Assembly: GCA_016875735.1 (NCBI GenBank)
Contig: VGOW01000022.1
Location: 1 to 54,256 of the forward strand
DNA length: 54,256 nucleotides
Direction of reading: 5' to 3'
From: Chloroflexota bacterium
GTDB taxonomy: Bacteria > Chloroflexota > Anaerolineae > Anaerolineales > VGOW01
In this document: positions 1 through 54,256 of the stretch, in pieces
Layout: every line of letters begins with the position of its first letter
Numbering within the stretch: position 1 is the first letter of the stretch
The notes under the pieces: generated by a model
What the model was told of the DNA's origin: nothing
Seen by the model: the letters and a program-made list of their open reading frames with translations, nothing else
The model's database searches: none
Position numbers and translations under genes: made by a program

Positions 1-237
1 ACCGATTGGATCGCTCAAGTCGAAGCCAGCGGTTTGAAGGCCTTGCAGACCTTCCTCAAAACCCTCGCCAACTGGCGAGAGCGGATTCTGAATTACTTTG
101 ACGGACGACACACTAATGGTTTCGCCGAAGGTGTGAACTTGAAGATCAAACTGATCCATCGACGTGGTTTCGGCTATCGCAACTTCGCTAACTTCCGTTT
201 GCATGTCCTTGTCGCCTTTGACCCTATATCACATTGA
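1..237 (+). CDS. ISL3-family transposase, C-terminal part (5' end outside window)
   Basis: The reading frame is open from base 1 to the TGA at 235-237, so the N-terminal part lies left of the window. The visible 78 residues match the end of the DDE domain of ISL3-family transposases as known to me: a Leu-x-Asn-Trp-Arg stretch, then ILNYFDGRHTNGFAEG with the late catalytic Glu, then KIKLIHRRGFGYRNFANFRL. These enzymes cut and rejoin the ends of the insertion sequence. The 14 bp after the stop lead into a candidate right terminal repeat. The family is fairly sure; whether the element is intact cannot be seen. Confidence 0.85.
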   Translation, partial: TDWIAQVEASGLKALQTFLKTLANWRERILNYFDGRHTNGFAEGVNLKIKLIHRRGFGYRNFANFRLHVLVAFDPISH

Positions 238-250
238 ATCTGGTAGAGCC
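1..250 (+). mobile_element. Right end of an ISL3-type insertion sequence
   Basis: On the minus strand from 250 the sequence reads GGCTCTACCAGATTCAATGT, which resembles the GGCTCTxxxCC-type termini of ISL3 elements. It sits directly after the transposase stop codon. If the boundary is at 250, the 8 bp target duplication would be AACAATCT (251-258), and the same octamer should flank the left end, which is outside the window. Reading resumes at once in a truncated host gene, which fits an insertion at this point. Confidence 0.6.
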
Positions 251-528
251 AACAATCTGAAACAGACAATGGGTATGGTCCCGGCTATCAAGCCAGCGAC
301 ACACCGGGCGCGGCCTCGGGGCAGGGCAGTGGCTACGGCCCCGGCCCGGAAGCAACTTGCGCCTGCACACCCGAATACGATGGCAACAGTTATGGCCCCG
401 GTGGTCCGTCGGCACAGCCCAGTGATAATGGCAACAATTCCGACGATCAGGAGCCGCAGTTGAACACCACCCCTCAGCCGCAGGGTGATGCCCCAGCCGG
501 AAACCCCGGTGGCGGCCACACGCCGTAG
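251..528 (+). pseudogene. 3' tail of a Gly/Tyr/Pro-rich repeat protein gene interrupted by the IS
   Basis: After the IS end, one frame is open to the TAG at 526-528 and encodes about 92 residues of clearly biased composition. NGYGPG, SGYGPGP and NSYGPGG recur at spacings of about 25 residues, followed by a Gln/Asn/Pro-rich tail ending GGGHTP. Such low-complexity tails are typical of secreted or cell-surface proteins. No start codon or upstream domain remains because the insertion sequence lies directly before it. I do not recognise the parent protein. The alternative is non-coding sequence, but the repeated YGPG unit in one frame argues against it. Confidence 0.55.
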
Positions 529-573
529 CCCGGATCGTCAGTGGGCAGCCTGTCCCCGATTCCACAAAAATGG

Positions 574-608
574 AAAACGCCCCTCGGCATTTTGCCGAAG
601 GGCGTTTT
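574..608 (-). terminator. Bidirectional terminator downstream of groEL
   Basis: AAAACGCCC pairs with GGGCGTTTT and TCGGC with GCCGA, with one c/a internal mismatch and an ATTTT loop. T-rich sequence follows on the minus strand. It closes groESL and also faces the truncated plus-strand gene. Confidence 0.85.
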
Positions 609-631
609 GAACCTGCGCTGACTGAGCCGGT

Positions 632-2266
632 TTAGTATTCCGGCATCGGCGGCGCGGCGGGCGCCTTTTCCTTCTCCGGCGCGTCGGTGATGAGCGCGTC
701 GGTGGTGAGGATCATCGCCGCGATCGAGGCGGCGTTCTCGAGCGCGCCGCGCACCACCTTCACCGGGTCGATGATGCCCATCTTGATCATGTCACCATAA
801 CTGCCAGTGAGCACGTTGTAGCCGACGTTCTTGTTCTTGTCCTCTTTGGATTTGCGGCGGACGCCGTCGATGATCACCGAACCATCCTGCCCGGCGTTGG
901 CGGCCAGTTTGCGCATGGGCGCTTCGAGCGCGCGGCGGACTGAGGTCACACCGGCTTGCTCGTCGTCGTCGTCCATCTTCACTTTGGCCACGGCTTCGGC
1001 GGCGTTGATCAGCGACACTTCGCCGCCGGGCACGATGCCCTCTTCCACTGCGGCGCGAGCCGCCGAGAGCGCATCTTCGACGCGATGCTTCTTCTCTTTC
1101 AGTTCCACTTCGGTGGCGGCGCCCACGCGGATGACGGCCACACCGCCGCTGAGTTTGGCGAGGCGTTCCTGCAGTTTCTCTTTGTCGTAATCCGAGGTGC
1201 TCTTGTCGATCTCAACTTTGATTTCTTCGATGCGGCCTTTGATGGCTTTGGCCGAGCCCGCGCCGTCCACGATGGTGGTATCGTCTTTGGTAGAAACAAC
1301 TTTCTTGGCGCGGCCCAGATCGCTCACCTGAGTGCTTTCCAACTTCTTGCCAAGCTCATCGGTAATCACCGTGCCGCCGCTGAGCACGGCAATGTCTTGC
1401 AGCATGGCCTTGCGGCGGTCGCCGAAGCCGGGGGCTTTGACGGCCAGCACGTTCAACATGCCGCGCAGTTTGTTGAGCACCAGCGTCGCCAGCGCTTCGC
1501 CGTCCACGTCTTCGGCGATGATCACCAATTCGCGTTTGCCGATCTGCACGAGTTTCTCCAGCACCGGCACGATGTCGGCGGCGGCGGAGATTTTCTTGTC
1601 GTGAATCAGGATGTACGGCTCGTTGATGACGGATTCCATCGCGCCGGGATCGGTGATGAAGTAGGGCGAGATGTAGCCGCGATCGAACTGCATACCCTCG
1701 ACGTACTCGGTTTCGAATTGCAGGGACTTCGACTCTTCGACGGTGATGACGCCGTCTTTGCCGACTTTGTCCATCACTTCGGCGATGAGGTCGCCGATCT
1801 CTTCGTCGGCGGCGGAGTTGGCGGCCACCTGTGCGATCTCTTCTTTGGTGTCAATCTTCTGCGATTGTTTGCGGATGGCTTCGACGGCGGCGTCGGTGGC
1901 TTTCTCGATGCCGTGTTTGATGAGCATGGGGTTGGCCCCGGCGGCGACCATCTTCAGGCCTTCGGTGGCGATGGCTTGGGCGAGCACGGTGGAGGTGGTG
2001 GTGCCGTCGCCGGCGATGTCGTTGGTTTTGGTGGCCGCCTGCGCCAGCAGCTGCGCGCCCATATTCTCATACGGGTCTTCGAGCGAAATTTCTTTGGCGA
2101 CGGTCACACCATCGTGAGTGATAGTGGGGGCGCCGAATTTCTTGTCGAGGGCGACATTGCGGCCCTTGGGGCCGAGAGTGGTGGCGACGGCATTGGCCAG
2201 TGTGTCCATGCCGGATTTCAGTTTGCGGCGGGCTTCTTCTTGGAAAATGAGTTGTTTGGCTGCCAT
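632..2266 (-). CDS. groEL: Chaperonin GroEL (Hsp60)
   Basis: This is the 60 kDa chaperonin subunit, which forms double heptameric rings that fold client proteins with ATP and GroES in the cytoplasm. The 544-residue length is normal. Family landmarks are TLGPKGRN near residue 30, [12 protein letters not shown] near 85, the apical domain, [10 protein letters not shown] near 400 and VEEGIVPGG near 410. The tail is PAAPPMPEY rather than the Gly-Gly-Met repeat of proteobacteria. I chose the ATG at 2266 (MAAKQLIFQ); a TTG 9 bases upstream is in frame but lies next to the AAAGGA ribosome site. It lies 40 bp downstream of groES in one transcript. Confidence 0.98.
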
Positions 2267-2306
2267 GATGAGCAATCCTTTCTAGAATGCTTTGCGAAAG
2301 TGGGAA

Positions 2307-2627
2307 TTATTTCTTCTTGGACTTGGCTGACTCTTCTTCAACGATGGCGAGGATGTCGCTCTCTTTGAGGATGAGCAGTTTTTTGCCGTCGAGTTTGATC
2401 TCGGTGCCGGCGTATTTGGCGAAGAGCACGGTGTCGCCAACCTGCGGGTCCATGGCGATGCGCTGGCCTTTGTCATCGCGCGCGCCCGGGCCGGTTGCCA
2501 GCACGGTGCCTTTTTGTGGTTTCTCTTTGGCGGTTTCGGGCAGAACGATTCCGGTAGCGGTGCGCTCTTCCTGCTCGAGGGGTTCGACGACCAGACGGTC
2601 GCCCAGTGGTTTGAGGTTGAGTGACAT
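2307..2627 (-). CDS. groES: Co-chaperonin GroES (Hsp10)
   Basis: This is the heptameric lid of the GroEL chamber. The 106 residues begin [19 protein letters not shown] and contain the mobile loop region (residues about 17-35) and the conserved [16 protein letters not shown]. The start at 2627 is set by a strong AGGAGG seven bases upstream; an upstream in-frame extension overlaps the leader and is not protein-like. The C-terminus has a Lys/Ser-rich tail (AKSKKK), slightly longer than usual. It is first in the operon, behind the CIRCE operator. Confidence 0.97.
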
Positions 2628-2687
2628 TGATAAGCCTCCTGACTTAGGGTGAAAAGATGATTGGTCTTTGGGATACACACAGACGAG

Positions 2688-2714
2688 TTAGCACTCGTGT
2701 TTCGGGAGTGCTAA
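2688..2714. promoter_or_regulatory. CIRCE operator (HrcA binding site)
   Basis: TTAGCACTC, nine bases, then GAGTGCTAA: an exact match to the canonical CIRCE palindrome. The arms extend to 12 bp (2685-2717). It lies just downstream of the groES promoter on the minus strand, where HrcA repression of heat-shock chaperonins operates in other bacteria. Confidence 0.97.
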
Positions 2715-2727
2715 CTCAAGTGCCCGC

Positions 2728-2756
2728 ATAATACAACACGGGTTTTTGGTTGTCAA
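2728..2756 (-). promoter_or_regulatory. groESL promoter, vegetative sigma type
   Basis: On the minus strand TTGACA (2756-2751), a 17-base spacer and TATTAT (2733-2728). Transcription would begin close to the CIRCE element, so HrcA would block initiation. Confidence 0.9.
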
Positions 2757-2796
2757 GAGTTTTTATCAAACTCTAACAGGGAGCGCCAAAGGCGAC

Positions 2797-4122
2797 TCAC
2801 GGAGTCGGAGTCCCGGCGGGGGTGGGGGCCGGGGTGCCGGTTGCGGCAGTGGGGAGTCCGCCTCCTCCGCCGAGCACGGCCTGTGTCGCGTTGGCGTCGG
2901 CGATCTGGCAGACGGCTTCGTTTTCGTCGAGAATGGCGTTGACGATGGCATCATCGGTGGCGAAGGCGCGAATTTGCTGAAACAGCGGGCGGGCGCGTTG
3001 GCAGTGCGGGTTGCTGGGCGTGGAGAGCGCGGCCAGCACCGAACTGTAAGTGTAAAAAGCTTCCAGAGAATCTTTGTCGAGAGCGAGGGGGGGGATGGGG
3101 AGATCGGGAGCGCCGTCTTCATCGTCGATAGTGTCGGTGAGGGTGGTGCAGCCGTCCACGGCACAGCCGAGTTCGATGATGGCGCTTTCGTAATTGAGAG
3201 CCTTGAAATACACCAGCCCCAACCGTCCGTGAATTCTGGCGTTGGTCGGGTCAATGGTGATCGCTTCTTCGAGGTATTGCGCTGACGCGCCGTACTCGCC
3301 TATCTGGAAATACGTTCGACTGATGGAGAGGTAGGGGTCAATGTCTTGGGGGTTGATGGCGTTTGCGCGCTGAAAGTATTGAATGGCGGTGTCGTATTGC
3401 TGGAGTTGGCGGAAGTTGACGCCGATTTGCATATATAGGAAAGCGAGATTGGGATTGATCTTCAGCGCGGACTGATAGGCCTGGATGGCCTCTTCGTAGT
3501 TGCTCGTGCTCTCGAGGTAATAGCCATACACTCGATACGCATCCATGCTGTTGGGGTCGAGCATGAGGGCCTGCTTGGCCTCGTCGCGCGCCTGCGCCCA
3601 GCGCTGCTGATCCACCAGCACTTCGGCGTAATATGCGTGAGCCAGCGCGTTGTTCGGGTCGAGCTGAATGGCGCGCACGGCGGCGTCGCCGGCGTTGGCA
3701 TAATCCCCCGTCCAATCCAGCGCCAGCGCATGCACGGCATGGGCGGCGCTGTTATTTGGATCGATCAAAATAGCATCCCCGGCTGTCTTGACTGCCTCCT
3801 CCGCTTGATCGGCATACACCTGAATGCGGGCGAGTCGAATGTGATATTCAATTCGCGTCGGGTCGAGTTCAATGGCCTTCTCGTAGGCCAGCACTGCTTG
3901 CTCCAACCGCCCCGCCGAAAACTGCTTCTCCGCTTCTTCGGCGAAAGAGGCCGGACTGCGCGTGGCGGTCGCGGTCGGCATGCCGATGGGTTGAATATCT
4001 CCCCGTTCTCTCAGATTCAGCAAATACAACCCGGCGAAGATGAGGATGATGTACACCGCGATCCGCGCCATGCTGTTGCGCCGCGTGCGCCGCAAATTGA
4101 AATTGCCTCGGTTCAGATACAT
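2797..4122 (-). CDS. Membrane-anchored TPR-repeat protein
   Basis: A short basic N-terminus is followed by one transmembrane helix (residues about 19-37, ARIAVYIILIFAGLYLL). About eight tetratricopeptide repeats follow (residues about 55-310), with classic ALxLDPNNxxA spacing. The Cys-containing C-terminal region ends in a Thr/Pro/Ala/Gly-rich tail. The likely role is a scaffold outside the membrane; no enzymatic motif is visible. I chose the ATG at 4122, behind GGGAGAG, because the upstream extension is not protein-like and overlaps the divergent promoter. It is divergent from another membrane TPR gene (4258), about 135 bp apart. Confidence 0.85.
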   Translation of the reverse strand: MYLNRGNFNLRRTRRNSMARIAVYIILIFAGLYLLNLRERGDIQPIGMPTATATRSPASFAEEAEKQFSAGRLEQAVLAYEKAIELDPTRIEYHIRLARIQVYADQAEEAVKTAGDAILIDPNNSAAHAVHALALDWTGDYANAGDAAVRAIQLDPNNALAHAYYAEVLVDQQRWAQARDEAKQALMLDPNSMDAYRVYGYYLESTSNYEEAIQAYQSALKINPNLAFLYMQIGVNFRQLQQYDTAIQYFQRANAINPQDIDPYLSISRTYFQIGEYGASAQYLEEAITIDPTNARIHGRLGLVYFKALNYESAIIELGCAVDGCTTLTDTIDDEDGAPDLPIPPLALDKDSLEAFYTYSSVLAALSTPSNPHCQRARPLFQQIRAFATDDAIVNAILDENEAVCQIADANATQAVLGGGGGLPTAATGTPAPTPAGTPTP

Positions 4123-4210
4123 GAGCGTCCATCTCTCCCCCACGATTTCAATATACCATACATGCTCTCGGAGATCAGCGCAGAGTCGACTCAAAATGTC
4201 CTGCCGATGT

Positions 4211-4239
4211 TGGACACGCCCCGCGCCCCCCGCTATAAT
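4211..4239 (+). promoter_or_regulatory. Promoter of the TPR-rimO unit
   Basis: TGGACA (4211-4216), a 17-base spacer and a perfect TATAAT (4234-4239). The start codon is only 18 bases beyond the -10 box and has no recognisable ribosome site, so the leader would be about 11 bases. Confidence 0.8.
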
Positions 4240-4257
4240 GCCGACGCGCAGCACTCT

Positions 4258-5331
4258 ATGGACACCGACCCCACGCAAGACACTGTTCCGACCCCCGCCG
4301 TTCGCCGCCTGCCCACCTCACCCCTTGGCCGATTCATTCGCTCCATGCCCGGCGCGTTTTTGATTCTCGGACTCGTGCTGGGCGGCGTGCTCGGCGGCGC
4401 GGCGTTCGGCGGATACCGCGCCGGAGTGATCGAACGCGACCGGGCGGCGGCCACCGCGCAATTCGAAGAACTCACGCGCCAATACCGGCTCGGCATTGAA
4501 GACATGGCCGCCGGGCGATACACCCTCGCCGTCGAACGATTCCAATACATCCTCTCCATTGATCCCGACTTCCCCGGCGCGGCGGAGCGGCTGGCCGAAG
4601 CCCGCGCCAACGGCACCCCGCAACCGGCCACCGTTACCCCCTTCCCCACCCCCATCGCCACCCTCGACGCTCAAACCGCCGCCGACATCTTTGCCCAAGC
4701 CCAAACCGCGCACGACGCAAAAGATTGGGACACCGCCATCGAACGACTCAACGCCCTCCGCCTCGCCGACCCCGGCTACGAACGGCTGGCCGTCCGCGAT
4801 ATGCTCTACAGCGCCTTCCGCAATCGAGGCATCGAAAGCATCGACGCCGGAAAACTCGAACTCGGCCTCACCGATCTCGATCAGGCCTCCACCATCCTTC
4901 CCCTCGACACCGACGCTCAGCAGTATCAGCAGTGGGCGACCATTTACATGAATGGTATTTCGTATTGGGGACTCAACTGGCCGCGCACCATCGAGACCTT
5001 TCAACTTTTGTACACCATCGCCCCCTACTTCCGCGACACCGCCAGCCGACTCCGCGATGCCCATCTTGCCTTCGCCCGCCAACTCGACTCGCTCGGTGAC
5101 CCGTGCAGTGCAACCGCCGAATACGCCGCCGCCCTCGATCTGCAATTCGAACAGAGCGTGGAAGACAAACGGCTTGCCGCCGAAACCGCCTGCCTGTTTG
5201 GCACCGCCACCCCCGACGGCACCCTCACCCCTTTCCCCACTCCGGATGGGACACTCACGCCCTTCGCCACCCTCGAATCATCGGAGACGCCGACCGAGAC
5301 CCCGACCCCCGTCGAAACCCTCGCGCCGTAA
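4258..5331 (+). CDS. Membrane protein with TPR-like repeats and Thr/Pro-rich tail
   Basis: The protein is 357 residues. A cytoplasmic N-terminus precedes a Gly-rich transmembrane helix (residues about 33-60, with LVLGGVLGGAAFGG). TPR-like helices follow at about 70-115 (MAAGRYTLAVERFQYILSID) and again from about 145 (AKDWDTAIERLNALRLADP). The end is a low-complexity TPFPTPDGTLTPF type tail. The ATG at 4258 is favoured by the promoter directly upstream. The C-terminal repeats are probably extracytoplasmic. It shares architecture with the divergent gene at 2797-4122, suggesting a related scaffold role. The product is of unknown function. rimO begins 6 bp after its stop. Confidence 0.83.
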   Translation: MDTDPTQDTVPTPAVRRLPTSPLGRFIRSMPGAFLILGLVLGGVLGGAAFGGYRAGVIERDRAAATAQFEELTRQYRLGIEDMAAGRYTLAVERFQYILSIDPDFPGAAERLAEARANGTPQPATVTPFPTPIATLDAQTAADIFAQAQTAHDAKDWDTAIERLNALRLADPGYERLAVRDMLYSAFRNRGIESIDAGKLELGLTDLDQASTILPLDTDAQQYQQWATIYMNGISYWGLNWPRTIETFQLLYTIAPYFRDTASRLRDAHLAFARQLDSLGDPCSATAEYAAALDLQFEQSVEDKRLAAETACLFGTATPDGTLTPFPTPDGTLTPFATLESSETPTETPTPVETLAP

Positions 5332-5337
5332 AACCTA

Positions 5338-6720
5338 ATGCCGAAAAAAAACCGCAATCCCAAATCCTTTTATCTTCTCAGCCTCGGCTGCGCAAAAAAC
5401 ACCGTTGACTCCGAAAGCATGGCGCAACTGCTCGGCGGCGCGGGCTACACCGGCGTGGCCGAACCGGCCAAAGCCGGAGTGCTCATCGCCAACACCTGCG
5501 GCTTCATCGGCCCGGCCAAAGAAGAATCGGTCAACGCACTGCGCGAACTTGCCGACGGAAAGAAGCCCGGCCAAATGCTCATCGCCGCCGGATGCCTCTC
5601 GCAACGATACGGCGCGGAACTCGCCAAACAAGTGCCGGGGTTGGATGGCATCATCGGCGCCCGCCGCTGGATGGACATCGTCGATCTCGTTCAGCGATTG
5701 CGCGCCCAACCGCACCCACAGCCCATCTACCATTTGCCCGATACGCCCGTCGTCGGCGGGGACGAGCGAGGCGCAATGCGCGCCGCCATTCAAGGCGCGA
5801 GCGCCTACCTCAAAATCGCCGATGGCTGCCGTCGGCCGTGCGCGTTCTGCGCCATCCCGCTCATCAAAGGCGCCGCGGTCAGCCGCCCATCCGAAAGCAT
5901 CCTTGCCGAAGCCAGGCAACTCGAAGCGATGGGCGTGAAAGAACTCATTCTCATCGCGCAGGACACCACCGATTACGGGCACGATCTCGGAATGAAAGAA
6001 GGGTTATCGACTCTGCTCGAACGCCTCGCCGACGCCGCGCCCGGCATCCCGTGGATCCGGATCATGTACGCCTTTCCCGGTTACGTCACCGATCGGCAGA
6101 TCGAAACGATGGCCCGACTTCCGCAAGTTTTGCGCTACCTCGATATGCCCCTTCAGCACGGCCACCCGGCCACTCTGCGCCGAATGCGCCGCCCGGCGAA
6201 CGTTGAGTGGGTGCGCGACACGGTAGGCAAGATGCGCGCCGCCATGCCCGATCTGGCAATTCGCTCCACGTTCATCGTCGGCTACCCCGGCGAGACTGAA
6301 GAGGAGTTTCAGACGTTGCTCGACTTCGCCGCCGAACTGCAGTTTGATCGAGTCGGCGCGTTCACCTTTTCGTTCGAGCCGGGCACCGCCAGCGAGCCGC
6401 TCGGCGACCCGATCCCGCCAGAGGTCAAAGAGGATCGCCGCCGCCGACTGATGGAACAGCAACAGCGAATCTCGCTGGCGAAGAATCAAGCACAGATTGG
6501 CAAAACGTTGGACGTGTTGATTGAAGGCAAAGGCGATGGACTCAGTCTTGGCCGGTCGTATCGTGACGCGCCGGAGATCGACGGAATGGTGATGGTGGAG
6601 GGTGATTTGCCGGTGGGCGAATTTGTGCCGGTGCGAATCACGGGCGCAATGGCCTACGATTTGACGGGGGCGGCGGCCACGGCGCGAGCCATCGGCCAGC
6701 CGATTGCTCTGCGAGAATGA
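5338..6720 (+). CDS. rimO: Ribosomal protein S12 methylthiotransferase RimO
   Basis: RimO is a radical-SAM enzyme that adds a methylthio group to a conserved Asp of ribosomal protein S12. The protein is 460 residues. The N-terminal methylthiotransferase domain (about 10-125) carries the three auxiliary-cluster cysteines in SLGCAKNTVD, NTCGFI and AAGCLSQRY. The radical-SAM motif CRRPCAFC lies near residue 165, and a TRAM-like domain lies near 390-455. SLGCAKNTVDSE distinguishes RimO from the tRNA enzyme MiaB. It lies 6 bp after the upstream TPR gene and is probably cotranscribed with it. A hairpin terminator follows at 6823-6846. Confidence 0.95.
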   Translation: MPKKNRNPKSFYLLSLGCAKNTVDSESMAQLLGGAGYTGVAEPAKAGVLIANTCGFIGPAKEESVNALRELADGKKPGQMLIAAGCLSQRYGAELAKQVPGLDGIIGARRWMDIVDLVQRLRAQPHPQPIYHLPDTPVVGGDERGAMRAAIQGASAYLKIADGCRRPCAFCAIPLIKGAAVSRPSESILAEARQLEAMGVKELILIAQDTTDYGHDLGMKEGLSTLLERLADAAPGIPWIRIMYAFPGYVTDRQIETMARLPQVLRYLDMPLQHGHPATLRRMRRPANVEWVRDTVGKMRAAMPDLAIRSTFIVGYPGETEEEFQTLLDFAAELQFDRVGAFTFSFEPGTASEPLGDPIPPEVKEDRRRRLMEQQQRISLAKNQAQIGKTLDVLIEGKGDGLSLGRSYRDAPEIDGMVMVEGDLPVGEFVPVRITGAMAYDLTGAAATARAIGQPIALRE

Positions 6721-6822
6721 GCCGCCCCCGTTAAAGATTCACGCCGGGTTCACGGAAGCATTTTCACCACCCGTCAACAAAGCGGGCAGATAATCCACGC
6801 TGAGGCTGGCTTATGTTGCAGG

Positions 6823-6846
6823 GCCGTTTCAGAGACGGCAATTTTT
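6823..6846 (+). terminator. Terminator downstream of rimO
   Basis: The stem GCCGTT/GACGGC has a TCAGA loop (about 6823-6839) and is followed by AATTTTT. The stem is short, but the T-run is clear. The rest of 6721-6874 shows nothing I recognise. Confidence 0.65.
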
Positions 6847-6874
6847 ACAAACTTTTTCTAACCATGGGGGTTTC

Positions 6875-6883
6875 TGTTATAAT
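6875..6883 (+). promoter_or_regulatory. Extended -10 promoter of the pilin gene
   Basis: TGTTATAAT is a perfect extended -10 (TGn plus TATAAT at 6878-6883). No good -35 hexamer is seen 16-18 bases upstream. The leader would be about 40 bases, including a strong ribosome site. Confidence 0.75.
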
Positions 6884-6930
6884 ATCAACGTAGCAATAAT
6901 TTGCGGAACAGGAAAGGAGGTGAAACTAAC

Positions 6931-7077
6931 ATGTTGTTCATCCCCCGCGAAAAAGGGCAAGGTTTGGTTGAGTACGCATTGATCCTCGTATTGGTGGCCG
7001 TGGTCGTCATCGTCATTTTGGCGTTGCTCGGGCCGGCGATTGGTAACGTGTTCTCCAACATCGTTTCCAACATCTAG
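6931..7077 (+). CDS. Flp-type pilin (class III signal), orphan
   Basis: This small gene encodes 48 residues: MLFIPREKGQGLVEYALILV, then a hydrophobic helix (VAVVVIVILALLG) and PAIGNVFSNIVSNI. GQGLVEYALIL is the Flp/Fap pilin signature: prepilin peptidase cuts after the first Gly, and the Glu five residues into the mature protein guides filament assembly. The ribosome site GGAAAGGAGGTGA is unusually strong, which fits an abundant structural subunit. No Tad secretion genes (tadA, tadB, tadC, rcpA) or prepilin peptidase lie nearby, so the assembly machine must be encoded elsewhere. A clear terminator follows at once. Confidence 0.9.
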   Translation: MLFIPREKGQGLVEYALILVLVAVVVIVILALLGPAIGNVFSNIVSNI

Positions 7078-7091
7078 TTGCTGTGTGCGAC

Positions 7092-7122
7092 AAAAAAGCG
7101 GTGGCCGAGGCCACTGCTTTTG
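7092..7122. terminator. Bidirectional terminator between the pilin gene and DUF1232 gene
   Basis: AAAAGCGGTGGCC pairs with GGCCACTGCTTTT (one G-T pair) around a tiny loop, with A and T tracts on both sides. It can serve both converging genes. Confidence 0.88.
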
Positions 7123-7142
7123 ATTCTCTGCGCTGTGCGATT

Positions 7143-7562
7143 CTATTTCTCGTCCGCCGGGGGTTCTGTGTAAGAGCCGTCGATGATTTGGGGCTCCGCC
7201 GTTTCCGAACTGGCGCCGGTTTCTTTCGCTTTCGCCTGCTGCTGCACCTGCCAGTCGGGGCCGTGGCCTTTGAGCGATTCCATGTGCTCTTCCACGACGC
7301 TGGCCGGGCACAGATCGATGAACAGCCGGAAGCCCAGCGCCAGCACAACAATGTCGTCGATCTGCCCGAGCAGAAGCGCGACATCGGGGAGAACATCGAC
7401 CGGCATGACAAGATAGGCCAGCGAGCCAACAGGCAGTGTTTTCACCCACAGCGGCACACGCGGATCGCGTATGAGCAGCCACACCAGCCGGGCTTGAAGA
7501 ATCAGATTGCGAAAGAAATTGAGATTCTCGTCATAGAGGACAGGGCGTTTGTCGTTGGACAT
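7143..7562 (-). CDS. DUF1232 (YkvA-like) membrane protein
   Basis: The protein is 139 residues. The DUF1232 core lies at about residues 25-85: VKTLPVGSLAYLVMPVDVLPD, then a second hydrophobic segment (IDDIVVLALGFRLFIDLCP). The family's Pro-x-Asp-x-x-Pro-Asp motif is present. The C-terminal 45 residues are polar (Gln/Lys/Glu/Pro-rich). Family function is unknown; members are small inner-membrane proteins. On the minus strand TATAAT (7587-7582) and GAGGTGA precede the ATG, so it likely has its own promoter overlapping the end of azlD. Confidence 0.88.
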   Translation of the reverse strand: MSNDKRPVLYDENLNFFRNLILQARLVWLLIRDPRVPLWVKTLPVGSLAYLVMPVDVLPDVALLLGQIDDIVVLALGFRLFIDLCPASVVEEHMESLKGHGPDWQVQQQAKAKETGASSETAEPQIIDGSYTEPPADEK

Positions 7563-7582
7563 GGGTCACCTCGCTGGCTTCA

Positions 7583-7912
7583 TTATACGCCTATCAATTG
7601 CAGTCCCCACAGTACCACCATCCCAATGGCAATGGTGAGGAGGATGTTGCGCGTGCGCCAAGCGACCACTCCTGCGATCAGCCCGGCGATGAGGCGCGCG
7701 TTGCTAAACGAGATATTGATCGGCCCGCCACCGGGCCGCAACATTTCGGGCAGGATGATGGCCGAGAGGACGGCGGTGGGCACGTAGCGCAGAGCGCGGC
7801 GCACCACATCGGGCATGGCGAGACGGCCCCAAGCCACGATGAAGGAAAGCCGGACGAGGTACGTCACCAGCCCCATGGCCATGATGGTGATCCAAATTTG
7901 AAACGGCGTCAT
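7583..7912 (-). CDS. azlD: Branched-chain amino acid exporter small subunit AzlD
   Basis: The protein is 109 residues with about four hydrophobic helices: MTPFQIWITIMAMGLVTYLVR, VPTAVLSAIILPEM, ARLIAGLIAGVVAWRTRN and LLTIAIGMVVLWGLQL. This is the size and pattern of AzlD/YgaH, the small partner of AzlC/YgaZ in an exporter of branched-chain amino acids and analogues. The start at 7912 overlaps the azlC stop by 4 bp (ATGA), indicating translational coupling. Confidence 0.92.
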   Translation of the reverse strand: MTPFQIWITIMAMGLVTYLVRLSFIVAWGRLAMPDVVRRALRYVPTAVLSAIILPEMLRPGGGPINISFSNARLIAGLIAGVVAWRTRNILLTIAIGMVVLWGLQLIGV

Positions 7913-8607
7913 TGGGGCCTCGTCCGATATTGCTCGGCGATCAATCCGGCGATGATGCCGGTGAGCGCCGCCGCCATTAATCCCAGTTTGTACGGCCAGT
8001 CGTAAGCGGCCACCGCCACCGTTGCCCCCACCACTGCCGAGATCACTGCCGGCCGGTCGGCGAGGGCGGGAATGACGAGAGCGATGAACGTGAGGGGCAG
8101 GGCGAAGTCGAGGGCCCAGCTTGCCGGAACCTGCGCGCCAAACAAAATTCCGATGCCGGTCGAGAGCTGCCATGTGAGCCACAACGCCAGCGCCGTGCCA
8201 AAGTAGAACGAGTGGCGCTTCCACGGATCGCCGGATCGATCCGGCTTCTGATAGTTGAGGATGCCGGTGGCATACGCCTCATCGGTGAGCAGATAGGCGA
8301 ACAGCATCTTCCAGCGCAGAGGCAGGCGTTCGAGGTGCGGCGCGAGCGAGGCGGAGTACAGCGCGTGGCGCAAGTTGACGACGAAGGTGGTGAGGACGAT
8401 GACGACAAAAGGGGCGTTGTCGGCGAAAAGGTTCGTGCCAATGAATTGGCTCGATCCGGCAAACACGATTGAAGACATGGCTTGCGCGATGGAGGGCGGC
8501 AGCCCCGCGCCGACGGCCAGCACGCCGTAGATCAGGCCGAAGGGCGCGACGCCGAGCAGGATGGGCAACTGCGCCCGAACACCGGCGGGGAAATCGGATC
8601 GGTTCAT
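7909..8607 (-). CDS. azlC: Branched-chain amino acid exporter large subunit AzlC
   Basis: The protein is 232 residues with about seven to eight hydrophobic segments. The AzlC hallmarks are PFGLIYGVLAVGAGLP near 22, IVFAGSSQFIG near 47, VVNLRHALYSASLAPHL near 76 and LLTDEAYA near 106. The paired AzlCD proteins export amino acids such as valine or toxic leucine analogues across the inner membrane. No strong ribosome site precedes the ATG at 8607. The upstream M42 gene ends 52 bp before it on the same strand, so read-through is possible. Confidence 0.93.
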   Translation of the reverse strand: MNRSDFPAGVRAQLPILLGVAPFGLIYGVLAVGAGLPPSIAQAMSSIVFAGSSQFIGTNLFADNAPFVVIVLTTFVVNLRHALYSASLAPHLERLPLRWKMLFAYLLTDEAYATGILNYQKPDRSGDPWKRHSFYFGTALALWLTWQLSTGIGILFGAQVPASWALDFALPLTFIALVIPALADRPAVISAVVGATVAVAAYDWPYKLGLMAAALTGIIAGLIAEQYRTRPQ

Positions 8608-8659
8608 GGAAGTGGTGAAGGGGGGAGAGGCGGCTTCCCCTCGACCGGCGGACTCGGAC

Positions 8660-9712
8660 TCACTCGGCCAGCAAATATTCCGCGATCAGCCTCGCCGTGT
8701 TCAAGATCGATTCTTTGTGCGTGCGCTCGTAGTTGTGCGAGGCATCCACACCGGGCCCAATGAGTCCCACTTTCACATCGCCGCCTGCGTGCCAATAGGC
8801 TTCGCCGTCGGAAGCGTAGTACGGATAGATGTCGGTTTTGTAGGGGATGTTGGCCGCTTGCGCCAATCGCACAAGTTTGCGATTCATGTCGGGGTGATAC
8901 GGGCCGCCGGAGTCTTTGAAACAGATGCACGCGCTGAACTCGTCGGAGTTTTGCCCCGCGCCCACCGCCGCCATATCCACCGTGAGCAGTTCCACCAGAT
9001 CGGGGGGGAAACCCGACGCCGCGCCGTGCCCGACTTCCTCGTAATTGCTGATGTGAATGGTCGTCCGCTGCGCCGGTTTCATTCCCGCGCCGCAAATGGC
9101 TTTCATCGCGCCGAGTATGCAGGCCACTGCCGCCTTGTCGTCGAGGTGGCGCGAGCGAACGAACCCGGCCTCGCTTACTTCCGCTCGCGGATCGAAGGCG
9201 ACGAAATCGCCCACCGTGATTCCCAGTGCGCGAGTCTCGGCGGCGCTTGAGGTGCGCTCGTCGAGTCGAACCTCCATCGCGTCGTCGTCGCGTTTTGCGT
9301 CGTTGACTTCTGCGCCGTGAATGTGGCCCGATGCTTTGCACAGCAGAAGCGATCCGCGCACCCGGCGGCCTTCGGCGGTGCGCACGTTGCATCCTTCCCC
9401 TTCCACCGTGTTCCACGCGAAGCCGCCGATTTTTGTTAACTTGAGCCGCCCGTTGGGTTTGATCTCTTTGATCATTGCGCCGAGCGTATCGACGTGGGCG
9501 GTGAGGGCGCGGGGAGCCGACTCGGCGACCCCGCCCCATGTGGCCACCAACGCGCCTTTGTTCGTGAGCCGCATCTCCACCGGAAAGGGTTGAAGCAGAG
9601 ACCGGGTTCGGGCAACGGACTCGGCGGCCATGCCGGTGGGGCTGGGCGTGTTCAACAGGGAGACGAGCGAGTCGATCATGTAGTCAATATCGAAGTTAAG
9701 AGAGGGGGTCAT
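8660..9712 (-). CDS. M42-family metallopeptidase
   Basis: This is a 350-residue dinuclear-metal aminopeptidase-like protein. Metal-site motifs in order are LTAHVDTLG (about 72), RHLDDKAA (about 193), the catalytic pair in ISNYEEVGHG (about 225), VDMAAVG (about 246) and a late His in DASHNYERTH (about 328). M42 enzymes are cytoplasmic and often form tetrahedral complexes that trim peptides. The substrate cannot be told from the sequence; the overall sequence looks closer to the divergent M42 group than to classic PepA-like glutamyl aminopeptidases. The ATG lies 6 bases past a -10 box, so the mRNA is probably leaderless. Confidence 0.88.
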   Translation of the reverse strand: MTPSLNFDIDYMIDSLVSLLNTPSPTGMAAESVARTRSLLQPFPVEMRLTNKGALVATWGGVAESAPRALTAHVDTLGAMIKEIKPNGRLKLTKIGGFAWNTVEGEGCNVRTAEGRRVRGSLLLCKASGHIHGAEVNDAKRDDDAMEVRLDERTSSAAETRALGITVGDFVAFDPRAEVSEAGFVRSRHLDDKAAVACILGAMKAICGAGMKPAQRTTIHISNYEEVGHGAASGFPPDLVELLTVDMAAVGAGQNSDEFSACICFKDSGGPYHPDMNRKLVRLAQAANIPYKTDIYPYYASDGEAYWHAGGDVKVGLIGPGVDASHNYERTHKESILNTARLIAEYLLAE

Positions 9713-9718
9713 AGCGTG

Positions 9719-9747
9719 AGTTTACACGGGCGCAATCGTTTGATCAA
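9719..9747 (-). promoter_or_regulatory. Promoter of the M42 peptidase gene, leaderless
   Basis: On the minus strand TTGATC (9747-9742), a 17-base spacer, TAAACT (9724-9719), then six bases and ATG. The geometry places the transcript start at or next to the A of the ATG. Confidence 0.6.
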
Positions 9748-9812
9748 CTGCGATCTTGCCCAATCTCTCTCCATTTGCAACCGTCTTGCCACAAATTTGC
9801 GCCCAAACCCTG

Positions 9813-9821
9813 TGATATACT
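9813..9821 (+). promoter_or_regulatory. Extended -10 promoter of the GGDEF gene
   Basis: TGATATACT gives the extended -10 form TGn-TATACT. No convincing -35 is seen. The start codon at 9832 is ten bases downstream, so any leader is only a few bases. Confidence 0.6.
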
Positions 9822-9831
9822 CTCGCCAATT

Positions 9832-10741
9832 ATGGCGGCCATTCTCGTGGTGGAAGACGATCTGGCGATTGCCCAGATGGTCAAGCTCATTTTGGGCAAA
9901 CACGGGCACGAACTGCGGCACGTGATGAACGGCGAAGAGGCGCTGGAGATGCTGTTGACGTGGCGGCCCGACCTGATCATCTCTGATGTGATGATGCCCG
10001 GCCTCGACGGCTTCGCGCTGATCAAGCGGCTCAAAGAATACCCCGACTTGGCCGACATCCCCATTATCTTTGTCACCGCGCTGTCGCAAGTGGAGCAGGT
10101 GAGTCAGGGGTTGAATATGGGCGCGGTGGATTATCTGCCCAAACCCTTCCGGGCGATGGAACTCGAAGCGCGGGTGAACAATGCCCTGCGCCTCAAATTC
10201 TTGCAGGACAATCTGCGCCGGGCCAACACCGAGCTCGCCGAGCTGACGCTGGTGGACAGCCTCACTGGCCTCAAGAACCATCGCTACGTCAACGAATACC
10301 TCGAACAGAATTTGCTCCACTCGGCCCGCTACGGCGAGCCCCTCTCGGTGTTGATGGTGGACATTGATTTCTTCAAGCGCATCAACGACACGTACGGCCA
10401 TGTTCCGGCGGGCAACGAGGTGCTGCAAGACTTGGCGAAAGTGTTGCGCGCTCAAACGCGGCAGAGCGATGTGGTGTGCCGGTTCGGCGGCGAGGAGTTT
10501 CTGGTCATCTGTCCCACCACGCCTCGCTCGGCGGCCAACACGCTGGCTGAACGCATTCGCGCCGCCGTGAGTGAGCACAAGTTTCCTCACCTCGTCAGCG
10601 AAACGCTCACCGTGAGCGTCGGCGTCGAAACAATACGCGCCGAAGCGCGACCGTGACTCCAACGCCATCCTCAGCCGCGTCGACTCGGCGCTCTATCAAG
10701 CCAAGAACGAAGGACGCAACCGGGTTTGCGTCGCCCCCTAA
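9832..10741 (+). pseudogene. Receiver-GGDEF response regulator (diguanylate cyclase), frameshifted near the end
   Basis: The N-terminal receiver domain (residues 1-120) has the acidic pair EDD near 8, the phospho-acceptor Asp in LIISDVMMPGLDG and the Lys in YLPKPF. A GGDEF domain follows, with the active-site loop RFGGEEF and LVDSLTGLKNHR, so it should make cyclic di-GMP. The open frame stops at 10654, inside the last GGDEF strand. The expected ending resumes in the +1 frame, DSALYQAKNEGRNRVCVAP, to the TAA at 10739-10741. Removing one A from the AAA at 10628-10630 restores a 302-residue protein. This is either a real frameshift or a sequencing error. The truncated form lacks only the last 30 or so residues. 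Confidence 0.85.
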
Positions 10742-10762
10742 ATCCAGTATCATATTGGCTGT

Positions 10763-12037
10763 ATGACTCCAGTTGAGATACAACAGTATCTCCAGTCTGG
10801 CATCGAGGCCGTGAAGCGCGGGCAGAAGCAGCGCGCCTGCGAACTGCTCATGAGCGTCGTCGACGCCGACGAGAACAACGAGCAGGCCTGGCTGTGGTTG
10901 AGCGCGGTGATGGAATCGTTGGACGATCAAATCACCGCACTCGAAAACGCCCTCGACATCAACCCGACGAATCAAGCCGCGCAGAGAGGGCTGGCCGCCC
11001 TCAAGAGTCGGCTGGCCGCCGAGCAACCGGCCACAGTGGGCGGCGGCGCCGAAGATGAATTCGCGCTCCCCCTGCTAGCGGCGACCGCCCCCACGCGCCC
11101 ACTCAATCCCCTCGTTGCTTCTCCGCCGCCCGTCAACGACATCGCCGATTACGCGCCCCTCTCACCGGTCGAAACCATCTCGGCATTGGACGATCCCTTC
11201 CAGTGCGTGTATTGCGGAGCGCCCGCCGCGCCGGAATTGAGGCGGTGCCCCCAATGCAACCGCGATCTCATGATCAAAGTGGGCGCGCGGACTCTGTCGA
11301 GCACCCTGCGCACCGCAGTGTTTGCCTTCCTCGCCGCCCTGGCCCTCGCCGCGTTCGAGGCCATCACGACTACCATCTTCTATTATCAAGGCGACAACTT
11401 TCTCACCGAATATATTTTCCAGACCCTCGCGCTCGACACGATTTTCGGTAACTATTTGCTTTGGCCGCCCGAATGGGCGCAGGCCATCACGGTGATAGGC
11501 TTCGGTTGGCTGGCCATCCTGATCATTTTGATGTTCGGCGTTCGGTATCGACTCGTCTTTGCCTACTATCTGTCCATCGGCGCCATGGCGCTGAACATAG
11601 TTTGGATGGTGTATCGTTGGCTCAACGGTTTCAGCGGCCCGGTGCTGGGCATCTCCCAAATCTTTCTTTCCATTGCCACGCTGTCATTCGTCTTCGCCTC
11701 CGAACGCGACTTTGAGGTGAACACCGTGCGACTCACGTGCGCCGTCGAGCCGCACCTCAAAGGCGGCGAAGCCCTGCACAAAATGGGGCACGTGTATAAG
11801 AATAGAAATCAGTGGGCCCTGGCCGTTGCCCATTGGCGCGCGGCCATCGGCGCCATCCCCCACCGCGCCGACTTCTACAAAGACCTCGCCATCGGCTACG
11901 CCCAAATTCGCTACTACGAGCGCTCCCTCAAAGCGCTCAGCGAATTCTCCCGCCTGTCGCCCGGCCATCGCGACATCGCCCCGCTCCGATCACTCATCGA
12001 ACAAAAGCGCCGCGCCGACCGCAAGCCGCGCGGTTGA
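10763..12037 (+). CDS. TPR / zinc-ribbon membrane protein, first of a tandem pair
   Basis: The protein is 424 residues in four blocks. An N-terminal TPR-like region (1-85) contains NNEQAWLWLSAVMESLDDQI. After a Pro-rich linker, a treble-cysteine zinc ribbon (CVYCG then CPQC, about 148-168) follows SALDDPFQ. Four or five transmembrane segments lie at about 185-325. A C-terminal TPR block ends FYKDLAIGYAQIRYYERSLKAL. I recognise no named family. The architecture suggests a sensor or scaffold spanning the membrane with cytosolic ends. A possible short promoter, TTTGCG-17-TATCAT, ends nine bases before the ATG. The next gene, 10 bp away, is a paralogue. Confidence 0.85.
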   Translation: MTPVEIQQYLQSGIEAVKRGQKQRACELLMSVVDADENNEQAWLWLSAVMESLDDQITALENALDINPTNQAAQRGLAALKSRLAAEQPATVGGGAEDEFALPLLAATAPTRPLNPLVASPPPVNDIADYAPLSPVETISALDDPFQCVYCGAPAAPELRRCPQCNRDLMIKVGARTLSSTLRTAVFAFLAALALAAFEAITTTIFYYQGDNFLTEYIFQTLALDTIFGNYLLWPPEWAQAITVIGFGWLAILIILMFGVRYRLVFAYYLSIGAMALNIVWMVYRWLNGFSGPVLGISQIFLSIATLSFVFASERDFEVNTVRLTCAVEPHLKGGEALHKMGHVYKNRNQWALAVAHWRAAIGAIPHRADFYKDLAIGYAQIRYYERSLKALSEFSRLSPGHRDIAPLRSLIEQKRRADRKPRG

Positions 12038-12047
12038 TTGGCCTCCC

Positions 12048-13199
12048 ATGACTGCCGCCAACCTTGATCACGCATTGCAAGAAGGCATCGCGGCCATTCG
12101 CAAAGGCGAACGCGAGCGGGGGCGTGACTTGCTGCTGCAAGTGGTGGAGTCCGACGAGCACAACGAACAGGGTTGGTATTGGCTGAGCCTCGCCGTTGAC
12201 GACCCCGCCGACAAAATCATCGCCCTCGAAAACGTTCTGCAACTCAACCCGGCCAACGACATCGCGCGCGCCAGCCTTCGCAAACTCACCGGCGCTCCCG
12301 CTCAACCCGTTGCGCCACTGCCGCCCAATGTCGATGAAGAGGCTATCGTCCCGCTGGAGTCCGTCGGCGCGTTGGACGATCCCTTTCAGTGCATCTATTG
12401 CGGCGCGGTCGCCGGGCAATCCGACTCGCACTGCCCCGAATGCAAGCGAAGCCTGCTCACCCAACGCGCCATCGATCGAGCCCGTGAACTCTCGCTCACG
12501 ATGCGCCTCACCGTGATCATCATGCTCCTGCAATTCAACCTCTCGGTGATCGGCGCGCAGGTTCTGCGCGCTGGCGACAACTTTTTCTTTTCCGGCCTGC
12601 GCCTCAACGACTACGTCGGCCACCCGCCGCAGGCATGGCTTCCCGTTGTGCAGGGCGCGATGGCTGTGCGCGCCGCCGCTCTGTTCGTTTTGATTCTGCT
12701 CATCGTCCGCAAGATCACTTTTGCCTATTACGCCACCGCGGCATGGATGATCGCCGACGTGATCTGGACGGGAGTCCGGCTCGGTTTCGGAGTCGTCGGC
12801 CCGGTTTCAGCGGCGGTGGACATCGCTACCGATTTGGCCGCCTGCTACTTCCTCTTCGCCTCCGATCGGAGTTTTGCCGTCAACGCCGAGCGGCTGTTGT
12901 GCGTGATCGACCGGAGCGCGAAAGGCGGAATCGCTCTCAATCATCGGGGGCACTTCTACAAACGCGAGGGCAAATGGGCGTTGGCAGTTGCCCATTGGCG
13001 GGCGGCCATCGCCGCCATGCCCCACCAAGCCGAGTTCTACAAAGACTTGGCCATCGGCTATGCGCAGATCGGCTATTACAGGCACGCCCTCAAATCGCTC
13101 GACGAGTTTGCGCGCCGCTCGCCCGAGTCGCCCGAAGCCGCCCCGCTCAAGTCGCTCATCGAACAAAAACGCGCCGCCGACCCGAAACCGCGAGACTAA
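12048..13199 (+). CDS. TPR / zinc-ribbon membrane protein, second of the tandem pair
   Basis: The protein is 383 residues with the same block order as its neighbour: an N-terminal TPR (NEQGWYWLSLAVDDPADKI), SVGALDDPFQCIYCG with CPEC as zinc ribbon (about 110-130), four hydrophobic segments (about 150-285), then FYKREGKWALAVAHWRAAIAAMP and FYKDLAIGYAQIGYYRHALKSL. The C-terminal 90 residues are the most similar part between the two, so that block is probably under the strongest constraint. The ATG at 12048, just after the upstream stop, gives an N-terminus aligned with the paralogue. A long in-frame extension into the upstream gene is ignored. The function is unknown. Confidence 0.85.
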   Translation: MTAANLDHALQEGIAAIRKGERERGRDLLLQVVESDEHNEQGWYWLSLAVDDPADKIIALENVLQLNPANDIARASLRKLTGAPAQPVAPLPPNVDEEAIVPLESVGALDDPFQCIYCGAVAGQSDSHCPECKRSLLTQRAIDRARELSLTMRLTVIIMLLQFNLSVIGAQVLRAGDNFFFSGLRLNDYVGHPPQAWLPVVQGAMAVRAAALFVLILLIVRKITFAYYATAAWMIADVIWTGVRLGFGVVGPVSAAVDIATDLAACYFLFASDRSFAVNAERLLCVIDRSAKGGIALNHRGHFYKREGKWALAVAHWRAAIAAMPHQAEFYKDLAIGYAQIGYYRHALKSLDEFARRSPESPEAAPLKSLIEQKRAADPKPRD

Positions 13200-13298
13200 C
13201 ATTCCGTAGAATCTTGCGAGACCGAAAAATTTCTCTGCTATTCATCACTGGCGTTTGAGCGCGCAATGTGCTACAAATAGCCGTGAGAAGGAAATGCT

Positions 13299-13928
13299 AT
13301 GAGCCTCGCAGACTTCTTCTGGCAAGCCCTCACCAACCCAAACGTCGTTTATCTTCTCCTCATCACCGGGCTGTGGGCGGTGGCGCTGGCCTTCACCACG
13401 CCCGGCGCCGGCGTGCCCGAAGCGGCGGCAGTGGTGTTGCTCAGCCTTGCCGTGTTCGGGCTGGCCCGCCTGCCGGTCAACTTCATCGGGCTGGGCATGA
13501 TTATCGTGTCGCTGGCGTTGTATGTGCTCGAACTCAAGTGGCCGAGTCACGGCGCATTCCTCGTCGCCGGAGTGTTCACGCTGGCCGGAGGATCCATCTT
13601 TCTCTTCCGCCGCGATGAAGCGGCAGTGGGGGTTTCGCTCGGATTGGTGGCCGCCACCGTGTTGGGCACGGCGGCCTTCTTCGCCATCGCTCTGCGTTTG
13701 GCCTGGCAGGCCCGCCGCAAGCCGCCCGTGCAAAACCCCGATCTTGTCATTGGCGCGATGGGCGAAGCCAAAACCGATATACTCGAAGAAGGCACGGTGC
13801 AGGTCGGCAGTGAACTGTGGTCGGCGGAGTCCGACGAACTGATCCCGGCCGGCGCCAAAGTGCAAATTACTCAGCGCGCGGGCCTTCGACTCAAAGTGGT
13901 GCGAGTCGGAGCATCGCCCTGCGCCTAA
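13299..13928 (+). CDS. NfeD-family membrane protein (short form)
   Basis: The protein is 209 residues. Four hydrophobic segments lie at about 17-35, 40-75, 80-98 and 108-132, followed by a soluble C-terminal OB-fold typical of NfeD: IGAMGEAKTDI, then GTVQVGSELWSAES and VQITQRAGLRLKVVRV. The ClpP-like serine-protease domain of long NfeD proteins is absent. NfeD proteins pair with SPFH proteins, and the next gene (30 bp on) is one, so the two probably form a membrane-microdomain unit. AAGGAAA precedes the ATG. Confidence 0.92.
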   Translation: MSLADFFWQALTNPNVVYLLLITGLWAVALAFTTPGAGVPEAAAVVLLSLAVFGLARLPVNFIGLGMIIVSLALYVLELKWPSHGAFLVAGVFTLAGGSIFLFRRDEAAVGVSLGLVAATVLGTAAFFAIALRLAWQARRKPPVQNPDLVIGAMGEAKTDILEEGTVQVGSELWSAESDELIPAGAKVQITQRAGLRLKVVRVGASPCA

Positions 13929-13958
13929 ACATCCCCATCATTTTCACAGGAGGCAAAC

Positions 13959-14864
13959 ATGGGTGAAGCATTTGCTGGTTTCTCGGTGTTGATCTGTATC
14001 GGGCTGATCGTGCTGGTGGGCATTCTCATCGTGGCCGGAAACGCCATCCGCATCGTGCCCGAATATCAGCGGCTGGTGGTGTTCCGGCTCGGGCGCGTCA
14101 TTGGCACCAAAGGGCCGGGCGTCGTCTTTCTGATCCCCTTCATCGACTCGGCCATCAAAATGGATCTGCGCGAGCAAGTGCGCGAGGTGCCGCACCAAAC
14201 CTCGATCACTAAAGACAACGCGCCCATCTCCATTGACTTCCTGTGGTATTACAAAGTGCTCGACCCACAGCAGAGCGTCATCCAAGTGGGCAACTTCGAG
14301 GTGGCCGCGCAGGGTATCGCCACCACCACCCTGCGTTCGGTCATCGGCGGTATCGCCCTCGACGAAGTGCTGTCACAGCGCGAGCACATCAACCAAACCC
14401 TGCGCGTGAAACTGGACGAGATCACCGAGCGCTGGGGCGTGAAAGTGACCAACGTCGAAATCCGCGAGATCATTCCGCCGCGCGATGTGCAGGATGCGAT
14501 GAACCGCCAGCTTTCCGCCGAGCGCACCCGCCGCGCCCTCGTCACCGAATCGACCGGCCAGAGGGAAGCCGCCATCAACGTGGCCGAGGGCCAGAAGCAA
14601 GCGTCCATCCTCGCCGCCGAGGGCGAGCGGCAGGCCAACATCTTGCGCGCCGAAGGCGAGCGCGAAGCCCAGCGCCTCCGCGCCGAAGGCTTCTCGGTGG
14701 CGCTCAACACCATCTTTCAAGTGGCGCAAAACGTGGACGGCAAGACGATGTCCCTTCAGTACCTCGAAACGCTCAAGAGCATCGGCGCCAGCCCCTCCAC
14801 CAAATACATCTTCCCCATGGAGTTCACCAGCCTTTTGAGCGGCTTTATCGCCAAGAAGGAATGA
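13959..14864 (+). CDS. SPFH / Band 7 (stomatin-like) membrane protein
   Basis: The protein is 301 residues. An N-terminal hydrophobic anchor (about 8-30) leads into the SPFH domain: VPEYQRLVVFRLGRVIGTKG, the stomatin-type core DNAPISIDFLWYYKV, then LDEITERWGVKVTNVEIREI. A charged coiled coil follows with repeated EGERQANILRAEGEREAQ-like units. Stomatin-type proteins oligomerise on the inner membrane and organise local lipids and proteases. It follows nfeD by 30 bp with a clear AGGAGG site, the usual NfeD/SPFH pairing. A large hairpin (14893-14945) ends the unit. Confidence 0.95.
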   Translation: MGEAFAGFSVLICIGLIVLVGILIVAGNAIRIVPEYQRLVVFRLGRVIGTKGPGVVFLIPFIDSAIKMDLREQVREVPHQTSITKDNAPISIDFLWYYKVLDPQQSVIQVGNFEVAAQGIATTTLRSVIGGIALDEVLSQREHINQTLRVKLDEITERWGVKVTNVEIREIIPPRDVQDAMNRQLSAERTRRALVTESTGQREAAINVAEGQKQASILAAEGERQANILRAEGEREAQRLRAEGFSVALNTIFQVAQNVDGKTMSLQYLETLKSIGASPSTKYIFPMEFTSLLSGFIAKKE

Positions 14865-14892
14865 GGGCCAGCGCCGCGCGGCGTGTGGCTAG

Positions 14893-14945
14893 GATTTCGG
14901 GTGAGCTTGGCTTGGCCTCAAGGCCGGTCGAGCCCGCCCGAAATC
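14893..14945. repeat. Large intergenic hairpin
   Basis: GATTTCGGG (14893-14901) pairs with CCCGAAATC (14937-14945); the stem continues imperfectly inward to a GGCCTCAAGGCC apex. There is no T-run, so it is a weak terminator candidate or an intergenic palindrome between the SPFH gene and the SDR gene. 14946-15015 holds nothing else that I recognise. Confidence 0.55.
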
Positions 14946-15015
14946 GGACTCGGCAGAGATTGGCGAAGAGAACAGCCCCCTCCTCGCCTCAAAAAGCGCC
15001 GGGAAGAATGAACCT

Positions 15016-15855
15016 GTGCAACTTCAATCTCTCCTCATCACCGGCTGTTCCACCGGCTTTGGCCGAGTGACGGCTCTGCACTTTGCGCGCAAGGGCTGGC
15101 GGGTGTTCGCCACCGTGCGGAAAGAGAGCGACCGCGAGAGTCTGCTGAATGAAAAGGCGGGCGACATTGCGCCGATCCTCTGCGACGTTGCGCGCGAGGA
15201 TCAAGTGCGAGAACTGGGCCGTGCGGTGGCGGCGCAAACGCCTGCGCTCGATGCGCTGGTGAACAATGCCGGGTCGGCCTTTGCCTCGCCGATGGAATTG
15301 ATCCCGCCCGATGTTCTGCGCGAGCAGTTCGAGTTGAACGTGATCGCTCAAGTGGCGGTGGCGCAGGCGGTGATGCCATTGTTGAAGGCGGCGAGGGGGA
15401 CGATCATCAATGTGAGCAGTATCAGCGGCCGGGTCACGTCGCCACTGTTGGGGCCGTACAGCGCGAGCAAGTTTGCGCTCGAAGCCATCAGCGATGCGAT
15501 GCGGGTGGAGCTCGCGCCGCTGGGGGTGAAGGTGGTGATCGTCGAACCGGGGTCAAGCCCAACGGCGATTTGGCAGACGAGTATGACCCGCGCTTTGAGC
15601 ATGTTGAAAGCGCGCGGCCTCGACATCGGCCCCTATGCGCCGCTGGTGAAAGTGATGGTGGCCGGAGCAGAGGAGCGCTCGAAGGCCGGCTTCCCGCCGC
15701 AGTTGTTTGCCGACACGGCGGAAAAGATTCTGCGCAGCCCCAAACCGGCGGCGCGGTATCCGATACCGGGCAGGGTGGCCTGGGTCATCCGCGCACGGCG
15801 GTTCATGCCCGATGGGTTGTGGGATTGGATGGTGAGACGGGCGATGGGATGGTGA
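15016..15855 (+). CDS. Short-chain dehydrogenase/reductase
   Basis: The protein is 279 residues. The Rossmann fold begins at once with TGCSTGFG (the nucleotide-binding Gly motif); NNAG near residue 82 and the catalytic Ser and YxxxK in INVSSISG and GPYSASKFALE are all present. The start is GTG at 15016, behind GGGAAGAA. The overall form resembles classical SDRs acting on retinol-, steroid- or ketoacyl-like substrates, but the substrate cannot be named. A long C-terminal segment (about 190-279) is typical of that group. It is convergent with the SWIM gene at 15885. Confidence 0.88.
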   Translation: MQLQSLLITGCSTGFGRVTALHFARKGWRVFATVRKESDRESLLNEKAGDIAPILCDVAREDQVRELGRAVAAQTPALDALVNNAGSAFASPMELIPPDVLREQFELNVIAQVAVAQAVMPLLKAARGTIINVSSISGRVTSPLLGPYSASKFALEAISDAMRVELAPLGVKVVIVEPGSSPTAIWQTSMTRALSMLKARGLDIGPYAPLVKVMVAGAEERSKAGFPPQLFADTAEKILRSPKPAARYPIPGRVAWVIRARRFMPDGLWDWMVRRAMGW

Positions 15856-15884
15856 TCTGGAAGTTAGAGGTCAGATATCGGAGG

Positions 15885-16697
15885 CTATTCATCCTCCTCC
15901 AACTCGTGTATTTCCAACAAAGCATCAGTCACGCCGATGATTTCCGCCGAGTCACTGCGCCGAATTGCTTTGATCTCTTTGCGTATGGCCGCAGATAACC
16001 CTTGCTCGTTGACGATCTTCGCATAGGCTTCAGCGTAATTGGCGGGAGCATCCGTGTCCACGAACATCTCCGCCGCGCCGTATTCATCTGAAAAATCCAG
16101 GCACTCGTTGATCAGAGCAAAGTAGATTCTGCGAGCGCTGTTCAGGTCGCCCGCCTTCTGAGCCTTCACTGCTTGTTTGGCTATCCTATCCAATCGTTCA
16201 ACAATCTCCGCCACGTTCAATTCGTTGTTGATCGCGTCAGCAAAAATGGAACCGGCCGCGGCGGCGGCATCGAAGTCGCGCGGAGTTTTCGCCTCCAAGC
16301 CCAGTTCATCAACCAGTTGCGGCTGGCTGTCCAGAATCTCCAGCAGTAATTCCAACAGTTCATCTTTGCTTTTCTCGGCAAGAATTTTCTGCCAGTCTTC
16401 AACGCGTCTAAAAGTTTCCGGTTCCTTCGCCCACGCCAACAGCACTGCTTCAATATGCTTGCAGTCCCCGCCCCATGAACTGCGGTAGGGGCAGGAGCAA
16501 AGAGTCGAAAGCGAGTCGCCATGTTCGCGAATGGTCACTGAATATAGAGACGTGCCTTCCACTCGCGCCCGCAAACCGTTAGCCGTTCGGACCCGGTCGC
16601 GCACGCGCCCTTCGGCAAAATAGGCTCGCCCTTTTTCGGAAACGCTTCCATAGACTCTCTTCAACTTGGCGAGGGAGAACTTGTCCAGCAGGCCCAT
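15885..16697 (-). CDS. SWIM zinc-finger protein
   Basis: The protein is 270 residues. The SWIM motif (CxCx(n)CxH) is at about 67-81: CSCPYRSSWGGDCKH. It is preceded by the beta-rich lead-in typical of bacterial SWIM proteins (RGRAYFAEGRVRD, VEGTSLYSVTI). The remainder is helical and acidic, ending IHELEEDE. SWIM domains bind DNA or protein and are often found with SWI2/SNF2 helicases, none of which is nearby. The gene starts 2 bp after the methyltransferase stop and is the last gene of the long minus-strand cluster. Confidence 0.85.
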   Translation of the reverse strand: MGLLDKFSLAKLKRVYGSVSEKGRAYFAEGRVRDRVRTANGLRARVEGTSLYSVTIREHGDSLSTLCSCPYRSSWGGDCKHIEAVLLAWAKEPETFRRVEDWQKILAEKSKDELLELLLEILDSQPQLVDELGLEAKTPRDFDAAAAAGSIFADAINNELNVAEIVERLDRIAKQAVKAQKAGDLNSARRIYFALINECLDFSDEYGAAEMFVDTDAPANYAEAYAKIVNEQGLSAAIRKEIKAIRRSDSAEIIGVTDALLEIHELEEDE

Positions 16698-16699
16698 AT

Positions 16700-17443
16700 C
16701 TACTCCTTTTCAACAACTAAGAAATGCGACAGCCCAAACACTTGCAGGGGCGTATTCTCGAAGAGATACAGCACACCGCGAAGGAGTCTGCCGAACGCGC
16801 CGAGGCGCGCAATCAGGTTGTCGTAGCCGCCGAAGATGATGGAATGATGAACGATCTTCACCGGCAGGCCGTCGAATAGTTTTCGCAAGCCGTGCCCGGT
16901 GTAGGCCCGCACGTGCGGCGCGAGCCGGTTGCGAAGTGAGTCGGGAAGATAGTTGACCAATGGGATGTTGCCGAAGATATATCGCCCGCGCCAATACACG
17001 CCGTGCGTTTCCACCGGATACCAACGGTTGGGGCAGAAGAGAACGAGTCGGCCACCCGCCCGAAGCACGCGGACGATCTCTTGCGCCACCGCCGCATCGT
17101 CCTGCACGTGCTCGATCACTTCGTGCGACAGCACCGCGTCGAACGACTCGCTTGCGTATGGCAGATGTTCCCCCGCGCTGCACAGGAAGGGCAAATCACG
17201 ATTTGCCCCTACGGCTTGAGCCACGCGATCAAACTCGATGTCGAGGCCGTGAACGCGAGGGCTGAACGCGCTCAACTTCGCGTTGTACATCCCTACCCCA
17301 CAGCCATCGACGAGCACCCGGCCACTTTCGATCAGGGGCGCCGCCTTGCGAATCATTCTCAGCCGCCGCTCCTGCCCCGCGCGCCACACATACGACGGCT
17401 CGCCGCGCAGCGCGGCTTTATCCGACTGTGAGCGCTCAGCCAT
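16700..17443 (-). CDS. Class I SAM-dependent methyltransferase
   Basis: The protein is 247 residues. Motif I is VDGCGVGMY (about 47), the acidic ribose-binding residue follows in VHGLDIEFD, and motifs DAVLSHEVIEHV and VLRAGGRLVLFCPN match the Methyltransf_11 fold. The C-terminal part (GVYWRGRYIFGNIPLVNYLP onward) is hydrophobic and may bind lipid or sit at the membrane. The ATG at 17443 lies inside the end of the preceding oxidase-like gene; a TTG two codons earlier is possible. The substrate is not evident; the neighbourhood makes a quinone or lipid substrate possible, as inference only. Confidence 0.82.
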   Translation of the reverse strand: MAERSQSDKAALRGEPSYVWRAGQERRLRMIRKAAPLIESGRVLVDGCGVGMYNAKLSAFSPRVHGLDIEFDRVAQAVGANRDLPFLCSAGEHLPYASESFDAVLSHEVIEHVQDDAAVAQEIVRVLRAGGRLVLFCPNRWYPVETHGVYWRGRYIFGNIPLVNYLPDSLRNRLAPHVRAYTGHGLRKLFDGLPVKIVHHSIIFGGYDNLIARLGAFGRLLRGVLYLFENTPLQVFGLSHFLVVEKE

Positions 17444-17892
17444 CAGCAATCAGCGCGAACTCCTCTTTGTGCCCAAACGCCACGTTGTTGTCGATCAACC
17501 GAATCCATTTCGGGACGAAGCGATAGAACTCACTGCGCATCACTTCGTCTTCGAATTCGAGGGCGGAAGGGAATTTGGCTTTGTACACTTCCCACGCCCG
17601 CTCGCGCGCCGGGGCCGAGCGGAATGAGGCTGACCTCGCCTTCCATTTGCACTCCGGCGATCTCGTTCCAACTCCACACCGTGTTGTGCGCCGACACCGA
17701 CGCCCTGCCAGCGGCGGCGATGTTGCGGCTGTGCCGACTGCGCTGGCCCGAAACCCAAATCAGCGTGCCGTCGTCTTCGGCGAAGAACAGCGGCGCCGAC
17801 TCGGTCCGGCCTCTGGCGTTCACCGTCGCCAAAGTCATCGTCGATTGCGCAGAGAGAAGCGCGCGGGCTTTTTTGATCGTCTCGAAAGTCAT
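17436..17892 (-). pseudogene. Pyridoxamine 5'-phosphate oxidase-like flavoprotein, frameshifted
   Basis: The N-terminal 90 residues form the flavin-binding split barrel: STMTLATVNARGRTESAPL, then GTLIWVSGQRSRHSRNIAAAG. The frame then derails and stops near 17530. The family-like C-terminus is intact in another frame: AREREW-like to WEVYKAKFPSALEFEDEV, FVPKWIRLIDNNVAFG, ending at TGA 17438-17436. Dropping one base from the run of four G at 17611-17614 restores 151 residues. The repaired gene overlaps the methyltransferase start by 8 bp. This may be a true frameshift or a homopolymer sequencing error. The cofactor is FMN or F420; I cannot choose. Confidence 0.82.
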
Positions 17893-17906
17893 GTGCGTTC
17901 CCTAAA

Positions 17907-18773
17907 TCAGTTGAGCGCCGCGCCCGCCGCGAACAGCGCGGCGTAAATCACGGCCAACTGCGCCGTGCCGGCCAGCGTGTGGTTGAGCGCCGGGCCGCCG
18001 AGCGCGCGAAGGGCGCGAGTAAGTCGAACGGCCAATGGGAGCGAAAGCAACGGAAGCAGTATCCAGCCGCCGAAGCCGAACCCGGCCATGAGCACCACCG
18101 GCGCGAGATACGCCAGCCCCAGCAACACATCGTATTCCATCCGCGCCGCCCCGCGCCCGAAGATCACCGCCAGAGTCCGTTTCCCGGCGGCGCGGTCGGT
18201 GTCGGCGTCGCGCACATTGTTGACGACGAGAATGTTGGTCACCAATGCGCCCATCGGCAGTGAGGCGATGAATACCGGCCCCGTCACTTCGCCCGCCTGC
18301 ACGTAATACGTTCCCATCACCGCGATCAATCCAAAAAAGAGGAAGGTGAACAGGTCGCCGAGGCCATTGTACCCCAGCGGAAACGGGCCGCCGGTATAGG
18401 CGATGGCGGCGATCACCGAGACGAGTCCGACGAAAAGGATGGGCCATCCGCCGAGAGCGATGAGATAGAGTCCGAAGGATGCCGCCAGCGCAAACACTAC
18501 CCACATGCCCACCTCCACTTGGCGCGGACTCAACAACCCTGCCGTTGTCACTCGCGTGGGCCCCACCCGATTCGCGTCCGCGCCCCTTCTGAAATCGTAC
18601 ACATCGTTGGCAAGGTTTGCGCCGATCTGCAAAAGGACGGCGGCAAGCAGTGCGGCGAGGGCGGCTAACGGTTGGAACGCAGAGTCGTGATAGGCCAACG
18701 CCGAGCCGACGATGACCGGCGCAATGGCGGCGGGCAGGGTGCGAGGGCGGATAGCGAGAAGCCAGGATTGCAT
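17907..18773 (-). CDS. menA: 1,4-dihydroxy-2-naphthoate polyprenyltransferase-type enzyme MenA
   Basis: This is a 288-residue UbiA-superfamily membrane prenyltransferase with about nine helices. The first Asp-rich motif is NLANDVYDFRRGADANR (about 54-70) and the second is NNVRDADTDRAAGKRTLAV (about 184). The N-terminal AIRPRTLPAAIAPVIVGSA is characteristic of MenA. MenA attaches the isoprenoid tail to the naphthoate ring before the last methylation. It sits 61 bp after menG in the cluster; the gap holds a small palindrome (18802-18817). A separate UbiA-type enzyme lies in the same cluster, so substrate assignment needs care. Confidence 0.9.
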   Translation of the reverse strand: MQSWLLAIRPRTLPAAIAPVIVGSALAYHDSAFQPLAALAALLAAVLLQIGANLANDVYDFRRGADANRVGPTRVTTAGLLSPRQVEVGMWVVFALAASFGLYLIALGGWPILFVGLVSVIAAIAYTGGPFPLGYNGLGDLFTFLFFGLIAVMGTYYVQAGEVTGPVFIASLPMGALVTNILVVNNVRDADTDRAAGKRTLAVIFGRGAARMEYDVLLGLAYLAPVVLMAGFGFGGWILLPLLSLPLAVRLTRALRALGGPALNHTLAGTAQLAVIYAALFAAGAALN

Positions 18774-18834
18774 AGCGGATAGCGGGTGGCAAATGGCGGA
18801 TTCAGATGCACATCTGAAATCTGCAATCTGCGAT

Positions 18835-19542
18835 CTAAAGTCCCTTCTCTCCCCAATGGATCGCCATCGTTCCGAACATGAGTCGCCTGTATCGCACGTT
18901 TTTGAATCCGGCTTGTTTCATTCGCCCGGCAAGTTGTTCGGCGGGGAGAAAGTTTTCGGTGGAGTCGGGCAGGTAGGTGTACGCATCGGAGGAACCGGCA
19001 ATGAGGCGGCCCATGGCCGGGATGACGGCGTGCAGATGAAAGTGGATGAATGGATACAGGAAGTTGCGCGGGGGCGGCGTGGTGTCGAGGCAAACGACGC
19101 GCCCGCCGGGTTTGAGCACCCGACACTGCTCGGCCCATGCGCGGCTCACGTCGATCACGTTGCGCATGAGATAGCCGGAGGTGACGGCGTCGAAGGTGGA
19201 ATCGGGGAAGGGCAGGTCGAGCGCGTCGCTGGCGGTGAATCGGAGCGGGCGGCGAGCCGGATCGGTTTTGCCGACCCGCATCATTTCGAGGGTGAAGTCG
19301 CCGCCCACCGGGATGACGGTTGGGTTTTGCCGCAGGGCCTCCGCCGCCAGATCGCCCGTGCCGGTTCCGAGATCGAGCAGTTTTCCGTTCGGCGGCAGGT
19401 GGGCGAGGCGGATCACTTCTTTGCGCCAGCGAACGTCCTGCCCGCCGGTCATGAGGCGGTTCATCAAATCGTAGCGGCTCGCGATGCGAGCAAACATGGT
19501 TTGGACGTAAGCGGCGCGCTCTGCGCCGGCGAGGTGAGTCAT
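18835..19542 (-). CDS. ubiE: Demethylmenaquinone C-methyltransferase (MenG/UbiE)
   Basis: The protein is 235 residues. The family signature is complete: MFARIASRYDLMNRLMTGGQDVRWR at the N-terminus, motif I LLDLGTGTGDLA, then LPFPDSTFDAVTSGYLMRNV and LKPGGRVVCLD. It is the final methylation enzyme of menaquinone (and, in other groups, ubiquinone) synthesis, and is cytosolic or membrane-peripheral. It begins 6 bp after the ABC permease stop, so it is in the same transcript. With menA, ubiA and ubiD it supports a late-menaquinone operon. Confidence 0.93.
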   Translation of the reverse strand: MTHLAGAERAAYVQTMFARIASRYDLMNRLMTGGQDVRWRKEVIRLAHLPPNGKLLDLGTGTGDLAAEALRQNPTVIPVGGDFTLEMMRVGKTDPARRPLRFTASDALDLPFPDSTFDAVTSGYLMRNVIDVSRAWAEQCRVLKPGGRVVCLDTTPPPRNFLYPFIHFHLHAVIPAMGRLIAGSSDAYTYLPDSTENFLPAEQLAGRMKQAGFKNVRYRRLMFGTMAIHWGEKGL

Positions 19543-19548
19543 GTTGCC

Positions 19549-20289
19549 TCAACTCACGAACTGCCAGCGGCAGAGTTTGTGTTCGAGCCAATCCACGGTG
19601 AAGTACATGCCCAGGCCAAGCAGGCTCATGGCGATCACGCCCGCATACATTGCCGGAAAATCCAAATAGGTGGTGCCGTTGATGTAGATGTAATAGCCGA
19701 GTCCATATTTGGTGGCGAAGAGTTCGGCGATGTAGAGCACGGCCACCGCCGTGCCCACCGATTGGCGGAGCGCGGTAAGAATGGCCGGAAGGCTGGCCGG
19801 AAGATAAACGTAGGTGAACAGCGCGCGCCGTCCCGCGCCGAGCGAGCGCACCGATTGAATGAGTTCGGGGCGAATGGCGGCGGCCTGATCGCGGACGAGC
19901 ACAAGAATCTGAAAGAAGAGGATGAGGAAGATGATGGCGATCTTGGGCGCGTCGCCGATGCCGAGAAAGAGAAGGAGGATGGGGACGAGCACAACTTTGG
20001 GGACGGGGTAGAGAAGATAGATGAACGGAGAGAAGAGTCGGTTGAGGCGCTGGCTTTGGCCGAGCGCCAGCCCGGCGGGGACGGCGAGGAGGATGGAGAG
20101 GGCGAGTCCGCCGAGAACGCGCAGGGCGCTGGCGGCGAAGTGCTGGCCGAGATCGCGCGGGAGTTCGCGGGCGAGGGCGCGGGCCACAGCGAGCGGCGGC
20201 GGCAGCATGGCTTTGTTGACGACGAGCGCAAACAATTGCCACAGCGCCACGAGGACGATGACGGCGAGGAGAACGTGTCGGCGTTTCAT
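19549..20289 (-). CDS. ABC transporter permease (nitrate/sulfonate/thiamine-precursor type)
   Basis: The protein is 246 residues with about six transmembrane helices. The cytoplasmic coupling motif is near residue 150 (SVRSLGAGRRALFTYVYLPASLP), the EAA loop of SsuC/TauC/ThiX-type permeases. It works with the ATPase that overlaps its start (4 bp, ATGA) and the lipoprotein at 21148. The start at 20289 is fixed by that overlap. The substrate is unknown; see the binding protein. Confidence 0.9.
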   Translation of the reverse strand: MKRRHVLLAVIVLVALWQLFALVVNKAMLPPPLAVARALARELPRDLGQHFAASALRVLGGLALSILLAVPAGLALGQSQRLNRLFSPFIYLLYPVPKVVLVPILLLFLGIGDAPKIAIIFLILFFQILVLVRDQAAAIRPELIQSVRSLGAGRRALFTYVYLPASLPAILTALRQSVGTAVAVLYIAELFATKYGLGYYIYINGTTYLDFPAMYAGVIAMSLLGLGMYFTVDWLEHKLCRWQFVS

Positions 20290-21086
20290 AATTGCGCCTG
20301 CCGGAGCGATTTGCGAATCGCCCCCGCGCCGGAGTCCAGCATTGAGCGAAGCCGCGCGCACATGTCGAGATAGCCGGGCGTGTTGCGTTCGCCCGCATGC
20401 GGGTTGTCCACGATCACAGGCTCGGTGATGGGCGGACGGTTGAGCGCCAAAATTTTTCGCCCCAAGAATGCGGCCTCCTCAATGGCGTGCGTCACAATGA
20501 TGGTGGTGATGTTCTGCTCGGCGCGCAGTTCGAGCAGAAGAGTCTGCAAGCCTTCGCGAGTGGGCGCGTCGAGCGAGGCGAACGGCTCGTCCATGAGCAA
20601 AAGGTCGGGTTCGAGGACGAGGGTGCGGGCAATGGCCGCGCGCTGGCGCTGCCCGCCGGAGATTTGGCCGGGATAGCGATCGGCCACTGACGTGAGGCCG
20701 AGTCGATCAAGCCACCGTTGCACGGCGGGGAGCCGACTCCGCGCTTGGTCGTTCGCGGGCGCGTGCCGCCCGTCGGGGCCGTAGAAGCGGCGCAGATTGA
20801 GTCCGAGCATCACGTTGTCGCGCACGGTGGCCCACGGCAGGAGGCCGTAGTCTTGCAAGATGAGCCCGGTCTGCGGGCGCGGGCGAGTGATGCGCTGATT
20901 GTGAATCATCACCTCGCCGCGCTCCGGCGCGCGAAGCCCGGCGAGGATGTAGAGCAGTGTGGTTTTGCCGCAGCCAGAGGGGCCGAGAATGGCCCACATC
21001 TCTCCGGCGTTCACCGACCAATTGAAATCGGAGAAGACGGGATGGCCGGAGTGATATGAGAAGTGAAGACTGCGGAGGGTGATCAT
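20286..21086 (-). CDS. ABC transporter ATP-binding protein (SsuB/TauB type)
   Basis: The protein is 266 residues. Walker A is GPSGCGKTT (about 36-44), Q-loop LILQDYGLLPW, signature ISGGQRQR, Walker B LLLMDEPF and switch His in IIVTHAIEEA. All ATPase residues are intact. It powers import through the overlapping permease. I took ATG 21086 (MITLRSLHFSY); upstream in-frame residues are not conserved-looking and overlap the intergenic repeat-like leader. Confidence 0.93.
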   Translation of the reverse strand: MITLRSLHFSYHSGHPVFSDFNWSVNAGEMWAILGPSGCGKTTLLYILAGLRAPERGEVMIHNQRITRPRPQTGLILQDYGLLPWATVRDNVMLGLNLRRFYGPDGRHAPANDQARSRLPAVQRWLDRLGLTSVADRYPGQISGGQRQRAAIARTLVLEPDLLLMDEPFASLDAPTREGLQTLLLELRAEQNITTIIVTHAIEEAAFLGRKILALNRPPITEPVIVDNPHAGERNTPGYLDMCARLRSMLDSGAGAIRKSLRQAQL

Positions 21087-21147
21087 GTCGTGGAGGGTGG
21101 AGGGTGGAGCGACTCTTGCTTTCGCTTCACCCTCCACTCTTTACGCT

Positions 21148-22200
21148 CTACGGGAGGAAGCCAGCGTTCACCGAGTCGGCGTATTGAACTTCGGTGGAGA
21201 GGATGCCTTTTTCGGTTGCCCACGCGGCCACATCGTTGAATTGATCTTCGGAGGGCACTGCGCCGGTGGGGTAATCGGGCAAGGTGTAGTTGCCTTGCAG
21301 CGGCTGCGGCAGAAGTTTGTTGTCGGCCAACAGCGTGTCCCACTTCGTCTTGTCGGCGTTGATGTCATCGGAGGCTTGCGTGATGGCGGCGAGGAATCCC
21401 TTCACCGTGTCGGGATGCTCGCTCACGAACGCCGCGCTGAACGTCCACAGGCTGTAGCCGTATTCGGGGTGTTTCGTGTCGTCGATGATCACCACGGCGC
21501 CTCCGGCAATGGCCAGCGAGGCCACAGGGTCGGGCAGGTTGGCCGCTTTGATCTCGCCGGAGCCGAGCAACGCAAGTCGATCGGGAATCTTCGGCACGGC
21601 GACGGTTTTGATCTCGTCGGGCGCAAAGCCTTCGGCTTGCAAGAGCCGGTCGGTGGTGTAAGCGATGACTGTGCCTTCCGAGATTCCGATCTCGACTCCC
21701 TTGAGTCCGTTCACATCGGTGATGCCGCTCTGCGCCGAGGCCAAAACGCGATACTGTGGATAGTCGGGCGTGGCCGTGCGGGCCGTTGCCACCGCGATCA
21801 CTTGCACGGCATCCTTGTTGAAAAGGATGGTGGAGATCATATCGTTGAGCATTCCATCGGCGCCGCCGGAGATGATGACTTGATCGCGTTCAGCCGCCGA
21901 GGCCACGGGCACGTATTCGATCTTGATTCCGTTGGCGGCAAAGTAGCCTTGCTGATCGGCAACGAATACCGGCAAGGTGTCGATGACCGGAAGCAAGGCC
22001 ATGCGGATGGTGACCGGCTCCGGGACGGCGGTGGGCGCTTCGGTGGGAACATCCGTTGGAGCCGCGGTGGGGGCCGGGGCTCCGGTGGCGGGGGCCGACT
22101 CGGTGGGCGCGGGCGCGGTGGCGGCTCCACCGCAGGCCGCAATCGCGAGGGCGGCAATCGTCAATAGAGCAACGATCCCAAAAACAGTTTTCTGATTCAT
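21148..22200 (-). CDS. NMT1/THI5-like substrate-binding lipoprotein
   Basis: The protein is 350 residues. The lipobox is IAAC with Cys23; the following 40 residues are Ala/Pro/Thr-rich and hold the protein off the membrane. The ligand domain starts ITIRMALLPVIDTLPVFVADQQGYF-like (about 65) and contains ISGGADGMLNDM, typical of the NMT1/THI5 and SsuA group that binds small nitrogenous or sulfonate compounds. AAAGGAGAAAGAG gives a good ribosome site. Its place between ubiA and menG suggests a ligand tied to flavin or quinone metabolism, for example riboflavin (RibY-like), but this is inference. Confidence 0.88.
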   Translation of the reverse strand: MNQKTVFGIVALLTIAALAIAACGGAATAPAPTESAPATGAPAPTAAPTDVPTEAPTAVPEPVTIRMALLPVIDTLPVFVADQQGYFAANGIKIEYVPVASAAERDQVIISGGADGMLNDMISTILFNKDAVQVIAVATARTATPDYPQYRVLASAQSGITDVNGLKGVEIGISEGTVIAYTTDRLLQAEGFAPDEIKTVAVPKIPDRLALLGSGEIKAANLPDPVASLAIAGGAVVIIDDTKHPEYGYSLWTFSAAFVSEHPDTVKGFLAAITQASDDINADKTKWDTLLADNKLLPQPLQGNYTLPDYPTGAVPSEDQFNDVAAWATEKGILSTEVQYADSVNAGFLP

Positions 22201-22263
22201 TGTCTTTCTCTTTCTCCTTTGAGTGTTGTTCGCAAAACGCGCGCGGGGCGCGGATCTGCCAAT

Positions 22264-23133
22264 CTATGCAATCCACATGGCCAACGCGGTGGCCGCGAAA
22301 ATCGTCAGGCTGATGTAGCCATTGACGTTGAAGAACGCCATATCCACTTTCGAGAGATCATCCGGTTTGACCAGCGAATGCTCCCACACAAACAGCGCGG
22401 CGATGATCGCCAGCCCGATCCAAAACGGCCAGCCGAGTCTGAACCATGCGCCGACCGCGCCGAGCGAGGCCACCGTGAGCGCGTGGCACCACTGCGCCAG
22501 CCTCAGCGCGAACGGGACTCCGAAACGAACGGGGATTGATTTCAACCCTTCGCGTTTGTCGAAGTCAACATCTTGGCAAGCGTAGATCAGATCGAAGCCG
22601 CCGATCCATACGGTGAGGGCGAAGAGCAACAGCCCCGCCGGGATGTCGTCGAAACGCCAGAACGCGCCGGTGATGGCCACCCACGCCCCGGCGGGCGCGA
22701 GGCCATCGGTGAAGCCGAGAATGAAATGTGACAGCCATGTGAACCGTTTAGTGTACGCATAACCGACGAGAAACACAAGGGCGCCGGGAAAAAGAATGAA
22801 CGCGGTTGGATTGAGCATCCACGCGGCGACGGCGAGAACGGCGAGCGAAAGAACTGCGCCCGCGGCCACTGCCGCCGGAGCGATCCTGCCGGATTGAATC
22901 GGTCTCCCCGCCGTGCGCGGATTGCGAGCGTCGATATGCCGATCAATGAGCCGATTGAGGCTCATTCCTGCGGTGCGCGCCGCCGCCATCGCCACTGTGA
23001 TCCACGCAAACTTCCACCAGCCCGGCCAGCCGCCGGCCGCGAACACCATGCCCAAATAGGCAAACGGCAAAGCGAATACCGTATGCTCGAACTTGATCAT
23101 TTCGAGGAAAGTGCGAGTGCGAGAGAAGATCAT
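22264..23133 (-). CDS. ubiA: 4-hydroxybenzoate polyprenyltransferase-like UbiA (MqnP candidate)
   Basis: This is a 289-residue membrane prenyltransferase with about eight to nine helices. The first motif is SLNRLIDRHIDARNPRT (about 57-73) and the second is YACQDVDFDKREGLKSIPV (about 184). This NRxxD form is that of UbiA; in menaquinone makers using the futalosine route the equivalent is called MqnP. Its neighbour ubiD encodes the matching decarboxylase. It starts 134 bp after ubiD; the gap holds a perfect 17 bp inverted repeat that could cause partial termination. Confidence 0.9.
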   Translation of the reverse strand: MIFSRTRTFLEMIKFEHTVFALPFAYLGMVFAAGGWPGWWKFAWITVAMAAARTAGMSLNRLIDRHIDARNPRTAGRPIQSGRIAPAAVAAGAVLSLAVLAVAAWMLNPTAFILFPGALVFLVGYAYTKRFTWLSHFILGFTDGLAPAGAWVAITGAFWRFDDIPAGLLLFALTVWIGGFDLIYACQDVDFDKREGLKSIPVRFGVPFALRLAQWCHALTVASLGAVGAWFRLGWPFWIGLAIIAALFVWEHSLVKPDDLSKVDMAFFNVNGYISLTIFAATALAMWIA

Positions 23134-23148
23134 TCACCGTTTATTGTC

Positions 23149-23201
23149 CACGAAGGAACACGAAGGGTCACGAAGAAAAAGAGGCTTCGTGTTCCTTCGT
23201 G
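23149..23201. repeat. 17 bp perfect inverted repeat between ubiD and ubiA
   Basis: CACGAAGGAACACGAAG (23149-23165) and its exact complement (23185-23201) are separated by 19 bases. The wording (cacgaagg-aacacgaag) is of the short formulaic kind that recurs in many genomes. It has no T-run. Confidence 0.85.
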
Positions 23202-23267
23202 CGGCTTGGTGGAAAACCAAAAAAGAATCTGCGTTTATCTATTTCATCTGCGTTCATCTGCGTGCCC

Positions 23268-24728
23268 TCACCCCACCCCCAGCCGATCCCATAGCGCATC
23301 GATCTTCTGTTTCGTCGCTTCGTCCATTCGCGCCACGTCGGGCCAGCCGCGCTCGTAGCCTTCGCCCGGCCCTTTCGCCGTCGCGTCGATGCCGATCTTC
23401 CCGCCGAACGATTGGCGATACGAAGCATGATCGAGTTGATCCACCGCGCCGTCAACATGAACCACATCGCGGCCCCAATCCACATTGCCCAACGCCTGCC
23501 ACGCCACTTCGTTGTAGTTATGCGCGTCCACCCATTCATCCACCACCACGATTGCCTTCGTCAGCATCATCAGGCCCAACCCCCAAATGCCGAACATCAC
23601 TTTGCGCGCGTGGCCCGGATACCGCTTGCGAATCTTGACGATGACTAAATTGTGGAACACGCCCGCGGGCGGCATGTGGTAATCGATCACTTCGGGCAGG
23701 AAGAGGCGGAGCAAGGGCAGAAACAACCGCTCGGTGGCTTTGCCGAGATACACATCTTCCACTGGCGGCACACCCACAATCGTCGTCGGATAGATCGCCT
23801 CCCTGCGCCGCGTGATGGCCGTGACGTGAAAGACCGGGAACGGCTCCGCCGGAGTGTAGTATCCGGTGTGATCGCCGAACGGCCCCTCCATCTCGCGCTC
23901 ATTCGGATCAACGTAACCCTCGATCACAATCTCCGCGTTCGCCGGAACTTCGAGCGGCTGGCTCACGCACTTCACGAACTCCACCGGCTTGCCTCTCAGC
24001 CACCCGGCCAGCAAATACTCGTCGATGTTCGGCGGCAGAGGGGCGCTGGCGCACCACATCGAGGCCGGGTCGCCGCCCAACACCACCGCCGCCGGGATTT
24101 TCGCCTCGCCCGCTTTGCGCTCGTGTTCGGCGCCGTCTTTGTGCAGCTGCCAGTGCATCGCTAACTTTCGCTCGCCGAGAACTTGCAGGCGATACATCCC
24201 CACGTTGCGCGCATTCGTCACCGGGTCGCGGGTGATCACTTGCATCAGCGTGATGAACCGCCCGGCGTCGCCCGGCCAGCATTTCAGAATCGGCAGCCCA
24301 TCGAGAGTCGGGGCGCCTTTCTCGATCACCTCCTGAACCGGCGCGCGGCTCACTATGGTCGGCCCCACCCCGATCCCTTTCAGCACGTTCAGAAAATCCA
24401 TCCCCCGCTCGATCATCGGCCCCAAACTTTGCGGCAATCGAAAATCCACCAACTTCGCCAGCCGATGGTTCAACTCTTCGAGATCGTCCACGCCCAGCGC
24501 CGCCGCCATCCGCCGCTCGGAGCCGAACAAATTGATCGCCACCGGAAACGATGAAAAGCCCTGCACATTCTCGAAGAGCAGGGCTTTGTTTTTTTCCGCC
24601 GGGCCTTTCATCACCCGGTCGGCAATCTCTGTGATTTCTAAATCGCGCGATACCGGAGTCTTGATGCGGGCTAACTCGCCCCGTTCCTCGAGCAGATCGA
24701 GAAACTCGCGCAAATCCTTGAATGCCAT
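23268..24728 (-). CDS. ubiD: UbiD-family prenylated-FMN decarboxylase (menaquinone type)
   Basis: The protein is 486 residues. The N-terminus MAFKDLREFLDLLEERGEL is standard for UbiD. The catalytic Arg lies in the RDPVTNARNVGMYR segment, and the two Glu residues lie in DPNEREMEGPFGDHTGYY (about 280-297). UbiD enzymes remove the carboxyl group from a prenylated aromatic ring and need prenyl-FMN made by UbiX, which is not in this window. The start ATG 24728 has GGAG upstream. It is first in the cluster behind a good promoter; the next genes (ubiA, menG) perform neighbouring steps. Confidence 0.93.
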   Translation of the reverse strand: MAFKDLREFLDLLEERGELARIKTPVSRDLEITEIADRVMKGPAEKNKALLFENVQGFSSFPVAINLFGSERRMAAALGVDDLEELNHRLAKLVDFRLPQSLGPMIERGMDFLNVLKGIGVGPTIVSRAPVQEVIEKGAPTLDGLPILKCWPGDAGRFITLMQVITRDPVTNARNVGMYRLQVLGERKLAMHWQLHKDGAEHERKAGEAKIPAAVVLGGDPASMWCASAPLPPNIDEYLLAGWLRGKPVEFVKCVSQPLEVPANAEIVIEGYVDPNEREMEGPFGDHTGYYTPAEPFPVFHVTAITRRREAIYPTTIVGVPPVEDVYLGKATERLFLPLLRLFLPEVIDYHMPPAGVFHNLVIVKIRKRYPGHARKVMFGIWGLGLMMLTKAIVVVDEWVDAHNYNEVAWQALGNVDWGRDVVHVDGAVDQLDHASYRQSFGGKIGIDATAKGPGEGYERGWPDVARMDEATKQKIDALWDRLGVG

Positions 24729-24760
24729 CCTGTCTCCACTTGTAATAAAGTTCAGGGGCA

Positions 24761-24788
24761 ATTATACCAATCGCGCTCTCACTTTCAA
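24761..24788 (-). promoter_or_regulatory. Promoter of the ubiD cluster
   Basis: On the minus strand TTGAAA (24788-24783), 16 bases, then TGG-TATAAT (extended -10; hexamer at 24766-24761). It gives a leader of about 25 bases with a GGAG site. It is back to back with the C39-gene -10 box at 24793. Confidence 0.85.
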
Positions 24789-24792
24789 TGGA

Positions 24793-24798
24793 TATAAT
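24793..24798 (+). promoter_or_regulatory. -10 box of the first C39-like gene, leaderless
   Basis: TATAAT followed by six bases and the ATG at 24805. No good -35 is present at the usual distance. The spacing places the transcript start at the start codon. Confidence 0.65.
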
Positions 24799-24804
24799 GC
24801 GCTC

Positions 24805-26043
24805 ATGCGTAAATGGATCACAATCACGGTTGCCGCGCTCGGCCTCGCCGCAGTTGCGGTTTGGAAATACGATTCGATTCGATGGCAGGCTCATCAATTG
24901 AGAGGCTTTCTGCTCGACCTTCGGAACACGGGCGGCGATACCCTGCCCACACCAGTACAAATTCAAACTTCAAACTTCAAATCTCAAACCCCGGTCGCCC
25001 AACCACCCAACCATCCAGCCACCCAACCCGCTGACGCGAACCACCTAACCACCCAACCACCCAACTACCCGGCCACCCAACCACCGATCATCGTTGCCAC
25101 TCCGTCTCCATCCGTCACCTTCGATCCGCCGAAATGGGAGAAGCAGGGAATCAACAACTGTGGCCCGGCGACATTGGCGATGTATTTGCGCTTCTACGGT
25201 TGGCAGGGAGATCAAAACGACATTGCCCGCGTGGTGCATCCGAACGAGAAAGATAAAAACGTGCGCTGGGACGAATTGGTGTATTACGTGAAAACGCACG
25301 CGGGCTGGCTCGACGCGCTCTTCCGCGTGGGCGGCACGGCGGACAAACTCAAACTTTTTCTCGCCAACGGCTACCCCGTCGTCATCGAAACGGGTTACGA
25401 ACTCCCGGATGTTGGCTGGGTGGGCCACTACTTGCTCATCACCGGCTACGACGACGCCGAAGGCGTATTCATCGCCCAAGATGTCACCGCTGGAGCAAAC
25501 CAACGCGTGCCCTACGAGAAGATCGATCAATACTGGCAGCAGTTCAACCGGCTGTACATCGTCGTCTTCCCGCCCGCCGACTCCGACATGATCAACGCCC
25601 TGCTTGGCGACGACGCCGACGAAGCCGCCAACCGCCAGCGCGCGCTCGAAACCGCGCAATCGGAAGTGGCCGCCGATCCCGAAAACCCTTTCGCCCACTT
25701 CAATCTCGGCTCGAACCTCAACTACTTTGATCGTTACGCCGAAGCCGCCGATGCCTTCGACACTGCGCGCGAACTCGGCCTGCCGAAGCGAATGCTGTTC
25801 TATCAATTTGGCCCATATCGTTCATACTTCAACATGGGCCGCTATAACGACGTGATTGACTTGAGCACCTTCACCCTCGACTATCGCCCCGACCTCGAAG
25901 AGTCGTATTTTTGGCGCGGCTGGGCCGAATACATGCTGGGCGATTCGAACTCCGCCATCGCCGATTGGCGCAACGCGCTCGGCATCAACCCCACCTTCAA
26001 CGACGCGCAAACAGCATTGGAAAGCGTGGGGGCGGGGCCGTGA
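24805..26043 (+). CDS. Exported C39-like cysteine peptidase with TPR domain (first copy)
   Basis: The protein is 412 residues. An N-terminal hydrophobic anchor (about 4-22) precedes a low-complexity Thr/Gln/Pro/Asn linker (about 50-105) whose DNA is a string of short repeats. The C39-like domain has the catalytic Cys in INNCGPATLAMYLRFYGW (about 120), His in VGHYLLITGYDD (about 210) and the acidic residue in FIAQDV. A TPR-like tail follows (about 285-410; NPFAHFNLGSNLNYFDRYAEA). C39 domains of this kind cleave or bind peptides; no transporter is fused. The paralogue lies 13 bp downstream. Its target is unknown. Confidence 0.85.
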   Translation: MRKWITITVAALGLAAVAVWKYDSIRWQAHQLRGFLLDLRNTGGDTLPTPVQIQTSNFKSQTPVAQPPNHPATQPADANHLTTQPPNYPATQPPIIVATPSPSVTFDPPKWEKQGINNCGPATLAMYLRFYGWQGDQNDIARVVHPNEKDKNVRWDELVYYVKTHAGWLDALFRVGGTADKLKLFLANGYPVVIETGYELPDVGWVGHYLLITGYDDAEGVFIAQDVTAGANQRVPYEKIDQYWQQFNRLYIVVFPPADSDMINALLGDDADEAANRQRALETAQSEVAADPENPFAHFNLGSNLNYFDRYAEAADAFDTARELGLPKRMLFYQFGPYRSYFNMGRYNDVIDLSTFTLDYRPDLEESYFWRGWAEYMLGDSNSAIADWRNALGINPTFNDAQTALESVGAGP

Positions 26044-26049
26044 GATAAT
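26044..26049 (+). promoter_or_regulatory. Possible -10 box of the second C39-like gene, leaderless
   Basis: GATAAT, then seven bases, then ATG (26057). No -35 hexamer is convincing. The spacing equals that of other leaderless starts in this window. Confidence 0.45.
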
Positions 26050-26056
26050 TCCCCAA

Positions 26057-27376
26057 ATGCGCCGCCCTCAACTCCTCGCCCTCTCAGCCCTTGCCGCGCT
26101 CGCCCTGTGCCTCGCGGTGGGCATCGCCATTTACAACATCCCCACGGTCAACGATCGGCTGTATCCACGCATCGACCGATTCATCAGCGGCATTCGTGAA
26201 GTGATCGCCCCCGCGCCCGAAACGGTGCCCACTGCCGCGCCCATTGCTAATCTGCCTACCTTTGCCCCCGCTCCAACTCAAACTCCAAACTTCAAATCTC
26301 AAACTCCAAACCCAACCACCCAACCACCCTCCCCAACCCTCATCCCCATCGTTTACGAACTCCCGGCCAGCATCTCCCTCAGCGGCGCGCGCTACGAGCC
26401 GCAGCTCTACAACAACTGCGGCCCGGCCACCCTCACCGCCGCGCTCGTGTATTGGGGCTGGCGCGGAGCCGAGCCCGATCCCGATAACGACCTCACGTGG
26501 ACTCATCTCGAAGATGTGCGCTGGCAAAGGGAAGTAGCCGCCGCCATCAAACCGAAGCAGAGCGACAAAAACGTGATGCCCTACGAGCTCGGCAACTTCG
26601 CCGAAGAATACGCCGGGTTGAAATACATCATCCGCTACGGCGGCGATGTGGATATGATCCGCCGCTTCGTCGCCAACGGCTTCCCGGTGATCATCGAGCG
26701 CGGGTTTCGAGAAGAGGAGCACGGCCAGAGCGGCCAGGGTTGGGAGGGGCACTACGGCCTCATCACCGGATACGACGACAGCGCCCGTCGATTCATCACG
26801 CAAGATTCGTTCAAGGGCGTGAACTACGTTCGAGATTACGATCTCGTCGTCCGCGATTGGCGCGACTTCAACTATCTTTACCTCATCCTGTATTCGCCGG
26901 ATCGCGAGTCGGAAGCGCTGGCCCTGCTCGGCCCCGATGCCGATGTCACCGCCAACCTCAACAACGCGCTCGTCAAAGCGCAGGCCGAAGCCGCGCAATC
27001 CACCGACCCCGCCGATCTCGCCTTCGATTGGTTCAACGTGGGCACATCACTGCAACTGCTGGGGCGCAACGACGATGCCGCGCTGGCATTCGATCAGGCG
27101 CGCAGTTACAACACCTTGCCCTATCGCATGTTGTGGTATCAAACTTTCATGTACAAAGCCTACTTTTACAGCGAGCGCTATCAAGAGGTGATCGACCTTG
27201 CCAATGTGACTCTGCAGACGCCGGGACTCGAAGAGAGCCACTATTGGCGCGGCTGGGCCCATCACGAATTCGGCGACCTCGACCGCGCCGCCGCCGATAT
27301 GCGCGCCGCCCTCGACGCCCACCCCGATTGGGATCAGGCGCTGAGCGTGCTGGCAGAGTGGGGAGTGTCGCCGTGA
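26057..27376 (+). CDS. Exported C39-like cysteine peptidase with TPR domain (second copy)
   Basis: The protein is 439 residues with the same layout as the gene upstream: a signal-anchor helix (about 6-27), a repeat-derived linker (about 70-95, with TPNFKSQTPNPTTQPP), a Cys motif YNNCGPATLTAALVYWGW (about 120), His in EGHYGLITGYDD (about 232), and FITQDSF. The C-terminal TPR-like tail contains LAFDWFNVGTSLQLLGRNDDAALAF and EESHYWRGWAHHEFGDL. The domain has two short insertions relative to the first copy. The pair probably arose by duplication and may act on different peptides. Confidence 0.85.
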   Translation: MRRPQLLALSALAALALCLAVGIAIYNIPTVNDRLYPRIDRFISGIREVIAPAPETVPTAAPIANLPTFAPAPTQTPNFKSQTPNPTTQPPSPTLIPIVYELPASISLSGARYEPQLYNNCGPATLTAALVYWGWRGAEPDPDNDLTWTHLEDVRWQREVAAAIKPKQSDKNVMPYELGNFAEEYAGLKYIIRYGGDVDMIRRFVANGFPVIIERGFREEEHGQSGQGWEGHYGLITGYDDSARRFITQDSFKGVNYVRDYDLVVRDWRDFNYLYLILYSPDRESEALALLGPDADVTANLNNALVKAQAEAAQSTDPADLAFDWFNVGTSLQLLGRNDDAALAFDQARSYNTLPYRMLWYQTFMYKAYFYSERYQEVIDLANVTLQTPGLEESHYWRGWAHHEFGDLDRAAADMRAALDAHPDWDQALSVLAEWGVSP

Positions 27377-27410
27377 GCGCCTGCGCCGGAATAGTTCCAC
27401 AGCGATCACT

Positions 27411-27647
27411 GTCAACGAATAAGCCAACGAATGAACGAATTCGCCGCGCCGCCTTCATTCGTTGTAACTGCTCACGTATCTAGCATCCTGAGCGGAGCGC
27501 CGACGCTTTTCGGCGCGAAGTCGAAGGATGCGGATCGCTACGACACTCGCGCTCTTCGACTTCGTTCCGCAAAAGGCGCGGAACTTCGCTCAGAGCGCTT
27601 GACCTGTGAGCGGCTACCATTCGTTTATTCGTTGAACATTCGTTGAC
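27411..27647. repeat. Nested palindromic element with 29 bp imperfect terminal repeats
   Basis: The left end 27411-27440 is GTCAACGAAT followed by two more ACGAAT units; the right end 27619-27647 is its near-complement. Inside is a second imperfect palindrome of the CTGAGCG...CGAAGTCGAAGG type (about 27487-27600). No ORF is convincing. The layout is that of a MITE or a REP-type mosaic. Flanking 27377-27410 shows nothing else. Confidence 0.7.
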
Positions 27648-27661
27648 AACGAGCCTGAGAG

Positions 27662-27667
27662 TATAAT
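27662..27667 (+). promoter_or_regulatory. -10 box of the candidate structured RNA
   Basis: A perfect TATAAT. A TTGACA lies only 13 bases upstream (27643-27648), inside the palindromic element's right end, which is too close for a normal promoter. Initiation near 27674 is inferred. Confidence 0.5.
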
Positions 27668-27673
27668 CAGCAC

Positions 27674-28060
27674 GTCGCAGATTGAGTCGCGGACAGACCC
27701 TCAAATCAAACTTGCCCTATGTCAGATCATGCTCCCCCTGCGAGGGCTCACCGGGACGAACTGCGCGGCGGCGCGTGGAACAACAACGGCTTTCGGGTGG
27801 TGTCGGCGTCCCATGCCTCTCAGCGAGCGCAGACGGGCAGACACTTCGTGTCTGAGGTCTACATGCCAGCGGTGTGCTCTCTGTTCACCCTGTCGTTTGC
27901 CCTGCGGGCAACCGCAGGGCGAGCGGTGGACAGAAGCCGAGGCCCTAAGAGAGACAGCCCGGTGAAGCCCTGCCTTGCCGCAAACACGGCGAGGCGAATA
28001 CAGAATAGCCCCGCTCCCTCCGGTAGTTCGCAAGATCGAAAGTTGGAGCGGGGCGCTTGA
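27674..28060 (+). ncRNA. Candidate structured non-coding RNA upstream of murJ
   Basis: There is no protein-like frame here, yet several strong helices can be drawn. GGGCTCACCGGG (27744-27755) pairs with CCCGGTG-AGCCC (27958-27970) with one bulged A, enclosing about 200 nt. Inside, CTGTTCACC (27881-27889) pairs with GGTGGACAG (27925-27933), capped by GCCCTGCGG-GCAA-CCGCAGGGC (27899-27920). A hairpin CAGACAC/GTGTCTG is at 27838-27854. After the closing stem comes GCCTTGCCG/CGGCGAGGC (27972-27995), and a 10 bp stem at 28008-28054 ends the region. I could not match it to RNase P, tmRNA, SRP or 6S RNA from their conserved motifs. The ends are estimates. Confidence 0.5.
28008..28054 (+). terminator. 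Possible terminator stem ending the structured RNA
   Basis: GCCCCGCTCC (28008-28017) pairs exactly with GGAGCGGGGC (28045-28054) across a 27-base loop. The downstream GCTTGATTCTCTAATTCT is T-rich but not a clean run. A formulaic CTCTAATTCTCCAATTCT repeat (28062-28080) follows, up to the murJ start. Confidence 0.45.
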
Positions 28061-28083
28061 TTCTCTAATTCTCCAATTCTCGA

Positions 28084-29382
28084 ATGAAAATCTTCCGCTC
28101 CTCCCTCCTCCTCGCTCTGCTCTTCGGCCTCGATAAACTCTTCGGCCTCGCCCGGCAAGCCCTCGTCGCCAAAACCTTCGACATCTCCGCCGCGCTCGAT
28201 GCCTATAACGCCGCCAACAATTTGCCCGATACCATTGTGACTCTGCTCGCCGGAGGCGCGTTGGCCGTAGCCCTCATTCCCGTCCTCACCGAATCGCTCG
28301 ACCGCGAAGGCCGCGAGGCCATGTGGGCGCTCTTCAGCCGCGTGCTCAACATCGCCCTCGCCCTCGCCGCGCTCAGCGCCCTCGCTCTGGCCCTCTTCGC
28401 CGAGCCGTTCGTGCGCCACGTCGTCGTCCCCAACTTCTCGCCGCAGCAGCAAAGCCTCACCGCGAGTCTCATGCGCGTCAACCTCATCGCCATGCTCATC
28501 TTCACCCTCAGCGGCCTCGCCGCCAGCGGCCTGCAAGCGCATCAGCATTTCCTTCTGCCCGGCCTCGCGCCCATCCTCTACAACATCGGCCAAATCATCG
28601 GCGTCACATTTCTCTCGACTCGATTCGGAATCTACGGGCTCGCCTTCGGAGTGATTCTCGGCGCGGCGCTCCACCTCGCCATTCAGATTCCCGGACTCAT
28701 CCGTCACGGATTCCGGTGGACGCCGTCACTTCAGTGGCGGCACCCCGGCGTGATCCGGGTAGCGCGGGTGGTCGGCCCGCGCCTGCTCAACATCTTCGCC
28801 TTCCAAACCATCTTCATCGTCACCGATCGATTCGCTTCCGGCCTCAGCGAAGGATCGGTGTCGGCGCTGGCCTATGGCTGGCTGATCATGCAGATGCCGC
28901 AGACGGTGATTGGCACGGCGGCAGCCACCGCCCTGCTTCCCGCCCTCGCCGATCTCGTGGCGCGCGGGGACGCCGTTGCGCTGAAGGCAACCCTGCGCAA
29001 AATGCTCGGCGCGATTCTGGCCCTCACCCTCCCCGTCACCGCGCTGGCAATGATCCTCATCGGGCCCCTTCTCGGAGTCGCCGCCAATTACGAATTCCTT
29101 TCGGCCAACGGCGCGAGTCTCATCCGCGCGGCGGCGCTGGCCTTTCTGCCGGGCATCGTCGGGCATTCGCTGGTGGAGATCGCCGTGCGCGCATTTTACG
29201 CCCAACAACGGCCCGCGGCCCCGGTGATCGCCGCCGCGCTCACCGCCGCCGCCTTCGGCGGCCTGTGCTTTTTTCTCACGCCGATCATGGGGCACAGCGG
29301 CATCGCCCTCGCCAACACACTGGCCTTCACCGCCGAGGGAGTCGGCTTGTTGTGGCTGCTCAAACGGCAAGGCGTGTTGTGA
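28084..29382 (+). CDS. murJ: Lipid II flippase MurJ (MviN-like)
   Basis: This is a 432-residue polytopic protein of the MOP superfamily with about twelve helices. N-terminal family features are FGLARQALVAKTFDISAALDAY and LAGGALAVALIPVLTE, matching the MurJ region with conserved Arg and Asp/Asn residues lining the cavity. QMPQTVIGTAAATALLPALADL is the conserved repeat-2 motif. It is shorter than the usual 500 or more residues, apparently missing the last two helices. It moves lipid-linked peptidoglycan precursor across the inner membrane. A related lipid flippase role is the main alternative. Confidence 0.88.
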   Translation: MKIFRSSLLLALLFGLDKLFGLARQALVAKTFDISAALDAYNAANNLPDTIVTLLAGGALAVALIPVLTESLDREGREAMWALFSRVLNIALALAALSALALALFAEPFVRHVVVPNFSPQQQSLTASLMRVNLIAMLIFTLSGLAASGLQAHQHFLLPGLAPILYNIGQIIGVTFLSTRFGIYGLAFGVILGAALHLAIQIPGLIRHGFRWTPSLQWRHPGVIRVARVVGPRLLNIFAFQTIFIVTDRFASGLSEGSVSALAYGWLIMQMPQTVIGTAAATALLPALADLVARGDAVALKATLRKMLGAILALTLPVTALAMILIGPLLGVAANYEFLSANGASLIRAAALAFLPGIVGHSLVEIAVRAFYAQQRPAAPVIAAALTAAAFGGLCFFLTPIMGHSGIALANTLAFTAEGVGLLWLLKRQGVL

Positions 29383-29411
29383 TTGCCAGCCTCGCCGCTT
29401 GAGGCTATACT
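29383..29411 (+). promoter_or_regulatory. Promoter of the DUF4013 gene
   Basis: TTGCCA (29383-29388), a 17-base spacer and TATACT (29406-29411). It starts directly at the murJ stop and gives a leader of about 33 bases with GGAGA near the ATG. Confidence 0.7.
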
Positions 29412-29450
29412 TGCGCCAATCTCGTAATCAATCCAAATGGAGAATGACTC

Positions 29451-30125
29451 ATGAATGAAATGGAATATGGCAAGGCTTTCACGTATCCACAGCAAGATGA
29501 GAAGTGGCTGGTCAAATGGCTCATCATGTCCTTCGCCCCGCTCATCCCGGTGGTGGGCGGATTCCTCACGCTGGGTTACAGCGTCGAGATCGCTCGCCGC
29601 GTGATCAAAGATGAAACGCCGACTCTCCCCGAATGGAGCGACTTCGGCGATTTCCTCAAAAAGGGTTTCATGGCTTTTGTGGTGGCGCTGGTGTATGTTC
29701 TGCCGATCCTCATCGTCGCCGTGTGCTCGGCTCTGCCGCAGGTGGCGCTGACTTCGATGGACGATGGAAGCGGGACGATGGCCACCATCGGCGGAATCAT
29801 CGGCGCGTGCTTTGGATGTCTCGCCGCCATTCTCGGCATTGCCGTGGGTTTGCTGTTGCCCGCCGCGCTGGGCAAGTTTGCCGTCAGCGGAGAAATTGGC
29901 CCGGCCCTGCGCGTGGGCGAAGTGTTTGCCCTCGTCCGCGCCAAACCGGCGGTGTTTCTCATCGTTTTGCTGATCTCCAGTTTCGCCGCTTCGATCCTCT
30001 CATCGGTGGGGGCCATTCTCTGCGGCGTGGGCGCATTTGCCGGAGCCGGATACGCGCAGTTGGCGACCGCCCATCTGTGGGGGCAAGCCTATCGCGTGGC
30101 CTCGACAGAAACGGGCGCGGCCTGA
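29451..30125 (+). CDS. DUF4013-type membrane protein
   Basis: The protein is 224 residues. After a short soluble N-terminus come about four to five hydrophobic segments: LIMSFAPLIPVVGGFLTLGYSVEI (about 24-47), FVVALVYVLPILIVAV, GIIGACFGCLAAILGIAVGLLLPAALG, and VFLIVLLISSFAASILSSVGAILCGVGAF. GYSVEIARRVIKDETPTLPEWSDFGDFLKKGF is the recognisable family core, with Pro-Glu-Trp. Function is unknown in the family. It is likely monocistronic behind its own promoter. Confidence 0.85.
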   Translation: MNEMEYGKAFTYPQQDEKWLVKWLIMSFAPLIPVVGGFLTLGYSVEIARRVIKDETPTLPEWSDFGDFLKKGFMAFVVALVYVLPILIVAVCSALPQVALTSMDDGSGTMATIGGIIGACFGCLAAILGIAVGLLLPAALGKFAVSGEIGPALRVGEVFALVRAKPAVFLIVLLISSFAASILSSVGAILCGVGAFAGAGYAQLATAHLWGQAYRVASTETGAA

Positions 30126-30181
30126 TACCTCGCAAGCTCAATCAACGGCGGCCTCTTTCGAGCGCCGCCGTTTTTGTTTGC

Positions 30182-30210
30182 TTGCCTTTCCTCCCCCATC
30201 GCGCTACACT
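30182..30210 (+). promoter_or_regulatory. Promoter of the MNT gene, leaderless
   Basis: TTGCCT (30182-30187), a 17-base spacer, TACACT (30205-30210), then seven bases and the ATG at 30218. It supports 30218 as the true start of the interrupted nucleotidyltransferase gene. Confidence 0.65.
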
Positions 30211-30217
30211 TTTGCCC

Positions 30218-30573
30218 ATGGCAGTGGACATTGCCGCGGCCCGACAGGCTTTGCAAGCCCGCGCCGAACGCGAACGCGCGCGGTGATGGACGCCGTCGCG
30301 CGCGTGGCGGGCGGCTTCCCGGCAGTGAAACGAATCTACCTCTTTGGCTCGGTCACTCGCCCTAACGCCTTTCGCGCCGACTCGGATGTGGATGTGGCCG
30401 TCGAAGGCGCGGGCGCGGCGGATTATTTTGCGATTTGGCGGGCCATCGAGGAAGCCGCTCCCGGTTGGACGATAGACCTGCGCGACATAGGCGACTCGTT
30501 GGAGTTCACGCGGCGGGTGCGCGCCACAGGAAAGATGATCTATGAGCGAGTCGATCAAACTGCTGAAGGCTGA
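30218..30573 (+). pseudogene. Minimal nucleotidyltransferase (MntA-like), frameshifted
   Basis: The first frame (30218-30286) gives MAVDIAAARQALQARAERER, the usual N-terminal helix of MNT proteins, then hits TGA. The catalytic domain continues in the next frame: IYLFGSVTRPNAFRADSDVDVAVEG, with the GSx(n)DxD nucleotidyl-transfer motif intact. Adding one base in the CGCGCGCGG run (about 30274-30283) restores 118 residues. A shorter product from the internal GTG/ATG at 30283/30286 (95 residues) would keep the active site. MNT proteins AMPylate or otherwise modify HepT-like toxin partners, and a broken partner follows. It could be genuine decay or an assembly error. Confidence 0.75.
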
Positions 30574-30616
30574 AATCGTTGCTCACTTCCAAGGTTTCCT
30601 CGACCAATTGATCTGA
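30542..30616 (+). pseudogene. Truncated partner gene of the MNT protein (HepT-like remnant)
   Basis: It opens with an ATG overlapping the end of the MNT gene by 32 bp, the usual arrangement of MNT/HepT-like pairs. The 24 codons (MSESIKLLKAEIVAHFQGFL, then DQLI) resemble only the first helix of the helical partner, which normally has 100 to 150 residues. The frame then stops, and nine bases later the palindromic element at 30626 begins. I infer that the gene was cut off by that element; too little remains to prove the family. Confidence 0.5.
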
Positions 30617-30625
30617 TGCTGATTT

Positions 30626-30748
30626 ACTCACCTTACGTAGTTTGCAAAGAACACCCATGTTCCCTCACCCTAACCCTCTCCCGCAGGGAGAGGGGACTCC
30701 CTTCCCCCTTCGGGGGAAGGGGTGGGGATGAGGGTGCGTAAGGTGAGT
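30626..30748. repeat. Palindromic element with 12 bp perfect terminal repeats
   Basis: ACTCACCTTACG (30626-30637) and CGTAAGGTGAGT (30737-30748) are exact complements. Between them are two nested palindromes: CCCTCTCCC-GCA-GGGAGAGGG and CTTCCCCC-TTCG-GGGGGAAG, flanked by CCCTCACCC/GATGAGGG. The inner part belongs to the same family as 51561-51618. It may be a MITE-like insertion. Confidence 0.8.
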
Positions 30749-30759
30749 GATTCAAAACA

Positions 30760-30790
30760 AAAAGCGGCGACCGATGAGGCCGCCGCTTTT
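30760..30790 (-). terminator. Terminator downstream of the DUF4190 gene
   Basis: AAAAGCGGCG (30760-30769) pairs perfectly with CGCCGCTTTT (30781-30790) around an 11-base loop, with A/T tracts on both sides. It acts on the minus-strand unit and may also stop read-through from the plus strand. Confidence 0.88.
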
Positions 30791-30807
30791 GATTCAGAGT
30801 CCGCTTC

Positions 30808-31206
30808 TCACGGAGAGAATGGAGGAGGAGTGGGCACGAGGGAGGTGGCGATCAATCCCAACGCGCCCAAGACGTAGAGAACGAGCGTGCAAAGCGTGAG
30901 CACGATTCCCAAATAGCCCATGATCAATCCGGCGATGGCCATGCCTTTGCCGCCTTCGCCCGTGCGGCCCACTTGCGAAATTCCAACATGGCCGGTGACG
31001 ACGGCGATAGCCCACGGGATGACGGGCAGAAAGCCCAAGATGGTGAAGCACACTCCCAACAGCCCGAACGTTGCCAGCGAAGCAATGAACCCAACTGTCC
31101 AATTGAAGCACAGGGCAAGGAGCCACAATGCCCAAGCGATGATGCCGCTGATGAGGCTGGTCTGAGCCATTCGGTTGTTAGTCGGTGTCGGGGCGGTTTG
31201 GTACAT
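30808..31206 (-). CDS. DUF4190-type small membrane protein
   Basis: The protein is 132 residues. Three hydrophobic segments lie at about 20-38, 42-72 and 92-122. Between the second and third is the family motif GHVGISQVGRTGEGGKGMAI followed by AGLIMGYLGI, which is how DUF4190 proteins read. The C-terminus is Pro-rich (VPTPPPFSP). AGAGGA lies ahead of the ATG. It follows the BMP-transporter permease by 18 bp and may be read from the same transcript, but no functional link is known. Confidence 0.82.
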   Translation of the reverse strand: MYQTAPTPTNNRMAQTSLISGIIAWALWLLALCFNWTVGFIASLATFGLLGVCFTILGFLPVIPWAIAVVTGHVGISQVGRTGEGGKGMAIAGLIMGYLGIVLTLCTLVLYVLGALGLIATSLVPTPPPFSP

Positions 31207-31224
31207 GATGGCGTCCTCTGCAAT

Positions 31225-32508
31225 TCATTGTTTCTCGTACGGCTGACCGTCGGCGGCGGGCGGAATAGCCCGGCCCACCAAACCGGCCAATGCGATCATG
31301 GTGGCGATGTACGGGGCCATGAGCAAAAACTGTGAAGGGATGGGCACGCGAAGGATGGCTAACTTGCTCGCCAGCGAATCGGCAAAGCCGAAGATGAGCG
31401 ACGAGCCGAACGCGCCGAACGGAGTCCACTTCCCGAAGATCATGGCCGCCAGCCCGATGAAGCCACGCCCGGCCGTCATCACTTCGTCGAACCGGCCCAC
31501 CGAGCCGAGCGTGAAATACGCGCCGCCAAAGCCGGCGGCCATGCCGCCCAGCATCACGTTGATGTATCGGGTGCGGAGAACGTTGATGCCCAGCGTGTCG
31601 GCGGCTTTGGGGTGTTCGCCCACCGCGCGCACGCGCAACCCCCATCGCGTATAGAAGAGACCGACGTGAATGATGATCAACAGCAAATAGGCGCCGTAAG
31701 TGAAAATGTTGCTGCTGAAGAAAACGCCGCCGAGGATCGGGATGCTCGACAACACCGGGATCGAAACATTGGGAAACGTACCCGGGTTGTTCAAGTCGGG
31801 ATACACCTGCATGAACTTGGCCGAGATGAAACTGGTGATGCCGGTGGAGAAAATGTTGATCACCGTGCCGCTGATGATTTGATCCACTTTGTAGCGGATG
31901 GACAGCACGGCGTGGATGGCGGCCAACGCCGCGCCAGTGAGCAGGGCCGCGATCAGCCCGATCCATAGGTTTTGAGCGACGCTGGCGACGAGCGTGGCCA
32001 CCAAGGCCGCGCTCAACATCAACCCTTCGATGGCGATATTCACCACTCCGGCCCGTTCGCACAGAATACCGGAAAGCGCGCCCAGCGTGATGGGCACCGC
32101 CGCCCCCACCGACGTTCTCAACATCCCGGCCAGATTGATCGAGGCGTCGCGCGTGGCCCAAGTGAGAAACGAGAAGATGAACATCAGCACGATCAGCCCC
32201 AACATCAGATGGGTGTAACGGCCAAAGCCGCGCGCCAACTGAGCCCCGCCAATGGCCGCCGAGACGACCGACAACATCACCACCGTTCCGTATGACGGAA
32301 TCACCCAATCGGGAAGGCGGTCTTCTGCTTTGACGTTGCCTTGATTGAGTCCGAAGGTGGATTGCAGGACCGGGTCCACGCCGTTGGCGAACAGCCAGAA
32401 GATCAAAAAGGCGATGATCAAAAAGGCCGCGCCGAAGATGCGGCTCCGGGCTCGGTGCGACTCTTCCGCGAGTGATTTGATTGAAACTGTTGTCGTTGAC
32501 GCCGCCAT
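31225..32508 (-). CDS. BMP-type ABC importer permease, second subunit (NupQ-like)
   Basis: The protein is 427 residues. The branched-chain/ribose-type permease domain (about 110-415) has about eight helices, with the motifs GALSGILCERAGVVNIAIEGLM and GINVLRTRYINVMLGGMAAGFGGAYFTLG. A less conserved N-terminal extension with two helices (about 23-105) precedes it. This pattern is shared by the nucleoside/purine uptake systems fed by BMP-family lipoproteins. The first permease ends 46 bp upstream. Confidence 0.9.
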   Translation of the reverse strand: MAASTTTVSIKSLAEESHRARSRIFGAAFLIIAFLIFWLFANGVDPVLQSTFGLNQGNVKAEDRLPDWVIPSYGTVVMLSVVSAAIGGAQLARGFGRYTHLMLGLIVLMFIFSFLTWATRDASINLAGMLRTSVGAAVPITLGALSGILCERAGVVNIAIEGLMLSAALVATLVASVAQNLWIGLIAALLTGAALAAIHAVLSIRYKVDQIISGTVINIFSTGITSFISAKFMQVYPDLNNPGTFPNVSIPVLSSIPILGGVFFSSNIFTYGAYLLLIIIHVGLFYTRWGLRVRAVGEHPKAADTLGINVLRTRYINVMLGGMAAGFGGAYFTLGSVGRFDEVMTAGRGFIGLAAMIFGKWTPFGAFGSSLIFGFADSLASKLAILRVPIPSQFLLMAPYIATMIALAGLVGRAIPPAADGQPYEKQ

Positions 32509-32553
32509 TCTCGTTTCCTTCGTCTTTCGTCCTTCGTCTATCGTCGGCCGATG

Positions 32554-33780
32554 CTATTTGCCCCAACCGCGCGTGAACACGGCGCCTTCGCCTTCGCCCA
32601 CCGCCTTCAATCGGTAAATGGCGCGGATGATGGCCGGCGCGGCGATGAAGGCAATCACCAACGCCTGGATCACGGAAATAATATCCACCGGAATCTGGGC
32701 CACGTTCTGCATCCGCGTCGAGCCGCTTCGCAGCGTGCCGAACAACACGGCGGCCAGCACCACGCCGAACGGGTGGCTCTTGCCCAGCAGAGCCAGGGCG
32801 ATACTGTCGAAGCCGTAGCCGGCCGAGAAAGCGTTGGCCAGATTGTGGTTCACGCCCAGCACCTCATTCGCCCCGGCCAAGCCTGCCAAAGCCCCCGACA
32901 GGCACATGGCAATGATCAAGTTGCGGGTGATATTCATGCCCGCATACTTGGCGGCGCTGGCGTTGGCGCCGACGGTGCGAATTTCAAACCCCAGCGTCGT
33001 CTTGAACAGGAACCAGTAAATGAAGGCGGCCACGCCCAGCGCGACGAAGAAACCCATGTGAAACCGGATCGGGTCGGGGAAGAAGCGCGGCAATTCCGCC
33101 GATGGCTGGATGAAGGCGCTGACCGGGTTGGCGCTCTCCGGGCGCTTGAGCGGGCCGTTGAGCAGCCATTCGCTCAAGCGGAAAGCCACGTAGTTCATCA
33201 TGATCGTGTTGATCACTTCGTGCGCCCCGGCCTTGGCTTTGAGGATGGCCGGGACAAAGGCCCACAATGCGCCTCCGGCGGCCCCGGCCAACAACGCCAG
33301 CGGAATGTGAACGATGGCTGGAAGCCCCTTGAGCGTGATCCCGACCCACACCGAGCAGATCGCGCCGATGAACAACTGCCCTTCGGCGCCGATGTTGAAC
33401 AGGCCGCACCGGAAACCGACGGCCACCGCCAATCCGGCGAAGATGTACGGGGTGGCGGCCACAAGACTTTCGGTGATGGGGTAAAAGGCGTCGCCGATCT
33501 GTTTGCTGTCGCCGCTTTGCAGCGCCGCGATCATCCGCGCCGGCGAGCCCAGCGAGCCTTCGAGCAGTGAGCCGTAGGCCGTGCCGATGGCCTTCCACGC
33601 CGCGCTCAACGATCCGCCCGGCGCGGAGGCAAAATTCTTGAATGCCTCCAGCACGCTGAAATCGGTGAGCACGATCACTAACGAGCCGAACACGAAGGCG
33701 GTGAAAATCGCCAGCGCCGGGAGAAGGATGGGTTGGAGTCGGCGGCGCCACACCAGTGAGGGGGCTTGAGAATCGCTCAT
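32554..33780 (-). CDS. BMP-type ABC importer permease, first subunit (NupP-like)
   Basis: The protein is 408 residues with about nine helices. The motif VGFRCGLFNIGAEGQLFIGAI (about 120-140) is the hallmark of this permease type, and FEIRTVGANASAAKYAGMNI is the family's cytoplasmic loop. GSLSAAWKAIGTAYGSLLEG near residue 55 is the periplasmic insert typical of NupP. It forms a heterodimeric channel with the next gene and is driven by the ATPase at 33809. Confidence 0.92.
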   Translation of the reverse strand: MSDSQAPSLVWRRRLQPILLPALAIFTAFVFGSLVIVLTDFSVLEAFKNFASAPGGSLSAAWKAIGTAYGSLLEGSLGSPARMIAALQSGDSKQIGDAFYPITESLVAATPYIFAGLAVAVGFRCGLFNIGAEGQLFIGAICSVWVGITLKGLPAIVHIPLALLAGAAGGALWAFVPAILKAKAGAHEVINTIMMNYVAFRLSEWLLNGPLKRPESANPVSAFIQPSAELPRFFPDPIRFHMGFFVALGVAAFIYWFLFKTTLGFEIRTVGANASAAKYAGMNITRNLIIAMCLSGALAGLAGANEVLGVNHNLANAFSAGYGFDSIALALLGKSHPFGVVLAAVLFGTLRSGSTRMQNVAQIPVDIISVIQALVIAFIAAPAIIRAIYRLKAVGEGEGAVFTRGWGK

Positions 33781-33808
33781 AATCTCTCGTTTCGAATCAT
33801 TCTAAAAA

Positions 33809-35368
33809 TCAGAACACGGCCTGCGCTTGCTCGCCCTTGCGAGGCTTGGCAATCGTGGCCGGATCGACTCCGGCCATCAACAAGCCCAAATACTCTTTGG
33901 TCACTTCGGCCGCTTCGACGACGGCGACGATGCGCCCGCGATACATCACCGCAATGCGATCCGAGAGGGCGAGGACTTCGTCGAGTTCGGTGGAAACCAA
34001 CAGCACGGCGCACCCCTGCCCGCGCTTCTCGATGATGCGGCCATGAATGTATTCGATGGAGCCAACGTCGAGGCCGCGCGTGGGCTGGGCGGCAATGAGC
34101 AGTTTGATGGGGCGCGAGAATTCGCGGGCCACGATCACTTTTTGCTGGTTGCCGCCCGAGAGTGACCCCGCCGAGGTGGCGATGCCCGGTGTGCGCACGT
34201 CGAACTGCTGGACTCGCTCGGCGGCGGCCTTGTCCACTTCCGGTTGTTGAATGACAACGCCCCGCGCAAACGGCGATAGATAGTACGTGTTCAGCACCAT
34301 GTTGTCGGCCACCGGGTACGACAACACCAACCCATCACGCTGACGATCTTCGGGGACGTGAGCCACGCCCAGTTCCACAATTTGGCGGGGGTTGGCGTGA
34401 GTGGTGTCCCGTCCGGCAATCTCCGCGCGGCCCGATAGCGCCGGGCGCAAGCCGGTGAGGGCTTCCACCAATTCGGTTTGGCCGTTGCCCTGCACGCCGG
34501 CCACGCCCACAATCTCGCCGGAGCGCACGTCGAACGACACGCCATCCACCATCATGTTCTCTCGGTCGTCGAGCACGCGCAGCTCTTTGACTTGCAAAAC
34601 AATGTCGCCCGATTTGGTCTCTTCTTTATGCACCGTCAATTCAACTTGCCGCCCCACCATCATCGAGGCCAGTTGTGTTTCGGTGGCCGTCTTCGGGTCG
34701 GCGGCGCCCACCACTTTGCCCAACCGCAGAACGTTGATGCGGTCGGACACCGCCAGCACCTCTTTCAATTTGTGAGTGATGAAAATGATCGACTTGCCCT
34801 GCGATACCAACGACCGCATCACTTTGAAGAGTTCGTCGGCTTCCTGCGGAGTGAGCACCGCTGTCGGCTCGTCGAGGATGAGGATGTCGGCGTTGCGGTA
34901 GAGCAGTTTAATGATCTCCACACGCTGTTGGAGGCCAACCGGCAAATCTTTGATATACGCATCGGGATCGACATTAAGGCCGTACTGAGTCGCAATTTGC
35001 CGGATGCGAGCCGCCGCCGCTTTGCGATCCAGAAAGACGCCGCCGATGAGCGACTCGACTCCCAGCATCACGTTTTCGGTGACGGTGAGCACCGGCACCA
35101 GCATGAAGTGCTGATGCACCATGCCTACTCCGGCGGCAATCGCGTCGTTGGGGCTGTGGACTTTGATCGTCTTGCCCCGAACGGTGATCTCCCCCTCATC
35201 CGGCTGATAGAGGCCGTACAGCACGTTCATCAACGTTGATTTGCCGGCGCCGTTCTCGCCGAGCAGGGCGAGTATCTCGCCCTCGTTCAACGCGAGATCA
35301 ATATGATCATTAGCCAACACACCGGGAAAACGCTTGGTAATACCGTGCAGTTCGAGAATGGGTGGCAT
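33809..35368 (-). CDS. BMP-type ABC importer ATPase, double nucleotide-binding domain (NupO-like)
   Basis: The protein is 519 residues with two ABC domains. Domain 1 (about 5-240) has an intact Walker A GENGAGKST and Walker B ILILDEPTAVL, but a degenerate signature LPVGLQQRV. Domain 2 (about 260-500) has a degenerate Walker A GVQGNGQTE, a canonical signature SLSGGNQQKV and an altered Walker B. Such asymmetry is normal in this ATPase group. The start at 35368 (MPPILELHGITKRFPG) agrees with the family; the upstream in-frame stretch is repeat-like DNA. The binding protein is upstream behind a hairpin. Confidence 0.93.
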   Translation of the reverse strand: MPPILELHGITKRFPGVLANDHIDLALNEGEILALLGENGAGKSTLMNVLYGLYQPDEGEITVRGKTIKVHSPNDAIAAGVGMVHQHFMLVPVLTVTENVMLGVESLIGGVFLDRKAAAARIRQIATQYGLNVDPDAYIKDLPVGLQQRVEIIKLLYRNADILILDEPTAVLTPQEADELFKVMRSLVSQGKSIIFITHKLKEVLAVSDRINVLRLGKVVGAADPKTATETQLASMMVGRQVELTVHKEETKSGDIVLQVKELRVLDDRENMMVDGVSFDVRSGEIVGVAGVQGNGQTELVEALTGLRPALSGRAEIAGRDTTHANPRQIVELGVAHVPEDRQRDGLVLSYPVADNMVLNTYYLSPFARGVVIQQPEVDKAAAERVQQFDVRTPGIATSAGSLSGGNQQKVIVAREFSRPIKLLIAAQPTRGLDVGSIEYIHGRIIEKRGQGCAVLLVSTELDEVLALSDRIAVMYRGRIVAVVEAAEVTKEYLGLLMAGVDPATIAKPRKGEQAQAVF

Positions 35369-35445
35369 GGGGGAGAGGGGGGAGTTGGGGTTTGAGTTAA
35401 GAGTTGGAGTTGAGGAAGTGTAGCACAACCCGGCGCAAAACGAAA

Positions 35446-35481
35446 CTGGCGGCCCGAAGGTTTCCCAACAGGCCGCCAGTG
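35446..35481 (-). terminator. Terminator-like hairpin between the binding protein and ATPase genes
   Basis: ACTGGCGGCC (35446-35455) pairs perfectly with GGCCGCCAGT (35472-35481), followed on the minus strand by TTTCGTTTTG. A second hairpin with AGGGGCTTAAGCCCTT is at about 35502-35536, beside the stop codon. Partial termination here would let the binding protein be made in excess. Confidence 0.75.
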
Positions 35482-35540
35482 TTCGATTGCGATCACTTCA
35501 CAACGGTTTCACAAGGGGCTTAAGCCCTTTGCCGTTGTTC

Positions 35541-37595
35541 TTACGGCAGTGAGGAAGCGTTGAGCACCGTGATCTCGCCAGAGATGATCTTCTGGGTGAT
35601 CTCGTCCACTTCGGCTTGCAGTGTCGGGGACACTTCGGCTTCGAAGTTGTGGAACGGCGCGATGCCGATCTGCCCGTTAGCCAGATTGCCTACGTGCAGG
35701 CCTCCGGCGAACGAACCGGTGGCCACGGCGCGCGAGGCCGCCTGCACCGAGAGGTCGAGCCGTTTGAGGATGCTGGTGAGGACGATGTCCTGATACTCAG
35801 GCGCGCTCACGAACCAGTCGGAGTCCACACCGATGAGGTACGCTCCACCGCGTTCCTTCACGGCGGCGGCGGTGCCCAAGCCCACCGGCCCGGCCACCGG
35901 CAGAATGATGTCCGCGCCTTCGTCCATCAGAGTCTCGCCCATGCGCTTGCCGTCATCCAGCGAGTCGAAGTTGCCGGTGAAGAGACCGTCCTTCGCCTCG
36001 TTGCTCCAACCGAGCAACTCGACGTTGGCGCCCTTCTGCGCGTTGTAATACTCGATGCCCTGCTGGAGGCCGATCATGAAGTCGGTGACGGGCGGGATGT
36101 TGATGCCGCCGAACGTGCCGACTTTGCCGGTCTTGGTGAAGGAGGCGGCCACATACCCGGCGAGGAACGCGCCCTGCTCGGTAGCATACACTTGCTGCCA
36201 CACGTTGTCATGCGGGTCGGCGTAGGCGAAATCGAGAATCTGGAACATCTGCCCGGTGTTCGCTTTGGCTCCAGCGGAAGTCGCATCGCCGAGCAGGAAG
36301 CCCACCGTGACGATCAGATCACAATCGGAGCCGACGAACTCATTGATGTTCTTCTCGTAATCGGTCTGTTGCTGTGATTCGAGATAAGCCGCTTCGCCGC
36401 CCAGGGCCTGCGCGGCGGCTTCGGCGCCTGCCCACGCAGTCTGGTTGAATGATTTATCGTCCACGCCGCCGGTGTCGGTCACTTCACAAACCTTGAAGGG
36501 ATTGATGGGCTGGCCGTTGGTGCTGAGCTTGCCGTCGATGATGTCTTGCGTCACCTGCTCAAGCTCCGCTTTCACTTCGGGAGAAACCGCCGAGTCCATA
36601 TTGTGGAATGGCGCGATGCCGATTTCGCCGTTGCGCAGGTTGCCCACGTGGAGGCCGCCGGTGAAGTTGCCTTCGGCCACAGCCTGGACTGCGGCCTGCA
36701 CCGAGAGGTCGAGCCGTTTGAGGATGCTGGTGAGGACGATGTCCTGATACTCAGGCGCGCTCACGAACCAGTCGGAGTCCACGCCGATGAGATACGCATC
36801 ACCGCGTTCCTTCACGGCGGCGGCGGTGCCCAAGCCCACCGGGCCGGCCACCGGCAGAATGATGTCTGCGCCTTCGTCCATCAACGTCTCGCCCATGCGC
36901 TTGCCGTCATCCAGCGAGTCGAAGTTGCCGGTGAAGAGACCGTCGTTCTTCTCCGTGCTCCAACCCAACACTTGCACGTTGGCGCCGTGTTTGGAGTTGT
37001 AGTAATTCACGCCGAACTCGAAGCCCTTCATGAAGTCGGTGACGGGCGGGATGTTGATGCCGCCGAACGTGCCGACTTTGCCGGTCTTGGTGAAGGACGC
37101 GGCCACATACCCGGCGAGGAATGCGCCTTGATCGGTGGCATACACTTGTTGCCACACGTTGTCGTGCGGGTCGCTGTAGGCGAAGTCGAGAATTTGGAAT
37201 TTCTGATCGGAGTTGGCTTTGGCCGCGGCAGAAGTGGCGTCGCCGAGCAGGAAGCCCACCGTGACGATCAGATCGCAGTTCGAGCCGATAAACTCATTGA
37301 TGTTCTTCTCGTAATCGGTCTGTTGCTGCGATTCAAGATAAGCGGCTTCCCAGCCCACTGCGGCGGCGGCGGCTTCGGCGCCTTCCCACGCAGTCTGGTT
37401 GAATGATTTGTCGTCCACGCCGCCGGTGTCGGTCACTTCACAGACTTTGGGCTTGGCCGGTTCGGCGGTGGGTTGCGGAACCGCAGTGGGCGGCGCTTCG
37501 GTGGGGGCGGCCGTGGTGGCCGCGCCGCCGCAAGCGGCAAGGACGAGCGACAAAAGAACAACGCTCGCCAAGAGATTGAATAGGTTTTTCTTCAT
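35541..37595 (-). CDS. BMP-family substrate-binding lipoprotein, fused tandem duplicate
   Basis: The protein is 684 residues, about twice the usual length. The lipobox LAAC has Cys22, then a Thr/Pro/Ala linker to about 50. Two full BMP domains follow without a spacer: about 51-368 and about 370-684. Each begins VCEVTDTGGVDDKSFNQTAW and contains LIVTVGFLLGDATSA, FGGINIPPVTDFM, NFDSLDDGKRMGETLMDEGA and VDSDWFVSAPEYQDIVLTSI. Long stretches are identical at the DNA level, so the duplication is recent or kept alike by gene conversion. BMP proteins bind nucleosides or similar purines for the importer encoded downstream. TTAGGAGGAGA precedes the ATG, and a TATAAT lies at 37707-37702. Confidence 0.95.
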   Translation of the reverse strand: MKKNLFNLLASVVLLSLVLAACGGAATTAAPTEAPPTAVPQPTAEPAKPKVCEVTDTGGVDDKSFNQTAWEGAEAAAAAVGWEAAYLESQQQTDYEKNINEFIGSNCDLIVTVGFLLGDATSAAAKANSDQKFQILDFAYSDPHDNVWQQVYATDQGAFLAGYVAASFTKTGKVGTFGGINIPPVTDFMKGFEFGVNYYNSKHGANVQVLGWSTEKNDGLFTGNFDSLDDGKRMGETLMDEGADIILPVAGPVGLGTAAAVKERGDAYLIGVDSDWFVSAPEYQDIVLTSILKRLDLSVQAAVQAVAEGNFTGGLHVGNLRNGEIGIAPFHNMDSAVSPEVKAELEQVTQDIIDGKLSTNGQPINPFKVCEVTDTGGVDDKSFNQTAWAGAEAAAQALGGEAAYLESQQQTDYEKNINEFVGSDCDLIVTVGFLLGDATSAGAKANTGQMFQILDFAYADPHDNVWQQVYATEQGAFLAGYVAASFTKTGKVGTFGGINIPPVTDFMIGLQQGIEYYNAQKGANVELLGWSNEAKDGLFTGNFDSLDDGKRMGETLMDEGADIILPVAGPVGLGTAAAVKERGGAYLIGVDSDWFVSAPEYQDIVLTSILKRLDLSVQAASRAVATGSFAGGLHVGNLANGQIGIAPFHNFEAEVSPTLQAEVDEITQKIISGEITVLNASSLP

Positions 37596-37735
37596 CGGTT
37601 TGTCTCCTCCTAAAGAGATTATTGAACGTTATTCGGTGGGTGAAGTTGTGAGGGTAAGTGTGAAGGGCGAGATGACCTCCTTAGTCTTTCGGCTCAACAA
37701 GATTATACCCGGAAAGCGATTGCGGGTGACGGCAT

Positions 37736-38512
37736 CTACGATCTCTTTCGACCAACCACAGCGCCTTTGTGCTTTTCCCAATCCTCGTCGCTTTCGAGGG
37801 TGACCACGCGGAAGATTTCGGCGTACTGCATTTCTTTGCCTTTGGCGCGCGTGGAAGCCCATTCGCGGATGCGCGGCTCGGGGTCCCAATCGCCCATTTG
37901 GCTTTTGTGCGCGCGCAGGGCGGCGATCTTCAAATCAATCGTCTCGTCAATCGAAATCCAGTGATCGCCGTCGCGCCAGTTGAGGCTATAGACTTTGCGC
38001 GTTTTGTGCGGGGTGAGTCTTTCGGCCTCCAATTCCTGAAAGAGGTTGGGCTGGCCTGCCGCGGGGAAGACGGCTTCCAACCCGGCGAATCCGGCGGCGC
38101 GATGATCGGGGTGATTGATGTAATCCTCTCCGGCCCACACCAGAGTCGGATCCATCACGAACACCACTTCCGGTTTGAAGCGCCGAATCTCGCGCACGAT
38201 CTTTTTTCGCAGCTCCATCGTCGGCTGGAGCATCCCATCCGGCTCGCGCAGGAAGACGACCTCGCCCGCGCCGATGATCTCGGCGGCGGCTCGCTGTTCG
38301 GCCTCGCGGATTTCGATGGCTCGCTCTCTGGTCATACCCTCGTCGGCAATGCCCACATCGCCGCTGGTGCAGATCACTTCGCGGATGCGGCAGCCGCTTT
38401 GGGCCCAACGGGCCAGCGTTCCGGCGCAGCCGAAATCAATGTCGTCGGGGTGGGCGACGATGGCCATCGCCGATTCGGGGACGTAGAATTTGTGGTTGTT
38501 GGTTGGGTTCAT
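37736..38512 (-). CDS. PIG-L family N-acetylglucosaminyl deacetylase-like protein
   Basis: The protein is 258 residues. The zinc ligands are in [15 protein letters not shown] (about 18-31) and NHPDHRAAG (about 136), and REPDGML near 90 is typical. PIG-L enzymes remove acetyl groups from GlcNAc conjugates, including BshB (bacillithiol) and MshB (mycothiol). The exact substrate is not clear. Its start overlaps the stop of the small upstream gene by 4 bp (ATGA), so the two are translated together. Confidence 0.92.
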
Positions 38513-38778
38513 TTCAGCAGTCCCGTCTCGCCGCTGATCAGAATCAACACATCCATGTCGCGGCGGTAGTGCATTCCGTCCACCGTCTTTTCCGGTTCGG
38601 GGACGGTGATGGCGCCGAGACCGAGTCCGCGATGGGGGGCTTTGTTGAGCACCATCGGCTCATCGGTGCGCTTGAGCACGACCACCCAAGTTTTGTTGCT
38701 CACCTGAGGCCAGATTTTTCGGGCGGCTTGCACTTGATCGTCGGTGATGAGGAAGTATTTTCGTGGCGCGTCGGGCAT
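38509..38778 (-). CDS. Small uncharacterised protein coupled to PIG-L
   Basis: The protein is 89 residues: [20 protein letters not shown], then [22 protein letters not shown] and a C-terminal half with [10 protein letters not shown] and [15 protein letters not shown]. It is compact and has no signal or membrane segment. I do not recognise a family. The ATG at 38778 is chosen over an upstream start because a -10 box ends seven bases before it. It shares a transcript and a 4 bp overlap with the PIG-L gene. Confidence 0.7.
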
Positions 38779-38785
38779 GCCGGTA

Positions 38786-38814
38786 ATTATATCCGCGAGG
38801 GCGCGAAGACTCAA
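38786..38814 (-). promoter_or_regulatory. Promoter of the small protein / PIG-L unit, leaderless
   Basis: On the minus strand TTGAGT (38814-38809), a 17-base spacer, a perfect TATAAT (38791-38786), then seven bases and ATG. Confidence 0.75.
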
Positions 38815-38818
38815 AGTG

Positions 38819-38867
38819 ATCCGCAGATGGCGCAGATTATCGCAGAGGGTTCACGAAATCTGCGGAT
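38819..38867. repeat. Intergenic inverted repeat
   Basis: ATCCGCAGAT (38819-38828) and ATCTGCGGAT (38858-38867) are exact complements, with CGCAGATTATCGCAGAG between them. It is one of the formulaic repeats scattered in this window and lies just after the glycerate kinase stop. Confidence 0.7.
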
Positions 38868-38879
38868 GATGTGGCGGCG

Positions 38880-40184
38880 TCACTCAGGATAGGCAAGCGC
38901 CAGCGCGATGTCGTTGACGTTCGTTCCGGTGGGGCCGGTGCGGATCGAGTCGCCCAACTCGGCAAAGAAGGTGTGGCTGTCGTTGTGATTCAAATAATCC
39001 GCCGGATCATGATTCATTGCCCGCGCCCGCCCGCACGTATCGCCCGTTGCGATCGCGCCCGCCGCGTCGGTGGGGCCGTCGATGCCGTCGGTGGCGAACG
39101 CGGCGATGGCGAGGTTGGGCAACCCTTCAATGGCTATCGCCGCCGCCAACGCCATTTCCTGATTGCGCCCGCCGCGCCCCGGGCCGGTGACGGTGACAGT
39201 TGTTTCCCCTCCGAAGATCGCGCATTGAGGCGTTGAGGCGTGTTGCACGGCCCATTCGCCCAATCGCGCGCCCGCTTCGCGCGCTTCGCCGCGCACGCCC
39301 GTTTCGAGGTGCGCGACAGCAAAGCCCAACCTCTCGGCCTCGCGTTTCACCGCCTCCACCGCGAGCGCGTTACTGCCGATGAGTGTGTGATCGGCGAGAG
39401 CGTACAGAGGATCGTCGGGCTTGAGGGTTTCGGGCCTTTCGCCGCGCGCGCCCGCTTCGAGGTGACGGCGCACCGGGCCGTCGGCCTCCACGCCGTAACG
39501 GGTGAGCACGTCGAGCGCGTCGGCGTATCGAGTGGGATCGGGAGTGGCCGGGCCGGAGGCGATCACGTCCAACGGATCGCCGATCACATCGGAGAGCACG
39601 AAGGCGAAGACGCGCGCGGGAGCGGCCAGTCGCAACAGCCCGCCGCCTTTCAATCGCTCGCAGTGTTTGCGCACGGTGTTCAATGCTTCGATGGGCGCTC
39701 CGGCTTTCATCAACGATCCCGTTACCCGTTGCAGATCGGCCAGCGCGAGTCCATTGGCGGGCAGGGTGAGGTGCGCCGAGCCGCCGCCGGAGAGCAGAAC
39801 GATCAGCGCATCGCCATCGTCGGCACGGGCGGCAACATCGGCGATGGCGCGGGCGGCGAGAAGGTTGCGCTCGTCGGGTAATGGATGAGCGGCAGGATAC
39901 AACTGAAAGGGGAGCGAGTCTCGGATGGCTGAGTCGAGAGTCTGCAATCGCTCGGGCACGGCGGCCACCGCGCCCGCCGCGATGCGTTCCCCCAACAGTT
40001 CATTCACCTTCAGCGACATCTCCAACGCGGCTTTGCCTGCGCCCGCCACCCAGCAACGGCGGGCGCGTTCAATGCGGGCGGCAATGCGCGGCCAGTGCGC
40101 GGCCAATCGCTCGGCGGGGTCGGCGGCGCGCAGTGCGGCGGCGATGAGTGTTTCGATGTGGGAGCGGTGATTCTGAAAATGCAT
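38880..40184 (-). CDS. Glycerate 2-kinase (MOFRL family)
   Basis: The protein is 434 residues. The N-terminal DUF4147 domain contains WVAGAGKAALEM, LLSGGGSA and NTVRKHCERLKGGGL. SDVIGDPLDVIASGP is the family signature, and the C-terminal MOFRL region contains IFGGETTVTVTGPGRGGRNQEMAL and FATDGIDGPTDAAGA. It phosphorylates D-glycerate to 2-phosphoglycerate with ATP in the cytosol. There is no clear operon partner: it ends before a palindrome at 38819-38867 and begins beside an intergenic repeat. Confidence 0.93.
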   Translation of the reverse strand: MHFQNHRSHIETLIAAALRAADPAERLAAHWPRIAARIERARRCWVAGAGKAALEMSLKVNELLGERIAAGAVAAVPERLQTLDSAIRDSLPFQLYPAAHPLPDERNLLAARAIADVAARADDGDALIVLLSGGGSAHLTLPANGLALADLQRVTGSLMKAGAPIEALNTVRKHCERLKGGGLLRLAAPARVFAFVLSDVIGDPLDVIASGPATPDPTRYADALDVLTRYGVEADGPVRRHLEAGARGERPETLKPDDPLYALADHTLIGSNALAVEAVKREAERLGFAVAHLETGVRGEAREAGARLGEWAVQHASTPQCAIFGGETTVTVTGPGRGGRNQEMALAAAIAIEGLPNLAIAAFATDGIDGPTDAAGAIATGDTCGRARAMNHDPADYLNHNDSHTFFAELGDSIRTGPTGTNVNDIALALAYPE

Positions 40185-40189
40185 CTTCG

Positions 40190-40275
40190 GTGTTTACCGC
40201 CGAGATCGCGGAGAGCGCCGAGGTCGTCTCAACCTTCTCCGCGTTCTCTGCGCGCTTTGCGGTGAATTCGGGGCA
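40190..40275. repeat. Degenerate inverted repeat upstream of glycerate kinase
   Basis: A stretch of the type TTTACCGCCGAGATCGCGG...CTCCGCGTTCTCTGCGCGC...GCGGTGAA forms an imperfect palindrome of about 35 bp arms. It resembles a widely dispersed intergenic formula. The rest of 40185-40344 holds nothing I recognise. Confidence 0.4.
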
Positions 40276-40344
40276 GACCATAGCAAGTGTAGCCCAACCC
40301 GTCCACAAGGCAAAACGGCACAATTCCTGCAACAAGTTTTACAC

Positions 40345-40373
40345 TTGACGCGCGCCCTTTGCCAACCTACAAT
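40345..40373 (+). promoter_or_regulatory. Promoter of the receiver-protein gene
   Basis: TTGACG (40345-40350), a 17-base spacer and TACAAT (40368-40373). The GTG start at 40417 has ACGGGAG nine bases ahead. Confidence 0.85.
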
Positions 40374-40416
40374 CCCAGTGCATTTCATCCCCTAGCCACG
40401 ACGGGAGTCTGCCAAC

Positions 40417-41034
40417 GTGACACTCAACATCGGCCCAGTGATGGTTGTCGAAGACATCAGCGCAGTGCGCGAAATGATCGATATGCAATTGCGGGTGCGC
40501 GGCTACCGGGTAATCACCGCCCGCGACGGCGAAGAGGCGCTGGCTCTCATCGAGCAGGAGCGGCCCGCCGTCATCATCGCCGACATCCTCATGCCGCGCA
40601 TCGACGGATTCATGATGGTGCACAAACTCCGCACCAATCCGCAAACCGCCTCCATCCCCATCATCTTTCTTTCGGCAACCTATGTGTCGGCGGCGGATGA
40701 ACGCTTTGCCTTCGATCTCGGCGCGATCCAATTCCTCTCCAAACCGGCGGACACCGACGACCTCGTGGTGGCCGTCTCCGACGCCATCACCGGCCACCAT
40801 GAGAACAAGCCGCCTCTCTCCGACAAAGATTTCTACATGGGTTACCGCGAGCGGTTGGAAACCAAACTCAAGCAGAAGAGCCAGCAGATCACCCGCAACC
40901 AGCAAGTGCTGGCCACGCTCAGCGAAGAGAACAAGCCCACCTATCGCAAACTGATCGCCGACGCGCAAGCGCAATACGACGAAATTCAACGCGAGTTGGC
41001 GGCGTTGCTCAAAGCAATGAACGAAGCGCAATGA
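40417..41034 (+). CDS. Response regulator with C-terminal coiled coil
   Basis: The protein is 205 residues; the start is GTG. The receiver domain (about 6-122) has VVEDI, the phospho-acceptor Asp in VIIADILMPRIDG (about 53), Thr/Ser in FLSAT and Lys in FLSKPADT. The last 75 residues are strongly charged and helical (LETKLKQKSQQITRNQQVLA, then a second segment to LLKAMNEAQ), a probable coiled coil rather than a DNA-binding domain. It may pass a signal to the kinases encoded next by protein contact. Confidence 0.9.
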   Translation: MTLNIGPVMVVEDISAVREMIDMQLRVRGYRVITARDGEEALALIEQERPAVIIADILMPRIDGFMMVHKLRTNPQTASIPIIFLSATYVSAADERFAFDLGAIQFLSKPADTDDLVVAVSDAITGHHENKPPLSDKDFYMGYRERLETKLKQKSQQITRNQQVLATLSEENKPTYRKLIADAQAQYDEIQRELAALLKAMNEAQ

Positions 41035-41132
41035 TCCTCCCTCTCTACAGTTGGGCGAGAGCCGTGCGGCCGGGGCGCCATCCGCGTGAAAAGCAGAGTG
41101 AGAGTAGAATCACCGCCGATTAGAGCCGCATC

Positions 41133-42773
41133 ATGCCCAACAACCCCAAAGATAGAATCCTCGTCGTCGACGACGATCTGCAAAGCCTCGACCTGATCTG
41201 CAAACAGGTGCTGGAGCCGCTGGGCTACCAAGTGGCCATGGCCACCGACGGCGGCGCGGCCCTTCAACAGATCATCACCTTCGCTCCCGCCGTCATCATC
41301 CTCAGCCTCGCTCTGCGCGGGCTGTCGGGCAAAGATGTGCTCACCGCCCTGCGCTCGCAAGGATTCGATTCGCCGGTCATCGTCATCGCCCCCGAAAACG
41401 GCGAGCAACAGGCGCTGGCCGCTTTTCGGTTGGGCGCGCGCGATTACCTCGTCCGCCCGCTGCGCGAAGCCGAGATCGTCGCCGCAGTGGATCGGGTGGT
41501 GGAAGATGGCCGCCTGCGCCGCGAACGCGCCCAACTGCAACAGCAGCTCACCCAAGCCAACACCGATCTTCAACAGCGAGTGAAGGAACTCACTGTCCTC
41601 TCCGGGCTCGGCAAGGCAGTGATCAACCTCACCGATGTGGCTTCGCTCTTCAACCGATTGGTGGAAAGCGCACTGCAAATGTCGGGCGCCGAAATGGGCT
41701 GGCTGTTGGTGGCCGATCAAGCCAGCGGGCAGCTGCTCATCGTGGCTCAAAAGAATCTGCCGGGCCGCGTGCAGTTGCGCCAACCGTGGGACGACGGCCT
41801 CGCGCCGCTGGTGATGCTGTCGGGCGAGCCGCTGGCGATTGGCGGCACGGGCATTCTGCAAATGAAAATTTCGCAGATCGCCAAAGCCGCGCTGGTGATG
41901 CCGGTCAAGGCCCGCGAACAAACGGTGGGCGTGCTCACCGTCGCCAATCGCGCGCCCAAGCCGTTCACCGAGCAGAGCAAAACTTTGCTCAACGCCGTCG
42001 CCGATTACGCCTCCATTGCTATCGTCAACGTGCGATTGTTTCAGGCGCTCGAACAACGCACCCAAGCCATGCAGCAATCGTATGAGACTCTGAAGGCTGG
42101 AGAGAAACATCGCGGCGAAGTGCTGGCAAAGATCACTCAGCAGATGCGCTCGCCCGTGACTCAGGCCAAGAGCGCCGTGGATCTGATCATGGGCGAAAGC
42201 GGCATCACCCGGATGAACGAGCGCCAGCGCAACCAAGTGCGGATCGCCAGCGAGAAGTTGGATGCTGCCGTGCAATTCATGGACGACATCGCTATCCTGC
42301 ATGAAAGCGGCAGTGTTGCCCATGCTCTCAAACCCGTGCAGCTCGACGAGATGGCCCGGCAATCCATGTCCAAGTATCAACCTATGGCGCAACAGCAGGG
42401 CGTAGCTCTGCTGGCCAGCATCGCCGCCAGCGTCATCGTTCCCGGCGATGCGCCGCGCCTCAGCCGCGTGTTCGATAACTTGATCGAGAACGCGATCAAG
42501 TTCAGTCCCAAAGGCGGCGAGGTGGTGATCAGCATTCAGCGCGAGGGCAGTGTGGCCCACATCTCGGTCGCCGATCGGGGCATCGGCATCGCGCCGGAAC
42601 ATCTGCCGCACGTCTTCGAGCGTTTCTTTCAAGTGGATCCAAAAACGGGCGGAGTGGGGATCGGGCTGGCGTTAGTCAAACAGATCGTCGAAACGCACGG
42701 CGGGCAGGCCTGGGCCGAAAGCGCGCCGGGGCAAGGCTCGCGGTTTTACTTCACACTGCCGAAAGCGATATAA
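41133..42773 (+). CDS. Receiver-GAF-histidine-kinase-like protein lacking both phospho-acceptors
   Basis: The protein is 546 residues. The N-terminal receiver (about 8-125) keeps VVDDD but reads VIILSLALRGLSG where the phospho-acceptor Asp should be: Ser replaces it. A coiled coil (about 125-155) and a GAF domain (about 155-310) follow. The H-box reads KITQQMRSPVTQAKS: Gln stands in place of His. The ATPase domain looks sound, with the N box FDNLIENAIKFSPKGG, G1 DRGIGIAPEH and G2 GVGIGLALVKQIV. It cannot phosphorylate itself in the normal way, so it probably acts as a regulator or partner of the intact kinase at 42953. Confidence 0.9.
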   Translation: MPNNPKDRILVVDDDLQSLDLICKQVLEPLGYQVAMATDGGAALQQIITFAPAVIILSLALRGLSGKDVLTALRSQGFDSPVIVIAPENGEQQALAAFRLGARDYLVRPLREAEIVAAVDRVVEDGRLRRERAQLQQQLTQANTDLQQRVKELTVLSGLGKAVINLTDVASLFNRLVESALQMSGAEMGWLLVADQASGQLLIVAQKNLPGRVQLRQPWDDGLAPLVMLSGEPLAIGGTGILQMKISQIAKAALVMPVKAREQTVGVLTVANRAPKPFTEQSKTLLNAVADYASIAIVNVRLFQALEQRTQAMQQSYETLKAGEKHRGEVLAKITQQMRSPVTQAKSAVDLIMGESGITRMNERQRNQVRIASEKLDAAVQFMDDIAILHESGSVAHALKPVQLDEMARQSMSKYQPMAQQQGVALLASIAASVIVPGDAPRLSRVFDNLIENAIKFSPKGGEVVISIQREGSVAHISVADRGIGIAPEHLPHVFERFFQVDPKTGGVGIGLALVKQIVETHGGQAWAESAPGQGSRFYFTLPKAI

Positions 42774-42849
42774 CTATGGCGACGAACGGCAAACCGGCCA
42801 ATCGCCGCCGCTCTCTTTATTTGCAGGAGTTGCGCAGTTGGGCAAAGGC

Positions 42850-42917
42850 AACCACGGATTACACAGATTTCACTGATGAAAATGGAACACTCTGTGTAAT
42901 CCGTGAAATCCGTGGTT
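42850..42917. repeat. 24 bp near-perfect inverted repeat between the kinase genes
   Basis: AACCACGGATTACACAGATT (from 42850) and its near-complement ending at 42917 (21 of 24 positions agree) flank about 20 bases. This is the 'accacggattacacagat' type of dispersed palindrome. 42774-42849 shows no gene. Confidence 0.85.
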
Positions 42918-42952
42918 CCTAATCTATCTGAACTGTGTAGGTCTTAACTTCA

Positions 42953-44881
42953 ATGGCTGGCAAAAAGATTCTGGTGGCCGACGACTCCCGCGAAATACGC
43001 GAAACCCTCGCGCAATACGTCCTGCGTCCCGCCGGTTACGAAGTCATCACCGCCGGAGACGGCGTGGACGCGCTCAAATCCATCCGCGAGCAAACCCCCG
43101 ATCTGGTGGTGGCCGATCTGCAAATGCCCGGCCTCACCGGTATCCAACTCAAACGCGCCCTCGCCATCGAAAACAACACCACCCCGGTCATCATCATCAC
43201 CGCCGAAGGCTCCGAAAGCATCGCCTCCGAAGCGACCCTCGCCGGAGTGGCCGGGTACTTGCCCAAACCCATTGACCCCGATGTGCTGCTCATGGCCGTC
43301 CGGCAGGCGCTCGACTCCGAGCGCCTCCGCCGCGAGCGCGCGCTGGCCTTGCAGTCGCTCGAAAAGCGCGTCCATCAACTCGAAACACTGCAGGCCGTAG
43401 GCCGCGCTCTCACCGCCTCGCTCGACATCGATCAAGTCCTCAGCCGCGTGGTGGACGCCGCCGTGCGCCTCACCGGCGCGGAAGATGGCAGCCTGCTCCT
43501 CCTCGACAAGCACACCGGCGAACTCACCATGCGCGCCGCCCGCAACTTCGACGATCAGTTCGTGCGCACCTTCCGCATCCGCACCGAAGACAGCCTCGCC
43601 GGGCAAGTCATCCGCACCGGCCAACCCGCGCTCTTCGGCGCCAACTCGCCGCAGAAAATCAAAACCGCCTATCTCGTCCACTCCCTCATTTACGTCCCCC
43701 TTCGCCTGCACGATAAAGTCATCGGCGTGCTCGGCGTGGACAACCGCCAAACCCGCCGCGCCCTTAGCGAAGCCGACTTCGGCCCGCTCACTGCGCTGGC
43801 CGACTACGCCGCCATCGCCATCGAGAACGCCCGCCTCTACGCCCACACTAACGCCGAACGCAGCAAACTCGACACCATCTTGCAAAAAACCGGCGAAGGG
43901 GTGATCGTGGTGGACGACTCGAATCGCGTCGTGCTGATCAACGCCGCCGCCCGCGCCGCCCTCAACCTGCCCGACACCCCCGTGATCGGGAAGCCGATTC
44001 CCGACGTGATCCATCACGCCGACCTGCGCGATCTCCTCACCCGGCCCTCCTCCACTCAAAACCGCCGCGCCGAGATCGCCCTCGACGACAATCGCGTGCT
44101 CAACGCTCACCTCACACCCATCGAAGGCATTGGCCGCGCGGTGGTGATGCAGGACATCACTCATCTCAAACAGCTCGACAAAATCAAAAGCGAATTCGTC
44201 ACCGCCGTCTCGCACGACCTTCGCTCGCCCCTCACCGCCATTCTCGGCTACGTCGAACTCATGGGCCGTGTCGGGCCGATCAACGATCAGCAAAAAGAAT
44301 TCATCCGCCGCGTCCGCATCAGCGTCAACGCCATCACCAACCTCATCACCGATCTGCTCGACCTCGGGCGCATCGAAGCCGGGTTCGACACCCAAAAGGA
44401 GCCGGCCAACTTCCCGCTGGTCGTGCGCTACAGCGTCGAAGCGCTGGCGGCCAAAGCCGAAATCAAACATCAAAAATTGGTTGTCAATCTGCCCGAGACT
44501 CTGCCGCCCGTGTACGCCAACCCCGTCCGCCTGCGGCAGATGGCCTCCAACTTGATCGAAAACGCCATCAAATACACGCCCGAAGGCGGAACGGTCAGCG
44601 TGTCGGTGTTCATGGACGACGATCAGCAAATCCTCACCGTCACCGACACCGGCATCGGCATCCTCCTCGCCGATCAGCCTTACATCTTCGACAAGTTCTA
44701 CCGCGCCAAATCGGTGCCCGACGACATCACCGGCACCGGGCTGGGTCTCTCGATTGTCAAATCAATTGTGGAGAATCACAATGGCCGCATCTGGGTCGAT
44801 TCAAAGCCGGGGAGCGGATCGACATTCGTCGCCGTATTGCCCACCCATGTTGAATCGAAGGCGGCCTCCCCGCGCGGGTGA
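42953..44881 (+). CDS. Receiver-GAF-PAS hybrid sensor histidine kinase
   Basis: The protein is 642 residues. The N-terminal receiver (about 5-120) has VADDS, the Asp in VVADLQMPGLTG and Lys in YLPKPID. A GAF domain (about 140-300) includes YVPLRLHDKVIGVLGVDN. A PAS domain (about 305-400) is recognisable by TGEGVIVVDDSNRVVLINAAA. The HisKA H-box is FVTAVSHDLRSPLTAILGY (about 420), with His present. The ATPase domain has NLIENAIKYTPEGG, DTGIGI and GTGLGLSIVK. It should be a working kinase, unlike its upstream neighbour. No transmembrane segment is present, so it is cytosolic. Confidence 0.94.
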   Translation: MAGKKILVADDSREIRETLAQYVLRPAGYEVITAGDGVDALKSIREQTPDLVVADLQMPGLTGIQLKRALAIENNTTPVIIITAEGSESIASEATLAGVAGYLPKPIDPDVLLMAVRQALDSERLRRERALALQSLEKRVHQLETLQAVGRALTASLDIDQVLSRVVDAAVRLTGAEDGSLLLLDKHTGELTMRAARNFDDQFVRTFRIRTEDSLAGQVIRTGQPALFGANSPQKIKTAYLVHSLIYVPLRLHDKVIGVLGVDNRQTRRALSEADFGPLTALADYAAIAIENARLYAHTNAERSKLDTILQKTGEGVIVVDDSNRVVLINAAARAALNLPDTPVIGKPIPDVIHHADLRDLLTRPSSTQNRRAEIALDDNRVLNAHLTPIEGIGRAVVMQDITHLKQLDKIKSEFVTAVSHDLRSPLTAILGYVELMGRVGPINDQQKEFIRRVRISVNAITNLITDLLDLGRIEAGFDTQKEPANFPLVVRYSVEALAAKAEIKHQKLVVNLPETLPPVYANPVRLRQMASNLIENAIKYTPEGGTVSVSVFMDDDQQILTVTDTGIGILLADQPYIFDKFYRAKSVPDDITGTGLGLSIVKSIVENHNGRIWVDSKPGSGSTFVAVLPTHVESKAASPRG

Positions 44882-44882
44882 G

Positions 44883-45998
44883 TCAATCCCCGAAACAGAT
44901 TCCCAGATCGCGCGCGGTCAACAGCGAGTCGTTGTCCAGCGGCACGACCTTCATCCGCCCCGAGGCTTCCTCCAACGGCACATAATCCACCTTCGGCGGA
45001 TTGAGCGCCACCATCACTCCCGACCGCCCCTCCTCTAACGCGCGCACCGCCGCCGCGCCGAAGCGCAGAGCCAGCAAACGATCAAACGTGGTGGGACTGC
45101 CGCCGCGCAGGAGGTGGCCGAGCACCACCACCCGCGCCTCTTTGCCGGTGAGCGCGGCCAGTTCGTGCGCCACCTTTTCGCCCACCCCGCCCAATCGCTC
45201 GGCGCGGCCCACTTCCCGCTCCACCACCGACACGGCGCCGCCCACCGGCTTCGCGCCCTCGGCCACCACCACAATAGTGAAGTCGCCGCCCTGCTGTTCA
45301 CGCTCATGAATCTTGGGCACGACCTTGTGGAGATCGTACGGGATTTCGGGAATCAGAATCACATCGGCTGATCCCGACACGCCGCAATTCAGAGCGATCC
45401 ATCCGGCGTAGCGGCCCATTACTTCGACAACGATGATCCGCCGATGGGAGGCCGCTGTGGTGTGCAAACGGTCGAGGCACTCGGTGGCGAACCCCACCGC
45501 CGTGTCGAACCCGAAGGTGATCACCGTTCTATCCAGATCGTTGTCAATCGTCTTCGGCACGCCGACGACGCGCATGCCCTTCTTCGCCAGAACATTGGCA
45601 ATCGCCAGCGAGCCGTCGCCGCCCACTACGATCAGCGCGTCGATGCTATGCATCCGAAACGCGCGCACCAATTCATCGGTGCGATCCACTTCCTCGAACG
45701 TGCCGCCGGGATTCTTGATCGGGAACTTCATGGGGTTGCCGCGATTGGTGGTGCCGATGATCGTGCCGCCGAGGTGGGTGATGCCGCGCACGCGCTCGCG
45801 AGTGAGGCGCATGATTCCACCCTCGACGTATTGCTCCGGCATCAGCAGGCCGTTGTATCCGTCGCGGATGCCGTAACACTCCCAACCCCGATTGAGGGCC
45901 GAGAGGGTGACGGCGCGGATGACGGCGTTGAGGCCGGGCGCATCACCGCCGCCGGTGGAAATGGCGATTCGTTTGATGGGAGGATTCGGTGAAGACAT
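44883..45998 (-). CDS. 6-phosphofructokinase (PfkA family)
   Basis: The protein is 371 residues. STGGGDAPGLNAVIRA at the N-terminus, IVVGGDGSLAIANVL (about 95-110), VGVPKTIDNDL (about 118-128), MGRYAGWIAL and LGHLLRGGSPTTFDR are the PFK landmarks. It phosphorylates fructose 6-phosphate in glycolysis. GGDGS (Gly at the position called 104 in E. coli) favours ATP, while PKTIDND (Lys at 124) is the PPi-enzyme residue; this mixed pattern is known in a group of PFKs. The phosphoryl donor cannot be settled from sequence. A leaderless promoter lies directly upstream. Confidence 0.93.
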   Translation of the reverse strand: MSSPNPPIKRIAISTGGGDAPGLNAVIRAVTLSALNRGWECYGIRDGYNGLLMPEQYVEGGIMRLTRERVRGITHLGGTIIGTTNRGNPMKFPIKNPGGTFEEVDRTDELVRAFRMHSIDALIVVGGDGSLAIANVLAKKGMRVVGVPKTIDNDLDRTVITFGFDTAVGFATECLDRLHTTAASHRRIIVVEVMGRYAGWIALNCGVSGSADVILIPEIPYDLHKVVPKIHEREQQGGDFTIVVVAEGAKPVGGAVSVVEREVGRAERLGGVGEKVAHELAALTGKEARVVVLGHLLRGGSPTTFDRLLALRFGAAAVRALEEGRSGVMVALNPPKVDYVPLEEASGRMKVVPLDNDSLLTARDLGICFGD

Positions 45999-46005
45999 GT
46001 GTGCT

Positions 46006-46033
46006 ATTGTAGAGCAAATCTGCTGTAGGGCAA
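46006..46033 (-). promoter_or_regulatory. Promoter of the phosphofructokinase gene, leaderless
   Basis: On the minus strand TTGCCC (46033-46028), 16 bases, TACAAT (46011-46006), then seven bases and the ATG at 45998. The -35 directly abuts the upstream PBP stop codon. Confidence 0.7.
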
Positions 46034-48571
46034 TTACGGCTTCACCGTAAACCCCACCGCCTCCCCGCTCACCCGTTCGCCGTTTGTCGTTATCCCTCTC
46101 ACTTCCAACTCGTATTGCCCTGGCGCCAGCTGCCAAAAGTATTGATACGGCGGCTCAACCAGCGTTGCCACCACGTCGCCGTTCAACACGAACGACACTT
46201 CTCTCATCGCCGCTCCGGCCACTGCGCCGAAGATAATTTGCTGGCTGATGATCGGCAAGCGGGGCGAGATGTTGAATACCGTCGCATCGTCGGGGGAGGT
46301 GATTTGGAGTTTGGAGTTTGAGGTTTGAGATTGGGAGTTTGAAGTTGGCGGCTGTGGAATTCCTTTGGCCCTTGCCCACTCTTGCGCTTCGGGCGGCAGA
46401 ACGAGAAATACTTGCGTCACGATTCGTTCGGGCGGGGTGGAGTCGTCGGCCAATAATCCGGTGGCGGAGTCAATTCGGAACGGCTGGTACAACGTGTCGT
46501 GCGCCGTCGGTTGTGTTCCGTCAATGAAAAGTTCACTACGGCGAAGCGGGCAGTGTTCCGTCGGCAGCAATCCGCTCATCGCGCACACTTCGGCGCGCGC
46601 GAGTCCCGGCGGTTGGGCGAATTGCGATTCGGGTTTGCCGGTGAGCGCGGCGCGCATGAAGTCGTGCCAAATGGGACCCGCGCCGGCCACCCCGCTCACA
46701 TTCACCATCGGCGAATTGTCGGCGTTGCCCACCCACACGCCCACCGTAAGTTCGGGCGTGTAGCCCACCGTCCAGTTGTCACGGAAGTCGGTGGTGGTGC
46801 CGGTCTTCACGGCGGCGGGGCGGCCAATTTGCAGAACACTGTTCGGGCCGAAGGTGGCGAGCCGCGCATTGTTGTCGGAGAGAATATCGGTGATGAGGAA
46901 AGCGACTCGCTCATCGAGGACTCGCTCACCCGATGGAGGCCTCCATTCTTCGATCACGTTTCCGCTCGCGTCCGTGATCCTGAGAACGGCCGTTGGCTCC
47001 ACACGGACGCCGCCGTTGCCGAACACCCCGAACGCGCTCGTGAGATCGATCAGCCGCACTTCCCCGCCGCCGAGCGTGAGCGCCAACCCGAATCGATCAG
47101 CATCGCTCAGAGTGGTGAGTCCCATACGCCCGGCGAGGGCAAGCATTGAGTCGATGCCCACGTGATCGAGCGCCTTCACCGCCGGAACGTTGAGCGAGCC
47201 GCCCAGCGCATCGCGCGCCGACACCGGGCCGTGAAAGTTACGGTCGTAATTGAGAGGAACGTATGAAATGCCTTCGGCGGTGACGAACGCCGTGCGCACG
47301 TCGAGGATCATCGTGGCTGGAGTCCAGGGGCAATCTCCAATCTCTAATTCTCCGCTCTCCGTTTCATGAGAATCGAGGATGGGAGGATTGGAGAATTGGG
47401 TGCAGAGCGCCGGATCGAACGCCGCCGCGTACGTGATCGGTTTGATGGCCGAGCCGGGTTGGCGCGGGGCGACGGCCATGTTCACCGAGCCGGATATTTC
47501 GCCGTCGAAGTAATCGGGCGAGCCGACCATCGCCAGCATTTGCCCGGTGCGCGGATCGAGGGCGACGAGCGCGGCGTCGGTCGCGTTGTGATCGACGGAC
47601 TCGTCGTCGGCCAACAGTTCGAGTCGGCGACGGATGATCGATTCCGCAGTCGCCACGAGATCGAGATCGATGGTCGTCGTCACCGTGAGGCCCGAATACA
47701 GCACCTCGGGCGGGTACTGCTGTTCGAGCAGACTCCAAACGTAAAACACAAAATGCGGCGCGGAGATGGGGAATGTGATGGCCGCGAATTGCAAAGGCTC
47801 GTCCTTTGCCAATTTGGCCTCGTCTGCCGTGATCAGTCCGTTCTTCGCCATGAGGTCGAGCACGATGGCCTGCTTGTCGTCGGCGGCCTGCGGGTTAAGG
47901 AGCGGGTCGAAGAGCGCGGGCGCTTGCGGCAGGCCGGCCAACAGCGCGCACTCGGCCAGATCGAGATTGCGCGCGCTCTTGCCGAAATAGGTTTGCGCCG
48001 CCGACTCGATCCCATGCGCGAGATGTCCGTAATTGGTTTGATTGAGATAGAGTTCGAGAATCTGATCTTTGCTGTAGGCTTGCGAGAGCCGCCAAGCGAG
48101 GATGCTCTCGCGCAGTTTGCGGAAGAGTGTGCGTTCGGCGCGTTCGCGCGGGTCGAGGAGCATATTGCGCGCCACTTGCTGGGTGATCGTCGAGCCGCCG
48201 GCCACCACTTCGCCGCCCCGCACGTTGATCCACAATGCGCGGGCAATCCCCACCACATCCACGCCGGGGTTGGAATAGAAGCTCGCATCTTCGACGGAGA
48301 TGGTAGCTTGTTGGCACGCCAACGGAATCTCAGACAGTGGCAGGGTGGTGTGGTGCATCCCCGCCGGGTCGGTGATTTCGTAGATCAGCCGCCCATCGCG
48401 GGCGAGGATTTTGGTGGAGGGAACGGCCAGGTTTTCGGTGAGACGGTTGAGGGAGGGGAGGTCAACGAACAACAAATGAACAACGATCAATGAGGCGATG
48501 AACAACGTGAGCAGGGCGGAGAGGGTGAGTCGGCGGCGCATGGGAAACGGCGTGAGTGTCGGCAATGTCAT
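46034..48571 (-). CDS. Class A penicillin-binding protein (PbpC-like)
   Basis: This is an 845-residue bifunctional peptidoglycan synthase. One membrane helix (about 12-35) is followed by a GT51 glycosyltransferase with ISVEDASFYSNPGVD and GGSTITQQVARNML (about 92-135). The transpeptidase has active-site PGSAIKP (SxxK, about 370), SLN in ALGGSLNVPAV and KTGTTTDF (about 595). A C-terminal beta domain (about 770-845), after ATVFNISPRLPI, resembles the BiPBP_C region of PbpC. Two segments, near 390-412 and 740-760, come from repeat-like DNA. The start could also be the Met at 48541. Confidence 0.92.
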   Translation of the reverse strand: MTLPTLTPFPMRRRLTLSALLTLFIASLIVVHLLFVDLPSLNRLTENLAVPSTKILARDGRLIYEITDPAGMHHTTLPLSEIPLACQQATISVEDASFYSNPGVDVVGIARALWINVRGGEVVAGGSTITQQVARNMLLDPRERAERTLFRKLRESILAWRLSQAYSKDQILELYLNQTNYGHLAHGIESAAQTYFGKSARNLDLAECALLAGLPQAPALFDPLLNPQAADDKQAIVLDLMAKNGLITADEAKLAKDEPLQFAAITFPISAPHFVFYVWSLLEQQYPPEVLYSGLTVTTTIDLDLVATAESIIRRRLELLADDESVDHNATDAALVALDPRTGQMLAMVGSPDYFDGEISGSVNMAVAPRQPGSAIKPITYAAAFDPALCTQFSNPPILDSHETESGELEIGDCPWTPATMILDVRTAFVTAEGISYVPLNYDRNFHGPVSARDALGGSLNVPAVKALDHVGIDSMLALAGRMGLTTLSDADRFGLALTLGGGEVRLIDLTSAFGVFGNGGVRVEPTAVLRITDASGNVIEEWRPPSGERVLDERVAFLITDILSDNNARLATFGPNSVLQIGRPAAVKTGTTTDFRDNWTVGYTPELTVGVWVGNADNSPMVNVSGVAGAGPIWHDFMRAALTGKPESQFAQPPGLARAEVCAMSGLLPTEHCPLRRSELFIDGTQPTAHDTLYQPFRIDSATGLLADDSTPPERIVTQVFLVLPPEAQEWARAKGIPQPPTSNSQSQTSNSKLQITSPDDATVFNISPRLPIISQQIIFGAVAGAAMREVSFVLNGDVVATLVEPPYQYFWQLAPGQYELEVRGITTNGERVSGEAVGFTVKP

Positions 48572-48777
48572 AGGCAGTTGCCACGAATAGACGCTTTTGC
48601 GTGAGGGCGAGTTCCGAGATTTTCCCCGCGCCCGTGTCGCAGAAAAAACAGTACAAACGCCTATGCGGCTTGCCCCCTATTTGTTGTACACTCTCCCTGT
48701 AATTGCAAATGCTACTCCCCTTGCCCTGTAAAGGGGGCGGGCAGAATGAACTGAATGGGGTGGCAGTTCATCCCAAC

Positions 48778-48805
48778 AAAAAGACTCGCGTCAGCGAGTC
48801 TTTTT
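48778..48805. terminator. Strong bidirectional terminator
   Basis: AAAAAGACTCGC pairs perfectly with GCGAGTCTTTTT (12 bp) around GTCA. It lies at the end of the Nudix gene. The stretch 48572-48777 between it and the PBP start shows no gene that I can support. Confidence 0.92.
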
Positions 48806-48809
48806 GTTC

Positions 48810-49349
48810 TCACAGCCGGATCAACCCCTTTTGCACAGCGAGAAGCACGCCCATTTGCAGAGAGCCGTCGATGATCTCGCCGCGCAACACCATTCCCAAT
48901 ACGTCGGCGGCGGGCATGAACACCACCTCCAACTCCTCACCCGCATCGAGATTTTGCTGTGTGCGGATCAGATCGGCGGCGAAAAAGATGTTCATCACTG
49001 CTTGCAATGATCCGGGGAACGGATTGAATCGCCCCAACAGTTCGATGCGGCGCGGACGGAATCCGGTTTCTTCTTCCAACTCACGGGAGGCCGCCTGTTG
49101 AATCGATTCGCCCCGGTTCATCCGCCCGCCGGGCAAGTCGTAAATGATCGCGCCCACCGGGTGCCGATACTGGCGGGTGAGCACAACCTGCCCCTCGCTC
49201 GTGAGCGCCACACACGAGACGGCTTCCACCGGGCTGGCAAGGTAAAAGTATGGAAAGCGCCGCCCGTTGTGTTCGAGCGTGTCGCGCACCACGCGCACGC
49301 CGGGGTGGTCGAACAGCGTTTGAGAATCGACGACGGTGTATTCGGTCAT
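48810..49349 (-). CDS. Nudix hydrolase (ADP-ribose pyrophosphatase-like)
   Basis: The protein is 179 residues. The Nudix box is complete: GGRMNRGESIQQAASRELEE followed by ETGF (about 75-98), with the metal-binding REXXEE. The upstream strands AVSCVALTSEGQVVLTRQYRHPVGAIIYDLPG are those of ADP-ribose pyrophosphatases. It hydrolyses nucleoside-diphosphate-linked compounds, most likely ADP-ribose, to AMP plus a phosphosugar. It is divergent from the FAH-family gene; their start regions are about 55 bp apart. Confidence 0.92.
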   Translation of the reverse strand: MTEYTVVDSQTLFDHPGVRVVRDTLEHNGRRFPYFYLASPVEAVSCVALTSEGQVVLTRQYRHPVGAIIYDLPGGRMNRGESIQQAASRELEEETGFRPRRIELLGRFNPFPGSLQAVMNIFFAADLIRTQQNLDAGEELEVVFMPAADVLGMVLRGEIIDGSLQMGVLLAVQKGLIRL

Positions 49350-49352
49350 GGT

Positions 49353-49358
49353 TATAAT
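49353..49358 (+). promoter_or_regulatory. -10 box of the FAH-family gene
   Basis: A perfect TATAAT; the -35 region is weak. Transcription would start near 49365 and leave a leader of about 39 bases with AAAGGA before the ATG. Confidence 0.6.
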
Positions 49359-49403
49359 GAGGGAGTTTGCGCTTCACCGAAAAGTATATCTCAAAGGATG
49401 CCC

Positions 49404-50249
49404 ATGCGCCTCGCCACTTTTCTTCACAACGACACACCGACACTCGGCCTCGTGCGCGAAGAGGGAATCATTCCCGCGCCCGGACTCTCGATGCTCGAGG
49501 CCATCGAACAATGGGAGGCCGTCTCTGCCGAACTGGCCCGCCTCACCGGCCCTGCCGTGCCCCTCGCCCGCGAGCGTTTGCTCGCGCCCATCCCCAAACC
49601 GCGCCGCAACATCATGTGTCTCGGCCTCAATTACGCCGAACACATCAAAGAGTCGGCGGACGCGCGCGGGCGCGAGGCCAAGACTCCAGCGCACCCGGTG
49701 TTCTTCACCAAAGCCACCCACGCGGTGAACGGGCCGTATGCCAATATCCCGTTCGACGAGTCGGTGTCGGCGCAGATCGATTGGGAAGCAGAGATGGCGG
49801 TGGTGATCGGCCGGGGCGGGAAAAGCATTTCGCAGGCGGAGGCGATGTCTTTCGTGTTCGGCTACTCGATCATCAACGATGTGAGCGCGCGCGATCTGCA
49901 ATTCAATCACGGCCAATTTTTCAAAGGCAAGAGTCTCGACGGCGCGTGCCCGATGGGGCCGTGGATTGTGACCGCCGACGAGATTCTCGATCCGCACAAT
50001 TTACCCATCCGCTGCCGGGTGAACGGAGAGACGAAGCAAGAAGCCAACACGGGGATGATGATTTTCAAGATACCGGCCATCATCGAGAGCCTGTCGCGCG
50101 GCATGACGCTGGAGCCGGGTGACGTGATTGCCACCGGCACGCCGAGCGGCGTAGGCTTCGCCCGCACCCCGCCTGAGTTCCTCAAGCCGGGCGATGTGGT
50201 GGAATGCGAAGTGGAAAGCATCGGCCTGTTGCGAAACAAAGTTGGGTGA
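49404..50249 (+). CDS. Fumarylacetoacetate hydrolase (FAH) family protein
   Basis: The protein is 281 residues. The N-terminal lid (1-65) precedes the FAH fold: NIMCLGLNYAEHIKES, VFFTKATHAVNGPYANI, the metal-binding IDWEAEMAVVIGRGG, FGYSIINDVSARDLQ, GKSLDGACPMGPWIV and ATGTPSGVG near the end. Members include ureidoglycolate lyase, acylpyruvases and oxalocrotonate-type decarboxylases; the substrate cannot be named. I chose ATG 49404, six bases after AAAGG; ATG 49398, two codons up, overlaps that site. A perfect terminator follows. Confidence 0.92.
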   Translation: MRLATFLHNDTPTLGLVREEGIIPAPGLSMLEAIEQWEAVSAELARLTGPAVPLARERLLAPIPKPRRNIMCLGLNYAEHIKESADARGREAKTPAHPVFFTKATHAVNGPYANIPFDESVSAQIDWEAEMAVVIGRGGKSISQAEAMSFVFGYSIINDVSARDLQFNHGQFFKGKSLDGACPMGPWIVTADEILDPHNLPIRCRVNGETKQEANTGMMIFKIPAIIESLSRGMTLEPGDVIATGTPSGVGFARTPPEFLKPGDVVECEVESIGLLRNKVG

Positions 50250-50253
50250 ATCA

Positions 50254-50283
50254 AAAATGCGCTCCGCTTGAGGAGCGCATTTT
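50254..50283. terminator. Bidirectional terminator between the FAH gene and rplL
   Basis: AAAATGCGCTCC pairs perfectly with GGAGCGCATTTT (12 bp, loop GCTTGA), with A and T tracts on each side. It ends both converging units, including the ribosomal operon. Confidence 0.93.
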
Positions 50284-50301
50284 TGATTAGGCGAGAGAAG
50301 G

Positions 50302-50685
50302 CTAGACGATGTCGATGACCGCGCCGACTTCGACGAGTTTCTTCTTCGCGTCTTCGGAGGCTTCCTTGCTCACCGCCTCGAGCACTTTCGCGCCCACGGT
50401 TTCGGCCATCTCTTTCGCTTCCTTCAGGCCGAGGTTGGTGAGTTGGCGGATGACCTTGATCACTTCGATCTTCTTGGGGCCGACATCCTTCAGCACCACC
50501 GTGAATTCGGTCTTCTCCTCGACGGGAGCGGCGGCGGCCGCGGCGCCCGGGGCGGCCACAGCGGCCACAGCCACCGGGGCGGCGGCAGAAACGCCCCACT
50601 TGGCTTCCAGCATCTTGGTCAGTTCCGCCGCTTCGAGGACGGTGAGCGTGCTCAAGTCCTCGACGAGTTTGTTCAAATCAGCCAT
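50302..50685 (-). CDS. rplL: Ribosomal protein L7/L12
   Basis: The protein is 127 residues. N-terminal dimerisation part ([20 protein letters not shown]), an Ala-rich hinge (about 38-58), and the factor-binding C-terminal domain with [20 protein letters not shown] and [16 protein letters not shown]. The tail [10 protein letters not shown] differs from the usual AGAKVELK ending. It forms the ribosomal stalk that recruits translation GTPases. AAGGAG is placed well for ATG 50685. It is last in the operon. Confidence 0.97.
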
Positions 50686-50780
50686 TGCAAAAATCTCCTT
50701 AAAGTTGGTTCTGGGTTGATCGGTTCCTCGTTGCCGGTCATGCTCAATCAGCGACAACCAACCAACCATCAGGCAACCGA

Positions 50781-51320
50781 TTACTGATCACTACTCACTG
50801 ATAGCTCTTTCTCAGAGTACGCTTTTACGACATTGACGATCTGCCGCACGCCGCTGGCAACGGTTCCGGCCAGGCGCGTGGCAGGCGTGTTGATGAGGCC
50901 GAGCAGTTGAGCGCGAACCACCGGCAGCGGCGGCAGGGTCGCCAGCGCCCCGATCTGTTTCGCATCGAGTACCTTGTTGCCCATCACGCCGCCCTTCACC
51001 TTCACGAAGTCCGAGCCTTTAGTGAAATCGCTGATCGCTTTGGCGACAGCCGGAACGTCGGTGAAGGCGAAACCGATAGCGGTGCCGCCCGCCAGCATGT
51101 CTTCGGGCACGGGCAGGCCAGCCTGTTTGATGGCGATGGCCGCCAGCGTGTTCTTGACGACGTGAAACTCGCCCGACGACTCGCGCACTTTGCGGCGCAG
51201 TTGCTCGATGTCCTTCACAGGCAAACCGGAATACGATGTGATGACGAACGCCTCGCTTTTCTTCAACAAATCGCCGTACTCTTTCACCAGCTCTGCTCTG
51301 CGTTTCTTTGTGATTGCCAA
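50781..51320 (-). CDS. rplJ: Ribosomal protein L10
   Basis: The protein is 179 residues and anchors L7/L12 to the ribosome. The start is TTG at 51320 ([20 protein letters not shown]), supported by an exceptional AAAGGAGGTGA at the right distance; no ATG is available near it. The core has [30 protein letters not shown] and the C-terminal L12-binding helix. It is preceded by the L10 leader and an attenuator, the usual place for autoregulation by L10-L12. Confidence 0.96.
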
Positions 51321-51344
51321 ATTCGTGTCACCTCCTTTCGCTTT

Positions 51345-51390
51345 CGAATGAACGATCTTGCGGCTCGACTTTTTGATCGCTCATTCTTCA
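51345..51390 (-). promoter_or_regulatory. Second hairpin in the rplJ leader
   Basis: GAATGAGCGATC pairs with GATCGTTCATTC (one G-T pair) just before the rplJ ribosome site. It may serve as an anti-terminator or translation control element; the role is inferred from position. Confidence 0.4.
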
Positions 51391-51406
51391 GCGAAAGCGA
51401 ATCAAA

Positions 51407-51444
51407 AAGTCTTTACGCCCTCGGCCCGCTTCGCGTAAAGACTT
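51407..51444 (-). terminator. Attenuator in the rplJ leader
   Basis: AAGTCTTTACGC pairs perfectly with GCGTAAAGACTT (12 bp) and is followed on the minus strand by TTTTTGATT. It lies between the L10 leader and rplJ, where L10 binding is expected to control read-through. Confidence 0.85.
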
Positions 51445-51500
51445 TCGCGCACGTGTCGTGCTCACCGCCTCCATCGCACGGATGCGGCGCGTTTCGAGAG

Positions 51501-51558
51501 TCTTCACCTCGGCAGGATGTTTAAGCCCGGCGGGGCTCCTGCGGTCTACGGCGAAGGC
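51501..51558 (-). ncRNA. L10 leader (ribosomal protein L10 binding RNA)
   Basis: The minus-strand RNA reads GCCGTAGACCGCAGGAGC, CCCGCCGGGCTTAAACATCC, TGCCGAGGTGAAG, closely matching the conserved core of the rplJ leader family (CCGUAGACnGCAGGnnC ... GCUUAAnnnCCUGCCGAGG). L10-L12 binds this kink-turn RNA and lowers expression of rplJL. Positions are approximate at each end. Confidence 0.88.
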
Positions 51559-51560
51559 AA

Positions 51561-51618
51561 CCCCTCACCCCTCCCCCCTTTGTGAAACCCCAAATGGGGG
51601 AGGGGCAGGGGTGAGGGT
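51561..51618. repeat. Palindromic repeat between rplA and the L10 leader
   Basis: CCCCTCACCCCTCCCCC is mirrored by GGGGGAGGGGCAGGGGTGAGGG around CTTTGTGAAACCCCAAAT. It is the same CCCTCACCC...GGGTGAGGG family as inside 30626-30748. Confidence 0.85.
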
Positions 51619-51621
51619 AAT

Positions 51622-52338
51622 TTACACCGCCGTCCCCAGTGAGAGGGCCGAGTTGGCGTCCACTTTCACGCCCGGCCCCATCGTCGTGGTGACGGTGATG
51701 CGCTTAACGTAAATCCCTTTCGCGCCCGACGGCTTGGCTTTTCGAATCGCTTCCATCAGGGACGAAAAGTTCTCAAACAACTGATCTTCGGTGAACGAGG
51801 CTTTGCCAATGGGCACGTGGATGTTCGCCGTCTTGTCGAGGCGAAACTCGATGCGGCCGGCTTTGGCCTCGCGGATCAATCGCGGCAGGTCGCCGGCAGG
51901 GGCCACCGTGCCGGCCTTGGGGTTCGGCATGAGGCCGCGCGTGCCGAGAATACGGCCGAGTCGGCCCACCTTGCCCATCATTTCCGGGACGGCGATGGAG
52001 ACATCGAAGTCCGTCCAGCCATCTTGAATCTTCTTTATGATCTCGTCATCGGCGATGAAATCGGCGCCCGCTTCTTTGGCCAGCCGCGCGCCCTCGCCTT
52101 CGGCGAAGACCATCACCCGCACCGTCTTGCCCAGCCCGGCGGGCATCACCACCGCCGCGCGCACTTGCTGATCGGCCTGCTTGGGATCGAGCCCCATGCG
52201 CATATGCACTTCAACCGTCGCATCGAATTTTGTGATGCTCGTCGCTTTGGCCATCGCCAGCGCTTCTTTCGGGCCGTAAGCCTTCGTTGGATCGACTTTC
52301 GCCGCGGCGGCTCGATACTTCTTTCCGTGTTTTGCCAT
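51622..52338 (-). CDS. rplA: Ribosomal protein L1
   Basis: The protein is 238 residues. [20 protein letters not shown] at the start, [31 protein letters not shown] and [21 protein letters not shown] are L1 hallmarks. It binds 23S rRNA at the E-site stalk and in many bacteria represses the L11-L1 mRNA. ACAGGAGAC precedes the ATG. It follows rplK by 54 bp. Confidence 0.98.
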
Positions 52339-52392
52339 GTGAGTCTCCTGTGGTGCAAACGGGCGGCCATCGCCAGCCCTCCCACGCTTTCG

Positions 52393-52818
52393 TTATCCTT
52401 CCACCGTGAGGCCCATCGAACGCGCCGTGCCTTCCACTTGCAGCATGGCGTCCTCAATATCGACGGCGTTGGTGTCCTTCATTTTGATCTCGGCGATCTC
52501 GCGGATTTGAGCGCGAGTGACTTTGCCCACCTTCGTGCGGTTGGGCACCGCCGAGCCTTTCTCGATCCCGGCCGCCTTGCGCAGAAGCACTGCCGCAGGC
52601 GGCGTGCGCAGGGCCAATTGGAACGAGCCATCGGTGAAGATGGTGATGTCCACCGGAATGATGTCGCCGGGGCGATTGGCGGTCTTGGCATTGTAATCTT
52701 TGCAGAACGCCATCAAGTTAATGCCATGACCGGCCAGCGCCGGGCCGACCGGCGGCGCGGGCGTGGCCTTGCCTGCCTCGAGCTGCAGGCGCACGACTGC
52801 TTTCAACTTTTTTGCCAT
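52393..52818 (-). CDS. rplK: Ribosomal protein L11
   Basis: The protein is 141 residues. The N-terminal domain has [22 protein letters not shown], and the C-terminal rRNA-binding domain has [22 protein letters not shown] and [11 protein letters not shown]. It forms the GTPase-associated centre with L10 and L12. AAAGGAG is in place. It follows nusG across a repeat-rich gap (52870-52931). Confidence 0.98.
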
Positions 52819-52869
52819 AGGGTTTCTCCTTTGTGGTGCAAGCGGGCGGCCTCAGCCAGCCCTCCCACG

Positions 52870-52931
52870 AATTCTCTAATTCTCTAACCCTCCAATTCTC
52901 TAAGAGGAATTAGAGATTGGAGAATTAGAGA
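52870..52931. repeat. CTCTAATTCTCC-type inverted repeat between rplK and nusG
   Basis: Copies of CTCTAATTCTCC-like units on one side are mirrored by GGAGAATTAGAGATT on the other, forming an A/T-rich hairpin just after the nusG stop. The same wording appears at 28062-28080 and inside the PBP gene near 47331-47399. Confidence 0.75.
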
Positions 52932-53612
52932 TTAAGCCTTCTCTACTTGCAAGAAATCCAACTCCACCGGCGTCTCGCGCCCGAAGAACGACACCATCAC
53001 GCGCACCTTTGCGCGCTCCGCGTCGATCTCGCCCACCGTGCCAATGAAATCGTTGAATGGCCCATCGATGATGCGCACCTTCTGGCCGATCTTGAAATTC
53101 ACCTTAATCTTCGGCGCTTCCGCCTCCATGCGCCGCATGATCTGCGCCACCTCTTGCGGCTGAAGCGGAGTAGGCGTGTTGCCCATGCCCACGAACCCGG
53201 TCACGCCCGGCGTATTCCGCACCACATACCACGACTCTTCGGTGAGAACCAACTGCACCAAAATGTAGCCGGGAAACACACGGCGCTCCACCGTGCGGCG
53301 CTGGCCGTCTTTCACTTCAATCTCTTCTTCGGTCGGGACGACGACATCGAAAATCTTGTCCTTCATCCCCATCGAATCGATACGCTGTTCGAGATTGTGG
53401 CGGACTTTGTTTTCGTAACCCGAGTAACAATGGATCACGTACCAATGCCGCTCGTCCCCCGATTCCTGAACCGGCTCGGTCGCTTGGGCGGGCGCCGCCG
53501 ATTCACCCTCGGCAATCGGCGACTCGATCTCAGCCTCAGCCGATTCCAACGTCTCTTCAGGCTCGTGCTCTTCAATTCCCTCGAGCGAACGCTCTTCTTC
53601 CAACGTCATCAT
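52932..53612 (-). CDS. nusG: Transcription elongation/termination factor NusG
   Basis: The protein is 226 residues. An unusual acidic N-terminal extension (about 1-55, rich in Glu and Ala) precedes the NGN domain (HWYVIHCYSGYENKVRHNLE, VFPGYILVQLVLTEESWYVV, NTPGVTGFVG) and the KOW domain (FKIGQKVRIIDGPFNDFIGT). It binds RNA polymerase and links transcription to translation. It is 15 bp from secE. Confidence 0.97.
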   Translation of the reverse strand: MMTLEEERSLEGIEEHEPEETLESAEAEIESPIAEGESAAPAQATEPVQESGDERHWYVIHCYSGYENKVRHNLEQRIDSMGMKDKIFDVVVPTEEEIEVKDGQRRTVERRVFPGYILVQLVLTEESWYVVRNTPGVTGFVGMGNTPTPLQPQEVAQIMRRMEAEAPKIKVNFKIGQKVRIIDGPFNDFIGTVGEIDAERAKVRVMVSFFGRETPVELDFLQVEKA

Positions 53613-53627
53613 TCCTTATGCGCGCAA

Positions 53628-53819
53628 CTAGAGTCCGAGAATCAGCACAAACATTTGAGCAAACAAGTAGTCGAATGAGCCAAGAATAATCGAACTCCCC
53701 GCAACCGTGAGAAGCACGATGATTGTCAGGTTCGTTGCTTCCTGGCGGGTGGGCCACGACACCTTGCTCAGCTCGGCCCGTGTTTCGCGCAGATAGCGCA
53801 CGATGGGGTTATCAGTCAT
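53628..53819 (-). CDS. secE: Preprotein translocase subunit SecE
   Basis: The protein is 63 residues from ATG 53819. The conserved amphipathic helix with RAELSKVSWPTRQEATNLT is followed by one transmembrane helix (IIVLLTVAGSSIILGSFDYLFAQMF). SecE clamps SecY in the SecYEG channel. GAAGG sits at a workable distance; a GTG six codons upstream is a possible alternative start. It follows the tRNA-Trp gene. Confidence 0.95.
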   Translation of the reverse strand: MTDNPIVRYLRETRAELSKVSWPTRQEATNLTIIVLLTVAGSSIILGSFDYLFAQMFVLILGL

Positions 53820-53867
53820 AACAGATACCTTCGCCACAGATCAAACTCACTCCCAGAAATTCGAGGC

Positions 53868-53939
53868 AGGCCAGGCAGGAATTGAACCCGCAACCCCCGC
53901 TTTTGGAGAGCGGTGCTCTGCCAATTGAGCTACTGGCCT
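53868..53939 (-). tRNA. trnW: tRNA-Trp (anticodon CCA)
   Basis: A 72-nt cloverleaf: acceptor AGGCCAG/CTGGCCT, D-stem GCTC/GAGC, anticodon stem CCGCT/AGCGG with loop CTCCAAA (anticodon CCA), and T-arm GCGGG-TTCAATT-CCTGC. CCA is not encoded. It lies between rpmG and secE, the usual place in many bacteria. Confidence 0.97.
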
Positions 53940-53965
53940 ATGTTGGGGCGGATTGCAATCCGCCC

Positions 53966-54136
53966 CTACTTCGTCTCCCGGTGCGTCGTGTGCTTCCGAC
54001 AGCGCGGGCAGAACTTCTTCAATTCGATTCGGTTCGGATCGTTCCGGCGATTCTTCTGAGTGGTGTAGTTGCGCTCCTTGCAATCCACACATGCCAGCGT
54101 AATCACCGGGCGAACATCTTTTGCTTTGCTTGCCAT
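53966..54136 (-). CDS. rpmG: Ribosomal protein L33
   Basis: The protein is 56 residues: [20 protein letters not shown], then [20 protein letters not shown] and [16 protein letters not shown]. It is the zinc-binding form with the two Cys pairs CxxC (CVDC and CPRC). The gene is too short for most automated ORF scans. It lies between tuf and tRNA-Trp. Confidence 0.95.
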
Positions 54137-54149
54137 AGCATCGAGTCAG

Positions 54150-54210
54150 AGTTGGAGTTGGGAGTTCGAGTTGACGACCGCCTGGCTCAACTCCAACTCC
54201 CACTCCAACT
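54150..54210. repeat. AGTTGGAGTTGGGAGTT inverted repeat after tuf
   Basis: The left arm 54150-54174 and the right arm 54186-54210 are near-complements built from GTTGGAGTTGGGAGT units. It ends at the tuf stop codon and may act as a terminator or a transcript-stability hairpin. Confidence 0.7.
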
Positions 54211-54256
54211 ATTCCAGTATCTCCGTGATCACCCCCGCCCCCACCGTCAACCCGCC
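54209..54256 (-). CDS. tuf: Elongation factor Tu, C-terminal end (partial)
   Basis: Only the last 15 codons and the TAG are inside the window: GGLTVGAGVITEILE, which matches the invariant end of EF-Tu (GxTVGAGVVTxIxE). The position before rpmG and secE-nusG also fits tuf. The rest lies to the right of the window. Confidence 0.9.
   Translation of the reverse strand, partial: GGLTVGAGVITEILE

Follow-up and report, generated by a model that had tools for sequence, protein, structure and literature searches.

A structured RNA upstream of murJ in a Chloroflexota bacterium is very probably a stranded template RNA of a diversity-generating retroelement, with a scaffold absent from Rfam

The spacer upstream of murJ on contig VGOW01000022.1 of a Chloroflexota bacterium (assembly GCA_016875735.1; the whole stretch of 54,256 nt analysed here is called the window) raises the question of what kind of RNA it holds, since a sequence-only reading had proposed a separate, undescribed RNA gene or a long structured leader of murJ. 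As argued below, this stretch is very probably a template RNA of the type used by a diversity-generating retroelement (DGR), a bacterial system for the deliberate mutation of its own genes, and represents a stranded relic copy that is most likely non-functional. Folding of about 330 nt (27735-28060) is far above that of shuffled sequence: the predicted energy of 27672-28066 was -180.2 kcal/mol, compared to -155.2 (sd 6.5) in dinucleotide shuffles (z -3.86), and none of 100 shuffles was as stable. All the helices named beforehand were recovered (Table 1), including the 12-bp long-range pairing H1, which contains one bulged A and has pair probabilities of about 1.0 except for one pair (0.5) beside the bulge. 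Pair probabilities of the terminal helix H4 are also near 1. H2 is a double stem, in which a 9-bp stem (27881-27889/27925-27933) lies beneath the GCAA-capped one, and in homologues this hairpin is flanked by GCCrGnAnTGC...GCCGAGGC.

Table 1. Features of the murJ-proximal structured stretch (window coordinates).
Feature	Coordinates	Strand	Basis or remark
TATAAT box, putative promoter	27662..27667	+	no -35 at usual spacing
Orphan copy, very probably of a DGR template RNA: template-repeat remnant and the scaffold flanking it	27725..28060	+	homologues in 26/201 genomes and at 63/80 DGR-RT loci
5' arm of H1, the long-range helix around the template repeat	27744..27755	+	pairs with 27958-27970
Template-repeat (TR) remnant LRGGAWNNN-GFRVVSA, mutable core of 9 nt instead of 72 nt	27761..27808	+	nine complete-core homologues
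H2 hairpin region (TGCCAGCGGTG...GAAGCCGAGGC), enlarged in window copy	27864..27943	+	flanking motifs common to homologues
GCAA-capped 9-bp stem, tip of H2	27899..27920 (27899-27907/27912-27920)	+	predicted fold
H1 3' arm	27958..27970	+	pairs with 27744-27755; arm-swap permutation tests
H3 hairpin, 9 bp	27972..27995 (27972-27980/27987-27995)	+	81.9% of cells paired, 6 modelled pairs
Conserved linker CGAATACAGAATAGCC	27995..28010	+	almost all homologues carry a AAATACAGAATAGCC-like sequence
H4, terminal 10-bp helix with large loop	28008..28054 (28008-28017/28045-28054)	+	98.1% of cells paired

Two further statements of the sequence-only reading stood only in part. The TATAAT box is present but lacks a usable -35 at normal spacing, the sole good one (TTGACA, 27643-27648) being 13 nt from it, and a promoter scan of the region found no sigma-70-type site. 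The stretch had also been described as free of any protein-like frame; a 113-aa frame at 27719-28060 indeed has no Pfam match, but it bears LRGGAWNNNGFRVVSASH, a template-repeat remnant. Motifs of this type are a hallmark of the ends of those FGE-sulfatase/C-type-lectin proteins in which DGRs diversify the C-terminus, and LRGGAWNNNGFRVVSASH is therefore a clue to the identity of the RNA. Within the stretch, LRGGAWNNNGFRVV corresponds to a remnant of a template repeat encoding the end of an FGE/C-type-lectin variable protein; from about 27761 the frame reads LRGGAWNNN-GFRVVSASH, with landmarks common to homologous TRs, and the structured scaffold then follows. A search of the stretch with the Rfam covariance models, which could have made the RNA a known family, gave none above its gathering score, and relaxed thresholds returned merely chance or microRNA-like hairpin matches. 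RNase P and tmRNA, already thought absent, have no match in the stretch and are encoded elsewhere in the genome, on contigs C7 and C61, respectively. Elsewhere in the window, a ribosomal protein L10 leader (RF00557, 48.1 bits) was found at 51394-51569 on the minus strand. The proposal of a separate, undescribed RNA gene is consequently to be divided: the RNA is genuinely structured and its scaffold is absent from Rfam, but its kind, DGR template RNA, is already known.

Comparison with relatives supports this identity. By blastn, the template-repeat motif was matched in many of 101 related genomes; in G003, of the same genus, one locus matched both the motif and the structured 3' block (80% identity), and the match to contig C99 of G003 spans TR motif and scaffold with an E value of 3e-25. 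A covariance model of the 3' scaffold (R1; nine seed sequences including the window copy, with only H3 and H4 paired, 16 pairs) was run on 201 genomes of the order and detected the RNA in 26. The compensatory changes that had been proposed as a check on the named helices are numerous in the long-range helix H1 and the terminal helix H4, and flanking the TR covariation was observed in H1, H3 and H4. In 12 hand-anchored homologues, cognate H1 arms paired with a mean of -19.5 kcal/mol versus -12.1 for swapped arms, none of 200000 permutations being as good, and at least 10 of 11 pairs were kept with different bases in 11 of the 12 sequences. The result held out of sample, with 26/200000 permutations as good for 15 new RNAs and 0/100000 for 61 more. 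An earlier duplex test of H1 on loose 95-nt segments had been noisy (578/100000 permutations), and the anchored arms were used instead. The H1 tests are free of model bias, because H1 lies outside R1. For H3 and H4, the alignments are fitted to R1 and so biased towards the model: on 27 R1 matches, 90.3% of cells were paired, with 102 two-sided changes against 28 in shuffles, and on 64 matches from loci fetched by RT these values were 92.2% and 251 against 61 (0/500 shuffles), slid controls dropping to 38-49% pairing. Two-sided changes affected five of the six modelled pairs of H3 and all ten of H4 in the latter set.

The association with DGR genes was examined at 80 loci fetched from named genomes using the reverse transcriptase (RT) sequence alone. 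R1 recognised the scaffold RNA at 63 of them, on the RT strand in 61, usually less than 130 nt upstream of the RT or 450-700 nt downstream of it, after avd. At 37 of the 63 loci, several of the others being cut by contig ends, the sequence directly upstream of the RNA is an adenine-specific template for a second repeat within the fetched DNA, mostly with zero non-A mismatches. RT loci with the RNA occur in Chloroflexota, Thiothrix (on a plasmid of an isolate), KSB1 and others, although some metagenome-bin labels may be wrong. Among the first 101 genomes, at a threshold of E <= 1e-26 for a DGR-type RT, 11 carried both RNA and RT, 4 the RT only, 2 the RNA only and 84 neither (Fisher p 6e-10). 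Mismatches between TR and variable repeat (VR) fell on 15/27 A and 0/94 non-A positions in G003:C99, 18/29 and 0/86 in G070, 15/29 and 0/86 in G010:C153, and 17/23 and 2/64 in G084. Some relatives have the order FGE target, RT, avd, adenine-rich template repeat and structured block, and others the order target, avd, template RNA and RT. The small ORF of these loci is Avd: it scores above the cut-off of PF22296 (bAvd) and below that of NF033474, and it matches PDB chain 8ub7_B, named Avd; the best PDB match of the RT is 8ub7_A, from the same entries.

Not every cassette includes an RT. At loci L150, L151, L153, L159, L034, L036 and L037, a target gene and template RNA were found with no RT in the fetched flanks, and for the RT-less cassettes of G131, G070, G078 (contig C26), G003 (C99) and G002 (C59) an RT is encoded elsewhere in the genome, which suggests that such cassettes are served in trans. 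In G003, contigs C99 and C47 (the ends of L034 and L035) overlap at the tail of the template RNA and are probably contiguous; a nadD-like gene follows.

The copy in the window departs from this pattern. Between the same landmarks, the core is exactly 72 nt long in 9/9 complete-core homologues versus 9 nt here; the missing 63 nt amount to 21 codons, a loss that recombination between AACAACAAC repeats would produce and that probably arose in this way. No significant match to RT, Avd or FGE coding was found within the window, and neither avd nor a target gene stands beside the template RNA. A genome search with the 3' end of the TR (up to two mismatches) found no second place that could be its VR; the adenine-specific TR/VR differences are those of the homologues, the window copy having no matching VR in its own genome to score. 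The sole RT detected in the genome is a 195-aa fragment on contig C8 that ends before IGNLTSQ and YVDD, and no intact RT with the (I/V/L)GxxxSQ and YxDD motifs is present among the detected genes of this 97.8% complete genome. A second scaffold RNA copy lies on C8 (E 8e-13 to 8e-14) and, together with the truncated RT, indicates two DGR relics in the genome. The C8 relic (L050, G000:C8, 3-1739) comprises an FGE target gene, then the RT, which is truncated at NRPR and seems to be joined to a template-repeat end, and then the scaffold RNA.

It could still be argued that the window copy is a short but working template RNA, used in trans by an RT that the assembly has missed to diversify an unrecognised target. 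The relatives listed above, with template RNA beside a target and the RT elsewhere, offer a precedent; H1 and H4 are intact, and the perfect H1 is surprising for an old relic; moreover, the assembly, at its stated completeness, is divided into 150 contigs and could have missed an intact RT or target. Against this, the only RT detected is truncated, the core is 63 nt short, the TR 3' end is unmatched elsewhere in the genome, and the C8 target gene ends differently, in RCSR. We consider a working copy unlikely, and a non-functional relic remains the most likely status of the RNA.

A structured 5' leader regulating murJ fares worse. The RNA is on the murJ strand and ends 23 nt before the start codon, but a leader would be expected at a conserved position, and the orthologous junctions of C39 peptidase and murJ in the same-genus genomes G002 and G003 measure about 70-100 nt and lack the RNA, versus 707 nt in the window; in addition, its homologues adjoin RT, avd and FGE genes. 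On this synteny the leader was rejected, and we regard it as very improbable. A MITE-like inverted-repeat element lies beside the RNA (27482-27617), and a query of 27378-27724 gave 37 matches in the same genome, mostly to this element and up to about 92% identical; speculatively, the element, which lies in the same spacer, may have helped the rearrangement. Upstream, at 24355-27376, two adjacent genes with C39-like peptidase domains and TPR repeats are probably a tandem duplication. Finally, a new small RNA of an unrelated kind, housekeeping or regulatory, or a spacer that folds by chance, would agree with the strong folding and the lack of an Rfam match, but its probability is negligible against the blastn match to G003:C99, the R1 match (E 3e-26, the window copy being one of nine R1 seeds) and the covariation of the helices, and the RT association and adenine-specific repeats rule it out.

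Among known systems, the DGR of Bordetella phage BPP-1 (bRT and Avd; PDB 8ub7 series) is similar in placing a structured RNA segment after the template repeat, in its homologous RT and Avd, and in adenine-specific transfer to a target with a C-type-lectin fold. Unlike in BPP-1, the RNA described here is often placed after RT and avd, and it can be remote from the RT; in the window copy the core is deleted and both genes are absent. Membership of BPP-1 in the same RNA family was not supported by R1, which reached at best 2.4 bits at its DGR. Also similar are the DGRs of multicellular bacteria such as Thiohalocapsa PB-PSB1, for which the available part of the published account reports FGE-type CLec targets, incomplete loci, targets served in trans, and MITE-like repeats near the loci (PMC10907252); that part describes loci, RTs and targets, but no covarying scaffold RNA family. 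Template RNAs of the same order (G003:C99, G002:C59 and G084:C256) share the scaffold and also lack an adjacent RT. Unlike the window copy, with its 9-nt core and no target, they have an FGE target gene just upstream, and their templates match it apart from adenine-specific changes.

The relatives display the template repeat, the covariation of the scaffold, the association with RT and Avd, and adenine-specific transfer. In working elements of this clade, a transcript very probably carries the TR, which copies the end of an FGE/C-type-lectin variable gene without being translated; the TR is bracketed by H1 and followed by a scaffold of H2, H3, the AAATACAGAATAGCC linker and H4. H1 may position the template by joining its two flanks. 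For BPP-1, the structured RNA is reported both to recruit RT-Avd and to prime the synthesis of cDNA (PMC12875486). By analogy, the scaffold would bind RT-Avd and prime a cDNA that extends into the TR; mutated at adenines, this cDNA would presumably take the place of the target gene's variable repeat. Such a transfer of the mechanism is based on which genes are present and how they are arranged, and not on homology of the RNAs, because R1 misses the BPP-1 spacer. The window copy now lies apart from RT, avd and target; the spacer that holds it is short in sister species, and 63 of the 72 nt of its core are lost.

The general finding is a conserved RNA architecture unregistered in Rfam, for which no claim of being undescribed in the literature is made. 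RNA flanking the template is reportedly essential in the only DGR for which the complex is solved. More tentatively, and with somewhat less than an even chance of being right, the scaffold may be an undescribed RNA architecture of a broad DGR clade (Chloroflexota, Gammaproteobacteria and others), in which the template is enclosed by a long-range helix and the RNA closes with a fixed 10-bp helix. It may behave as a portable module: cassettes of target and template RNA that lack an RT would be scattered over the genome, depend on a single RT acting in trans, and now and then become stranded, as in this window. The bracketing helix could be tested directly as a template-positioning element. For this genome, a hypermutation fossil takes the place of the supposed new RNA gene or murJ leader. 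For the family, a model of 16 pairs built on nine sequences recognises the RNA at roughly four out of every five RT loci in the clade as well as at RT-less loci, so DGR templates could be found independently of the RT, and remote and orphan cassettes could be counted.
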